Shown: positions 1 to 46,689 of the stretch, piece after piece
How positions within the stretch are numbered: the stretch's first letter is position 1
How the letters are laid out: every line of letters begins with the position of its first letter
Source of the DNA: Coriobacteriales bacterium
GTDB lineage: Bacteria > Actinomycetota > Coriobacteriia > Coriobacteriales > Atopobiaceae
NCBI GenBank assembly: GCA_030529625.1
Contig: JAUMWN010000011.1
Coordinates: forward strand, 1 to 46,689
Reading direction: 5' to 3'
Length of the DNA stretch: 46,689 nt
Notes under the pieces: model-generated
What the model saw: only the letters and a program-made list of their open reading frames with translations
What the model was told of the DNA's origin: nothing
The model's database searches: none
Translations under genes and position numbers: made by a program

Positions 1-111
1 GCTGTTTTGTGGCTGTGGGAGTGCTGGGGATCGCTATCTAAGTGTCAAAGACCCGTCCAAGGTGCAGGGACCTGGCTCGGGACTCCAGTCGGGCAAGTAG
101 CACAATACAAA

Positions 112-190
112 TAGACAGAAGGGACAGTCCCCCGAGTTCACCTGCATGCGCGAGCCTGCGGGCAGAGTCGAGGGACTGTCCCTTTGTCTA
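112..190. repeat. Long inverted repeat of the GGGACTGTCCC family
   Basis: Arms at 112-131 and 172-190 are almost perfect inverted copies (TAGACA, one or two differing bases, then AGGGACAGTCCC), separated by about 40 bases. The same GGGACAGTCCC core recurs in five other gaps of this window. Here the element lies just upstream of the first operon. It may terminate whatever is transcribed from the left, or be a REP-like mobile repeat. Confidence 0.7.
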
Positions 191-246
191 CCCCATCGTT
201 TGACCGATAGGCTCGTTCGCTCCTGCATCAACCTACGCGGGCGGGG

Positions 247-252
247 TATAAT
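247..252 (+). promoter_or_regulatory. Candidate -10 box of the TelA operon
   Basis: A perfect TATAAT sits 13 bases before the TTG start of the first gene. The hexamer 17 bases upstream (TGCATC) is a poor -35. Transcription from this box would begin around 259, giving an almost leaderless transcript if the TTG at 265 is used. Confidence 0.4.
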
Positions 253-264
253 TCTGTCTACCTA

Positions 265-1005
265 TTGTCCAACGATTGGCCCACCGTGAAGCGATACGCG
301 CGTCTGTTCGCGACCTACATACTCATTGCCGTGGTTATAGTGCTGCTGTATGCGCCGTGGGGCCTGGCCCTCAGGCCATGGGACTACAGCATCCTGCGAG
401 CGGGCATGAGCATTATTGCCGCCATTGCTCTGGCGGGCGTGTTTGGCACCTCCACGTACTTTGCCCTCAAGGACCCAGACGTCAAGCTACTCGAGCCCAC
501 CAAGGTAATGGACGACGACGAGGTAATCCCTGTGCTCGAGGAGTACCAAGACACCCCCTATGTGGGTGGCATCGCAGCCGACGCCCTGGAGCAGGTGCAC
601 AGTGCCGAGCGCAAGAAGAAGCGCCTGCACAAGGTCATTGGCATCCAGTTTTCCCCGGGCAGCATCAGCTGGGACCGCTTTATCACGCTGGTGGACACCG
701 CCGAACGCACGGTGCTGCGCAACTCGGCACTCGTTGCCAACAACGTGCAGTCCTTCGACCGCGAAGGCTACGCGCACGAGAAGTCTCACCACGGCGGCGA
801 CGGGCGCAACGAGCAACTCGCCCTCTACGACCAGCAGCTCTCGCGCATGCGCGAGGTGGTTACCGCCAACGAGCGCGTGCTGTTGGAGATGGGCAAGCTC
901 GAGCTGGAGCTCTCGCGCCTGGAAGAGGACGACACGCTCGAGGACAACGGACAGACAGTCGAGGAGCTGCAGTCGCTCATCGAGGAGACCAAGTATTACC
1001 GGTAG
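265..1005 (+). CDS. Two-TM coiled-coil membrane protein (XpaC-like?)
   Basis: Encodes 246 residues. Two hydrophobic segments (about residues 14-36 and 45-67) are followed by a charged cytoplasmic part: a stretch that may pair helices (about 95-165) and a Glu/Leu-rich coiled coil at the C-terminus (about 185-240). It is the first gene of a tight plus-strand operon with a VWA protein and a TelA-family protein. In Firmicutes, TelA genes often sit beside xpaC, whose product has a similar two-TM plus helical layout, so an XpaC-like role is inferred from architecture and context only. The start is uncertain: TTG at 265 lies close to a TATAAT box and has no clear Shine-Dalgarno sequence. GTG at 286 would also keep both membrane segments. 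Confidence 0.6.
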   Translation: MSNDWPTVKRYARLFATYILIAVVIVLLYAPWGLALRPWDYSILRAGMSIIAAIALAGVFGTSTYFALKDPDVKLLEPTKVMDDDEVIPVLEEYQDTPYVGGIAADALEQVHSAERKKKRLHKVIGIQFSPGSISWDRFITLVDTAERTVLRNSALVANNVQSFDREGYAHEKSHHGGDGRNEQLALYDQQLSRMREVVTANERVLLEMGKLELELSRLEEDDTLEDNGQTVEELQSLIEETKYYR

Positions 1006-1055
1006 CCAACGGCAGGTAGCCGCACAGGGCGGCTCACCACCTAGAGGAGGAGATC

Positions 1056-2744
1056 ATGGGCAAGAAGCGCGTCATTATTGGCATGTGCGTGGGAATGGTC
1101 GTTATTGGTGCCCTCGTGTTTGGCATCCTGTTCCTCACGCGCAATACCGGCAAGAACGAGCGCACCATCAGCACCGAGACCGCCACGCAACGCATGGAAA
1201 GCATGATGCGCGAGATCGACCCCTCAACGGCAGAGCCGGTAAAGTCCTCCGTGGAGTACAGCGAGAAGGACACCACCGCCGAGGAGCTGCCCGCCCTGGA
1301 CACCAACAAGGTAACCGCAAAGGCGACCACCGACACGTACGCCGAGATCTGGTCCTCCCCCGAGAAGGCCGGTGAGGGCACCGACGGCTGGCTGCGCGAG
1401 ATGGCCGAGCAGTTCAATGCCAGCGGGGCAACCGTCAACGGCAAGCCCGTCTCGGTACAGGTCCGCAGCATGAGCAGTGGCCTGGGCGTTGACTACATCT
1501 CCACCGGCAAGGCGGCACCGGCTGGCTACACCCCCTCCAACATGCTGTTCGTGCAGCTGCTGGCCGGGCGCGGCATTAAGACCGAGGTCGTGCGCGACCG
1601 TCTGGTGGGCAACGTCGCCGGCATCCTGCTGGACAAGGAACACCACGACGCTCTGGTAAAGAAGTACGGCACGGTGGACCTCAAGGCCGTTACCGAGGCC
1701 GTGGGCGCCGGCGAGCTCACTATGGGCTACACCAACCCGTTTACCAGCAGCACCGGCCTCAACTTCCTCATGTCCACCCTCATGCGCTACGACGCAAAGA
1801 ACCCGCTTTCCCAAACCGCCACCGAGGGCTTCCGCAAGTTCCAAGAGAACGTTCCCTTTGTGGCACTCACCACCGTGCAGATGCGCGACGCCGCCGAGCG
1901 CGGTGCGCTGGACGGCTTCGTAACCGAATGGCAGCTCTACGCCAACGACCCGTCCCTCTCAAACAACTACGTCTTCGTGCCGTTTGGCTATCGCCACGAC
2001 AACCCGCTGGTGTCGTGCCCCACGGCAAACGACGTCGAGCGCCAGATCCTGGAGCAGTTTGCCGCGTACTGCGACGAGAACGGCGGCGAGCTGGCCGATC
2101 GCTACGGCTTTAACGGCAAGAACGACTACGTGGCCGAGGTGGGAGACGTAAACGGCGAGACGCTTGTTGCGGCACAGGAGCTGTACAAGAAGAACAAGGA
2201 CACCGGCCGTCCCGTGATTGCGGTGTTCGTGGCAGACGTGAGCGGGTCCATGAGCGGCACTCCGTTGGCCGAGCTGCAAAAGTCCCTGGTAAACAGCATG
2301 CGCTACATAAACAACGACAACTACGTCGGCTTGGTGTCGTATGCGGACTACGTGACCATAGACGTGCCCATAAAGAAGTTCGACCTCAACCAGCAGGCAT
2401 ACTTTAAGGGCGCGGTGGAGAACCTGCGCGCCTCGGGTGGAACGGCCACGTTCGACGCCATTATCGTTGCCGCCGACATGATTCAGGATGCCCTGGCCGA
2501 GAACCCCGATGCCAAGCCCATGATCTTCGTGCTCTCCGACGGCGAGACCAACCAGGGCTACGTCAAGTACGAGGACATGGGCGAGGTTATTGGCGCCCTG
2601 CGCATCCCCGTGTACACCATTGGCTACAACGCCAACATCGATGCCCTCAAGATGATTAGCAGCATCAACGAGGCCGCAAGCATCGACGCCTCGACCGATG
2701 ACGTAACATACCAGTTGCGCAACCTGTTTAACGCGAACATGTAA
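1056..2744 (+). CDS. Membrane-anchored solute-binding-like/VWA domain protein
   Basis: Encodes 562 residues. An N-terminal TM anchor (about 7-28) is followed by a region resembling a periplasmic solute-binding fold (about 80-370, with the typical TNPFTSSTGLNFL stretch) and a C-terminal von Willebrand A domain (about 388-562). The MIDAS metal site is visible: D394-V-S-G-S, a later ASGGTATFD stretch and LSDGETN. The protein should be exported and bind a ligand or protein partner through a divalent metal; it is not an enzyme by motif. A strong GAGGAGGAG ribosome site precedes the ATG. It lies 50 bases after the two-TM gene and 53 before the telA-like gene, so the three are probably co-transcribed. 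The binding-protein part could hold any small ligand; the substrate cannot be read from sequence. Confidence 0.85.
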   Translation: MGKKRVIIGMCVGMVVIGALVFGILFLTRNTGKNERTISTETATQRMESMMREIDPSTAEPVKSSVEYSEKDTTAEELPALDTNKVTAKATTDTYAEIWSSPEKAGEGTDGWLREMAEQFNASGATVNGKPVSVQVRSMSSGLGVDYISTGKAAPAGYTPSNMLFVQLLAGRGIKTEVVRDRLVGNVAGILLDKEHHDALVKKYGTVDLKAVTEAVGAGELTMGYTNPFTSSTGLNFLMSTLMRYDAKNPLSQTATEGFRKFQENVPFVALTTVQMRDAAERGALDGFVTEWQLYANDPSLSNNYVFVPFGYRHDNPLVSCPTANDVERQILEQFAAYCDENGGELADRYGFNGKNDYVAEVGDVNGETLVAAQELYKKNKDTGRPVIAVFVADVSGSMSGTPLAELQKSLVNSMRYINNDNYVGLVSYADYVTIDVPIKKFDLNQQAYFKGAVENLRASGGTATFDAIIVAADMIQDALAENPDAKPMIFVLSDGETNQGYVKYEDMGEVIGALRIPVYTIGYNANIDALKMISSINEAASIDASTDDVTYQLRNLFNANM

Positions 2745-2797
2745 CCACCGCCAACGAGTACAATACCGTTGTCCAGACTTAGGAAAGGAAGGCACAC

Positions 2798-3976
2798 ATG
2801 GCATTCGACCTCGAGATACCCGAGCCAGAAGAGGTAAAGGAAAAGGTACAGCAGGAACTCGCCGTTCCCGAAGAGCACGCCAAGGCAATTGACAGCACGG
2901 CACAGGCCAAGGGCGAGGAAATCCTTAACGTGGACTTGGACTCGGTGGCAAGCCGCCGCGAGATTACCACGGCCGTCGAGGACCTGGGCAACGACCTCAT
3001 GCGCAAGTCTACGGCCAAGAACGACATCCTGGCACGACGCATGGCCGACCTCTCCCGCTCGGGCAGCGAGTCCGGTGACGTGGCAAAGGGCCTTGAGGAC
3101 CTGGCCATCAAGATGCGCGACCTCGACCCCTCGGGCATTGACTTCATGAAGCAGGGTGCCATGGGTCGTCTGTTCAACCCCGTACGTCGCTACTTCGACC
3201 GCTACAAGACGGCCGACGCCGAGATTGCCGACATCGTAAAGTCACTTGACAAGGGCCGCGAGACGCTGCGCAAGGACAACGTTACCCTGGAGCTCGAGGC
3301 GGGCGGCATGCGAGACCTCACCAAGCAGCTTAACCAGCGCCTGGAGATGGCCATGGACCTGGACGCCTATCTCAGTAACGCGCTCGATAACTATCGTGCC
3401 GAGCATGGCGGGGACGACGACAAGACGCGCTTCCTGGAGGAAGAGGTGCTCTTCCCGCTGCGTCAAAAGGTGATGGACTTCCAGCAGCTGTTGGTGGTAA
3501 ACCAGCAGGGCATCGTTGCCATGGAGGTCATCCGCAAGAACAACCTGGAGCTCATTCGCGCGGTTGATCGTGCCGAGAGCGTGACCGTGGCTGCGCTTCG
3601 CACCGCCGTCACCGTTGCCGGCGCGCTCTACAACCAGCGCATCGTGCTCGAGAAGGTCCAGGCGCTCAACGCCGCCACCAACGACATGATCTCTGCCACC
3701 AGCCGCATGCTCAAGGAGCAGGGCGTGGCCATCCAAAAGCAGGCCACCGACGCCGCCATCTCGCCCGAGACGCTCAAGGCCGCCTTCCAGGACACGCTCT
3801 CGGCACTCGACGACATTACCGACTACAAGCTCAAGGCACTGCCGCAAATGCAGCAGACCATCGAGCAGTTCCGCGTGATTGCCGAGGAGGGCGAGGCGCG
3901 CCTGCAACAGATGGAGGACGCGGGCAGCTTCTCGCTCAACCCCTCCTCAAGCGACACGAGGCGCCTGCACAGCTAG
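2798..3976 (+). CDS. TelA-family (toxic anion resistance) protein
   Basis: Encodes 392 residues, the usual TelA/YceH/KlaA length, mostly helical and without TM segments. Family-like stretches include the FNPVRRYFDRYKTADAEI segment (about 125-145), the LEEEVLFPLRQKVMDFQQLLVVNQQG segment (about 211-236) and a long C-terminal helix region. TelA proteins are named for tellurite resistance on plasmids, but chromosomal copies are linked to envelope stress and their biochemistry is unsettled. Ribosome site AGGAAAGGAAGG lies 6 bases before the ATG. Its neighbours (VWA surface protein, two-TM coiled-coil protein) suggest a cytoplasmic partner of a membrane complex. Two hairpins that could terminate the operon follow the stop codon. 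Confidence 0.85.
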   Translation: MAFDLEIPEPEEVKEKVQQELAVPEEHAKAIDSTAQAKGEEILNVDLDSVASRREITTAVEDLGNDLMRKSTAKNDILARRMADLSRSGSESGDVAKGLEDLAIKMRDLDPSGIDFMKQGAMGRLFNPVRRYFDRYKTADAEIADIVKSLDKGRETLRKDNVTLELEAGGMRDLTKQLNQRLEMAMDLDAYLSNALDNYRAEHGGDDDKTRFLEEEVLFPLRQKVMDFQQLLVVNQQGIVAMEVIRKNNLELIRAVDRAESVTVAALRTAVTVAGALYNQRIVLEKVQALNAATNDMISATSRMLKEQGVAIQKQATDAAISPETLKAAFQDTLSALDDITDYKLKALPQMQQTIEQFRVIAEEGEARLQQMEDAGSFSLNPSSSDTRRLHS

Positions 3977-3985
3977 CTCGCTGCA

Positions 3986-4022
3986 GGGCCGTACTGAGGG
4001 GACTGTCCCTCGAGTACGGCCC
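3986..4022. terminator. Hairpin with GGGGACTGTCCC core
   Basis: Arms GGGCCGTACT (3986-3995) and AGTACGGCCC (4013-4022) enclose the palindrome GAGGGGACTGTCCCTC. It lies 9 bases after the TelA stop codon, between convergent genes, and has no T-run. It probably acts as a transcription barrier or mRNA 3' end; it is also a member of the window-wide repeat family. Confidence 0.6.
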
Positions 4023-4052
4023 ATGTGTAGTATTGCGATGAGATAATCATGG

Positions 4053-4093
4053 CGAGGCCGTACTCGGGGGACTGTCCCCTTAGTACGGCCTCG
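4053..4093. terminator. Second hairpin of the same family
   Basis: Arms CGAGGCCGTACT (4053-4064) and AGTACGGCCTCG (4082-4093) surround GGGGGACTGTCCCC. The arm sequence GGCCGTACT is shared with the hairpin at 3986-4022, so the two are tandem relatives. It sits 8 bases beyond the end of the minus-strand GGDEF/EAL gene, making the pair a likely bidirectional terminator. Confidence 0.6.
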
Positions 4094-4100
4094 AGATCTC

Positions 4101-7100
4101 TTAAGACTCCAAAATGGTATGGGTGCCCTTGCCCTGTTCCTTGCTGTGGTACATGGCCTCGTCGGCGACCTCGAGCAGGTCGTAAAAGGTGGCCTCTCGA
4201 CTGCGCGAGATGACCACGCCCACGCTGCAGGCGGCATGGGTGCCGTCGCTTGCGGTCACGGCGCTCACCGCATCAATAATCGACTGTGCGCGTCGCCTGG
4301 CAACGTCGTGCGGATCTCCGCCCAACAGCGACATAAACGCAACGAACTCGTCCCCGCCATAGCGTCCCAGCGTGTCGGTTTCGCGGAACTGCCCCGCGAG
4401 CGCCTCCGACACGTCGCGAAGCAGCGCGTCGCCCACCAGATGCCCCAGCTCGTCATTGATGCGTTTGAACCCGTCCAGGTCGATCATAAACATCATGCCC
4501 GTACCTTGCGTGCGTATGGCCAGGTTGACGTTCTGCTCCACGGCGTTGCGGTTGAGCAGCCCCGTAAGCTGGTCTATCTCGGCCTGCTGGCGCCACCAAC
4601 GCGCCGAGCCCATTTGGTCGTTGGCATCCTGTGCATAGCCATGCAGCACGGTAACCTGGCCCTGCTCGTCCACGTCGCACGTATAGTTGACGTGATACCA
4701 GCGCAGGCCGTCATCGCCATCACGCAGGTTGCATTTGAGGTCACAGTATCCCGGACTCGGGTGGTTGCGCAGGTCGCGAATGGTTGCCAGCACCTTTGCC
4801 GCGCTCGCCTTGCTAATGGTGTCGGGCATTTGATCCAGCCTCTTGGCCCATTGGTCAAGTACCACATTTTGCCGTGCACCACCCAAAGGTCGCGATCGAA
4901 TGGTGAGGACGTCTTGGTCAAAATCGTAGTCAAAGGTTATGGTGCGGCTGCTCTCGGTTTGTATTTGCGAACCGTTGTCGCTTAGCACCTCGCTGGTAAT
5001 CATCGCCAGCAGGTAGAGCCAAGAATCACCGTCCCGGTCACGTTTTACACGGCCAATAACATGCACGTCTCTGTGCTTGGGGCCATACCCATAATGAACG
5101 CTCACGTCAGTCGAGAAGGTCTTGTCGGTCTTCTTGCTCTCCAAAACCGCTTCCATAAAGTCGGCGCGGTCCTCCATAAGAATGACCTCGGCAAACGAGT
5201 TGTGGAACCTGCGAATGAACTCCAACTCGCTGAGTCCCGCGTGCTGATAGATGTCGGGGCTCATGTAGTTGATGTCCAACGCGTCGTTTACGCGGCATTT
5301 GAGAAACCCATGCGGAACAATGCTATTGAGCATATCCACGTCCCAGGCAATGTCCTGCGTGGTCTGCTTGATTCTCACGTCGCCACGCATGTCCTGGCCA
5401 GAGCGCACGATATTGATCGAGTACACGTCTCCACGCGAGCTGGGACCTAAGAAGCGCATCACGCAGTCGAGCCACCTTCCGGTGCGGCGCACCTTCGCAT
5501 GGCAAAACGCGCTGCCATACTCGCGAGACTCGGCCGCCGCACGCCAGAGCGTCGAACGCGACTCCTGGTCTATCTCGGCTATGGGATTGATCTTGCTGTT
5601 GCCAAATTCCTTGCGGTCGAAGCCGCACTCCTCGTAGAACTGGTCGTTTACCAGAATGCTCTCGGTTATGCCCTCCCCCGCAAAGAAGTACAGCATGCCG
5701 CCAATCGCGTGATTGAACAGGAATGACGAGGAGGAGTCAATGCTCATGAGCTCCTCGAGGTGAGAGTCAATCCTGTCCCTCTTGGCCGCATGCTCCACGG
5801 CCCGGTTCGTGGTAATAAAGCTCTCGAACTCATCCAGAGGCATGGGCCGCGAGAAGTGGAAGCCCTGCATGAGATGACATCCCATGTTCTTGAGCATCTC
5901 GGCCTGTTCGAGCGTCTCCACACCCTCGGCGATTATGGGCGTGTCGAGCCCTTGCAGCATGCGAATGACCGAGCCGAGCACCACGCCACCGCGATCCTCG
6001 CTCATGGCGGAGCGCAAGAAGCCAATGTCGAGCTTTACCACGTCCACCGGCACGTCCTTGAGCATGTTGAGCGACGACAGGCCACTGCCAAAGTCGTCCA
6101 TCTCCACCGGCACATGATGCTTGCGCATGCGCTCGATCACCTTGTACAGGCGGTCGGCCTCCTCAACAAACGCGCTCTCGGTCACCTCAAGATGGAGGCT
6201 TCCCACAGGCAGGTCGTACTTTTGCTGCAGCTCCAAGAAGTGCTCCAGCAGTCCCAGTTCAAACATCTCGGTACGAGACACGTTCACCGAGATGGGTACC
6301 GGCTTGCCATCGGCCTTGTTGCGCCATCTTCCCGCGCTGCGACAGGCCTCTTCCCACACGAACAGGTCAAGCGCATGCACCTTGCCGCAGTTCTCCAGCA
6401 CGGGGATAAACTCAGCGGGACTAATCCAGCCCAGCGTGGGATGGTGCCAGCGTGCGAGTGCCTCGGCTCCAATGATCTCGCCGTAGGTGTAGTCCACCTG
6501 AGGCTGATACCAAACGCTAATCTGACCGTCCAACAGCGCCTCGTCGATGCACTGCTCGATGGCTATGCGACGTCTGTCTCGCTCTAGGTCCTCGTCGGTA
6601 AACTGCATGAGGTTGCTCTTGGGATTCTCCCGCGCATTGCGGTGAGCAATGGAAGCGTAGTCTATGGCCTGCTGGTTGCTGGGGTTGTGGTAGTCCTTCT
6701 CGCGGAGGTAATAAACGCCGGCGGCCAGGACCATGGGCTGGCCAATGCCCGCGTTGCGCACGTTCTCCTCAATGCAGGTTATGAGGCCTTCGAATTCCTC
6801 TGTGGCTTGCTCAAAGTCCATGTCGCAGGTAAGCGCGATAAAGCGGTCGCCACCCAAGCGAGCCACAGGAAGGTCGTGGGACAGGTGCTTCCTTATGCAG
6901 TGCGCGACGATGGTGAGGACCTCGTTGCCACGAGCGAACCCAAACTTGGGGTTGATGGACCTAAAGTTGTGTATGTCCATAAACCATAGGGCCAGCTGCT
7001 TGCGCTGCCCAGAAAGGATTACCTTGGCGTATTCCTGTCCAAAGGCAGAGACGTTAAGCGCCCCCGAAATGGGATCGGGACCTGGTGGTGGGCCCGTGGG

Positions 7101-7178
7101 AACTCCTGGCGGTGGGCCTGCTGGGGCTCCTGGAGGCGGGCCTGCGGGAACGTTGGGTTTACGAGAATCGTCGGACAT
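4101..7178 (-). CDS. GGDEF-EAL-PAS-GGDEF cyclic-di-GMP protein
   Basis: Encodes 1025 residues, soluble by sequence. Order: Pro/Gly-rich N-terminus with GPPPG repeats (about 10-35); a first GGDEF domain with the altered signature GGDRF (about 45-200); an EAL domain with the expected catalytic series EALARW, SVNVSR, LEVTES, MDDFGSG, KLDIGF and AEGVET (about 205-455); one or more PAS-like sensory segments (about 480-830); and a C-terminal GGDEF domain with intact GRYGGDEF (about 860-1015). By family knowledge the EAL part should hydrolyse c-di-GMP and the last domain should make it, while the first GGDEF is probably regulatory because its Glu is Arg. The two opposing activities flank the PAS region, suggesting ligand- or redox-set switching. 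It is a single gene with no operon partner, converging on the TelA operon. ATG at 7178 follows a weak AAGAGAG site. Confidence 0.85.
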   Translation of the reverse strand: MSDDSRKPNVPAGPPPGAPAGPPPGVPTGPPPGPDPISGALNVSAFGQEYAKVILSGQRKQLALWFMDIHNFRSINPKFGFARGNEVLTIVAHCIRKHLSHDLPVARLGGDRFIALTCDMDFEQATEEFEGLITCIEENVRNAGIGQPMVLAAGVYYLREKDYHNPSNQQAIDYASIAHRNARENPKSNLMQFTDEDLERDRRRIAIEQCIDEALLDGQISVWYQPQVDYTYGEIIGAEALARWHHPTLGWISPAEFIPVLENCGKVHALDLFVWEEACRSAGRWRNKADGKPVPISVNVSRTEMFELGLLEHFLELQQKYDLPVGSLHLEVTESAFVEEADRLYKVIERMRKHHVPVEMDDFGSGLSSLNMLKDVPVDVVKLDIGFLRSAMSEDRGGVVLGSVIRMLQGLDTPIIAEGVETLEQAEMLKNMGCHLMQGFHFSRPMPLDEFESFITTNRAVEHAAKRDRIDSHLEELMSIDSSSSFLFNHAIGGMLYFFAGEGITESILVNDQFYEECGFDRKEFGNSKINPIAEIDQESRSTLWRAAAESREYGSAFCHAKVRRTGRWLDCVMRFLGPSSRGDVYSINIVRSGQDMRGDVRIKQTTQDIAWDVDMLNSIVPHGFLKCRVNDALDINYMSPDIYQHAGLSELEFIRRFHNSFAEVILMEDRADFMEAVLESKKTDKTFSTDVSVHYGYGPKHRDVHVIGRVKRDRDGDSWLYLLAMITSEVLSDNGSQIQTESSRTITFDYDFDQDVLTIRSRPLGGARQNVVLDQWAKRLDQMPDTISKASAAKVLATIRDLRNHPSPGYCDLKCNLRDGDDGLRWYHVNYTCDVDEQGQVTVLHGYAQDANDQMGSARWWRQQAEIDQLTGLLNRNAVEQNVNLAIRTQGTGMMFMIDLDGFKRINDELGHLVGDALLRDVSEALAGQFRETDTLGRYGGDEFVAFMSLLGGDPHDVARRRAQSIIDAVSAVTASDGTHAACSVGVVISRSREATFYDLLEVADEAMYHSKEQGKGTHTILES

Positions 7179-7284
7179 GGCTGGTCACTCTCTTGCGCTC
7201 TTACACATATAGTTGAATGATATCTCAGGGTATGGAGCTTTTGGAAAGGTATTCTAACGTCTCGGTAAGAGGTTGGATTGAAAT

Positions 7285-7321
7285 ACAAAAACAGACCAGA
7301 CCCAACCGTGGGTCTGGCCTG
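7285..7321 (-). terminator. Original tRNA-Lys terminator, now at attL
   Basis: Read on the minus strand, a 12-base stem (7310-7321 with 7292-7303, built from CAGACCAGACCC and its near-complement) is followed by a T-run (7291-7285). It lies directly beyond the displaced 3' half of the tRNA-Lys gene, so it was most likely this gene's terminator before the element inserted. Confidence 0.6.
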
Positions 7322-7326
7322 TTCAA

Positions 7327-7377
7327 TTGCGATGGTGGGCCGTCAGGGTCTCGAACCCTGGACCTTGAGATTAAAAG
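7327..7377 (-). repeat. attL: displaced 3' half of tRNA-Lys
   Basis: A 51-bp sequence identical to 14838-14888. It corresponds on the minus strand to the tRNA-Lys from the anticodon-loop C32 through the T arm, acceptor strand and CCA. It is followed by unrelated AT-rich sequence, so it is not a functional tRNA. This is the left attachment site of the integrative element. Confidence 0.93.
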
Positions 7378-7508
7378 AACTAAGACTATACGGATTAGAC
7401 GATTTTTAGCGGAATACACAATACTTAATATTTTAATATTCCTAGTTATTTGCGGTATTATTGACCTCACACGGACAGCGCGGTAACATGTGACCAAGAG
7501 CAGTGTGG

Positions 7509-7538
7509 TGCAAGTTTGTTGCAAGTAGTGGTGCAAGT
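7509..7538 (+). promoter_or_regulatory. Integrase arm-type sites, left end
   Basis: Three direct copies of TGCAAGT start at 7509, 7520 and 7532 (spacings 11 and 12). The right end of the element has the same hexamer three times with exactly the same spacings. Repeated short sites near both att cores are typical of binding sites for the N-terminal domain of tyrosine integrases. They overlap a TTG that could extend the integrase frame, which argues for the downstream ATG as its start. Confidence 0.65.
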
Positions 7539-7551
7539 AAACGGGAGCATG

Positions 7552-8913
7552 ATGGATAAGGTCAATTACAGCGCGGCCAAACCAACCTGGCGGACTGTCA
7601 CGACGAACAAGAGGGACGGCTCCACGACCGAGCAGTTGCAGCTCATCCTCCGATGGACTACCAACGGCAAGCGCAAATCCAAGTCCAAGCTCTTCTCTCC
7701 TGCTGAGTCGGCCAGGCTCACCACGGAACGCAAGAGGGCCAATGCTATGAAGAGGTGGGTGGAGGCTCTAGAGGCTGAACAGGACAAAGCCATCGCGGAG
7801 GAGAAGAGGCGTGCCGCTGAAGACGCCGAGCGGAGGGCCCGAGAGGAACAAGAGCGCATCCGCAAAGAGAATGAGGAGGCCAATCTTGCATCGCGCGTTA
7901 AGCTGCTCGAATACATGCGTCAGTACGTGGACGATCGGGAAGCCGCCGGCATCATCGAGAAGAGCACGGCGGCAGATTATCGGCATACCATCACGCGACT
8001 TGAGAAGAGGTTCGCGGACACCAAGTTGGCCGAGCTTACCGCCGATGATGTGCAGCGATTCCAGACGGCTGAGCTAAAGCGCGGTGTATCCGCTACGACG
8101 TGCGGTAAGGTCCACAGGCTGCTCAAGCAGGTTCTCACGTATGCGGTGAAGCACGAGGCCATACAGAAGAACGTCATGGACGTTGTGGAGCCGCCAAAGC
8201 GCCCCAAGAAGAGGCCAAACGGTCTGGACGTTGCAGAGGCCCAGCGCGTCACCAGGATATTGATGCAGATGAAGCCGACAGCGATTTGCACGGCAGCATT
8301 CCTAGCGTTGCACGGAAGTCTCCGAGTTGGCGAGGTTTGCGCAGTACAGTGGGCAGACGTTGACCTAAGCGGCAGAACAATACGTGTGAACAAGGCCATT
8401 GGTCTGGCAGAGGGCGGAGCGTACCTTAAGGAGACGAAGAACAACGCATCAAACCGCATCGTGGACATTACCGCCGACCTCGCAAAAAAGCTGGAAGAGC
8501 GACGCGACGAGATGCGGCAGGAGCTTGCAAGCGCAAGCGTCATGCTGTCTCCCGAGCAGTTCGACAAGCTGTTTGTCTGCGGAACGATTGACGGGCGCTA
8601 CCTCAACCCACAGATACTCACCCGCAAGTGGGTAGTGCTTGCCGAGGAGCACGGAATCATCGGGACCGAGGGGAAACGTGCATCATTCCACACACTACGA
8701 CACGGATACGCAACAGTTGGCATAGCGTCAGGCGTAGACGTGGCATCAATAGCGGCTCAGATGGGCCACAGCACGGTATCCCAGACGCTGAACACGTATA
8801 CCAGCGCGACGGCAGACGGCAAGCGCAGGGCAGCAGCGACCATGAACGATGTGATGCACCCAACCAAAGAGGGCGATGTGGTGGCGCTCGACAGAACGGG
8901 TACCACCGACTAA
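7552..8913 (+). CDS. int: Tyrosine recombinase/integrase
   Basis: Encodes about 453 residues. An N-terminal arm-binding type domain (about 1-60) is followed by a very charged Glu/Arg/Ala helix (about 60-115), a core-binding SAM-like domain (about 120-215) and the catalytic domain. Catalytic residues are visible: R258 (SLRVGE), H380-T-L-R383 with H384, H406 (MGHS) and the Tyr416 nucleophile (NTYTS). It should catalyse site-specific insertion and excision at the tRNA-Lys core. The start is ATG 7552 (or 7549), preceded by GGGAG; the longer TTG frame at 7516 runs through the arm-type sites and is unlikely. It sits next to attL and reads inward. Confidence 0.93.
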   Translation: MDKVNYSAAKPTWRTVTTNKRDGSTTEQLQLILRWTTNGKRKSKSKLFSPAESARLTTERKRANAMKRWVEALEAEQDKAIAEEKRRAAEDAERRAREEQERIRKENEEANLASRVKLLEYMRQYVDDREAAGIIEKSTAADYRHTITRLEKRFADTKLAELTADDVQRFQTAELKRGVSATTCGKVHRLLKQVLTYAVKHEAIQKNVMDVVEPPKRPKKRPNGLDVAEAQRVTRILMQMKPTAICTAAFLALHGSLRVGEVCAVQWADVDLSGRTIRVNKAIGLAEGGAYLKETKNNASNRIVDITADLAKKLEERRDEMRQELASASVMLSPEQFDKLFVCGTIDGRYLNPQILTRKWVVLAEEHGIIGTEGKRASFHTLRHGYATVGIASGVDVASIAAQMGHSTVSQTLNTYTSATADGKRRAAATMNDVMHPTKEGDVVALDRTGTTD

Positions 8914-9014
8914 TCAGGCAACCAGCGCCGCCGACCAGCTACCAACCACTCGACGGCGCTTTGCATAGGGACGGCAAGCCACAGGGGCGAGCCGACGAGA
9001 GAAAGGATAGCACC

Positions 9015-9185
9015 ATGCAGAAAGGCAAGTACGAGGAAGACGCGATAGAGCGCCTTATCCAAACCGCCACGGGAGTGGCGAGAATCCTGAGCATCATGTC
9101 GTGTGACGTGGAGAATGAGGATTACGCGCAGTCGCAGGCGTACAACCTGCTGTTCAACCAGCTTTGGGGGCCGTGGAGAACGTGA
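9015..9185 (+). CDS. Small hypothetical protein (56 aa)
   Basis: A 56-residue frame with a good GAAAGGA site 8 bases before its ATG. The product (start MQKGKYEEDAIERL, end WGPWRT) is acidic and predicted helical, with no TM segment and no recognised family. It follows the integrase by about 100 bases on the same strand. The short length and clear ribosome site favour a real accessory gene of the element; the function is unknown. Confidence 0.55.
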   Translation: MQKGKYEEDAIERLIQTATGVARILSIMSCDVENEDYAQSQAYNLLFNQLWGPWRT

Positions 9186-9255
9186 CCAACACCAACCCCA
9201 TGCTCATAGGCACGAGGTTTTTGGGGGCTACAGCCGAGAGCGAGTTGAGCTAGCC

Positions 9256-9456
9256 ATGACAAACGTTGCGATGCAGGACAGGTTGGAAGACGCGTTGGCA
9301 AAGCTGGGCGTGATAGTTGCCATATGCGCAAGCGATGCGGACATAAACTCGTGCCACGACGGATTGTCGCTGTTGGCGGATAACGTGTTCGAGGACGTTG
9401 CGGAAGTGCTGCAATCGTTGAAGGGAGAGCCGAAAGCCGACGAACCGACCGCCTGA
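9256..9456 (+). CDS. Small hypothetical protein (66 aa)
   Basis: A 66-residue acidic helical protein starting MTNVAMQDRLEDAL and ending with a charged tail. No family was recognised. The frame is open back to 9103, but the upstream part is Arg/Ser-rich and overlaps the previous gene in another frame, so ATG 9256 is preferred even though its ribosome site is weak. A 12-bp repeat GAGTTGAGCTAG lies just before its start (9242-9253) and again just after its stop (9457-9468). A terminator follows at 9511. Confidence 0.5.
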   Translation: MTNVAMQDRLEDALAKLGVIVAICASDADINSCHDGLSLLADNVFEDVAEVLQSLKGEPKADEPTA

Positions 9457-9510
9457 GAGTTGAGCTAGACAGCGCACACACTCCCACCACAAACGTACAG
9501 AACCCATCAG

Positions 9511-9540
9511 GCCGTCACCGTGCACTCGGTGGCGGCTTTT
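9511..9540 (+). terminator. Intrinsic terminator
   Basis: Stem GCCGTCACCG / CGGTGGCGGC with a 6-base loop, followed by TTTT and further T-rich sequence. It closes the integrase-side transcription unit. A close relative with the same GCCGTCACG...CGTGGCGGC stem occurs at 13265-13292 in this element. Confidence 0.7.
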
Positions 9541-9570
9541 CTTGCTTTCACGGCGAGTACACCTAGTTGA

Positions 9571-9610
9571 CTCAGTGTGGCTCAGTGTGGCTCAGTATGG
9601 CCCAGTGTGA
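9571..9610 (+). repeat. Four 10-bp tandem repeats (CTCAGTGTGG)
   Basis: CTCAGTGTGG occurs at 9571 and 9581, then CTCAGTATGG at 9591 and CCCAGTGTGA at 9601. The exact 10-bp period places each copy on the same face of the helix, typical of a cooperative protein-binding array. It lies about 255 bases before the excisionase-like gene. Confidence 0.85.
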
Positions 9611-9864
9611 CCTCACATCAATGGACAGATATCGACATTCAAACGTTCTATCATCAATATCCATTACGTTTACCAGTATCGTGGTGGCTTTGGTGAGAGG
9701 GTCAGGGCGGTATTGCGTGTCAAATAGCAGCTATCGTGTTAGTATACCTCCTCATGCGGTCTACCTGCTGTTTTATGATTCGTTGTGGAGGGGGTGACAG
9801 GTTCAGGCAACACGATGGTAGCCGTGCAAGGAAGAGTCGAAACATCCATTGAAAGTAGGTTAAC

Positions 9865-10194
9865 GTGCATTTAGACAACATCGTAACTAACCCACCATTG
9901 CAGGATTCGGCCAACGACGCAAGCGAAGAAACCCGTCGTGCTGGCAGTTTGCAGACCGAGCAGCACGACGGGCAGAGTCCGGCCACCGAAGCCGAACAGG
10001 CCCATTCTACCGTGAAGGTAGATACCGTGACGCTCCCCCCGCTCATCAAGACGAAGACTGCGGCATTCGTGACAGACTCAGACGTGCGGACCATGCGCCG
10101 GATGTGCGAGCGCGGAGAGATCAAGGCCACGAAGATAGGCAGCGAGTGGCGCATCAACTCAGCGGCGCTCCTGTCCAAGTATGGACTCGCATAA
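9865..10194 (+). CDS. Excisionase-like/MerR-type DNA-binding protein
   Basis: Encodes 109 residues. The first 60 are polar and low in structure; the C-terminal part (about 62-109) is a small winged HTH of the excisionase type: TKTAAFVTDSDVRTMRRM, then CERGEIKATKIGSEWRI. Such proteins bend DNA for excision or regulate the element. It starts at GTG 9865 with AAGTAGG 5 bases upstream. Its stop codon lies inside the left arm of a 16-bp inverted repeat whose right arm covers the start of the primase gene, so the two genes are probably one transcript with linked control. The element has a second protein of this kind at 13441. Confidence 0.7.
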   Translation: MHLDNIVTNPPLQDSANDASEETRRAGSLQTEQHDGQSPATEAEQAHSTVKVDTVTLPPLIKTKTAAFVTDSDVRTMRRMCERGEIKATKIGSEWRINSAALLSKYGLA

Positions 10195-10269
10195 GGGTGT
10201 ACTCCCCCGTTACACAACACGGCACGCTCATGCGTTTAGACAAACAACCGTGAGGAGTACACCCTTATG
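10190..10269 (+). promoter_or_regulatory. 16-bp inverted repeat over the primase start
   Basis: CATAAGGGTGTACTCC (10190-10205) pairs perfectly with GGAGTACACCCTTATG (10254-10269), with a 48-base loop. The right arm contains the GGAG ribosome site and the ATG of the primase gene; the left arm contains the stop codon of the upstream gene. In RNA the pairing would hide the start site, and ribosomes finishing the upstream gene would open it, so translational coupling is likely. As DNA it could also be an operator. Confidence 0.7.
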
Positions 10270-12522
10270 GAAAAGGACCTCATAAGAATACTTTACCAAA
10301 TACCATGCGACGGTCTCACCTACGACGAATGGCTCACCCTGGGCATGGCACTGCACGCCGAGGGATACGACGTATCAACCTGGGACGAATGGAGCCAAAC
10401 TGACCCGGACAGATACGAGCCGGATGTAATCCAAAAGAAGTGGTCAACGTTCGACGCCAACAGGGCGGACGGCGTTGCGGGCGGCACCATAGTCGAAGTG
10501 GCGAAGAGATACGGCTACGACCCGCACGACGGCAACGGCATGGGGGAAGCGCTCAACTGGGACGGCGTTGCCATCGTTCAGGCGGAGCAGCCCGGCCTGC
10601 CGAGCGCACCAAAAAGGCGCCCGGACAAGGAAAACGACCTCAGACTCCCACAGTTCGCGGCACTCCCAGATGCTCCTGATCTAACACCGCTGGACCTCGA
10701 ACCAGCCTCCATGCTAATGACGTACGTGCGAAGCGCGTTTCTGCCAGGGGACCGCATCAACGTGGTGCGAGATGCGCAAGAGCGGGGCGGGAGGTCAGTC
10801 CCGCATGGTTTCGGGCACACGTTCTACCCGGACCAGCTCATACACAACGCAGAGGAGGTCCTTGGCGAGTGTGACATGGACACGGGCGCGTGGCTGAGGG
10901 TAAACGCCGTCACGAGTGTAGAGGCGGCAAGGAGCGGTGACGGCAGGGCCTATAGTGACGCCGACGTGACCTCATGGCGCAACGCCCTGGTTGAGTGCGA
11001 CGAACTGCCCAGGGACAAGCAACTTGAGATGATCATGCGGTTGCGCCTGCCATGCAGGTGCATAGTGGACAGCGGCAACAAGTCGGTGCACGCCATCGTC
11101 GCGGTGGACGCCAAAGACGCAGACGAGTTTAAGGGGCGCACCCGTGCGCTCTATGACTACTGCGACGCCAACGGCCTGCCGGTGGACCACAGTTGCAGGA
11201 ACCCATCACGGCTCACGAGACTGCCGGGGGTGAGGCGTGGTGACCACATCCAGAGGCTCATCGCAACGAACGTCGGTCCAGGCTCATGGGACGAGTTCGT
11301 GCATGAGGTCGAAAGGCTTAAGAGCGAGCAGGAAGCCAAGGAACAGACCATTAGAGACGAAATAGAATTCCTTGACTTTTCGTCTTTCGTGGGGACAACC
11401 CCCAAACCACGGCGGGAGCTTATCCATAGGTTACTTCCCCATGAGCTGATAATGCAGATTGTGGCAAAGGGAGGTTCGGGCAAAACATATCTCGGCATTG
11501 AGCTGCTTTTTAGCACGCTTACGGGGGGTTGTTGGCTCGACTTCCAATGTGAACGGGGTACGGTCCTTTTTGTGGACCCCGAATTGCATCCCAACGATAT
11601 TGCAGCCCGAATTCAAGAAGTCTCGACGGCCATGGGCATCACCTATCAGGAGGCCCAAGGAAAGTTCAGTTTTATTTCGCTGAGAGGCAAGACGAAAACG
11701 GCAACCGTTCTAATAGACGCCATTGCATGCAAAATCGCAGAGAGTGGTAAGGGATTCGACCTCATCATCATAGATTCCGTAAACGCAATCATGGAGGGTG
11801 ACGAGAACTCATCTGTAGATGTGCGAAAGCTGTATGCAACCTTACAGCAGTTGAACATGGACGTTCACGCGACCATGGTAGTAATTCACCACACAGGGAA
11901 GAGCATTCTTGGCAAGGGCGATATGGCTAGGGGCTCATCCGTATTCCTTGACGCCCCGGACGTGTGCTGCGAGCTTGTACCGCTGCGGGTTGACGAAGGC
12001 ACGGGCGCCTGGGAGCTGCTACGAGCCCACGACCAGAGACGCGGGGGTTCCACCGTCTTCGCGACGGCATGGAGGATGCAGTTTCCCAAGTTGAGGACGG
12101 GCGCTCCCCTCAAGCCCATCAACATCATCTGGAAGTATCCACTGCATATCGTGGACACCACCGGGGAGCTTGCGGAGTGCAACGTTTTAAACACCCCAGA
12201 GGACGCCGGCAGACGTGGTGGACAGGTTACCGCGCAGAAAGCCGCAACCGCATTAGAGCGTACGGACGCGGCACTATCAGAGATCATAGCCAAAGCTCAC
12301 GCCAATGGTGGCAGCGTGAGGACACCGGACGTACTGCCCATCCTAAACGAATGGCGTAAGAACGAGGGCATGGGCGAATGGTCCATCTCCACATTCAAAA
12401 ATCACCTTGCACCGAGTGGCGACCTTTCATGGATTCAGCCACATGGTGAGATTGTGCCGAAGGACGCCCCAGCAAATGAACTCCTATCCCGTCCCGAGGA
12501 CACCCCAGACGGGACGGGATAG
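10267..12522 (+). CDS. Primase-helicase replication protein
   Basis: Encodes 751 residues. The N-terminus (about 10-85) matches the PriCT-type module (WLTLGMALH, WDEWSQTDPDRY, KKWSTF). The middle (about 180-330) looks like an archaeo-eukaryotic primase-polymerase fold, with CRCIVDSGNKSVHAIVAVDA and a SRLTRLPGVRR segment. The C-terminal half (about 380-600) is a RecA/RepA-type ATPase with Walker A AKGGSGKT, Walker B FDLIIIDS and IHHTGKS. It should prime and unwind the element's own origin. The ribosome site GAGGAG is 9 bases before the ATG and is buried in an inverted repeat. The last codons carry half of the GGGACGGGAT repeats that continue downstream, linking the gene to a probable origin. 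Confidence 0.85.
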   Translation: MEKDLIRILYQIPCDGLTYDEWLTLGMALHAEGYDVSTWDEWSQTDPDRYEPDVIQKKWSTFDANRADGVAGGTIVEVAKRYGYDPHDGNGMGEALNWDGVAIVQAEQPGLPSAPKRRPDKENDLRLPQFAALPDAPDLTPLDLEPASMLMTYVRSAFLPGDRINVVRDAQERGGRSVPHGFGHTFYPDQLIHNAEEVLGECDMDTGAWLRVNAVTSVEAARSGDGRAYSDADVTSWRNALVECDELPRDKQLEMIMRLRLPCRCIVDSGNKSVHAIVAVDAKDADEFKGRTRALYDYCDANGLPVDHSCRNPSRLTRLPGVRRGDHIQRLIATNVGPGSWDEFVHEVERLKSEQEAKEQTIRDEIEFLDFSSFVGTTPKPRRELIHRLLPHELIMQIVAKGGSGKTYLGIELLFSTLTGGCWLDFQCERGTVLFVDPELHPNDIAARIQEVSTAMGITYQEAQGKFSFISLRGKTKTATVLIDAIACKIAESGKGFDLIIIDSVNAIMEGDENSSVDVRKLYATLQQLNMDVHATMVVIHHTGKSILGKGDMARGSSVFLDAPDVCCELVPLRVDEGTGAWELLRAHDQRRGGSTVFATAWRMQFPKLRTGAPLKPINIIWKYPLHIVDTTGELAECNVLNTPEDAGRRGGQVTAQKAATALERTDAALSEIIAKAHANGGSVRTPDVLPILNEWRKNEGMGEWSISTFKNHLAPSGDLSWIQPHGEIVPKDAPANELLSRPEDTPDGTG

Positions 12523-12700
12523 GCCGTCATCCCGTCCCGAGCAGCCTATATATATCTAATCGGGACGGGACGGGACGGTACCCCCAGGGGGACCCGCCCC
12601 GTGTGAAAAAACACACACGGGACGGGACTCTCTCCACGGGTACCAGCCGGACAGGCCGAGGCGATCCGTTTCGGGACGAAATCGGGACGGGATTGGAGCA
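12484..12700. other. Candidate replication origin with GGGACGGGA iterons
   Basis: The 10-mer GGGACGGGAT or its complement occurs at 12486-12495, 12511-12520 and 12529-12538. Three overlapping GGGACGG units occur at 12562-12578, and further copies near 12619 and 12684. CTATCCCGTCCC/GGGACGGGATAG (12484-12495, 12511-12522) forms a perfect hairpin containing the stop codon. An AT-rich tract (TATATATATCTAAT, 12547-12560) could be the melting site, and two more small palindromes lie at about 12578-12595 and 12599-12620. Iterons plus an AT tract directly after a primase-helicase gene are the usual plan of a plasmid or satellite origin. Binding has not been shown. Confidence 0.65.
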
Positions 12701-12721
12701 CAGGAGAATGGAAGCCCAGGA

Positions 12722-13021
12722 ATGAGTAGCGTGATAGAGCTCCCAGGGAAGATAAGCGTATGCTCTCGGCGCAAGTGTCCCATATCGCACGAACAATGCT
12801 ATGGGAGACACTGCGCGTTCGCATCGACCATGATGGATCCCAAAGCGGCAAGAGTCCCCGTGATGGACTTGACGCACGACGATCATTCGGCGGAGGGCAT
12901 CATCACGACGCTGGGAGTGTGGCGCTGCATGCCAAACCCGGCAAAGCCAATCGTTGACAAGGATGTGGTCAGATGGATTAGAACGCGACCCGGACTAGAA
13001 GACTATAAGGAAAGAAGGTAG
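12722..13021 (+). CDS. Hypothetical Cys-rich protein (99 aa)
   Basis: Encodes 99 residues. Four cysteines at 14, 19, 26 and 31 (C-x4-C-x6-C-x4-C) could form a small zinc-binding site; the rest is mixed and charged, ending RPGLEDYKERR. No family was recognised. An AGGA just before the ATG is closely spaced; the upstream CAGGAGAATGG is an alternative site. It begins right after the iteron region and is 3 bases from the next small gene, so the two form a unit, possibly under replication-linked control. Confidence 0.6.
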   Translation: MSSVIELPGKISVCSRRKCPISHEQCYGRHCAFASTMMDPKAARVPVMDLTHDDHSAEGIITTLGVWRCMPNPAKPIVDKDVVRWIRTRPGLEDYKERR

Positions 13022-13024
13022 ACA

Positions 13025-13234
13025 ATGAACTTTGACTCAGACGTACACGGCACCGTGCTCGAAGCAATAGTAAGCGACCTGCACGCGACGGCGGAATACT
13101 TGCTGACTGACCGCAAGGACGGAGACAGTGAGAAGAGAAGCAAGACCGTCCTGCACGCTACGGCGGCACGCGACATGCTCAACGAACTGCTGGATGATAT
13201 TGAGGATGAAGCCAACGGCGTGAAGATAATCTAG
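13025..13234 (+). CDS. Small acidic hypothetical protein (69 aa)
   Basis: Encodes 69 acidic, helical residues (start MNFDSDVHGTVLEAI; a central HATAARDMLNELLDDIEDEA helix). No TM segment or known motif. GAAGG sits 8 bases before the ATG, and the gene starts 3 bases after the previous stop, so the two are translated together. A terminator-like hairpin follows at 13265. Function unknown; its size and charge would suit an anti-repressor or DNA-mimic, but nothing in the sequence proves that. Confidence 0.6.
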   Translation: MNFDSDVHGTVLEAIVSDLHATAEYLLTDRKDGDSEKRSKTVLHATAARDMLNELLDDIEDEANGVKII

Positions 13235-13264
13235 GCACGCCGGCATACCAAACGATCACATCAG

Positions 13265-13298
13265 GCCGTCACGTTTGCAATGGCGTGGCGGCTTCTTC
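13265..13298 (+). terminator. Terminator-like hairpin
   Basis: Stem GCCGTCACG (13265-13273) and CGTGGCGGC (13284-13292), followed by a T-rich TTCTTC. The stem is nearly the same as that of the terminator at 9511, suggesting duplication within the element. Confidence 0.55.
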
Positions 13299-13440
13299 AT
13301 GCACATACTCGAATACGTACGTTAGATGTTTAATGCATCGCCTTCTACGGACTTGCTCATATCGCATACACGCAGTTCACATATGGTACAATTGTGCCGT
13401 ATTAGGACGATATAATCGTGTACGATATTTTGGAGTTTTG

Positions 13441-13605
13441 ATGCTTTGCACGACCACTGAGGCAGCGGAGATCATGTGCGTTAGCGAGCGCGAGGTGCGC
13501 CGCATGTGTGAGCGCGGGGACCTGCGCGCCGTTCGCCACGGATTAGTCTGGATTGTCCAGATCACGGACAATAACACCGATAGAAAAGAGGCGAAGAAAC
13601 AATGA
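13441..13605 (+). CDS. Second excisionase-like HTH protein (54 aa)
   Basis: Encodes 54 residues, almost only a winged HTH: TTEAAEIMCVSEREVRRM followed by CERGDLRAVRHGLVWIV, the compact AlpA/Xis pattern. The VR-x-M-CERG core is shared with the protein at 9865, so they may be paralogues that split excision and transcription control. ATG 13441 has TTGGAG 6 bases upstream; the longer open frame back to 13285 lacks a ribosome site and has a non-coding look. Its stop overlaps the next start by 4 bases (ATGA). Confidence 0.7.
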   Translation: MLCTTTEAAEIMCVSEREVRRMCERGDLRAVRHGLVWIVQITDNNTDRKEAKKQ

Positions 13606-14261
13606 GCCAACTCGTGAGGACTGACATAATCGACGCGTTTGCGACTGACGGCAGTCTAAAGTACAGCATCGACGTTAGCGGCATGGGTGGTGGTGCAAAG
13701 GGGGCCAAGGAGTTTGCACGTCGGTGGCGGCACGGACTCATCGCCCGAGCCACGGACCCGACCGCGCCGATACCGACGAGCGACGAGCTTGCGGCCATCG
13801 CAGCGCGAGAGTACAAGGATGAGCTGAGGTTCTGTAGGCGATACATGGACGGCATCTCACCCGTGTACCCCGAGGGCAACGCAACCTATCACGGATACTC
13901 AAAGTCGGATGTGGTCTATCAGTTCGAACACGCGTTGCACAAGTTGTGTTCTCACGCTTGGCCTGCTGTCACGCAACGCCGCGAACGCGACGATCAGGAG
14001 CGCGACGAGCGCCGGGCGGTGGAGGACGCGGACCGCTACCTCAAAGGCCTGCACGAAGTGGAGCAGCTGGACGCACGCTCAAGGCTCAAGGCGGCAATCG
14101 AAGGTATGGGCGACAAGAGAGCGCGTCGCGCGGCGATGGAGAAGTATCCCGAACTGTTCACCGAGTCTGGCAAGCATGATTTGGGTGAGGCCGAGCGCGA
14201 GCAGACCCGCAACGCCGACATGGCTACGTGGCTGGCGAGCCATCCCGAGGCCAACGAGTAG
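13602..14261 (+). CDS. Hypothetical protein (219 aa) of the element
   Basis: Encodes 219 residues: an N-terminal segment with a Gly/Lys-rich GMGGGAKGAKEF stretch, an aromatic middle (YMDGISPVYPEGNATYHGYS), then long Arg/Glu/Asp-rich helices (about 120-219). No TM segment, signal peptide or known motif. It overlaps the HTH gene before it by 4 bases, so translation is coupled. It is the last gene before the right end and the largest unknown gene of the element, the position where satellites often keep cargo or interference genes; that role is inference only. Confidence 0.65.
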   Translation: MSQLVRTDIIDAFATDGSLKYSIDVSGMGGGAKGAKEFARRWRHGLIARATDPTAPIPTSDELAAIAAREYKDELRFCRRYMDGISPVYPEGNATYHGYSKSDVVYQFEHALHKLCSHAWPAVTQRRERDDQERDERRAVEDADRYLKGLHEVEQLDARSRLKAAIEGMGDKRARRAAMEKYPELFTESGKHDLGEAEREQTRNADMATWLASHPEANE

Positions 14262-14735
14262 ATCATGCCCTCACAACCGCAGGTGCGCCCCCATCCTCAT
14301 AACCCCATCTTAAAAACGAGTCCCCTGGGACCGGCTGGGGGAGTTCGGATTCTTCCCAGGAACACGGCATTTTTGTTTTGAGTGGTGGGAAACCGACCGA
14401 TTCTAAGCCGTTCTAAGGTGTTGAAAAGCGGTGGAACGACAAAAGGGCACGTCCCCCTGCTCATGGCCTCACGCAGTCACACAGCAGGCCGAATAGCTGA
14501 GAAAACGTAATGGGGTGGAGGCATGCCCCCACCTGTCACACATGGCCCGCCCCCTCGGCATAGGGCCGATTAATATGTGCGCGGTTTCCACCAAAAAGAA
14601 CAGCGCCTGACGCTGCTAACCCCCCCAAAGAATAGGCTGGCGGGCGCATCACGTCAGGCAACCTCACCATACCACATACAAGGTTTTTTTTGGTCAATAT
14701 GTGGCCTGTGGAACTGATATGTAGACGGCATTTGG

Positions 14736-14765
14736 TGCAAGAACGGTGCAAGTTGTGGTGCAAGT
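14736..14765 (+). promoter_or_regulatory. Integrase arm-type sites, right end
   Basis: TGCAAG occurs at 14736, and TGCAAGT at 14747 and 14759 (spacings 11 and 12), in the same orientation and spacing as the three sites at 7509-7538. They lie about 73 bases inside the right core. Confidence 0.65.
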
Positions 14766-14801
14766 TACGTCTACACAATGCTGTTTGCATAACATATAAG
14801 T

Positions 14802-14833
14802 GCAGGTCAGACCCACTATGGCGTCTGACCTGC
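14802..14833 (-). terminator. Element-borne hairpin behind tRNA-Lys
   Basis: GCAGGTCAGAC (14802-14812) and GTCTGACCTGC (14823-14833) form an 11-bp stem just past the 3' end of the restored tRNA. It resembles the original tRNA terminator now at 7285-7321 but lacks a strong T-run. The element seems to supply a replacement 3' end for its target gene. Confidence 0.5.
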
Positions 14834-14837
14834 TCGT

Positions 14838-14888
14838 TTGCGATGGTGGGCCGTCAGGGTCTCGAACCCTGGACCTTGAGATTAAAAG
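14838..14888 (-). repeat. attR: 51-bp core within tRNA-Lys
   Basis: Identical to 7327-7377 over 51 bases. It ends exactly in the anticodon loop (C32), a common crossover region for tRNA-targeting tyrosine integrases. Confidence 0.93.
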
Positions 14889-14919
14889 TCTCCTGCTCTG
14901 CCTACTGAGCTAACGGCCC
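14844..14919 (-). tRNA. tRNA-Lys(UUU)
   Basis: Full cloverleaf on the minus strand: acceptor GGGCCGT/ACGGCCC, anticodon loop CTTTTAA (anticodon UUU), T-loop GGTTCGAGA, and encoded CCA at 14846-14844. The half from C32 to the 3' end comes from the integrated element's att core (14838-14888). It begins only 25 bases after the stop of the M29 peptidase gene on the same strand, so it may be read from that gene's transcript. Confidence 0.96.
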
Positions 14920-14944
14920 GCACCAAGCATTCTAGCACGAATTG

Positions 14945-16228
14945 CTACGATACGTGCCAAGCCCAACGACCATCCACGAACACAGGAACTTCTTCTCCCG
15001 ACTGCGTGATGCCCGTGATCTCCAAGTCATCCGAACCAATCATAAAGTCCACGTGCGTATGACTCTGGTTTACGCCATGGGTAAGCAGCTCCTCCTCGCT
15101 CATGGTAACGCCTCCCTCTAGGCACTCGGGAAAGCCAGTCCCCAGCGCCAGGTGGCAACTCGCGTTCTCGTCGTACAGCGTGTTGTAGAACAGCAGGCCC
15201 GTCTGTCGGATGGGAGTCTCCTTGGATATGAGCGCACACTCGCCCAAGAAACAAGAGCGCTCATCGGTCTCCACGATGCTCTTGAGCACGTCGTAGCCCT
15301 CCTTGGCGCCATAGTCCACCACACGACCATGGTCGAACCTCAGCCAGAAGTCACGCACGATGCGCCCCGCATGCACGAGCGGCATCACGGCATGCACCAC
15401 ACCCGATGTGCGCAGGCGGTTGGGAGAGGTAAAAACCTCCTCGGTGGGCATGTTGGGGAAGAACGCCGTTCCGTCAACCGTGCGTGCGCCACCACCTTCC
15501 CAAATGTGTCCCTCGCAAAGCCCCACCTTCAGGTCCGTACCGTTGGAAGACCGATAGCGCAGGGCGTCGAAGGCGTAGCCGTTAAGAATGCGCTTGTTCT
15601 TTTGGAATGTCGCATCATGGCGTTCCCACTCGACCTGGGGATCTGTGCCATCCGCACGAGCAACCAGTAGGATTGCGCGCCACAGGCGATAGAGCGCCTC
15701 CCGAGAAGGACACTCGGGAAAGACAGTAGTGGCCCACGCCTCCACGGGTGCGCCCACGATGGACCACGCATTCCTCCCAAAGTCCAGGCCACTGCGATAG
15801 TCCCTGCACTGCTCGTTGCGGGCGCGCATCGCCATGGCAGGCTTTGCCGGATCTATGCCGTCCAAGGCACGTGGGTTGGAACCTGTCACAAACAGGAAGG
15901 CTGCACCGGCCTTAGCAAGCGAGTTGAGCTGCTCGCGCTTCCACGATGGCGTTTGCTCAAAGTACGAGAGCGAGACGTTTTGATACTCCAAGCGCGACAG
16001 CTCGTCATCGGTCCACAGCGTGGTTACGTGAACCGCGCCGGCCTCGTATGCTTTGGCTACGAGCAGGCGCACGAAGTCCGCACGCTCAATGGGTGCCGAG
16101 ATCACGACCTCCTGTCCCGGCTGGACGTTGATGCCCCTGCGTATGGCGAGCTCGGCGTAGCGCTCTATGTGTTTGGACAATCCTGCCAAGAGTGCCTCGG
16201 CCTCGGCTGTCGTCATGTGTTTGCCCAT
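14945..16228 (-). CDS. M29-family aminopeptidase
   Basis: Encodes about 427 residues, the usual length of AmpS/PepS/aminopeptidase T metallo-aminopeptidases. Expected stretches are present: VQPGQEVVISAPIERADFVRLL near the N-terminus, LKVGLCEGHIWEGG, FFPNMPTEEVFTSPNRLRTSG, FDHGRVVDYGAKEG, LGECAL, FYNTLYDENASCHLALG and SHTHVDFMIGS at the end, which carry the acidic and His metal ligands of the family. It should release N-terminal residues from peptides in the cytoplasm using two metal ions. The start at 16228 has AAGGGG 5 bases upstream; an extra 11 residues upstream (from 16261) have no ribosome site. It is divergent from tRNA-Gly and directly upstream of tRNA-Lys. Confidence 0.88.
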   Translation of the reverse strand: MGKHMTTAEAEALLAGLSKHIERYAELAIRRGINVQPGQEVVISAPIERADFVRLLVAKAYEAGAVHVTTLWTDDELSRLEYQNVSLSYFEQTPSWKREQLNSLAKAGAAFLFVTGSNPRALDGIDPAKPAMAMRARNEQCRDYRSGLDFGRNAWSIVGAPVEAWATTVFPECPSREALYRLWRAILLVARADGTDPQVEWERHDATFQKNKRILNGYAFDALRYRSSNGTDLKVGLCEGHIWEGGGARTVDGTAFFPNMPTEEVFTSPNRLRTSGVVHAVMPLVHAGRIVRDFWLRFDHGRVVDYGAKEGYDVLKSIVETDERSCFLGECALISKETPIRQTGLLFYNTLYDENASCHLALGTGFPECLEGGVTMSEEELLTHGVNQSHTHVDFMIGSDDLEITGITQSGEEVPVFVDGRWAWHVS

Positions 16229-16294
16229 GTGCGCCCCTTTGCATCTATCGCCGGCTTGCAAAAACTACGTTTGGCTATAATACCAGCCATCTCA

Positions 16295-16323
16295 TTCCAC
16301 AACGTCTGTAGTTGTGGTAGTAT
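16295..16323 (+). promoter_or_regulatory. tRNA-Gly promoter with internal palindrome
   Basis: TTCCAC (16295-16300), a 17-base spacer and TAGTAT (16318-16323) end about 10 bases before the mature tRNA. A perfect CCACAAC/GTTGTGG inverted repeat (16297-16303, 16311-16317) lies between the two boxes and could be an operator shared with the divergent peptidase gene. Confidence 0.45.
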
Positions 16324-16333
16324 TTATCGCTAC

Positions 16334-16408
16334 GCGGGTGTCGCCAAGTGGTAAGGCAGTAGCTTCCCAAGCTACCACGCGCGGGTTCGAATCCCGTCAC
16401 CCGCTCCA
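16334..16408 (+). tRNA. tRNA-Gly(CCC)
   Basis: Acceptor GCGGGTG/CACCCGC, anticodon loop TTCCCAA (anticodon CCC), T-loop GGTTCGAAT, discriminator T and encoded CCA at 16406-16408. An intrinsic terminator follows 10 bases later. Confidence 0.96.
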
Positions 16409-16418
16409 GAGCAAACCG

Positions 16419-16446
16419 AGACCTCCAGAGATGGAGGTCTTTTTTG
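16419..16446 (+). terminator. tRNA-Gly intrinsic terminator
   Basis: AGACCTCCA (16419-16427) pairs with TGGAGGTCT (16432-16440) over a 4-base loop and is followed by a run of Ts to 16446. Confidence 0.9.
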
Positions 16447-16607
16447 TGGGTCAATCCGGAAACCTGTGTGTAGCCCCTGCTTCGTCAACGCGGTCTTGCT
16501 CGAGTTGGGGTCTGTCGTCCAACGCTGCGGCTCGATCGGAGGATTGCAGCCCGCGGATTAAAGGGGCGGACGCAATTAGTGCACAATCAATCACGCTAAG
16601 ATGACAT

Positions 16608-16704
16608 AATCCTGCGGTTATATGAAATTAAACCATTCGATTGGTCACTAGCTAAAGTATCTAGTGACCAATCGAATGGTTTAATTTCATATAACCGTAG
16701 GATT
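16608..16704. repeat. Long AT-rich perfect hairpin (44-bp arms)
   Basis: Arms 16608-16651 and 16661-16704 are inverted copies with a single mismatch, around a 9-base loop. The arms include TATATGAAATTAAACC and GATTGGTCACTAG. It is much AT-richer than the surroundings, has no coding capacity and no T-run, so it is not a normal terminator. A MITE-like element, or an arm pair left by a mobile repeat, is the likeliest explanation. Confidence 0.85.
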
Positions 16705-16952
16705 CGGGAAGATTCGGTCCGACGACTGTACACTAATCGCATAGAGATTTCCCGGTGCCTTCACATTCTCATGGTCTTCGTGCTCCCTGGTAACAATTAC
16801 GAATGAATCCACTCGAATCTAAAGCTTGGAGCTGCAATGGTTGACGTCACGTCGCTTGGCCTGAGCATCTTTTCTTTTGCCGAAAAGCTCTTCTGCACAA
16901 TGTGTGGTTCAGCGGACACGGGACAAACGTCCCCGTCCCCCTTGTCCGTCCA

Positions 16953-17423
16953 CTACGACCAGTTCTTGCAGACGTCAACCCAGGAGGCGTAGTTCGAATA
17001 TGCCTCCAGCTCGGCTATGGTCAGCTCGATCGCGCTGTTGGAACTTCCGCAGGCGGGAAAGACCGTGTCGAACCTCCTCAGCGACTCGTCGAGGTAGGTC
17101 ACAACCCCATCATTCACGGCGAACGGGCAGATTCCTCCCACGGCATGGCCAACCAGCTGCTCCGCCTCGCTGGGCTTAAGCATCTTTGCCTTCGTGCCAA
17201 ACTGCGCCTTGAACTTTTGGTTGTTGATCCTCGCGTCCCCCGCCGCGACGACGAGCACCGCGTGGTCACCCACCATAAAGGAGAGCGTCTTGGCGATGCG
17301 CCGAGGCTCGCAGCCCAAGGCTTGCGCCGCCAACTCCACGGTGGCGCTGGACACGTTGAACTCCTGTATCCGGTCAGCTATTCCATATCCAGAGAAGTAC
17401 TCTTTTACCGTCTCTATGGCCAT
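16953..17423 (-). CDS. YbaK/EbsC-family aminoacyl-tRNA deacylase
   Basis: Encodes 156 residues, matching single-domain YbaK/EbsC proteins. Typical segments: ATVELAAQALGCEPRRIAKTLSFMV near residue 27, VLVVAAGDARINNQKF (about 56-71), KAKMLKPSEAEQLVGHAVGGICPF (about 78-101, with the conserved Lys and the GxxxGG-like VGHAVGGI) and a C-terminal FPACGSSNSAIELT. The family hydrolyses misacylated tRNAs such as Cys-tRNA(Pro) in trans; the exact specificity cannot be read here. It is monocistronic, divergent from the surface-protein gene, with a clear ATG at 17423. Confidence 0.88.
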   Translation of the reverse strand: MAIETVKEYFSGYGIADRIQEFNVSSATVELAAQALGCEPRRIAKTLSFMVGDHAVLVVAAGDARINNQKFKAQFGTKAKMLKPSEAEQLVGHAVGGICPFAVNDGVVTYLDESLRRFDTVFPACGSSNSAIELTIAELEAYSNYASWVDVCKNWS

Positions 17424-17751
17424 TTCAACCTCCTATGCTCGCTGCCAGAGCAGCCTGTTTGTCCTCGAACCATGTGTCATCCGATGCAATACGTACGTTT
17501 TAGCATTCTGCCCTTCGGCAAACAAGCTCGAGAGCCGCACACAGCAGTCCCAAAATATTCTCTTTTCGCATCAAACGACTTTTGACAAAATCTGTCATCC
17601 GCCTTGCATAGCCGTTGAGCTGCGGTTTTGTCGATTCCTGCGAGCTTCGTGCACAAACGGTGTGCAATACCTGTTCGTGCAGTGTGAACTTCGTGCATGT
17701 TGGGTTCTCTACGCTCTCCCTCCCTACCCATAACATGGCAAGGAGGTACGC
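17424..17751. other. Divergent control region before the surface-protein gene
   Basis: No gene in these 328 bases. It carries a promoter-like TTGACA-N17-TGCATA (17582-17610), three copies of TTCGTGCA (17646, 17674, 17690) in the presumed leader, and the AAGGAGGT ribosome site of the next gene. Confidence 0.6.
17582..17610 (+). promoter_or_regulatory. Candidate promoter of the surface-protein gene
   Basis: A consensus -35 TTGACA (17582-17587), 17-base spacer and TGCATA (17605-17610). The leader would be about 135 bases and contains three TTCGTGCA repeats. Confidence 0.5.
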
Positions 17752-20700
17752 ATGAACGAACTGCCCTCGCAACACACATCTCATGCTGAGCAAAGTGTTG
17801 CCATCGAGCCAAGCACTCAAGGCCCGCCCAGACACCAGATGAATGGAGGCGCGGTGCCCCAAGGGGGTCATCCTGGCGCCGCAGGCCATGCGGGTCGCCT
17901 GTTCGTACGTGGAGCGCATCTGGGATGGGACGGCAGGATCAACGCATCATTCGTCACACCCTGCATCCTCCTGTGCCTTGCATGGTGTCTGCTCATGCCT
18001 ACCCCCGCTCTCGCAGAGACGTTCGAGGTTGACTACACGGGGACCGACCTGGGCTTTGTGTACTACGTAGACTCGTCTGGAGAGCACACACGCGAGACTT
18101 CCATGCCCATCTACTTTCCCGACAACAAGGGAAACGTGTATCACTGCATCGAACCCCACAAGGAGTTTATGGTTGGCACTCACACGAGCCAGGATGCCTC
18201 ACGGATACTCAGCCAAGGGGCCATCACAAAGCTTGGTATGTCAAACGAGTGGTGCAAGAGTACGAGCAACGTGCCAAAGGCACAACGGCACATCCTTGAG
18301 CAGGTGTTTATGTGGAAGATCCTGCATGAGTACAACTTTGGCAGGGACGGACAAACCACCGACTTCCTCCTTGAGGGATACGACAGCACCGCCGCATATC
18401 GCAGGTTCAACACCTGGTACAACGAGAACAAGGACCGCTACGAGGGACATGGCGTTATTCTTACCAACTCAACGGATGGCACGTGTCAGAGGATAGGGCG
18501 CTTTTGGGCAAACAAGGTTACCGGCACGTTCTTCCTGCGCAAGGGGTCTGCGCTCGACTCGCTTACCGGCGGAAACGCCTGCTACTCGCTGGGCGGTGCT
18601 TGCTATGGTCTGTACCGAGACGAGGCCTGCACGCAGGGAGTTGGGGCTGAGTACGATCTGGTCACAGGTGACGATGGAGTCTCGAACACCGTGGAGCTTC
18701 CCATTGGCACCTACTGGATCAAGGAGAAGACGGCACCTCGTGGCTTTGCCATAGACACCCAAGCCCATCCCCTGGAGCTACAGGTTGGTGAGAATGACCT
18801 CTCCCTCGTGGACAATCCCCTGTACGAGTCACCAGACCTTTGGGTCACCAAGCGCGACGCCCAGATGGGCGGCACCCAGGGAGAGGCGACGTTTGAGGGT
18901 GCACAGTACACGGTGCGCTATTACGACGGCTTCTACAACACGGAGAACCTGCCGGCAAACGCCACGCGCACCTGGGTGATGGCAACCAATCGAGACGGGC
19001 GCATTACCGCGTCCAACCAGCAAAAGGTGGGAGGCGACCCCTTCTACCAAGACAGCGACGGCAAGATCGTCTTTCCCCTGGGTACCATTGCCATTCAAGA
19101 GACGCAGGCACCTAGCGGGTACCTGCTCGAGGGACAAACCAAGGACTCCCCCGCCAACTACGCGGCGCCTGTACACGTATGCACGGTAACAGGCGAAGGC
19201 TCATTTGTCTCTACCCTCTCCAACGAGCTCGTCATTCGTGGTGGCGTTGCCGTAGGCAAGGTTTCACGTGAAACCAACGACCACGTGCCACAAGGTGAGG
19301 CCACCCTTGCCGGAGCGGTATTCTCCATTACCTACGATAGCGGGGCCGATGCCGCAAACGTGCTGGTTGAGGGCAAGGAGTATGCGCGCGGGAGCGAGGT
19401 AAAGCGAATCGTTACCGACGAGTCGGGCATAGCAAGCACCAGTGACGACTTGCTCCCCTATGGCAAATACACCGTGCGAGAGATTGCACAGCCTACGGGA
19501 TACCTGCCCAACAGGGAGTGGAGCCATTCCTTCCAGATTCTCCAGAATGGTGTGGTGGTCGACCTCACCAGCGAGCAGGACTCCGTAGACGACCAGGTCA
19601 TTCGCGGCGGATTCCACTTTAACAAGACTGACGAGCGGACCATGGAACGCATGTCCAACTCGGTGTTTGCCATGACCAGCACGAGCACGGGAGAATCTCA
19701 CATTCTGGTTGCCGACGAGAACGGCATCGTGGACACCGAGAGCGTTGCCCACAGCCATCACACCAACGCAAACGACGATGCCGTTAGCGAGGAGGGCATG
19801 GTAGACGAGAGCAAGCTCACCTCCGATGCGGGCGTATGGTTTAGCGGCAGAAGCGATGTGCAGACTTCTCCCAACGACCAGATGCTTGCGTTGCCCTACG
19901 ACGTGTATACCATAGCGGAGCTGCGTTCTGCCGCAAACGAGGGCAGGGAGCTGGTAACGTTTACCGTTCGCGTACACAGGCACGATCAGTCGGTGGATCT
20001 GGGCACCGTAGACGATCCCACCATAGAGACGCCCGAGCCGCATATGGCAACCACACTCACGTTCAATGAGGACCAGCACGTAGCTCCCGTGGGTGAGCAG
20101 GTAACGCTCGTCGACCACGTGCGCTACGAGGGGCTCGAGCCAAACCAAGAATACTGTGTAGTGGGCAGGTTGGTGTTCTCGAGCGACGGCTCGCCTGTGA
20201 CCAACGCACAGGGAGATCCCGTGCAGGAGGAGGTGACATTTACTCCGCTTACCTCCTTTGGAGAGGTAGAAGTCATCTTTGTACTCGACTCAAGCGCCCT
20301 GGAAAACCAGGATGTGGTTGCCTTCGAGCAACTCATGGCCAACGGAGAGGTCGTGTGCTCCCACGAGGACCTGGAGGATGCTGCCCAAACCATCCATTTC
20401 CCCAGCATTGGCACGACGCTTGCCGACAAGGAGGGCAATCACGAGATATGTGCCGGCAAGACCGTCACCCTCGTGGACACGGTGTCCTACCACAATCTCA
20501 TCTCAGGCCATGGCTACGAGCTTGTGGGGACGCTTATGGACAAGGAGTCGGGTGAGGCCCTGCTCGATGCGTCCGATGCTCCAATCGAGTCGCGCACGTC
20601 CTTCGTTGCCGAGAAGGACGGGACTGCAACGGTAACATTTGTGGTGGATGCAAATGTCGTACAAGGAAAGAGCGTCGTGGCGTTCGAGCGCCTGCAGCGA

Positions 20701-21735
20701 GACGGCATCTGCATCGCCTCCCATGAGGACATAGACGACGGGGATCAAACCGTGAGCGTCCCGTTTGTGAGTACCAGCCTCACCGAAGGTCAGTACGGCC
20801 ATGAGGTGCCTGCAACCGAGGAGACGCGGCTCGTGGACGTGGTGAGTTACCAGGGTCTCACGCCTGGTACGACATATCAACTACAGGGAAGGCTGGTTGA
20901 CAAGAAGTCGGGCGAGCCTATCACCGGCGGTCAAGACGATGCAGTCACCAGCAACGTGTCATTTGTCGCGGAGTCCGCAAGCGGCACCGTCGAGATACCC
21001 TTTACGCTGAGTACCGCCGCCTTGGCAGGAAGGTCTGCGGTGGCGTTCGAGCAGCTGTCTGCTGGCGAGGGCAAGGACGCGCGAATCGTTGCCACACATG
21101 AGGACCTCGAGGCGGCCGAGCAGACGGTATGGTTCCCTCGCATACAGACAAACGCCTGTGACGCTGCCGACAAGGACAAGGAAATCGCCCCCACCGGTAC
21201 GGCCAAGATAATCGACACCGTTACCTATACGAACCTCACGCCGGGCAACACCTACGTCATGCGGGGTACGCTCTACGACAAGGGCACGGGTGAGCCGCTG
21301 CGAGGAGAAGACGGCAACCCGGTTACCACAGAGACAACCGTTGTTCCCGAGGAGCGGGACGGTTCTGTGGACCTTGAGTTCTCGTTTGACGCGTCGCGTG
21401 CGCAAGGCAAGGCCATAGTCGCCTTCGAGCGCTGCATGCGCGACGACTTGGAGGTTGCCACGCATGCCAACATCGACGATCAGGACCAAACGGTGTTTAT
21501 CATCGACCGCCAGACCGTGCAAAAGGCAAGCAAGGTGAAGCCGACCACGGAACAGACCTCTAAGACGAGTTCGACGCCCCAGAGCACTGCCCAAAGCACT
21601 GCCCACAGCGCGAGTGGTGGCAACCCGTCAACAGGCGACACGAGCCTCTCAGCCATCGTGTTTCTTCTTATGGGCATTCTCTCGCTTGGCGCTGCGGTAG
21701 CCTACATCTTCCACAAGCAGTACGAAAGGCGATAG
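17752..21735 (+). CDS. Thioester/Cna-B/VaFE-repeat surface-anchored protein
   Basis: Encodes 1327 residues. A long polar N-region (about 1-62) precedes a signal-type hydrophobic stretch ending TPALA|E (about residue 86). Next come a thioester-type domain with C132 (YHCIEP) and candidate partner Q184 (LEQVFMW); about four Cna-B/SpaA-like domains (about 265-760; hallmarks IKEKTAPRGF, IQETQAPSGYL, VREIAQPTGYL); and four VaFE/T-Q ester-bond-type Ig domains (about 762-1250) each with a VAFE or VAFER motif. A Ser/Thr linker, the sorting signal NPSTG (1291-1295), a TM segment and a KQYERR tail end the protein. It should be covalently attached to the wall and able to bond host or matrix amines. AAGGAGGT 6 bases upstream fixes the ATG. 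A perfect parS-like palindrome lies inside the gene. No sortase is in the window. Confidence 0.9.
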   Translation: MNELPSQHTSHAEQSVAIEPSTQGPPRHQMNGGAVPQGGHPGAAGHAGRLFVRGAHLGWDGRINASFVTPCILLCLAWCLLMPTPALAETFEVDYTGTDLGFVYYVDSSGEHTRETSMPIYFPDNKGNVYHCIEPHKEFMVGTHTSQDASRILSQGAITKLGMSNEWCKSTSNVPKAQRHILEQVFMWKILHEYNFGRDGQTTDFLLEGYDSTAAYRRFNTWYNENKDRYEGHGVILTNSTDGTCQRIGRFWANKVTGTFFLRKGSALDSLTGGNACYSLGGACYGLYRDEACTQGVGAEYDLVTGDDGVSNTVELPIGTYWIKEKTAPRGFAIDTQAHPLELQVGENDLSLVDNPLYESPDLWVTKRDAQMGGTQGEATFEGAQYTVRYYDGFYNTENLPANATRTWVMATNRDGRITASNQQKVGGDPFYQDSDGKIVFPLGTIAIQETQAPSGYLLEGQTKDSPANYAAPVHVCTVTGEGSFVSTLSNELVIRGGVAVGKVSRETNDHVPQGEATLAGAVFSITYDSGADAANVLVEGKEYARGSEVKRIVTDESGIASTSDDLLPYGKYTVREIAQPTGYLPNREWSHSFQILQNGVVVDLTSEQDSVDDQVIRGGFHFNKTDERTMERMSNSVFAMTSTSTGESHILVADENGIVDTESVAHSHHTNANDDAVSEEGMVDESKLTSDAGVWFSGRSDVQTSPNDQMLALPYDVYTIAELRSAANEGRELVTFTVRVHRHDQSVDLGTVDDPTIETPEPHMATTLTFNEDQHVAPVGEQVTLVDHVRYEGLEPNQEYCVVGRLVFSSDGSPVTNAQGDPVQEEVTFTPLTSFGEVEVIFVLDSSALENQDVVAFEQLMANGEVVCSHEDLEDAAQTIHFPSIGTTLADKEGNHEICAGKTVTLVDTVSYHNLISGHGYELVGTLMDKESGEALLDASDAPIESRTSFVAEKDGTATVTFVVDANVVQGKSVVAFERLQRDGICIASHEDIDDGDQTVSVPFVSTSLTEGQYGHEVPATEETRLVDVVSYQGLTPGTTYQLQGRLVDKKSGEPITGGQDDAVTSNVSFVAESASGTVEIPFTLSTAALAGRSAVAFEQLSAGEGKDARIVATHEDLEAAEQTVWFPRIQTNACDAADKDKEIAPTGTAKIIDTVTYTNLTPGNTYVMRGTLYDKGTGEPLRGEDGNPVTTETTVVPEERDGSVDLEFSFDASRAQGKAIVAFERCMRDDLEVATHANIDDQDQTVFIIDRQTVQKASKVKPTTEQTSKTSSTPQSTAQSTAHSASGGNPSTGDTSLSAIVFLLMGILSLGAAVAYIFHKQYERR
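19260..19275. promoter_or_regulatory. parS-like site inside the surface-protein gene
   Basis: GGTTTCACGTGAAACC is a perfect palindrome carrying the 14-bp parS core GTTTCACGTGAAAC. It lies about 14 kb from parAB, within the origin-proximal region where ParB usually loads. Confidence 0.75.
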
Positions 21736-21759
21736 CGCATATAGGATCGGATGCGGGTA

Positions 21760-21825
21760 GACAAAGGGGACAGACCCCGCGTTCAGCCTCTGGCGAGGCC
21801 GAACGCGGGGTCTGTCCCCTTTGTC
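21760..21825. terminator. 67-nt hairpin between convergent genes
   Basis: Perfect 25-bp arms (21760-21784, 21801-21825; GACAAAGGGGACAGACCCC plus GCGTTC), with a further GCCTC/GAGGC stem inside. It fills the gap between the surface-protein stop and the M28-like stop, so it probably ends both transcripts. It belongs to the GGGGACAGNCCCC repeat family. Confidence 0.75.
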
Positions 21826-21833
21826 CATCTTCT

Positions 21834-24800
21834 CTATGAGCGGCGAATAAGCTCGGTAACAATCCTCACGACCGACGAAACCTGGCTTGGATTAACGTTT
21901 TCGGGCGTGTCCTCACGCGTGTGGGCATACGCCAGGAGGTTGTTGTCATCGACGCCCGCTATGGTAACCGAGCGAAGGCGTGCACGCATGGTGGTGGCAG
22001 AGTCGGTCTCGTCCCAGTCAAAGGGAAGGGAATCCAAGTTCACGTGCAGGTCTCGCGCGATGTCGGTGAGCATGCGCACCAGCCTACGGTCGGCATTCCT
22101 AGGTGAGTACAGGCCTTCCTTGTTGAAGACGGCCAGCTCACCAGCACCCACTGACTCCAGGTTGACGAGGAACGACCCACGCACGTCGCGCTTGTGACGC
22201 TCCACAAAGTCCTTGATTCCGGCGTGGTTGAGCGACGAGGCGCCAGTTGCCACAAACCAAATGTCGTGGCCCCTGAGGAACTCGTCACCAAACTCCAGGA
22301 TGGCATCCTGCAAGTCCTCCTCGTCAATTACGAGAGGCTCGTCTTTGTCCCGCAAGTCGGAACGCACGGCAGCACCACCCTTCCATGTTGACCGTGACGA
22401 GTCACTATCGCCCCAGAAGCTCCCCTGCTCCCCGGAGTCCTCGCGCGTTGCGCGCGACACTTCCTGAGTGGCCTGCTCCTCCTCGGTCTCGTCATCGTAG
22501 TCGTAGTCATCATCCATCGAGTCAAACGAGTCGATGCCAGACGCCGAAGGGTCGGGCAGGTCGAACAGCGCCGCGCGACGGGCAATGTTCATTACCGGAC
22601 GGGCAGGCTGATAGGAGGTCGTTCCCCAGGTGGGATCGTTTACCGGTTCGGGCGCCTCTCGCACCTGCTCCGCGTCACGATACTCGAGCACGTCGTATCC
22701 ATCGGTGATGGTGTCCAAGCCGGTCGTGTCCTTGGGAATGACGTCCAGGTCCTGCTCGTAGTCGAAGTGCAGGATGTTGGGATCGGCGGGCGGCTCGTAC
22801 CACGACGTCTCGCCCCGCTCATCTGCCACATCCAAGGAGTCTTCCTCATCGTAGGCATCGTCGGCGTACTCGTCCTCGACGTACTCCACGTCCTCCTCGT
22901 AGACTTCCTCTTCCACGTATTGGCCGTCTTCCAGGTACTCGCCGTTGTCCCAGGCCTCGTCCTGCTCGTACTCCTGCGCGGGCCCGTAGCCGTCCTCGTC
23001 CAGCACACCCTCGTCCCACGCCTGTTCGTCCTGCACGAAGGTCTGCTCGGGATGAGTCGTGCGAGACCTTCTAAACACGCCCTTGATTCGCTGACCCAGC
23101 GAGGGAGACACGGCAGACTCGGCGGCTTGGTACGGGTCGGAGAGGTACGACTCGTCCTCCTCGAGCACTTCTTCCTCATAGACTTCCTCACCAGCGTCTT
23201 CCCACTCCTCGGCGGTCTCCTCGACACCTTCCTGATAGGCGATGCCTACGTACTCCGTCTCTTCCTGGAGGTCGTACTCATCGTCCAACTCGGTGTCGTA
23301 CTCTTCCACATACCCTTGCGTGTACTCGTCTGTGGTCGCATACCCTTGGTCATACTCGTCAACATACTCGTCGACATATTCCTCGGTCTCGTTTGCATAC
23401 TCGTCGACCTCGGTCACGTATTCCTCGTCGCTGGATGCGGAATCGTCGTCGTATTCCTCGTACTCCAGATCCCCGAGTTCCGCCTGGTCATCCTCCTCGT
23501 AGGTGTCCTCGTCTTCGTTCTCGTAGACGATCTCTACCTCGTCCTCGTAAATCTCCTCTTCCTCGTCCACATACACTATCTCCTCGTACTCCTCGTACGA
23601 GATGACCTCTCCCTCAATGCTGGACAGGTCGAGGTACTCCTCCGCCATCTGCTGCGGGGTAGGCTGCTCCTGTGCACGGCGCTGGTGCCCAGCGGCCGAC
23701 TTCTTGGTCTTGCTCGTCTCAGGCTGCACGTCGGCGGACGTCTGGTCGTGCGACGCGTCATACTCGGCGTTGTAGGAGTCGTCGTCTTGGTCGCTGGCTA
23801 TGTTCGGGATGCCATCCTTCCAGGTGCGCTGTGTTTGCTCGTCTGCGTCTTCCTGCGGACCTTGGTCGTCGTCTGTCCAGCCTTCGTCGTCGAAGTCCTC
23901 CAAGTAGCCCTCGTCCTCAAGGAGGTTCTCCCCGCGCTGGATGCGTATGTCTTCCTCGTCCTTTTTGCGAGACGAGAAGAGCGACTTTATGGACGCGACC
24001 CGATTCGAGAACCACGAGCCAACCGACGAGGTCGGTGCCTCCTCGTCGCCAGAGTCGGCGTACTGCTCGTCGTAGTCTTCCTCGTCATAGTCTTCCTCGT
24101 CGTATGACTCGTCGTCCTCGTAGTCATCGTAGGATTCTTCGTCAAGCTCCTCTTCGCCAACCTCGTCGTAGTCATCATCGTAGTCGTCGTCATACTCGCT
24201 GTCGTACTCATTGGACTCTTCGGCGGAATCGGATTCGTCGGCTTGCTCGCCCTCTGCAACGTCCTCGGCAGGTGGCTCCTCACTCGCATCGTGGCTGGCC
24301 GCCTGCGTAGACTCCTGGGAATCCTCGTCATCCCCGTTGGCAGCATCGTCGTCCAGAACCTCACTGGACGTCTCCTCCTGATCGTTCCACTCGTCGGCGT
24401 CGTAGTCCTCTTCCCACTCGTCCTGCTCAACAGGCTCGTTGGCGGGTTGCTCGTCTTCAATCGCGCTGTCCTCGTCTGCGGAGAGCGGCTCGGGCTGTGG
24501 CATCTCCTCCACGATGCGCACCTTTGGCTCCTCGTACACGACCTCGCATGAGGGCGGGAGTATCCCCAGCTGCATGAGGATGTCCCTACCATGGCGAACA
24601 CCGTGGACCTCCTCGACAACCTCACGAACTTGTGGGGAGACCGGTGCGCTTTGGGGCTCGTCTCCAACACGCTTTTGTGCCTTGCGTGGACGGTCACCTG
24701 CCGTCGCGCGATCCTCGCCGGGAAGCACTTGATCCAGAATCGCCAGCATGGCCGCCAGGGACGACTTGTTGTTGTTGGAGCCTATGGAGCAGGCACCCCT

Positions 24801-25439
24801 CTGCTCAAGCATGGTGAGCACGGCAAGGACCACAGGGGGAAGGCATGCAAGGATGCCCAGAATCCAGATCATTACGCGCAGGGCCTCGGGCAAGAACGCC
24901 AACGCCTGCACGATGAGGGTAACCGCCACGACGAGCACGCACAGCACCGAGATGCGCTTGAGCGTGGCTTGGTAACGCGAGAACGGCGCCTTCCACAAAA
25001 GACCCTCACGAGGCGTGTCGTAATGGGCAACGATAACGATGGGACGGGCGCCCTTTACCACCTTGTCGCCGTCGGCCCGGTGCACGGCCACCACGTTTTG
25101 GCTCTTTGCCACGGGACCAAACTGCTCGAACACGTTGTTCACGTTGTGCACGTACAGATACGCCCCGGCTGCACACACAGCCAGAAGGAGAAACACCCAG
25201 TGCACGGCCCCATGGGTGATTCCGCACACCACCAGGCACACCAGAAGCACGATGGAAAGCACGTGGCCCATCAGTCCGCCAAGCGGGTGTGCCTCGAACT
25301 CCTCGATTGAGGGGTCGAGCCCATGGTCGGTCATCAGCTCGGCAATCGTCTGTGCAGCCTGGTACTCCTCTTGGCTGTTCGCAGGTGCTATCTCCACCTT
25401 CTCGTCGAGGTAGTCCAAATAGTCGCGCGTTTTTGCCAT
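21834..25439 (-). CDS. Degenerate M28 peptidase-like membrane protein, acidic insertion
   Basis: Encodes 1201 residues. The N-terminal part holds a cytoplasmic segment, two membrane regions (about 57-95 and 162-210) and the first half of an M28 peptidase fold: VIVAHYD (H139, D141) and GSNNNKSS (220-227). A low-complexity region of about 700 residues rich in Asp, Glu and Tyr (about 300-1000; repeats such as YDEEDYDEEDYDE and EYVDEYVDEYD) is inserted before the second half: DIWFVATGASS (1059-1069), NLESVG (1093-1098) and AHTREDTPENV (H1173). Compared with active M28 enzymes, the bridging Asp of GxNDN is Asn and the catalytic/metal Glu pair of GAEE is Ser-Ser, so it is probably not a normal peptidase. 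AGGAAGAG precedes ATG 25439. It is divergent from the WYL pair. Confidence 0.8.
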   Translation of the reverse strand: MAKTRDYLDYLDEKVEIAPANSQEEYQAAQTIAELMTDHGLDPSIEEFEAHPLGGLMGHVLSIVLLVCLVVCGITHGAVHWVFLLLAVCAAGAYLYVHNVNNVFEQFGPVAKSQNVVAVHRADGDKVVKGARPIVIVAHYDTPREGLLWKAPFSRYQATLKRISVLCVLVVAVTLIVQALAFLPEALRVMIWILGILACLPPVVLAVLTMLEQRGACSIGSNNNKSSLAAMLAILDQVLPGEDRATAGDRPRKAQKRVGDEPQSAPVSPQVREVVEEVHGVRHGRDILMQLGILPPSCEVVYEEPKVRIVEEMPQPEPLSADEDSAIEDEQPANEPVEQDEWEEDYDADEWNDQEETSSEVLDDDAANGDDEDSQESTQAASHDASEEPPAEDVAEGEQADESDSAEESNEYDSEYDDDYDDDYDEVGEEELDEESYDDYEDDESYDEEDYDEEDYDEQYADSGDEEAPTSSVGSWFSNRVASIKSLFSSRKKDEEDIRIQRGENLLEDEGYLEDFDDEGWTDDDQGPQEDADEQTQRTWKDGIPNIASDQDDDSYNAEYDASHDQTSADVQPETSKTKKSAAGHQRRAQEQPTPQQMAEEYLDLSSIEGEVISYEEYEEIVYVDEEEEIYEDEVEIVYENEDEDTYEEDDQAELGDLEYEEYDDDSASSDEEYVTEVDEYANETEEYVDEYVDEYDQGYATTDEYTQGYVEEYDTELDDEYDLQEETEYVGIAYQEGVEETAEEWEDAGEEVYEEEVLEEDESYLSDPYQAAESAVSPSLGQRIKGVFRRSRTTHPEQTFVQDEQAWDEGVLDEDGYGPAQEYEQDEAWDNGEYLEDGQYVEEEVYEEDVEYVEDEYADDAYDEEDSLDVADERGETSWYEPPADPNILHFDYEQDLDVIPKDTTGLDTITDGYDVLEYRDAEQVREAPEPVNDPTWGTTSYQPARPVMNIARRAALFDLPDPSASGIDSFDSMDDDYDYDDETEEEQATQEVSRATREDSGEQGSFWGDSDSSRSTWKGGAAVRSDLRDKDEPLVIDEEDLQDAILEFGDEFLRGHDIWFVATGASSLNHAGIKDFVERHKRDVRGSFLVNLESVGAGELAVFNKEGLYSPRNADRRLVRMLTDIARDLHVNLDSLPFDWDETDSATTMRARLRSVTIAGVDDNNLLAYAHTREDTPENVNPSQVSSVVRIVTELIRRS

Positions 25440-25690
25440 GTCTCTCTTCCTTTGCCACTCGTTCGAGAGGCGCCCGCAAGGTCGCCTAGGCTAATAAGTA
25501 TAGCCCAGTGAACTCGCACGCAACGCGCAACCAGACGATAATCGGCCTGCGACCTCTTTTTTCGGTTGCTTTTTTGGCAGCAAGGCCGGACGTGGTGGCT
25601 CCTCCCCCGTGTTCGACCTTGCCTGTGCCCTTTTGACTCCCACGACCGTTTATGTTGCGGTATGGTCTTCTTGTTGAGAGGATGTGGACC

Positions 25691-26689
25691 ATGGACGTAT
25701 GGGACGAGGAATATCGTGAACCAACCGCCGACGAGCGTTCCGCGCGCCGAACACTTGCGGTAGCCATAGCGCTCATTAACGCGGCAACTCCCCTCGCCAC
25801 GGTCGAGCTGAGAAGGGACCTGTATCCCGATATGGGAGACGCAGCGTTTCGCAAGGCCTTTCAGCGCGATCGCGTGCGCCTTGCAGCCAGCGGCGTGGTG
25901 GTGGAGCCCGCGGGCGAGCGTGACGGAGAGCAGACGTGGCACGTAAACGAGGAGCGCTCGTTTGTACGCGAAAACCCGCTTACACCAGAGGACGCGCTCG
26001 TACTGGACTGCATGCTGCTACCCATGGCGGCGGATCCAGACTTTCCCTTTGCCCACGACCTGCGCCTTGCACTCACCAAGATCGACCGATCGTTTAACGA
26101 TACGTCCAACGTTCGCCTGCCTCCCACGGCAAAGCGTGGCAACAACACGCTCACGCGGCTGGAAGATTGCATGGTTCGGGGCCATGGGGTGCAGGTGCGC
26201 TACAAGCGGGCGAACGGCACTACAACGGAAAGGGTCCTACTCCCATACGGCCTGTTCGTCCTCAGGGACCAGACCTATCTTGTTGCGTGCGTGGCAACAC
26301 CAAACGCCGGCTCCCTGGGCGACCCACACACCTACCTGGTAAGCCGCATAGAGTCGATACGGGAGCTCCCTCGCACGTCCTATGCCATCCCACCCGACTT
26401 TGACGTACGGGAGTTTATCCTTCCCCCCTACCAGATTGGCCCCACCATCTACACGGCCACCTTTTTCGTCCCGCAAGACCGCATCGCTGACATACGAGAG
26501 AAGCTGGGGCAAAACGGATCCTGGGACTTCTCAGGCGAGCGCACCCTGCTCTCCACGGACGTAAGCAGCGAGGAGGCCGCCGTAGCGTGGGCCATTTCCC
26601 AGGGAGCAAGGCCCCTTTCCCCTGACTCCCTGGTGCATGCATGGCGAAACAGACTCATAGCCGCATTGGGAGGTGATGCGGATGACTAA
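25691..26689 (+). CDS. WYL-domain regulator (PafB/C-like), first copy
   Basis: Encodes about 332 residues. An N-terminal helical DNA-binding type region (about 15-75, LRRDLYPDMGDAAFRKAFQRDRVRL) is followed by a WYL-type domain (about 155-250: VQVRYKRANGTTTERVLLPYGLFVLRDQTYLVAC) and a C-terminal WCX-like domain. Actinobacteria usually encode two adjacent WYL proteins, PafB and PafC, that together activate DNA-damage genes, with the WYL part sensing single-stranded nucleic acid; this pair has that layout. GAGAGGA lies 9 bases before the ATG at 25691, so the upstream ATGs (25652, 25682) are less likely. The stop overlaps the next gene by 8 bases. Confidence 0.8.
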   Translation: MDVWDEEYREPTADERSARRTLAVAIALINAATPLATVELRRDLYPDMGDAAFRKAFQRDRVRLAASGVVVEPAGERDGEQTWHVNEERSFVRENPLTPEDALVLDCMLLPMAADPDFPFAHDLRLALTKIDRSFNDTSNVRLPPTAKRGNNTLTRLEDCMVRGHGVQVRYKRANGTTTERVLLPYGLFVLRDQTYLVACVATPNAGSLGDPHTYLVSRIESIRELPRTSYAIPPDFDVREFILPPYQIGPTIYTATFFVPQDRIADIREKLGQNGSWDFSGERTLLSTDVSSEEAAVAWAISQGARPLSPDSLVHAWRNRLIAALGGDADD

Positions 26690-27632
26690 ACGGTCGGTTC
26701 GTTCTGGCAGAAAAGACGCCGTGGTACGCATCCGCGAGCTCGTCGCACTCCTTGGCTCCTTAAGCAAAGAAGGCGACTCGGTTACTTTGGACGCGATATC
26801 CTCTCGGCTGGGCATCTCATACGACGACGCAAAGTCGCTCATGGACATCGTGTGCTCGGCATCGGGCGAGGAGTCCTCCGGCCTGCTCATATCCGCCAAT
26901 GACGAGCTTGACGAGTTCACGCTCCAATACCCCAACGTGCACGGAAGGCCCATTCGCCTTACCTCCTCCGAGACCGTGGCGCTGGAAAACGCCCTCAATC
27001 GAGCCGGGGTGAGCGGAGAGGATCCCCTGCGGCAACGTTTGAGCGAGTCGTTTGCCTCCCAGGAAGTGCAGGTGGACCTCGTTCGGCGCGCACTGGGAGT
27101 TGGGACGAACCAGGACCCGAATCCCACCAGCGAATCCCTGCATGTATGTGCGCAGTCGGTCGTCGACGGCCGCGAGCTCATGTTTGACTACCGTGGTCTG
27201 CGCGACCAGGTTGCCCGTTCCCGCCGCGCGTGCGTGCGCTCCATCTACACGGCCGACGAACGGTGGTACGCCGAGGCAATCGACCTCGACCTGGATGAGC
27301 TGCGCACGTTTAGGCTGGATCGAATGGAGCATCCCGCACTTGGCGCCAAGGTGTCTCGTGCGTGTAATACACCCGACCGTACCCAACCCGCACGAACCAT
27401 TCGCTTTACCCTTGCCGATGAGTCCTACCTCTCCCTCATCGATTGGCACGACCTTCGTGTAATACGACATATTACAGAAGGTATTTTGTGTGAAATACCG
27501 TATTACGGCAACTGGTCCGAGTGGTTAATACGGCGTATTGCTGCATGCGGAGACAAAATACATGTTGAAGACGAGCGTATTAATCAAATCGTGCGAGAAT
27601 ACATCGAACGCGAGCTGGATAACCTTGTGTAA
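26682..27632 (+). CDS. WYL-domain regulator (PafB/C-like), second copy
   Basis: Encodes about 316 residues with an N-terminal winged-helix-like region (LVALLGSLSKEGDSVTLDAISSRLGISYDDAKSL), a WYL-type core (about 160-215: SVVDGRELMFDYRGL, RACVRSIYTADERWYAEAIDLDLDELRTFRLDRM) and a WCX-like tail. GGGAGG 8 bases upstream fixes ATG 26682 inside the end of the first WYL gene, so the two are translationally coupled, as expected for subunits of a heterodimer. The last 170 bases carry four palindromes built from TAATACG/CGTATTA, unusual for coding DNA here and possibly a binding site. Confidence 0.8.
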   Translation: MTKRSVRSGRKDAVVRIRELVALLGSLSKEGDSVTLDAISSRLGISYDDAKSLMDIVCSASGEESSGLLISANDELDEFTLQYPNVHGRPIRLTSSETVALENALNRAGVSGEDPLRQRLSESFASQEVQVDLVRRALGVGTNQDPNPTSESLHVCAQSVVDGRELMFDYRGLRDQVARSRRACVRSIYTADERWYAEAIDLDLDELRTFRLDRMEHPALGAKVSRACNTPDRTQPARTIRFTLADESYLSLIDWHDLRVIRHITEGILCEIPYYGNWSEWLIRRIAACGDKIHVEDERINQIVREYIERELDNLV

Positions 27633-27669
27633 ACCTGCACTCGGGGGACTGTCCCCCCAGTGCAGGTTT
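27631..27669. terminator. Bidirectional hairpin with GGGGGACTGTCCCCC core
   Basis: AAACCTGCACT (27631-27641) and AGTGCAGGTTT (27659-27669) enclose CGGGGGACTGTCCCCCC. It begins in the stop codon of the second WYL gene and ends 1 base before the dinG stop. Flanking A/T runs on both sides suit termination in both directions. Confidence 0.8.
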
Positions 27670-30594
27670 TTAGCAGCGGTGTGACTTGCGCCACATGGAA
27701 AGGTAGCGTTGCACGTTTGTGCATTCCAAGGTGGTGCAGTTGTGCGTGGGCATGGAGTTGAGGAACGTCCGGCCATAGCGTTTGGTGACCACGCGGGAAT
27801 CCCCCAGCACCAATACACCCACATCCGTAGACGAGCGTATGAGTCTTCCAGCCGCCTGTTTAACCGAAAGGACCGCCTCGGGAAGCGAGTAGCGCCACCA
27901 TGCCCTGCTCTCCCGTACGTCTCGTTCGCGAACCAGGGGATCCTGTGGACTGGCAAACGGGAGCTTTGGTATTATCACGCAGCGCAATGTATTACCTGCA
28001 GCGTCAAATCCCTCCCAAAACGACTTGAGCGCAAACAAACACATCCGTTCGTCACCCAAGAACTGCTCGCGTAACCGGCGTGGAGACGCTTGTCGATCCT
28101 GACATATGAGTGGTATGCCCTGCTCCATAAGACGTGGCCTGAGTGCGTAATACATCTGCTCCATTTCACGCCTGTTGGTAAAAAGCGTGAGCACCGATCC
28201 GTCCATGCCCACATGCGTGTTGTAGAGCAGATCCTCCAGTGCCTTCAAATACCGTGAGTCGTTTGGCGCGGGCATATCCCTGGCCACGATTACGGACATA
28301 TGCCCGTCGTAGTCGTAGCTGCTGTCCAGGCGAACCTCAGAATGCATGGATGGGTCGAGTCGGTTAAACCCAACAGCTTGGTCAAAGTGCTCGAAGCTGT
28401 TCCCCACCGCGATGGTCGCCGAGGTGTACACGACACTTGACGTCTCTGGATACCAACGTTCGGCCAAGTCGTTGCCTACGTCGTACTTTTGGGCCATCAA
28501 CCGCTCTCGTCCGCGTCTGCGTTGAGCCTTGTACAGCTCTGCGGAGTACACGTACGATCCCTGCGGTTCCAAGACTATAACGTTTATGGCATCTAATACT
28601 TCCCTTACGCGACGTAGGGGGTCTGCGAGATCGGAAGCCATGGTGGCCGACTCCGGCGCCAGCGTCGACTGTGTTTGTGAGAGACACTTTGCGAGTGCCT
28701 CCAGGCTCGCAGCGGCGAGCGCGGCGGATTCCTCCACGAGCTCCCACTCCCCTGAAGACCGAACCGTCTGGTCTATCCAAAGGGTTATGTTGTCGTAGCC
28801 ACCCGAGCCCTTCGTGAGGGCAACCAGTCCGTGTACGGACTCAAAGAGTGCCGGGCAGGTCGTCTGCGCCCGCTGCACGCATCCCGCCGCCTTGGTGAGA
28901 AGACCGGCCACCAGCGTTGATGCGTCCAGCTTTGTACTACGTGTGAGCAGACTATGTATTACACCTGTCTTTATGCCTCCCAACTGGGTAAATACTGTTG
29001 TAACACCTTCTTGGGAGAGCTCTTTTGCCCACTGTCTGCGTGCCTCTTGCTCAAACGAGTGTGCCTCATCGACCACCCAATGCCGAATGGGTGGAAGGAT
29101 GGCATTGTCGAGCGCTATGTCGCGCAGCAGCATGGAGTGGTTGGTAACCACCACGTCGGCATTGGCCGCACGCCTACGCGCGCCATGCACGAAGCACTCG
29201 TTTGGGTAGAACGGGCAACGGTGCCGCAGACAGTCGGAGGGCGTGGTGGTGAGCAGCTCGCGAGGTACCAGGCGCCAGCGAATCCCCAAAGCGTCAACAT
29301 CACCTGTCGGTGACTGGCAGGCAAATGCCGCAACCACGGCAAAAGCCGTGAGAATGTCACCAACATCGGCATCGGGATACTGCTCCACACGCTCGAGCAC
29401 GTAGTTGGGAAGGTTCCTTCCCATGGCAAGCTCCAGGCGATGCAGGCAGGGATAGTGGTCGTAGCCCTTGATACTGCAGTACGCAACGCCGTCCGGCAGG
29501 GCCTCGTCCAAGACGGGCAGCTCGTGGGACACGAGCTGGTCGGTGAGCGCGTTGGTCTTGGTCGCCACACCCACGGTTACGTTGTTATGCTGCGCGAACA
29601 GTATTTCGGGAAGCAGATACGCAACCGACTTGCCCACGCCGGTTCCTGCCTCTATGGCTCTGTGGCCCGATGCCTCCAGCGCACCTCTCACCTGCTGGGC
29701 CATCTCCACCTGCTCGTCGCGTCGCTCGTAGTCGTAATACATCCGTGATACCACGCCGTCACTTGAGAATGCATCACGTATTTCCTGCGTAGTAGGCGCG
29801 TAGTACATGCCCTCCATCTGGGCAAAGTCCTCACGCGCATGCGTTCCGCTGTCCGTGATAATTTGCCTGCGCACGTCTCGCAGCGAGAAGGCATTAGCGA
29901 ATCCCTCCTGCGCAATGCTGCGTAAGATGGGACGGTACTGCCATTCCACATCTGGATGCATGTCGCACAGTCGCTCCAGCAGGCCACTGGGAAGATCGGC
30001 GAGGCTGAGCAGAATGATGCGCCACATGCCGCACAGGGCGTCCACATCATCGGAGGCACGGTGTGTTACCGACGCACAGCCAAATGCCTGAGCCATGTCC
30101 TGCAGCCTATGGCTACCCAAACGTGGCAGGGCAATGCGAGAGAGCGCCAACGAATCAACCCAAATGTTGGAGACCTCCGAGCCGCCCGCGACGCTCTCCA
30201 CGAAGGAGCGGTCGAACGACGCGTTGTGCGCCACCACCGGCTGGCCGCCCACGAACTGTGCAAGGGCGGATACCGCCTCAATCGCATCGGGTGCGTCCCT
30301 CACGTCGTAGTCGCTAATCCCCGTGAGCTCGCGTATCTCGGGCGGTATGGGAACGGAAGGGTGCACGAACGTCTGGAACCGTTCGACGACCTCCCTGCCC
30401 GATATACGCGCGGCGGCAATCTCGATGAGCTCGTTCTTGCGGTACGAGAGGCCCGTCGTCTCGGTGTCGAGCACGACCAGGTCCTCCTCGAGCAGCCCGA
30501 AGGACGTTTGCTCGGCGCGCTCGGCAAGCGTGAGGTACCTCTTGCGCACCGCTTGGGGTGTATCGGGCAGCAACAGGTCTTCTATGGTGTGCAT
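27670..30594 (-). CDS. dinG: DinG-family helicase with N-terminal exonuclease domain
   Basis: Encodes 974 residues, the size of the exonuclease-fused DinG found in Firmicutes and Actinobacteria. A DEDDh exonuclease domain (about 36-200: VVLDTETTGL, VAHNASFDRSFV, HRASDDVDAL) precedes an SF2 XPD-like helicase: Walker A EAGTGVGKS (about 320), an iron-sulfur type Cys set (CLRHRCPFYPNEC), VVDEAHSF, TSATI and a C-terminal QAAGRLIRSS motif. It should unwind damaged or RNA-containing DNA 5' to 3' and trim ends. It lies 15 bases after ddl on the same strand, so ddl-dinG are probably co-transcribed. Its stop abuts a bidirectional hairpin. Confidence 0.92.
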   Translation of the reverse strand: MHTIEDLLLPDTPQAVRKRYLTLAERAEQTSFGLLEEDLVVLDTETTGLSYRKNELIEIAAARISGREVVERFQTFVHPSVPIPPEIRELTGISDYDVRDAPDAIEAVSALAQFVGGQPVVAHNASFDRSFVESVAGGSEVSNIWVDSLALSRIALPRLGSHRLQDMAQAFGCASVTHRASDDVDALCGMWRIILLSLADLPSGLLERLCDMHPDVEWQYRPILRSIAQEGFANAFSLRDVRRQIITDSGTHAREDFAQMEGMYYAPTTQEIRDAFSSDGVVSRMYYDYERRDEQVEMAQQVRGALEASGHRAIEAGTGVGKSVAYLLPEILFAQHNNVTVGVATKTNALTDQLVSHELPVLDEALPDGVAYCSIKGYDHYPCLHRLELAMGRNLPNYVLERVEQYPDADVGDILTAFAVVAAFACQSPTGDVDALGIRWRLVPRELLTTTPSDCLRHRCPFYPNECFVHGARRRAANADVVVTNHSMLLRDIALDNAILPPIRHWVVDEAHSFEQEARRQWAKELSQEGVTTVFTQLGGIKTGVIHSLLTRSTKLDASTLVAGLLTKAAGCVQRAQTTCPALFESVHGLVALTKGSGGYDNITLWIDQTVRSSGEWELVEESAALAAASLEALAKCLSQTQSTLAPESATMASDLADPLRRVREVLDAINVIVLEPQGSYVYSAELYKAQRRRGRERLMAQKYDVGNDLAERWYPETSSVVYTSATIAVGNSFEHFDQAVGFNRLDPSMHSEVRLDSSYDYDGHMSVIVARDMPAPNDSRYLKALEDLLYNTHVGMDGSVLTLFTNRREMEQMYYALRPRLMEQGIPLICQDRQASPRRLREQFLGDERMCLFALKSFWEGFDAAGNTLRCVIIPKLPFASPQDPLVRERDVRESRAWWRYSLPEAVLSVKQAAGRLIRSSTDVGVLVLGDSRVVTKRYGRTFLNSMPTHNCTTLECTNVQRYLSMWRKSHRC

Positions 30595-30609
30595 ATGCAG
30601 TCCTTTTTC

Positions 30610-31560
30610 CTACGCCTCCAAGGCGAGCTCGACGAATCGCCGGCACAGATCGGGAAACGCGATGCCCTCATGTCTGGCAGAGTCGGGCAGCAGGCTTGCC
30701 GAGGTCATGCCCGGAATGGTGTTGGTCTCCAGGATTATGGGCGTGCCATCCTCGCCGACCATAAAGTCGCTGCGCGAGCAGCCGCGACATCCCAGCGCAA
30801 CGTGCGCCTGCACGGCCAGCTCCTGGGCCCGGGCATACACTTCGGGCGACAGGCGGGCAGGAAGGACGTGATGGAGCTCCGAGGGCTCGTACTTCACGCG
30901 CTCGTCGTAAAACTCCGCCCCTGTGACCACCTCTATGGCCGTGAGGGCCCGTGGATGGGCGTTGCCAAGCACCGGAACGGTAATCTCTATACCCTCCACG
31001 GCAGCCTCAACCAGCACACGCCCGCCTCCCGACCCGGCGCGCTCTATGGCAGCGGCAAGGTCGCACTCTTCGGTGACGCGCGACACGCCGTAGCTCGAGC
31101 CGTTGCTGACTGGCTTCACGAACAGCGGGAGACCGAGCTGCTCGACCAGGCCGTGGACGAGGTCGTCGCTTGGCACCACGCCAGCCTCCAGCACCACGTC
31201 GGGCGCCACCGGAATGCCGGCACGCCGGTACACAGCCTTGGCAATGGACTTTTCCATGGCCATGGAGGATGCCAGCACACCGGAGAACGTATAGGGGATG
31301 TGGAGGACCTCCAGCATCCCCTGGATGCATCCATCCTCTCCGTAGGCGCCGTGCAGTGCCACGAACGCCACGTCGTATCCACCATGAACGATTGCGTTGG
31401 CAAACCCATCCTGGGCAATGTCCAAAAGGTCAACTTGAGCAAAGCCCGCTTCCCTCAGTGCGGCCTGCACCTCGGTGGCAGACGAGAGGGACACCTCACG
31501 CTCGTCGGACCAACCGCCGGCCAGAACGGCCACCTTGCATCTGGTTACGTCGTTTGTCAT
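30610..31560 (-). CDS. ddl: D-alanine--D-alanine ligase
   Basis: Encodes about 316 residues of the ATP-grasp D-Ala-D-Ala ligase family. Visible stretches: AVLAGGWSDEREVSLSSA (substrate and N-terminal domain), VAFVALHGAYGEDGCIQGMLE, LFVKPVSNGSSYGVSRV (ATP-binding), EAAVEGIEITVPVLG, LPARLSPEVYARAQE and RSDFMVGEDGTPIILETNTIPGM with the final metal-binding Glu/Asn. It makes the dipeptide end of the peptidoglycan precursor in the cytoplasm. AAGGGAAAG before ATG 31560 sets the start; the frame extends 11 Lys/Arg-rich residues upstream without a ribosome site. It is divergent from rlmN and upstream of dinG. Confidence 0.92.
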   Translation of the reverse strand: MTNDVTRCKVAVLAGGWSDEREVSLSSATEVQAALREAGFAQVDLLDIAQDGFANAIVHGGYDVAFVALHGAYGEDGCIQGMLEVLHIPYTFSGVLASSMAMEKSIAKAVYRRAGIPVAPDVVLEAGVVPSDDLVHGLVEQLGLPLFVKPVSNGSSYGVSRVTEECDLAAAIERAGSGGGRVLVEAAVEGIEITVPVLGNAHPRALTAIEVVTGAEFYDERVKYEPSELHHVLPARLSPEVYARAQELAVQAHVALGCRGCSRSDFMVGEDGTPIILETNTIPGMTSASLLPDSARHEGIAFPDLCRRFVELALEA

Positions 31561-31672
31561 GTTCTTTCCCTTTGTTTTCCTTGCCTGCTTCATATTCGTG
31601 TAGTCTCAAAACATTCCAACAGATGAGGATACTTCCTCTTGCGTACGCCATAACCGACAGGGAGAAAAATAC

Positions 31673-32719
31673 ATGCAGCCTCAAGATGACACGGCCAAAC
31701 GACAGGACATTCGCGAGATGAGCGAGCGCGAAATAGCCGAGCTGCTCCGGGAGCTGGGACAGCCGGCCTTTAGGGCCAAGCAGATTCGATCGTGGATCTG
31801 GGAGAAGGGTGCCACTTCATTTGACGAGATGACCAACCTTCCCAAGGACCTGCGACACACACTTGCCACGCGTTGCTCGCTGGGCGGCGTCGAGGAGGTG
31901 GCCCGACAAGAGTCTGCCGACGGTTCCAGGAAGTACCTCGTACGCTACGAGGACGGCACGACCGTTGAGTGCGTGGGCATGCCCACAAGGTCGCGTCTTA
32001 CCGTATGCGCCTCCACACAGGCCGGGTGCGGCATGCAATGCGCGTTTTGCGCAACCGGGGCATCCGGACTCACGCGCTCCCTTACCGCCGGCGAGATCTA
32101 CCAACAGGTACTACATGTGCGTGACGACTTCAACGAACGTATTACCGGTGTAGTAATGATGGGGCAGGGCGAGCCGTTTGCCAACTACGACCAGACCTTG
32201 GCGGCGCTCCGCCGTCTTAACGACCCCGATGGCATGGGCATTGGCGCGCGACACCTCACGGTGTCCACGTGCGGCATTATTCCCATGATCACGCGCTTCT
32301 CTCGGGAGCCCGAGCAGTTTACCCTTGCCGTCTCGCTCCACTCCGCTGTGCAGCGCACACGAGACGCCCTCATGCCTGGGGTAAAGCGCTGGTCGCTACT
32401 ACGTTTGTATGACGCCATGGGCGAGTATGCCAACCGAACCGGCAGGCGTCCCACCTACGAATACGCGCTCATCAAGGGCGTAAACGACACCGACGAAGAG
32501 CTCGCCTACCTGTGTGACTTCTGCCGTAATACGTTGTGTCACGTCAACCTGATCCAGCTCAACAACGTGCCAGGCTCGCGGTTCCAACCCTCCAGCCCAG
32601 AGCGTGCGAATACGTTTGTAAGACGCCTCAACTCGGTTGGTGTTGAGGCCACCATCCGCAACTCGCGCGGCGCCGACATAGACGCGGCCTGCGGCCAGCT
32701 GCGCCAACGCCTGGGATAG
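31673..32719 (+). CDS. rlmN: Dual-specificity rRNA/tRNA m2A methyltransferase RlmN
   Basis: Encodes 348 residues. The radical-SAM cluster motif is C119-x3-C123-x2-C126, followed by GQGEP (GVVMMGQGEPFANYD), the SLH motif, and the C-terminal catalytic C340 in ADIDAACGQL, matching Cys355 of the E. coli enzyme. It methylates C2 of A2503 in 23S rRNA and A37 in some tRNAs by a ping-pong radical mechanism. AGGGAGAAAA lies before the ATG. It is divergent from ddl and ends in a strong hairpin. Confidence 0.95.
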   Translation: MQPQDDTAKRQDIREMSEREIAELLRELGQPAFRAKQIRSWIWEKGATSFDEMTNLPKDLRHTLATRCSLGGVEEVARQESADGSRKYLVRYEDGTTVECVGMPTRSRLTVCASTQAGCGMQCAFCATGASGLTRSLTAGEIYQQVLHVRDDFNERITGVVMMGQGEPFANYDQTLAALRRLNDPDGMGIGARHLTVSTCGIIPMITRFSREPEQFTLAVSLHSAVQRTRDALMPGVKRWSLLRLYDAMGEYANRTGRRPTYEYALIKGVNDTDEELAYLCDFCRNTLCHVNLIQLNNVPGSRFQPSSPERANTFVRRLNSVGVEATIRNSRGADIDAACGQLRQRLG

Positions 32720-32732
32720 TGCGGGAAGACAT

Positions 32733-32806
32733 GTGTCCGCATGTGTTGAGGTACCTCCGAGACATCGCTCGCGATGGCTCGAAGGTACCTCAACACATGC
32801 GGACAC
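32733..32806. terminator. 74-nt hairpin with 24-bp arms after rlmN
   Basis: GTGTCCGCATGTGTTGAGGTACCT (first 20: GTGTCCGCATGTGTTGAGGT) at 32733-32756 is inverted exactly at 32783-32806; the inner region pairs again (ATCGC/GCGAT). It lies between convergent rlmN and the small membrane-protein gene, so it probably terminates both. It is built differently from the GGGGACTGTCCCC family but shares the palindrome AGGTACCT. Confidence 0.75.
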
Positions 32807-32838
32807 TCACCTGTGAGGCCGCACCTCATAACGGTTCT

Positions 32839-33096
32839 CTAGTACCCCAAGGCCTCCCATTGGTCACGCGTACGCGCACGGTTCTTCTCGATGCGCGCGC
32901 GTTCCTCGGCATGTGTCATCCCACCCGAGACCAGTGGGGAGATGCTGTCGGACACCTCCTCGGTGGCGCTTGCGATTGAGGAGGACACCTCGCGTATTGC
33001 CTCCCGCTGCTCGTCGTTGAGCACATAGCGATACACGGCCGTGGCGCCCACGATTACCAGACCCGCTCCCAGGGCCATTTTCTCAAGAACGTTCAT
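32839..33096 (-). CDS. Small single-TM protein after parB (85 aa)
   Basis: Encodes 85 residues: a short N-terminus, one TM helix (about 7-23, ALGAGLVIVGATAVYRYVL) and a charged C-terminal helix with many Glu and Arg. No family was recognised. GGAGGA upstream of ATG 33096 supports this start; the longer frame from 33156 is unlikely. It overlaps the 3' end of parB by 14 bases, so it is translated from the parAB transcript. A role in anchoring or regulating the ParB complex is possible but unsupported by any motif. Confidence 0.65.
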   Translation of the reverse strand: MNVLEKMALGAGLVIVGATAVYRYVLNDEQREAIREVSSSIASATEEVSDSISPLVSGGMTHAEERARIEKNRARTRDQWEALGY

Positions 33097-33961
33097 CGGT
33101 TCCTCCCAAGATTCTCTCCACGAGCCGGTCGAGTTCCTGCTCGTCACCAAACTCAATCTCTATCTTATGCTTGCCGCGGACGGTCTTCACGCTCACCTTT
33201 GCCGACAGGCTATCCCGCAGCCTACGCGCGGCACTCTTGTACGACTGTGGTGCCGGCGTCCTCTGTGCGGGGACATTCTGTGATTTGACAGAAAACAACG
33301 GACCGAGGATTTCTGTCTGACGCACCGAGAGGCCCTCGTCTACCACCTTGCGCGCCAGGGCGCAGCGTCCCTCTTCTCCGGAGACGGCCAAAATAGCACG
33401 GGCATGGCCCGCAGACAGCTTCCCGTCGCGCACGAAGTCCTGAACCTCTTGGGGCAGGTCGAGCAGCCTGAGCGTGTTGGATATGGCCGAGCGAGACTTG
33501 CAGAGCACGTTCGCGAGTTCGGTCTGCGAGATGTGGTGCTGGTTAATGAGCGTTGCGTATGCGGCAGCCTCCTCCAGGGGGTCCAGGTCCTCGCGCTGGA
33601 GGTTCTCGATGAGGGCGAGCTGCAGCACCTCGTCGTCGCTCACCTCGCGAATCACCACAGGCACGCGCTCCATCCCAACAATCCCCGCCGCCTGCCAACG
33701 GCGCTCTCCGGCCACGATCTGGTATCCGCCAGAGCGTGGCCTTACCACGATGGGTTGCAACAGGCCGTTTTGCCGTATGGAGTCGGCCAAGGACTGCAGC
33801 TCCTCTTGGTCAAAGCGCTTTCGGGGCTGGTTGGGATTGGGTTGGATGCTGGCAAGCGGCAGCTCGGTGATTGCGGAATCCTGATACTGGTCATGCACCT
33901 CTCCGGCCGTCTCGCCGAGCAGAGCGCCAAGACCACGGCCCAAACCGCCTCGTTTAGCCAT
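33083..33961 (-). CDS. parB: Chromosome partitioning protein ParB
   Basis: Encodes 292 residues. N-terminal RGGLGRGLGALL box, then the CTP-binding/ParB-Srx part (IQPNPNQPRKRFDQEELQSLADSI, GGYQIVAGERRWQAA), box II and HTH (IENLQREDLDPLEEAAAYATLI, SQTELANVLCKSRSAISNTLRLLDLP) and a C-terminal dimer region. It loads at parS and spreads with CTP to organise the origin. ATG 33961 overlaps the end of parA by 8 bases; AGAGG is upstream. Palindromic parS-like sites occur at 19260 and 35083. Upstream in-frame residues to 34042 are Arg-rich and lie in parA. Confidence 0.95.
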   Translation of the reverse strand: MAKRGGLGRGLGALLGETAGEVHDQYQDSAITELPLASIQPNPNQPRKRFDQEELQSLADSIRQNGLLQPIVVRPRSGGYQIVAGERRWQAAGIVGMERVPVVIREVSDDEVLQLALIENLQREDLDPLEEAAAYATLINQHHISQTELANVLCKSRSAISNTLRLLDLPQEVQDFVRDGKLSAGHARAILAVSGEEGRCALARKVVDEGLSVRQTEILGPLFSVKSQNVPAQRTPAPQSYKSAARRLRDSLSAKVSVKTVRGKHKIEIEFGDEQELDRLVERILGGTDERS

Positions 33962-34715
33962 GTGCCACCACCTCTTGCGCAAGCGCTGCGTACGCCTGGG
34001 CACCCGTGCTCGTTGGCGCGTACCGGTTGATGGGCAGCCCATGGCTCGGGGCCTCGGAGAGCTTTACGTTACGCGGGATGACCGTTTGGAACACCTGCTC
34101 GCCAAAGTAGTCGCGCACCTCCTCCACCACCTGACGCGAGAGTGTGGTGCGGGCGTCGAACATGGTCATCACGACGCCAAAGATGCCAAGGCCCGGATTG
34201 AGACGGCCCTTAACCATGCGCATGGACTCGAGGAGCTTTGAGAGGCCCTCAAGCGCGTAGAACTCGCACTGGATGGGAATGAGCAGCGAGTCCGCCGCAA
34301 CGAGTGCGTTTACCGTGAGCAGCCCAAGCGACGGGGGACAGTCCACGAACACGTAGTCATAGTCGTCGCGAACGGGCTCCAGCACGTAGCGCAGCACACT
34401 CTCGCGGGCCATCACGCTCACAAGCTCTATCTCGGCACCCGCGAGCTGGATGGTCGCCGGAGCGACCCGCACGCCGTCCACGGGCGAGTCCACAACCACA
34501 TCAGCCAGGGGCACATTGCTCATGAGCGAGTCGTACACGTCCGCCTCAAGAGCATCCTTATCCACGCCAAAGCCGCTTGTGGCGTTGCCCTGCGGATCAA
34601 AGTCCACCACAAGGACGCGCTTGCCCAAATCCCCCAGGCTCGCGGCCAGGCTTATGGCAGTCGTCGACTTGCCCACGCCGCCCTTTTGATTGATGATCGC
34701 CACCACCTGCGCCAT
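33954..34715 (-). CDS. parA: Chromosome partitioning ATPase ParA
   Basis: Encodes 253 residues of the Soj/ParA family with the deviant Walker A KGGVGKST (about 11-18), VVDFDPQGNATSG, and DCPPSLGLL (Walker B region, about 125). It is a nucleoid-binding ATPase that moves ParB-parS complexes. It forms an operon with parB (8-base overlap) and the small TM gene behind it. About 250 bases separate it from rsmG, a gap holding an imperfect inverted repeat. Confidence 0.95.
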   Translation of the reverse strand: MAQVVAIINQKGGVGKSTTAISLAASLGDLGKRVLVVDFDPQGNATSGFGVDKDALEADVYDSLMSNVPLADVVVDSPVDGVRVAPATIQLAGAEIELVSVMARESVLRYVLEPVRDDYDYVFVDCPPSLGLLTVNALVAADSLLIPIQCEFYALEGLSKLLESMRMVKGRLNPGLGIFGVVMTMFDARTTLSRQVVEEVRDYFGEQVFQTVIPRNVKLSEAPSHGLPINRYAPTSTGAQAYAALAQEVVAHG

Positions 34716-34818
34716 ATAAGCTCCAATCTGCGTGCCAAAAGTTCGGGGACCTATTCTAGCAGTGAGATGGGACAGGTGTGGGGCACATGTTTGGGATTGT
34801 TGGGACCAGAAGAAAGCG

Positions 34819-34917
34819 CTGTCCGTTTGGGAAGAACCTTTGAGACACGTCTGGCAACGCTTGCGCTTAGGTATGTCCTGCCCAGTGTCTCAAAGGTACC
34901 TCTGCCCAAACGGACAG
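34819..34917. repeat. Two-part inverted repeat between parA and rsmG
   Basis: CTGTCCGTTTGGG (34819-34831) and CCTTTGAGACAC (34837-34848) are inverted at 34905-34917 and 34885-34896. The junctions differ in length on the two sides (5 versus 8 bases). It lies between co-directional genes; it may end the rsmG transcript or influence parA expression. Confidence 0.7.
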
Positions 34918-34965
34918 TCTCCAGCAAAGGAGGACGTGCAGCCCGGAAGCCGTCGCCACAGTCCC

Positions 34966-35691
34966 TTAGCCCAGCGGGTGGTGCTTGGCCGTGCCTACGG
35001 GGCGCGGAAGACGAACGCTGGGATTTCCCGTGCGCTCGTATACCAGAATCTCCCTCTGGCCCATGTCGTGCGGCAGCAAAAGTGTTTCACGTGAAACGCG
35101 GCGCAATCCGCATATGCGCGCCGCACGGTCGCCTGCGGCCACTTCCTCGGCCGTGGGCCGCGCCTTGGCCACGACCAGGCGCCCACCGCGCATGAGCAAG
35201 GGCGCGGCATACTCAACGAGTACGTTGGTTTGTGCCACGGCACGTGCCGTGACGACCGCAAAGTCGCCCCGGTTCTTGCGGGCAAAGTCCTCGACGCGTC
35301 CCGTCACCGCACGCACAGTATCCGAGAGACCCAGCTCGTTCACGAAGTCCTGCACGGCGGCGACCTTCTTCCCCACCGAGTCTATGAGGACCGCCTGGCG
35401 GCCTGTGACGATGGCCAGCGGGATGCCGGGGTATCCAGCGCCAGTTCCCATGTCCACAAACGGACCCTCGGGGGCGCTGGCAAACGCATCACCCAGCAAA
35501 AGGGAGTCGACCACGTGCAGGTACGTCGCCTCCCTCACAGACGTGATGCGGGTGAGGTTGACGACGCGGTTGCGCTCGATGACCAAGTCGAGATGCCGAG
35601 CAAGAAGCTCCCGCTGCCTGCCGGACGTGGCGATGCCCGCCTCATCCAGAGCCAGCGAGAGCTGCTCAAGCGTAGATGCCGTGGATTGCAT
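34966..35691 (-). CDS. rsmG: 16S rRNA (guanine-N7) methyltransferase RsmG
   Basis: Encodes 241 residues. Conserved parts: RHLDLVIERNRVVNLTRI (about 28-45), DSLLL, VDMGTGAGYPGIPLAIV (SAM site, about 78-94), LIDSVGKKVAAVQDF and TARAVAQ. It methylates G527 of 16S rRNA. It follows khpB by 2 bases on the minus strand in the classical origin order. A parS-like site lies within its 3' coding part, at the codons for VSRET. Confidence 0.94.
   Translation of the reverse strand: MQSTASTLEQLSLALDEAGIATSGRQRELLARHLDLVIERNRVVNLTRITSVREATYLHVVDSLLLGDAFASAPEGPFVDMGTGAGYPGIPLAIVTGRQAVLIDSVGKKVAAVQDFVNELGLSDTVRAVTGRVEDFARKNRGDFAVVTARAVAQTNVLVEYAAPLLMRGGRLVVAKARPTAEEVAAGDRAARICGLRRVSRETLLLPHDMGQREILVYERTGNPSVRLPRPVGTAKHHPLG
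35083..35098. promoter_or_regulatory. parS-like site in rsmG
   Basis: TGTTTCACGTGAAACG matches 15 of 16 bases of the widely conserved parS sequence. It is about 370 bases upstream of parA and about 3 kb from the origin gap, the usual position for a strong parS. Confidence 0.88.
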
Positions 35692-35693
35692 CC

Positions 35694-36248
35694 CTATGCA
35701 CGCAATGCCGTGACGACTACGTGCCGAGTGGGATCCTCGCCCTCGGAATGTGTGGTCACGCCGTCGTCAGCCATGAGGGCGATGTGCACGATCCGGCGCT
35801 CGTATGCGTTCATGGGAGGCAACGAAACCTTGGAGTGCCCACGCTTGGCACGCGACGCGGCCGAGCGCGCCAGGCTGCGCAACTTCTCCTTGCGACGATG
35901 CTTGTAGCCCTCCACGTCCACCACCACCGGGTAATGGAACCGCAGGGTGCTGCTCATGAGAGAGGACACGACCATCTGCAGTGCGTCGAGCGTCCTGCCA
36001 TGGCGCCCGATGAGCACCGCAAGGTCACCCCCGGTCACATCCAGGATAAGCTCTCCGTCGTCACCCTCGTACTCGTCTATGGTGATGCCGTCCTCCCCAA
36101 AGAAGGAGAGCAGGCGACGCACGTGGCCAACGGCTATGTCGGCAATCGTGTCGATGTCGGCGTCGGTGAGCTGCTCGCCCTGCTCGTAGCGTTCGCGAAT
36201 CGCGGCAAACTGGTCGGTCGCCTCGTCGCGCGTGGTCTCTTCCTCCAT
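35694..36248 (-). CDS. khpB: KhpB/Jag RNA-binding protein
   Basis: Encodes 184 residues. KH domain (about 70-125, LAVLIGRHGRTLDALQ) and C-terminal R3H domain (about 130-182, SLPPMNAYERRIVHIAL). The extra N-terminal Jag domain seen in Bacillus is missing; instead there is an acidic leader (MEEETTRDEATDQ). KhpB is an RNA-binding partner of KhpA linked to division and elongation control. It lies between yidC and rsmG, with almost no gap to rsmG. Confidence 0.92.
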   Translation of the reverse strand: MEEETTRDEATDQFAAIRERYEQGEQLTDADIDTIADIAVGHVRRLLSFFGEDGITIDEYEGDDGELILDVTGGDLAVLIGRHGRTLDALQMVVSSLMSSTLRFHYPVVVDVEGYKHRRKEKLRSLARSAASRAKRGHSKVSLPPMNAYERRIVHIALMADDGVTTHSEGEDPTRHVVVTALRA

Positions 36249-36319
36249 GCTATACCTCCGTCCGGGTAATGACGCGGGCGCTCGACACGAGGCCGGCGCC
36301 CGTTCCTTATCTTTGTTTG

Positions 36320-37093
36320 CTAGGACTTCTTGTGGGGACGCTCCTTGCGCTCCTTGCGCACCACGTCAACCTGAAGCGGCTGGTCTGCCATCTTGGCCTC
36401 CGCCTCGGCCTTGGCCTGAGCCATCACGCGCTTGGTGATGAACTGCTGCTGGGCGACCTGCCACAGGGCGGAGGTGTTGTAGTACAGAAGTACGCCGGAG
36501 GGGAGACCCCAGCCGATCCACACCATCCACACCGCCATCACGATGCCCATGATGCGGCTTGTGCGCTGCTGTGCGGGGTCAGCCGAGACCTGCGTGTTGA
36601 GCAGCATGGGGATGAGCGTAAGAACGCCAAAGAGCACATCCAAGAAGATGTAGATGGCCGCCGCCTGCCACCCAAACTGTGCAATCACCTGGGAAGGTCC
36701 CACGGAGAGGTTAGGCACGATGTTGTAGAACGAAGCCCCGCCGCCCGAGATTGCCTCCACGTTGCGGATAACGCTAAAGAGCGCGAAGAAGATGGGCATC
36801 TGCAACAGGATGGGAAGGCAGCCGCCCATGGGGTTGAACTTGTTCTCCGCGTAGAACTTGCGCATCTCCTCCTGGAGCTTTTGCGGGTCGTCGGCGTAAC
36901 GCTCCTGCAGCTCCTGCATCTGCGGCTGCAGCACCTGCATCTTTGCGGACGACTTGGTGGACTTGGTCATGAGCGGCGTAATGAGCACGCGCACGATGAG
37001 CGTGAGGATGATGATGGCCAATCCCCAGTCCCCGCAAAACGAGTGGATCGTCGTGAGGATGGTAGTAATAAGGTTAGTAAATGCTTCCCACAT
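36320..37093 (-). CDS. yidC: Membrane protein insertase YidC/Oxa1
   Basis: Encodes 257 residues, with about five TM segments and the Oxa1 core: LTLIVRVLITPLMTKSTKSSAKM (conserved Arg in the first core helix), MQELQERYADDPQKLQEEMRKFY coiled region, GGCLPILLQMPIFFALF, and LPSGVLLYYNTSALW. The basic tail RKERKERPHKKS fits ribosome contact. It inserts inner-membrane proteins alone or with Sec. No lipobox cysteine is visible near the start. AAAGGAACGG precedes ATG 37093. It follows yidD by about 25 bases. Confidence 0.94.
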   Translation of the reverse strand: MWEAFTNLITTILTTIHSFCGDWGLAIIILTLIVRVLITPLMTKSTKSSAKMQVLQPQMQELQERYADDPQKLQEEMRKFYAENKFNPMGGCLPILLQMPIFFALFSVIRNVEAISGGGASFYNIVPNLSVGPSQVIAQFGWQAAAIYIFLDVLFGVLTLIPMLLNTQVSADPAQQRTSRIMGIVMAVWMVWIGWGLPSGVLLYYNTSALWQVAQQQFITKRVMAQAKAEAEAKMADQPLQVDVVRKERKERPHKKS

Positions 37094-37117
37094 TTTTTTT
37101 CCGTTCCTTTGCCCTAG

Positions 37118-37348
37118 TTATGGGACGGGGTCATAGCCACCTCGGCGAAACGGGTTGCAGCGAAGGATACGACGCATGGCCAACCAGCTTCCCCGTGCGG
37201 CACCATACTTGCCAATGGCTTCGAGCGCATACTCGGAGCACGTGGGTGTGTAGATGCAGGCGTCCGGCAAAAGCGGAGAGACGTAACGCTTGTATGCGCG
37301 CACAAGTGCCATCAGGACACCAGCCACGTAACCTGTACCCTCGCTCAT
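37118..37348 (-). CDS. yidD: Membrane protein insertion efficiency factor YidD
   Basis: Encodes 76 residues with the family signature [27 protein letters not shown] and a C-terminal [17 protein letters not shown]. It assists membrane protein insertion at the membrane surface. It overlaps rnpA by 4 bases (ATGA), so it is translationally coupled. Confidence 0.95.
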
Positions 37349-37668
37349 CGCACGCGCGCCCTCTCCATAAGGCGGCCAAGTGCCTGGGCCACCTCGCTGG
37401 GATGGGCGTCGTGCGTTGCGCGGGTGGCGAACAGGATGACGTCCGCCTCATTGCCCGGGAGGCCACACGTGCGCGCGGCCTCCCTCAAAACACGCTTACA
37501 TCTGTTGCGGAACACGGCATTGCCCAATCGCTTGGGTGCCACAAAGGCCACACGCCCCCGACCTGCAGTGCCCTCACGGAGCACGGTCGTCCGCACAAGC
37601 GGGTGGTTGTATCGCCTCCCGCTCTTGAAGACCCTCTCAAAGTCCTGCTTGGATTTGATGGTCTCCAT
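37345..37668 (-). CDS. rnpA: RNase P protein component
   Basis: Encodes 107 residues, basic, with the family RNR-type motif ([20 protein letters not shown], about 45-64). It binds the RNase P RNA for tRNA 5' processing. It follows rpmH by 9 bases and overlaps yidD by 4 bases. Confidence 0.95.
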
Positions 37669-37677
37669 GGAGATGGT

Positions 37678-37818
37678 CTATTTGGAGACGGTAAGACGCT
37701 TGCGGCCCTTGGCGCGACGGCGCGCGAGGACCTGGCGGCCACCCTTGGTTGCCATGCGTGCGCGGAAGCCGTGGGTCTTGGCGCGCTTCCTCTTGTTTGG
37801 CTGATACGTGCGTTTCAT
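37678..37818 (-). CDS. rpmH: 50S ribosomal protein L34
   Basis: Encodes 46 residues starting [18 protein letters not shown] and ending KRLTVSK, the complete family length and sequence. GGAGGA is 4 bases upstream of the ATG. It is the first gene of the minus-strand operon running from the origin through rnpA, yidD and yidC. Confidence 0.97.
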
Positions 37819-38269
37819 GGTTCCTCCTGCAGGCTATGGTCTGGGGCGATCTCCCCCTGACGTTCAAATTCAAGCCTACAAAGTGTAATGGTGTAAAACG
37901 TGGGTGTCAACCTGCGCACATCCCCTCCACGCGAGCGCCGGCCGCTTGGGGCTGTCCGCCCGTGGCTGTGGTCAGTGTCAGGCGGACAAAGGGGACAGTC
38001 CCCCGCGTCTACCTGCAGCGGCACAGCCACATGCCCGCGCATGGGGGTAGACGTGGAGGACAGTCCCCTTTGTCCGCCCCTGAAATAAATCTTGCACTTT
38101 GGCGTTAACTTTCCTCTGTCGTGTTAGAATCTTCAGCTGCTCCTGAAAGTTTTCGCGGGATTTTTCGTCATGTTTTTCTCATCTGTAGAAAACTTTCATT
38201 CACATAATTTTCGGAGTGAAAGTTTTCTTCACGTGTACAATGCGTGTTGAGAACTCTTGGGGAGGGCGC
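37819..38269. other. Origin-side gap between rpmH and the ATPase gene
   Basis: Divergent gap of 451 bases with no gene. It contains a large inverted repeat (37981-38078), three copies of TGAAAGTTTTC (38144-38154, complement at 38188-38198, 38217-38227), DnaA-box-like 9-mers TGTAGAAAA (38184-38192) and TGTTGAGAA (38245-38253), and a TACAAT that could be a -10. It probably forms part of oriC and the promoter of the ATPase gene. Confidence 0.6.
37981..38078. repeat. Origin copy of the GGGGACAGTCCCC inverted repeat
   Basis: Arms 37981-38012 and 38047-38078 are inverted with a few mismatches (GGCGGACAAAGGGGAC then a varied centre to GTCTAC). Unlike the other copies it lies between divergent genes, so termination is not an obvious role. 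Confidence 0.8.
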
Positions 38270-39355
38270 ATGGCGCAGGACTTCTACCCGTTCGTGGAGA
38301 ACGGCGAGGCATCGCAGGTGGGTGAGGGCACCGTACGGCATGCGGCGCGCATTGCCGTATACGACGACGCCGCGGCGGCGCCGCGCGTGGTGGTGGTGGA
38401 GCCCCAGGAGATTCGCCCCTACCTGGAGGAGATCACGCGCGTGGTGACCCAGCTGGCCAAGGAGCAGGGTGGCACCATTCCCTTTATGGTCATTCGCGAG
38501 ATCGTGGAGAACCTCATCCACGCCTACTTTATGGAGCCCACCATATCCATACTCGACGGCGGCAACACGATACGCTTCTCGGACCAGGGGCCGGGCATCA
38601 CGAACAAGGACCTCGCGCTCCAGTACGGCACCACGTCGGCGACCGAGGAGATGAAGCGCTACATTCGCGGCGTGGGGTCGGGGCTGCCCTACGCCCAGCA
38701 GTACATGCGGGACAAGGGCGGGTCGCTGCGCATAGACGACAACCTTTCGGGCGGCACGGTGGTTACCATCTCTGCCCTGCCTGAGTCACCCGACGCCACC
38801 CAGCCCATGCCCATGCCTGTTCCCTACCCCGGCTCGCCACAGGCCCAACAGGGATGGCCAGGCGCGCCGCAGACGCAGCAGGGATGGCCCGCGGCTCAGG
38901 CGGGTTGGCAGGCCCAGCAGGGCTGGCAGACGCCTCAGGGCTACGCCATGCAGTCCCCCGCCTGGCAGCAGGCGCCGCAAGGCTACGCCGCGCCGGCCCC
39001 CGCTTGGCAGCAGATGCCGCAGCAGACATGGCAGGCACCCGCCGCCGGAGCCCCCTTCGCAGGCGATCCAGCCCAGCAGACGCCGACCCCGCAGCAGGCG
39101 TCGGCACAGCCGCAGGCAGAGCTGCCCCAGATGCGGCTCGACGAGCGCGCGTCGGCGGTTTTGAGCTACCTCGCCCGCCACGACGTCGTGGGGCCAACCG
39201 AGCTCACGCGCGCATATGGCGAGTCGGGCCCCACCTGGTCGCGTGTGCTGCAAAAGCTCGAGGAGCAGGGAATCGTGCGCAAGGACGGGCAAAAGCGCAG
39301 GCTCACCGTCTTGGGACGCACCTACCTGGAGCGCCAGGGCGCGTACTTGCCGTAG
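38270..39355 (+). CDS. GHKL ATPase fused to a winged-helix domain
   Basis: Encodes about 361 residues. The N-terminal half (about 55-165) is a histidine-kinase/Spo-type ATP-binding fold: N-box IREIVENLIH (N81), G1 box SDQGPGI (D105-G109) and G2 box RGVGSGLPYA (about 133-141). No kinase dimer/His domain is visible. A Pro/Gln/Trp-rich linker (about 180-280; repeats QQGWP, QxGWQ) follows, then a C-terminal winged helix (about 285-361: ERASAVLSYLARHDVVG, QKLEEQGIVRKDGQKRRLTVLG). It should bind ATP and probably DNA, as a regulator rather than a kinase. The GGGGAGGG site favours ATG 38270 over the GTG at 38216. It is placed between rpmH and dnaA, with origin-type repeats on both sides. Confidence 0.85.
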   Translation: MAQDFYPFVENGEASQVGEGTVRHAARIAVYDDAAAAPRVVVVEPQEIRPYLEEITRVVTQLAKEQGGTIPFMVIREIVENLIHAYFMEPTISILDGGNTIRFSDQGPGITNKDLALQYGTTSATEEMKRYIRGVGSGLPYAQQYMRDKGGSLRIDDNLSGGTVVTISALPESPDATQPMPMPVPYPGSPQAQQGWPGAPQTQQGWPAAQAGWQAQQGWQTPQGYAMQSPAWQQAPQGYAAPAPAWQQMPQQTWQAPAAGAPFAGDPAQQTPTPQQASAQPQAELPQMRLDERASAVLSYLARHDVVGPTELTRAYGESGPTWSRVLQKLEEQGIVRKDGQKRRLTVLGRTYLERQGAYLP

Positions 39356-39438
39356 ACCGAGTTTTCTACAAAGTTAACAGTTGAGCCCAGTTTTCATCAT
39401 ATACTATACGGGCACACACGACAGAGGGCTGGAGACAC
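39356..39438 (+). promoter_or_regulatory. Short gap before dnaA with a box-like site
   Basis: Contains TTTTCTACA (39362-39370), resembling a DnaA box, the octamer-plus AAAGTTAAC (39370-39378), inverse of 38104-38112, and an AT-rich TATACTATA tract (39400-39408) that could be the dnaA -10. The -35 is not clear. Suits DnaA autoregulation. Confidence 0.45.
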
Positions 39439-40899
39439 ATGGAAGGCGCAAGCGAGACAGACGCTGACATCCTATGGGAGGACGTGGTGGCCACGTTGGA
39501 GGACAACGACCTGCCAGCCGCCACCATAGCCATGCTGCAGAGCTGCTCGGCAACCAAGCTCGAGGAGCAGACGCTGCTGGTGTCCTGCTCCTCCAGGTTC
39601 GTGCAGCGCACGCTGGGTCGACTCGCCACCGAGCTCGACGAGGCGGCCAGTGCCGTGGCGTTTGAGCCCATGCACGTTGAGGTCCAGGTGTCGCGTGCCG
39701 AGACGTCCGAGAGGCGCGCCCGGGAGCGTGCGGTGCCCGCGCAACCGCAGCCCGTGCCCGCGCCGGCCGCCGAACAGGCGCAGCGCGCGGCCAAGAGAAA
39801 CCCGCTGCTGGAAGACATCACGCCCGTGGACTCGCTGCTCACCTTCGACCGGTTCGTCGAGGGACCCCAAAACAAGTTCGCCCTCGACGCCGCCAAGCAG
39901 GTGGCCAACGGCAACCGCAACTACAACCCGCTGTTCATCTACGGCAAGAGCGGCCTGGGAAAGACCCACCTCTTGCGGGCCATACAAAACTACATCGCGC
40001 AAAACGACCCGGAGCGCACGTGCGTGTACCGAGTGGCCACCGACTTTATTGACGACTACTCGCGCGCCATGAAGAACGCGCGTGCCGGGGCCGCAGAGGC
40101 GCTGGCCGAGAACTACCACAGCATAGACGTGCTCATCGTGGACGACGTGCAGCTCATGAGCACGGCGGCCGGCACCATAGGCTTCTTCTACGACACCTTT
40201 AACTACCTGGTGGGGCACGGCAAGCAGATCGTGCTCGCGGCCGACCGCACCCCCTCCGAGCTGGGGATGGGCCAGTCGCGGTTTGACGAACGCGTGACCA
40301 GCCGACTGGACTCGGGCATGACCGTGTCGGTGCAGGTGCCCGACTACGAGCTCAAGCTGCAGCTGATCGACGCGTTCTACGAGCGCATGCGCGCCGACGC
40401 GCGCGAGCAGCACGTGCCGGGGATGGACGCCCACATAAGCGAGGACCTGCGTCGCGTGATGGCCGAGCGCGCAGGTACCAACATACGTGTGATAGAGGGC
40501 TACGTGCAGTCGTGCCTCATGCTCGCCTTCCAGCGCGAGGCGCTGGGGTCGACCATAACCGAGGAGGACATCATTGGCGTTGCCGAGCAGAAGTGGCCCA
40601 CCGGGCAGCGGCGCGTTACGGTGGAGCAAATCCAGGAAATCGTGGAGCGCAGCTACGGCATCGACCACGCGGGCCTGGTGGGCAGCAGACGCAACAAGGA
40701 GCTGATGGAGCCGCGCCACGTGGCCATCTGGCTCACGCGCGAGCTCACCGACAACACGCTCGCCGACATTGGCAAGCACTTTGGCAACCGCACACACGCC
40801 ACCGTAAAGCACAGCATCCACGTAATAGAGCAGGGCATGCGCGACGACCGCGTGCTGCAGGACCGCGTGGCGCGCATACGCGACTCCGTACTCGAGTAG
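39439..40899 (+). CDS. dnaA: Replication initiator DnaA with altered DNA-contact residues
   Basis: Encodes 486 residues. Domain I (about 1-80), a variable linker (about 85-130), AAA+ domain III (Walker A IYGKSGLGKTH, Walker B IVDDVQLM, sensor regions) and DNA-binding domain IV (about 395-486). Typical E. coli box contacts are R399, P423, D433, H434, T435, T436 and H439; here the aligned stretches read SRRNKELMEPRH, TLADIG and GNRTHATVKH (449-458), so the R399, P423, D433 and T435 equivalents are Lys, Ala, Thr (T452) and Ala (A454), while H453, T455 and H458 stay. A changed box preference is expected. ATG 39439 is 83 bases after the ATPase gene. dnaN follows 239 bases later. Confidence 0.96.
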   Translation: MEGASETDADILWEDVVATLEDNDLPAATIAMLQSCSATKLEEQTLLVSCSSRFVQRTLGRLATELDEAASAVAFEPMHVEVQVSRAETSERRARERAVPAQPQPVPAPAAEQAQRAAKRNPLLEDITPVDSLLTFDRFVEGPQNKFALDAAKQVANGNRNYNPLFIYGKSGLGKTHLLRAIQNYIAQNDPERTCVYRVATDFIDDYSRAMKNARAGAAEALAENYHSIDVLIVDDVQLMSTAAGTIGFFYDTFNYLVGHGKQIVLAADRTPSELGMGQSRFDERVTSRLDSGMTVSVQVPDYELKLQLIDAFYERMRADAREQHVPGMDAHISEDLRRVMAERAGTNIRVIEGYVQSCLMLAFQREALGSTITEEDIIGVAEQKWPTGQRRVTVEQIQEIVERSYGIDHAGLVGSRRNKELMEPRHVAIWLTRELTDNTLADIGKHFGNRTHATVKHSIHVIEQGMRDDRVLQDRVARIRDSVLE

Positions 40900-41138
40900 G
40901 ACGGCCCATGTTTACAACTCTGTTGAATGGGCGAACAAGCCGCTCAATAAGTTTGCGGTACGTGTTGAGAGCGGTTTTCGATTGCCTGTTGAAAGAAGAA
41001 TCGGGTGAGAGTCACGGCGTGAGGCGTACGCCAGCTTTGGGGGCGCTACGTGGGCATACGTGCCATTATCAACATTTCTACAGGGCCTATTACTGCTACT
41101 AGATTCTAAATAGAACAATAAGAACAATAGGAGGACAC
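40900..41138. other. Candidate oriC: dnaA-dnaN basal unwinding region
   Basis: Box-like 9-mers: complement TGTTGAATG 40921-40929, TGTTGAGAG 40963-40971, TGTTGAAAG 40987-40995, then TTATCAACA 41066-41074 and ATTTCTACA 41074-41082 on the plus strand. GGGC (41083-41086) follows, then on the minus strand the triplets TAG-TAG-CAG-TAA-TAG (41101-41087), like DnaA-trios, then AT-rich DNA with a tandem AGAACAATA (41112-41129). Box, GC cluster, trios and melting DNA in this order match the basal unwinding system described for Bacillus. Confidence 0.7.
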
Positions 41139-42242
41139 ATGAAGATCACCGTAAGCCAGTCCGCACTCGCCAAGGCGCTGGCAGTCGTTGGCAAGGGCAT
41201 TGGCAACCAAGCCACGCTGCCCGTACTTGCCGGCGTCTACCTGCGCGCGCAGGAAGGGACCATAGAGCTGCAGACCACCAACCTCAACATCTCCATCCGC
41301 CACGCCATCCCGGCCAACGTGGAGGAGGAGGGAGCCGTGGTGGTGTCGGGCAAGACCCTGGCCAACGTGGTGAAGAACCTCCCCGACTCCGCAGTGAGCA
41401 TGGAGGGTGACAAGACCGGCGTGCGCGTGGCGTGCGGCCAGTCCAACTTTAGGCTCAACGCCCTCGACCCGCAGGACTTTCCCGAGTTTCCCGCCTACGA
41501 GCTGTCCCAGCAGGTGGAGCTTCCCAGCTCGCTTCTGTCCAGCATGGTGGACAAGGTGTACAAGGTCACGAGCAAGGACACCTCCCGCCCCATCCTGGCC
41601 GGCGTGCTCGTGACCGTAGAGGACAACACCATCCGCCTGGTAGCCACCGACTCCTACCGCCTGGCCGTGTGCGACACGAACAGCGAGACGTCGGGTGTGG
41701 AGGGGGCCTTCGAGGCGATCGTGCCCGGTGCCACCTTCCACGACGTGCTGGGGCTGCCGTCCATGACCGACACCGTGCAGGTTGGTCTCACCGACAGCCA
41801 GGTGGTGTTCTCGTTTGGCAGCACGACCTACGTGTCCAGGCGCATCGAGGGCAACTTCCCCAACTTTAGGCAGCTGCTGCCCACGTCGTGCAACACCACC
41901 GTGCGCGTGGACGGCGCCCAGCTCGCCAGCGCCCTGCGCCGCGTCTCGGTGATAGCGCTCTCCAACCCGTCGGTGCGCTTTGACATAGACGCCCAGGCGG
42001 GTCTGCTCAAGCTCTCGGCGTCCTCCCCCGACCAGGGTGAGGCGGCCGAGCTGCTCGACGTGGAGGTGGAGGGCGACACCATGGCGATCGCCCTCAACTA
42101 CCACTACGTGCTGGACTGCGTGAGCGCGGCGGCATCCGACTCCGAGGTGACCCTGGAGCTGCTTGGCTCCATGCAGCCGGCCATCTTTAAGTCGTACGCC
42201 GCCATCAACTACCTCTACCTGCTCATGCCGGTGAGGATGTAG
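41139..42242 (+). CDS. dnaN: DNA polymerase III sliding clamp (beta)
   Basis: Encodes 367 residues in three repeated clamp domains. Typical parts: LAVVGKGIGNQATLPVLAGVYL, VSGKTLANVVKNLP, DSYRLAVC, FVSRRIEGNFPNFRQLLP-like region and the C-terminal LYLLMPVRM. It encircles DNA and holds Pol III and other partners. AGGAGGACAC precedes ATG 41139. recF follows after about 50 bases. Confidence 0.96.
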   Translation: MKITVSQSALAKALAVVGKGIGNQATLPVLAGVYLRAQEGTIELQTTNLNISIRHAIPANVEEEGAVVVSGKTLANVVKNLPDSAVSMEGDKTGVRVACGQSNFRLNALDPQDFPEFPAYELSQQVELPSSLLSSMVDKVYKVTSKDTSRPILAGVLVTVEDNTIRLVATDSYRLAVCDTNSETSGVEGAFEAIVPGATFHDVLGLPSMTDTVQVGLTDSQVVFSFGSTTYVSRRIEGNFPNFRQLLPTSCNTTVRVDGAQLASALRRVSVIALSNPSVRFDIDAQAGLLKLSASSPDQGEAAELLDVEVEGDTMAIALNYHYVLDCVSAAASDSEVTLELLGSMQPAIFKSYAAINYLYLLMPVRM

Positions 42243-42291
42243 GTGAGAAAAGGGGCCAAACCACTTTTCTCAACCCGAGGAAGGGCACAGG

Positions 42292-43380
42292 ATGGGACTG
42301 GCCGTCTCGCGCATAGCGCTCTTTGACTGGCGCAGCTTTCACGACCGCACCATGGAGCTGTCGGGAGGGCTCACGGTGCTGGTCGGCCCCAACGCCACGG
42401 GAAAGACCAACACCGTGGAGGCCCTGCAGTTGCTCACCGCGGGCCTGTCGTTTAGACACCCGCGTACGGCCGACCTGGTTCGCGAGGGCGCCACGCACGG
42501 TCGTGCCGCCGCGCGGCTGGAGGGCGACGGCCGCGTGGTGGACGTGGCGTGCGAGGTTGGCGAGGGCAAGCGGCGGTTTGTGAGAAACGACAAGCCGTGC
42601 CGGCCTGCCGACCTGTCCGCAACGCTCATGTCGGTGCTGTTCTGCCCCGACGACCTGTCGCTGGTAAAGGGGTCGGCGCGCATGCGACGCGACGCGCTGG
42701 ACGCGTTTGGCTCGCAGGCCAACGCGGGCTACCGCAAGGTGGTGCGCACCTACGCGCGCTCCATCGAGCAGCGCAACCGCCTGCTCAAGGAACCCGTGTG
42801 CGACCCGGGCATGCTGGCGGCCTGGGACGCGTCGGTGGCCCTGGGAGGGGCTACGCTGCTCCATGCCCGCCTGGCCCTGTTCGCCCGGCTTCGCCGGCAC
42901 CTGCGCGAGGTGTATGCGCAGGTGGGAGGCGGCGAGTCGGTGGAGTGCGCCTACGAGTGCAGCCTGGGCGACGGCGTCGACGAGTTGTCCAAAGACGAGC
43001 TGCGCGAGCTTTTCCTGGACCGCCTGGAACAGGGGCGCGCCGAGGAGCTGCGCCGCGGGGTCACGCTCGTCGGCCCGCAGCGCGACGACGTGTCCTTTTG
43101 GATCGCGGGCCGAGACGCCCGCTCGTTTGGGAGCCAGGGACAGCAGCGCTCGGTGGTCCTGGCATGGAAGATGGCCGAGGTCGCCATCGCCCGCGAGGTC
43201 GTGGGCGAGCAGCCGCTGCTGTTGCTCGATGACGTGATGAGCGAGCTGGATGCCACGCGCCGCGCGGCCATGACGCGCTTTGTGGAGGGCGGCATCCAAA
43301 CGGTGGTGACCACCACCAACCTGGACTACTTTCCCGCCGACCTGCTGGCACGGGCGGAGGTGATCGGCTTTGGCACATGA
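42292..43380 (+). CDS. recF: Recombination mediator RecF
   Basis: Encodes 362 residues. SMC/ABC-like ATPase with Walker A VGPNATGKTN (about 32), an insert with coiled arms, signature GSQGQQRSVVLAWKMAE (about 275-291) and Walker B LLLLDDVMSELD (about 303). It loads RecA at gaps. Ribosome site GGAAGGGCACAGG precedes ATG 42292. It overlaps dciA. Confidence 0.95.
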   Translation: MGLAVSRIALFDWRSFHDRTMELSGGLTVLVGPNATGKTNTVEALQLLTAGLSFRHPRTADLVREGATHGRAAARLEGDGRVVDVACEVGEGKRRFVRNDKPCRPADLSATLMSVLFCPDDLSLVKGSARMRRDALDAFGSQANAGYRKVVRTYARSIEQRNRLLKEPVCDPGMLAAWDASVALGGATLLHARLALFARLRRHLREVYAQVGGGESVECAYECSLGDGVDELSKDELRELFLDRLEQGRAEELRRGVTLVGPQRDDVSFWIAGRDARSFGSQGQQRSVVLAWKMAEVAIAREVVGEQPLLLLDDVMSELDATRRAAMTRFVEGGIQTVVTTTNLDYFPADLLARAEVIGFGT

Positions 43381-43894
43381 TCGCGGAGGCGAGGCGGCGC
43401 GCGCCGGCGCCGTGGTGGCGTCGCTGATCGCGGGCCCTTTGGGAGCCGACCTCGGCGAGGCCCAGCGCGCCGCGCGGGCGTGGTATGCGGCCAACGGCGA
43501 CCGCGAGCGGGCGCACACCACGGGCGTGTGGCTCAGACGCCCTACACGCGCCGGCGCCGACCCGGTGATGGTGGTGCGCGTGGACTCGGGCCTGCTCGCC
43601 TCCGAGTTGGGCACCAACAAGGACCTCTACCTCTCGCGCCTCGCCTTCCACGGCGTGCGCGTGTCCGACATCCGCTTTGACGTGGGGCAGATGCCTGCCG
43701 ACTCCACACGCCCGCAACGTGCAAAACGCGCCAAGAAAACCACCCCGGGCCCGGAGCCTGCGCTCACGCCTGGCGAGCGCGAGGACGTGGAGCGCGCGTG
43801 CGCCCAGCTTCCCGACGGACTGCGGCAGAGCGTTTCTCGCGCCATGTGCGCGTCTTTGCTCAGGGAGAGGAGTCACACTACACAAGAAGCCTAA
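43370..43894 (+). CDS. DciA-type DUF721 protein, TTG start
   Basis: Encodes 174 residues. The DUF721-like core (about 1-110: VVASLIAGPLG, WYAANGDRERAHTTGVW, LVVRVDSGLLASELG, YLSRLAFHGVRVSDIRFDVG) matches the family whose members load DnaB in bacteria without DnaC/DnaI; a charged helical tail follows. It sits between recF and gyrB, the position typical for Actinobacteria. The start is TTG 43370: a near-perfect GGAGGTGATC (43356-43365) lies 4 bases before it, inside recF, giving an 11-base overlap with the recF stop. No ATG in frame fits better. Confidence 0.8.
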   Translation: MAHDRGGEAARAGAVVASLIAGPLGADLGEAQRAARAWYAANGDRERAHTTGVWLRRPTRAGADPVMVVRVDSGLLASELGTNKDLYLSRLAFHGVRVSDIRFDVGQMPADSTRPQRAKRAKKTTPGPEPALTPGEREDVERACAQLPDGLRQSVSRAMCASLLRERSHTTQEA

Positions 43895-43907
43895 AAAGCG
43901 CCTTATT

Positions 43908-43938
43908 TTGGCTCTCAGGCGCTCATATGCGATACAAT
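43908..43938 (+). promoter_or_regulatory. Candidate gyrB promoter
   Basis: TTGGCT (43908-43913) and TACAAT (43933-43938) with a 19-base spacer, 114 bases before the gyrB GTG. The spacer is longer than optimal, as in some supercoiling-sensitive gyrase promoters. Confidence 0.4.
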
Positions 43939-44028
43939 AGAACATCGCACTACGAACGGGGGTCGCTGGTCTCGGCACGTGGCACATGCCTGCCGCCCGC
44001 GCCCGACCCCTCCGCGCGCATGTGGTAA

Positions 44029-46005
<1,977 letters not shown>

Positions 46006-46014
46006 CGGCTGGGT

Positions 46015-46083
46015 CTCGCGCCTTTTGTCCGCCGCGCTTCACACGGCGCTTCGCGAACTTGCGTGGCAGACAAAAGGCGCGAG
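46015..46083. repeat. Inverted repeat between gyrB and gyrA
   Basis: CTCGCGCCTTTTGTCCGCC (46015-46033) is inverted at 46065-46083 with one mismatch; an inner GCGC pairing is possible. It might end or attenuate the gyrB transcript, or be another member of the intergenic repeat set. The rest of the gap (46084-46241) has GC-rich short repeats and no T-run. Confidence 0.7.
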
Positions 46084-46241
46084 CCTTTGGAAGCTGCCCC
46101 GCTTGCGCACAGGCTGGATAAAGTCGCGACGCGTGCGCGGGGTCCGGGCGGGCGGTTGGCGACTCAAAGCGTCCACCCGGACTGACTGGCTGGAAGAAAA
46201 ATGGTGCGCCGCTGCGCGGCGCGTTTAGAAGGGAAAGATAG

Positions 46242-46689
<448 letters not shown>

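Follow-up and report, generated by a model that had tools for sequence, protein, structure and literature searches.

A GHKL ATPase–winged-helix gene linked to dnaA within the apparent replication origin of Coriobacteriia and other actinobacteria

Introduction

What is the role of a gene that lies between rpmH and dnaA, in the place where oriC usually lies, and whose product joins an ATP-binding fold to a winged helix? The question is raised by a stretch of 46,689 nucleotides from a Coriobacteriales genome (the window, meaning the whole of the DNA analysed), from which a sequence-only reading had picked out the gene and proposed that its product regulates initiation or dnaA. Our literature searches indicate that the control of initiation is essentially unstudied in the Coriobacteriia, to which gut organisms like Eggerthella belong, and in other deep actinobacteria; if the gene does encode a conserved ATPase that regulates from within the dnaA operon, it would be a missing component of this control. 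No published description of the gene was found in the open-access literature.

Results

Architecture of the protein

The positions of the gene and of the surrounding features are collected in Table 1. Translation from the ATG at 38270 to the TAG ending at 39355 gives a protein of 361 residues, in which Pfam identifies HATPase_c at residues 73–172 (E 1.4e-9; 38.8 bits, the cut-off being 26.4) and, above its cut-off, HTH_IclR at residues 292–340 (E 8e-8); no HisKA/DHp or receiver family is matched anywhere in the 361 residues. The description that had been given of the protein, as a GHKL fold lacking kinase parts and connected by a Pro/Gln-rich linker to a winged helix, is thus borne out. The 108 residues of the linker comprise 26% Q, 21% A, 19% P and 6% W, and its length varies among relatives, being short outside the Coriobacteriales. 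The ATP-binding domain carries an N box (E77xxE80N81), G1 (D105xGxG109), G2 (G134xGxG138) and G162. At the N terminus of the protein an FYPFVE motif is conserved. The Pfam score, the fold match and the invariant N, G1 and G2 motifs place it in the GHKL ATPase superfamily, with its Bergerat fold, and the C-terminal domain is assigned to the winged-helix fold, with a recognition helix, by Pfam, model and structure match alike. The winged helix is found within the same open reading frame in 146 of 150 loci.

Table 1 Positions of the gene, its domains and the neighbouring features in the window
Feature	Position	Strand	Basis
rpmH, divergent upstream neighbour	37678-37818	-	Window annotation
Extended -10-like promoter of the gene (putative), TGTTAGAAT	38122-38130	+	Conservation
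Third GAAARYTTTC palindrome	38145-38154	+	Genome-wide pattern search, upstream conservation
Four DnaA-box-like sites, upstream half of oriC (38162-38170 +, 38184-38192 -, 38223-38231 +, 38245-38253 -)	38162-38253		
Bipartite palindromic element, GAAAACTTTC-N20-GAAAGTTTTC	38188-38227	+	Exact-form search in genus
GHKL ATPase–winged-helix protein gene	38270-39355	+	Translation, Pfam, synteny in 150 loci
GHKL ATP-binding domain, residues 26-169	38345-38776	+	Pfam, ungapped in 20 relatives, fold model
Q/A/P/W-rich low-complexity linker, residues 176-283	38795-39118	+	Composition
C-terminal winged helix (MarR/IclR/OhrR-like), residues 284-361	39119-39352	+	Pfam, model, structure match
dnaA promoter region (predicted)	39362-39405	+	Boxes 39362-39370 and 39391-39399, abutting -10 TATACT 39400-39405
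dnaA	39439-40899	+	Pfam Bac_DnaA, Bac_DnaA_C
Origin unwinding element, dnaA-dnaN gap	41066-41101	+	DnaA box TTATCAACA (41066-41074), then DnaA-trios

The full-length AlphaFold model is confident only in the winged helix (pLDDT ~94), which superposes on OhrR 2pex with Z 11.9 (69 residues, rmsd 1.3), OhrR/MarR structures in general scoring Z ~12. A model of the GHKL domain by itself reached a pTM of 0.70 and a mean pLDDT of 69 with a poorly defined lid, the other four models being poor; its best structure match is DIP2311 (3lmm; Z 13.5, 149 residues, rmsd 3.0), the next best scoring 8.5, histidine kinases ~8 and SpoIIAB 1til 8.2 (124 residues, rmsd 3.9). Sequence searches against solved structures gave weak relatives, namely sporulation kinase B and, as the second-best group, MutL for the ATP domain, and MntR/MarR-type regulators for the winged-helix tail. 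Matches to defence systems and to PHROG families involved the winged helix alone and were rejected.

Ten residues of the ATP domain (E77, N81, H84, D105, G107, G109, G134, G136, G138 and G162) show no variation across 142 distinct domains. Mean identity within the window's family is 78.5% for the ATP domain, 61.3% for the DnaA core, 65.0% for DnaN and 51.9% for the winged helix, and across the phylum it is 44.8%, 32.1% and 32.4% for the first three; as judged from these identities, the ATP domain is slower-evolving than DnaA.

Relation to known GHKL proteins

DIP2311 of Corynebacterium diphtheriae (PDB 3lmm) is, we presume, a member of the AlbA_2/HATPase_c_4/HTH regulators and, like the window protein, would have a GHKL-type domain coupled with a module that binds DNA. 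Such regulators have an N-terminal AlbA_2 domain, whereas only ~25 residues precede the GHKL domain of the window protein, which has no AlbA_2, and they carry HATPase_c_4, to which the window protein has no Pfam match at E up to 1 in spite of 3lmm being its best fold. With both tests failing, we have not filed it among the DIP2311-like regulators; its design resembles that of GHKL plus helix-turn-helix regulators. The function of DIP2311 has been reported as unknown (PMC8780604).

The likeness to the CA domains of histidine kinases consists of the above-threshold HATPase_c match and the fold score of ~8, but the window protein lacks the DHp helix pair, the phospho-acceptor histidine and a sensor part, and has a winged helix attached. 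With the SpoIIAB/RsbW anti-sigma kinases it shares a small soluble GHKL domain that aligns with 1til; those are single-domain proteins, however, whereas here a C-terminal winged helix is fused in nearly all loci and the gene is linked to dnaA. No anti-anti-sigma partner gene adjoins the gene in the window. A separate RsbW-like GHKL protein of 141 residues (HATPase_c_2; L002, G000:C138:13035-13280) is encoded in the same genome and in most of the genus. The glutamate four residues ahead of the invariant asparagine (E77–N81) recalls MutL, GyrB and Hsp90, the position of E77 being that of the MutL catalytic base, but these proteins have a transducer domain, in place of which the window protein has its linker and winged helix, and the homology is confined to the ATP-binding domain.

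Linkage to dnaA

Synteny was compared across 150 loci, which represent the Coriobacteriia as well as other classes of Actinomycetota. The window annotation and Pfam confirm that the gene lies between rpmH and dnaA, and in 140 of the 150 loci dnaA follows directly 3′ on the same strand; the other 10 are seven complete records that open with dnaA (one of the seven being L122/L123) and three short contigs that end before dnaA would be reached. Random placement of homologues, named beforehand as the outcome that would speak against a role at this site, was not encountered: none of the 150 loci is a counterexample to the linkage or has dnaA in another place. The gap to dnaA is 25 bp or less in 45 of the 75 loci outside the window's family (26 of 34 in other classes, 19 of 41 in other Coriobacteriia) and 63–523 bp within it.

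Divergent rpmH lies upstream in 139 loci, beyond dnaA in 5 and out of view in 6. One family contributes five loci (L186, L187, L188, L196 and L197) in which the segment made up of the gene and dnaA is inverted between rpmH and dnaN, indicating that the gene is tied to dnaA and not to rpmH, which we therefore rejected as its true partner. The inversion is a small one inside the origin region, with rpmH–rnpA and dnaN–recF undisturbed.

Origin context

The expectation that this is an origin-typical place agrees with the GC skew of relatives, which switches at the gene. In G066, whose record starts elsewhere, all 11 pieces on one side are negative and all nine on the other positive; G356 gives 5/5 and 5/5 pieces, and G212 is noisier (9/11 and 6/9).

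DnaA-box-like 9-mers, as had been noticed from the letters, occur on both sides of the gene (Table 1). They are enriched in the rpmH–gene, gene–dnaA and dnaA–dnaN intervals and rare within genes; in the genus, the rpmH–gene intervals hold 13 boxes against 0.7 expected from shuffles and the gene–dnaA gaps 10 against 0.3. TTTTCATCATATACT in the dnaA promoter region is nearly invariant across the genus. An origin unwinding system consisting of a DnaA box plus DnaA-trios has been described (PMC8287927), and the dnaA–dnaN gap of the window has a matching layout, its box being followed by the trios CTA TTA CTG CTA CTA (41087–41101); box and trios together were found in five of eight genus loci, against 0.0 expected. 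Given the enrichment of boxes around the gene and this layout, the gene and dnaA look to be sitting inside a bipartite oriC.

Upstream promoter and palindromic element

Upstream of the gene, a simple consensus scan gave no sigma-70 site, and positions 38120–38129 show 92% mean column identity in 16 genus members; the putative promoter in Table 1 falls here. The short repeats that had been reported about the gene proved to be three GAAARYTTTC palindromes, starting at 38145, 38188 and 38218, all of them 5′ of it. In genome-wide pattern searches of the 2.98-Mb assembly, GAAAACTTTC has three copies in total, both strands counted, and these lie within 83 bp of one another at this site. The 40-bp element in its exact form, the spacer fixed at 20 bp, is present a single time in each of 11 genomes out of 16 in the genus, just 5′ of the gene, between its likely promoter and its start codon. 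The palindromes overlap DnaA-box-like 9-mers, so that DnaA, the window protein or both may bind the element. Outside the window's family no palindromes of the GAAARYTTTC form were seen.

Distribution and loss

The domain profile is matched at E ≤ 1e-3 in 283 of 298 genomes of the class, most at < 1e-50, and the few matches near 1e-3 may be other GHKL proteins. A sample of the phylum gave matches at E ≤ 1e-10 in 157 of 396 genomes, many from other classes; the range of the gene is thus far wider than the Coriobacteriia. Relatives in named contigs belong to Atopobiaceae, Coriobacteriaceae and Olsenella, from animal guts. None was found in plasmids or viral contigs, and a mobile or phage origin was rejected on that ground.

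Absence of the gene is uninformative in 10 of 16 gene-less genomes, since these also lack dnaA, pointing to an assembly gap at the origin region. True loss is seen in L108–L111, four genomes in which dnaA is still present: the rpmH–dnaA interval with its DnaA boxes remains and the gene is gone. The gene is therefore not indispensable everywhere. Ten genomes that are 89–99% complete have no dnaA match (G213, G292, G303, G026, G223, G027, G035, G031, G093 and G073), and since assemblies lose the origin region in this way, presence/absence surveys of origin genes will be biased.

Discussion

The explanation that we favour, at a probability of about 0.6, is that the gene encodes an ATP-dependent DNA-binding protein whose regulation would be directed specifically at the dnaA operon and/or at the origin in which its own gene is housed. 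In many deep-branching actinobacteria it probably has an overlooked part in setting when chromosome replication begins. The earlier proposal of a regulator of initiation or of dnaA is in part supported, by the operon-close spacing, the inversion together with dnaA and the invariant residues of the ATP site. In the mechanism that we propose, the GHKL domain would bind ATP, for which the invariant residues indicate competence, and probably hydrolyse it; the nucleotide state would govern dimerisation and hence how the two winged helices, each on its tether, pair with each other. In the genus of the window these would bind the GAAARYTTTC palindromes between the promoter and the start of the gene, and their occupancy may tune transcription into dnaA and/or how DnaA is loaded onto the upstream half of the bipartite oriC. 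Set against regulation of this kind are the loss of the gene in L108–L111, the fact that GHKL domains can also be kinases, and the chance that the palindromes are read by DnaA alone.

The protein might instead act on DnaA by contact, in the manner of SirA, DiaA, HobA or Hda, or as a kinase or antagonist like SpoIIAB/RsbW, the winged helix then being a protein-interaction module or a minor DNA tether. Operon-type coupling to dnaA would suit such a role, as would a GHKL domain whose identity within the family exceeds that of the winged helix (78.5% against 51.9%) and that aligns with SpoIIAB (Z 8.2), and FYPFVE might serve as a docking peptide. We consider this unlikely, though worth keeping in mind: the winged helix is retained in 146 of 150 loci, the SpoIIAB score does not rise above those of histidine kinases, and there is no adjoining anti-anti-sigma gene in the window. 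Positional stasis, by which a general regulator of transcription whose targets lie elsewhere has been kept beside dnaA through a frozen gene order at the origin, accords with the general conservation of the order rpmH, rnpA, yidC, dnaA, dnaN and with an architecture that would suit any target. It fits poorly, however, with the inversion of the gene along with dnaA, with operon-close spacing in distant classes and with a palindromic element exclusive to this site in 11 of 16 genus genomes; moreover, the rpmH–dnaA interval persists where the gene has been lost, so that the place does not force its retention. We regard stasis as distinctly improbable.

A further reading assigns the upstream array and the palindromes to DnaA alone, the protein being minor or the product of a passenger gene transcribed through the origin. 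The palindromes do overlap DnaA-box-like 9-mers, and DnaA boxes are a general feature of these intervals, but an ATP domain more constrained than DnaA itself, with invariant catalytic residues, is unlike a passenger, and we give this reading very little credence.

Returning to the dedicated regulator, lineage-specific proteins that act on DnaA or oriC include SirA, DiaA, HobA, Hda, SeqA, Spo0A and MtrA, and a role of this type is what we propose for the window protein. To our knowledge, none of them is a GHKL–winged-helix protein encoded in the dnaA operon. A bolder idea, which we offer tentatively and hold to be possible rather than probable, is that the gene encodes an initiation factor of ancestral actinobacteria. 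As a second ATP-dependent protein, encoded inside oriC by the first gene of the dnaA operon, it would link the nucleotide state of the cell with the synthesis of DnaA and the firing of the origin; several deep classes would have kept it, and it is absent from much of the remaining phylum.

The replication genes of the window show some further features. In DnaA domain IV (40740–40830) the signature for recognition of the DnaA box, GGRDHTTVxHA, has become GGR(T/S)HATVxHS in the window's family, where the boxes are TTWTCAACA/TTWTCATCA and TTWTCCACA is found at merely 0.01–0.03 per kb; lineages with DH(T/S)T in the signature use TTWTCCACA, at 0.2–0.7 per kb. On the basis of the sequences compared, the two changes look like a co-evolved switch of specificity in DnaA and its box. 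The N terminus of DnaA (39439–39800) has no Pfam match to DnaA domain I, so that the regulator-docking domain appears to have diverged in this lineage. Between recF and gyrB, a reading frame at 43370–43894 probably encodes DciA, the helicase operator (23.5 bits against a Pfam cut-off of 24).
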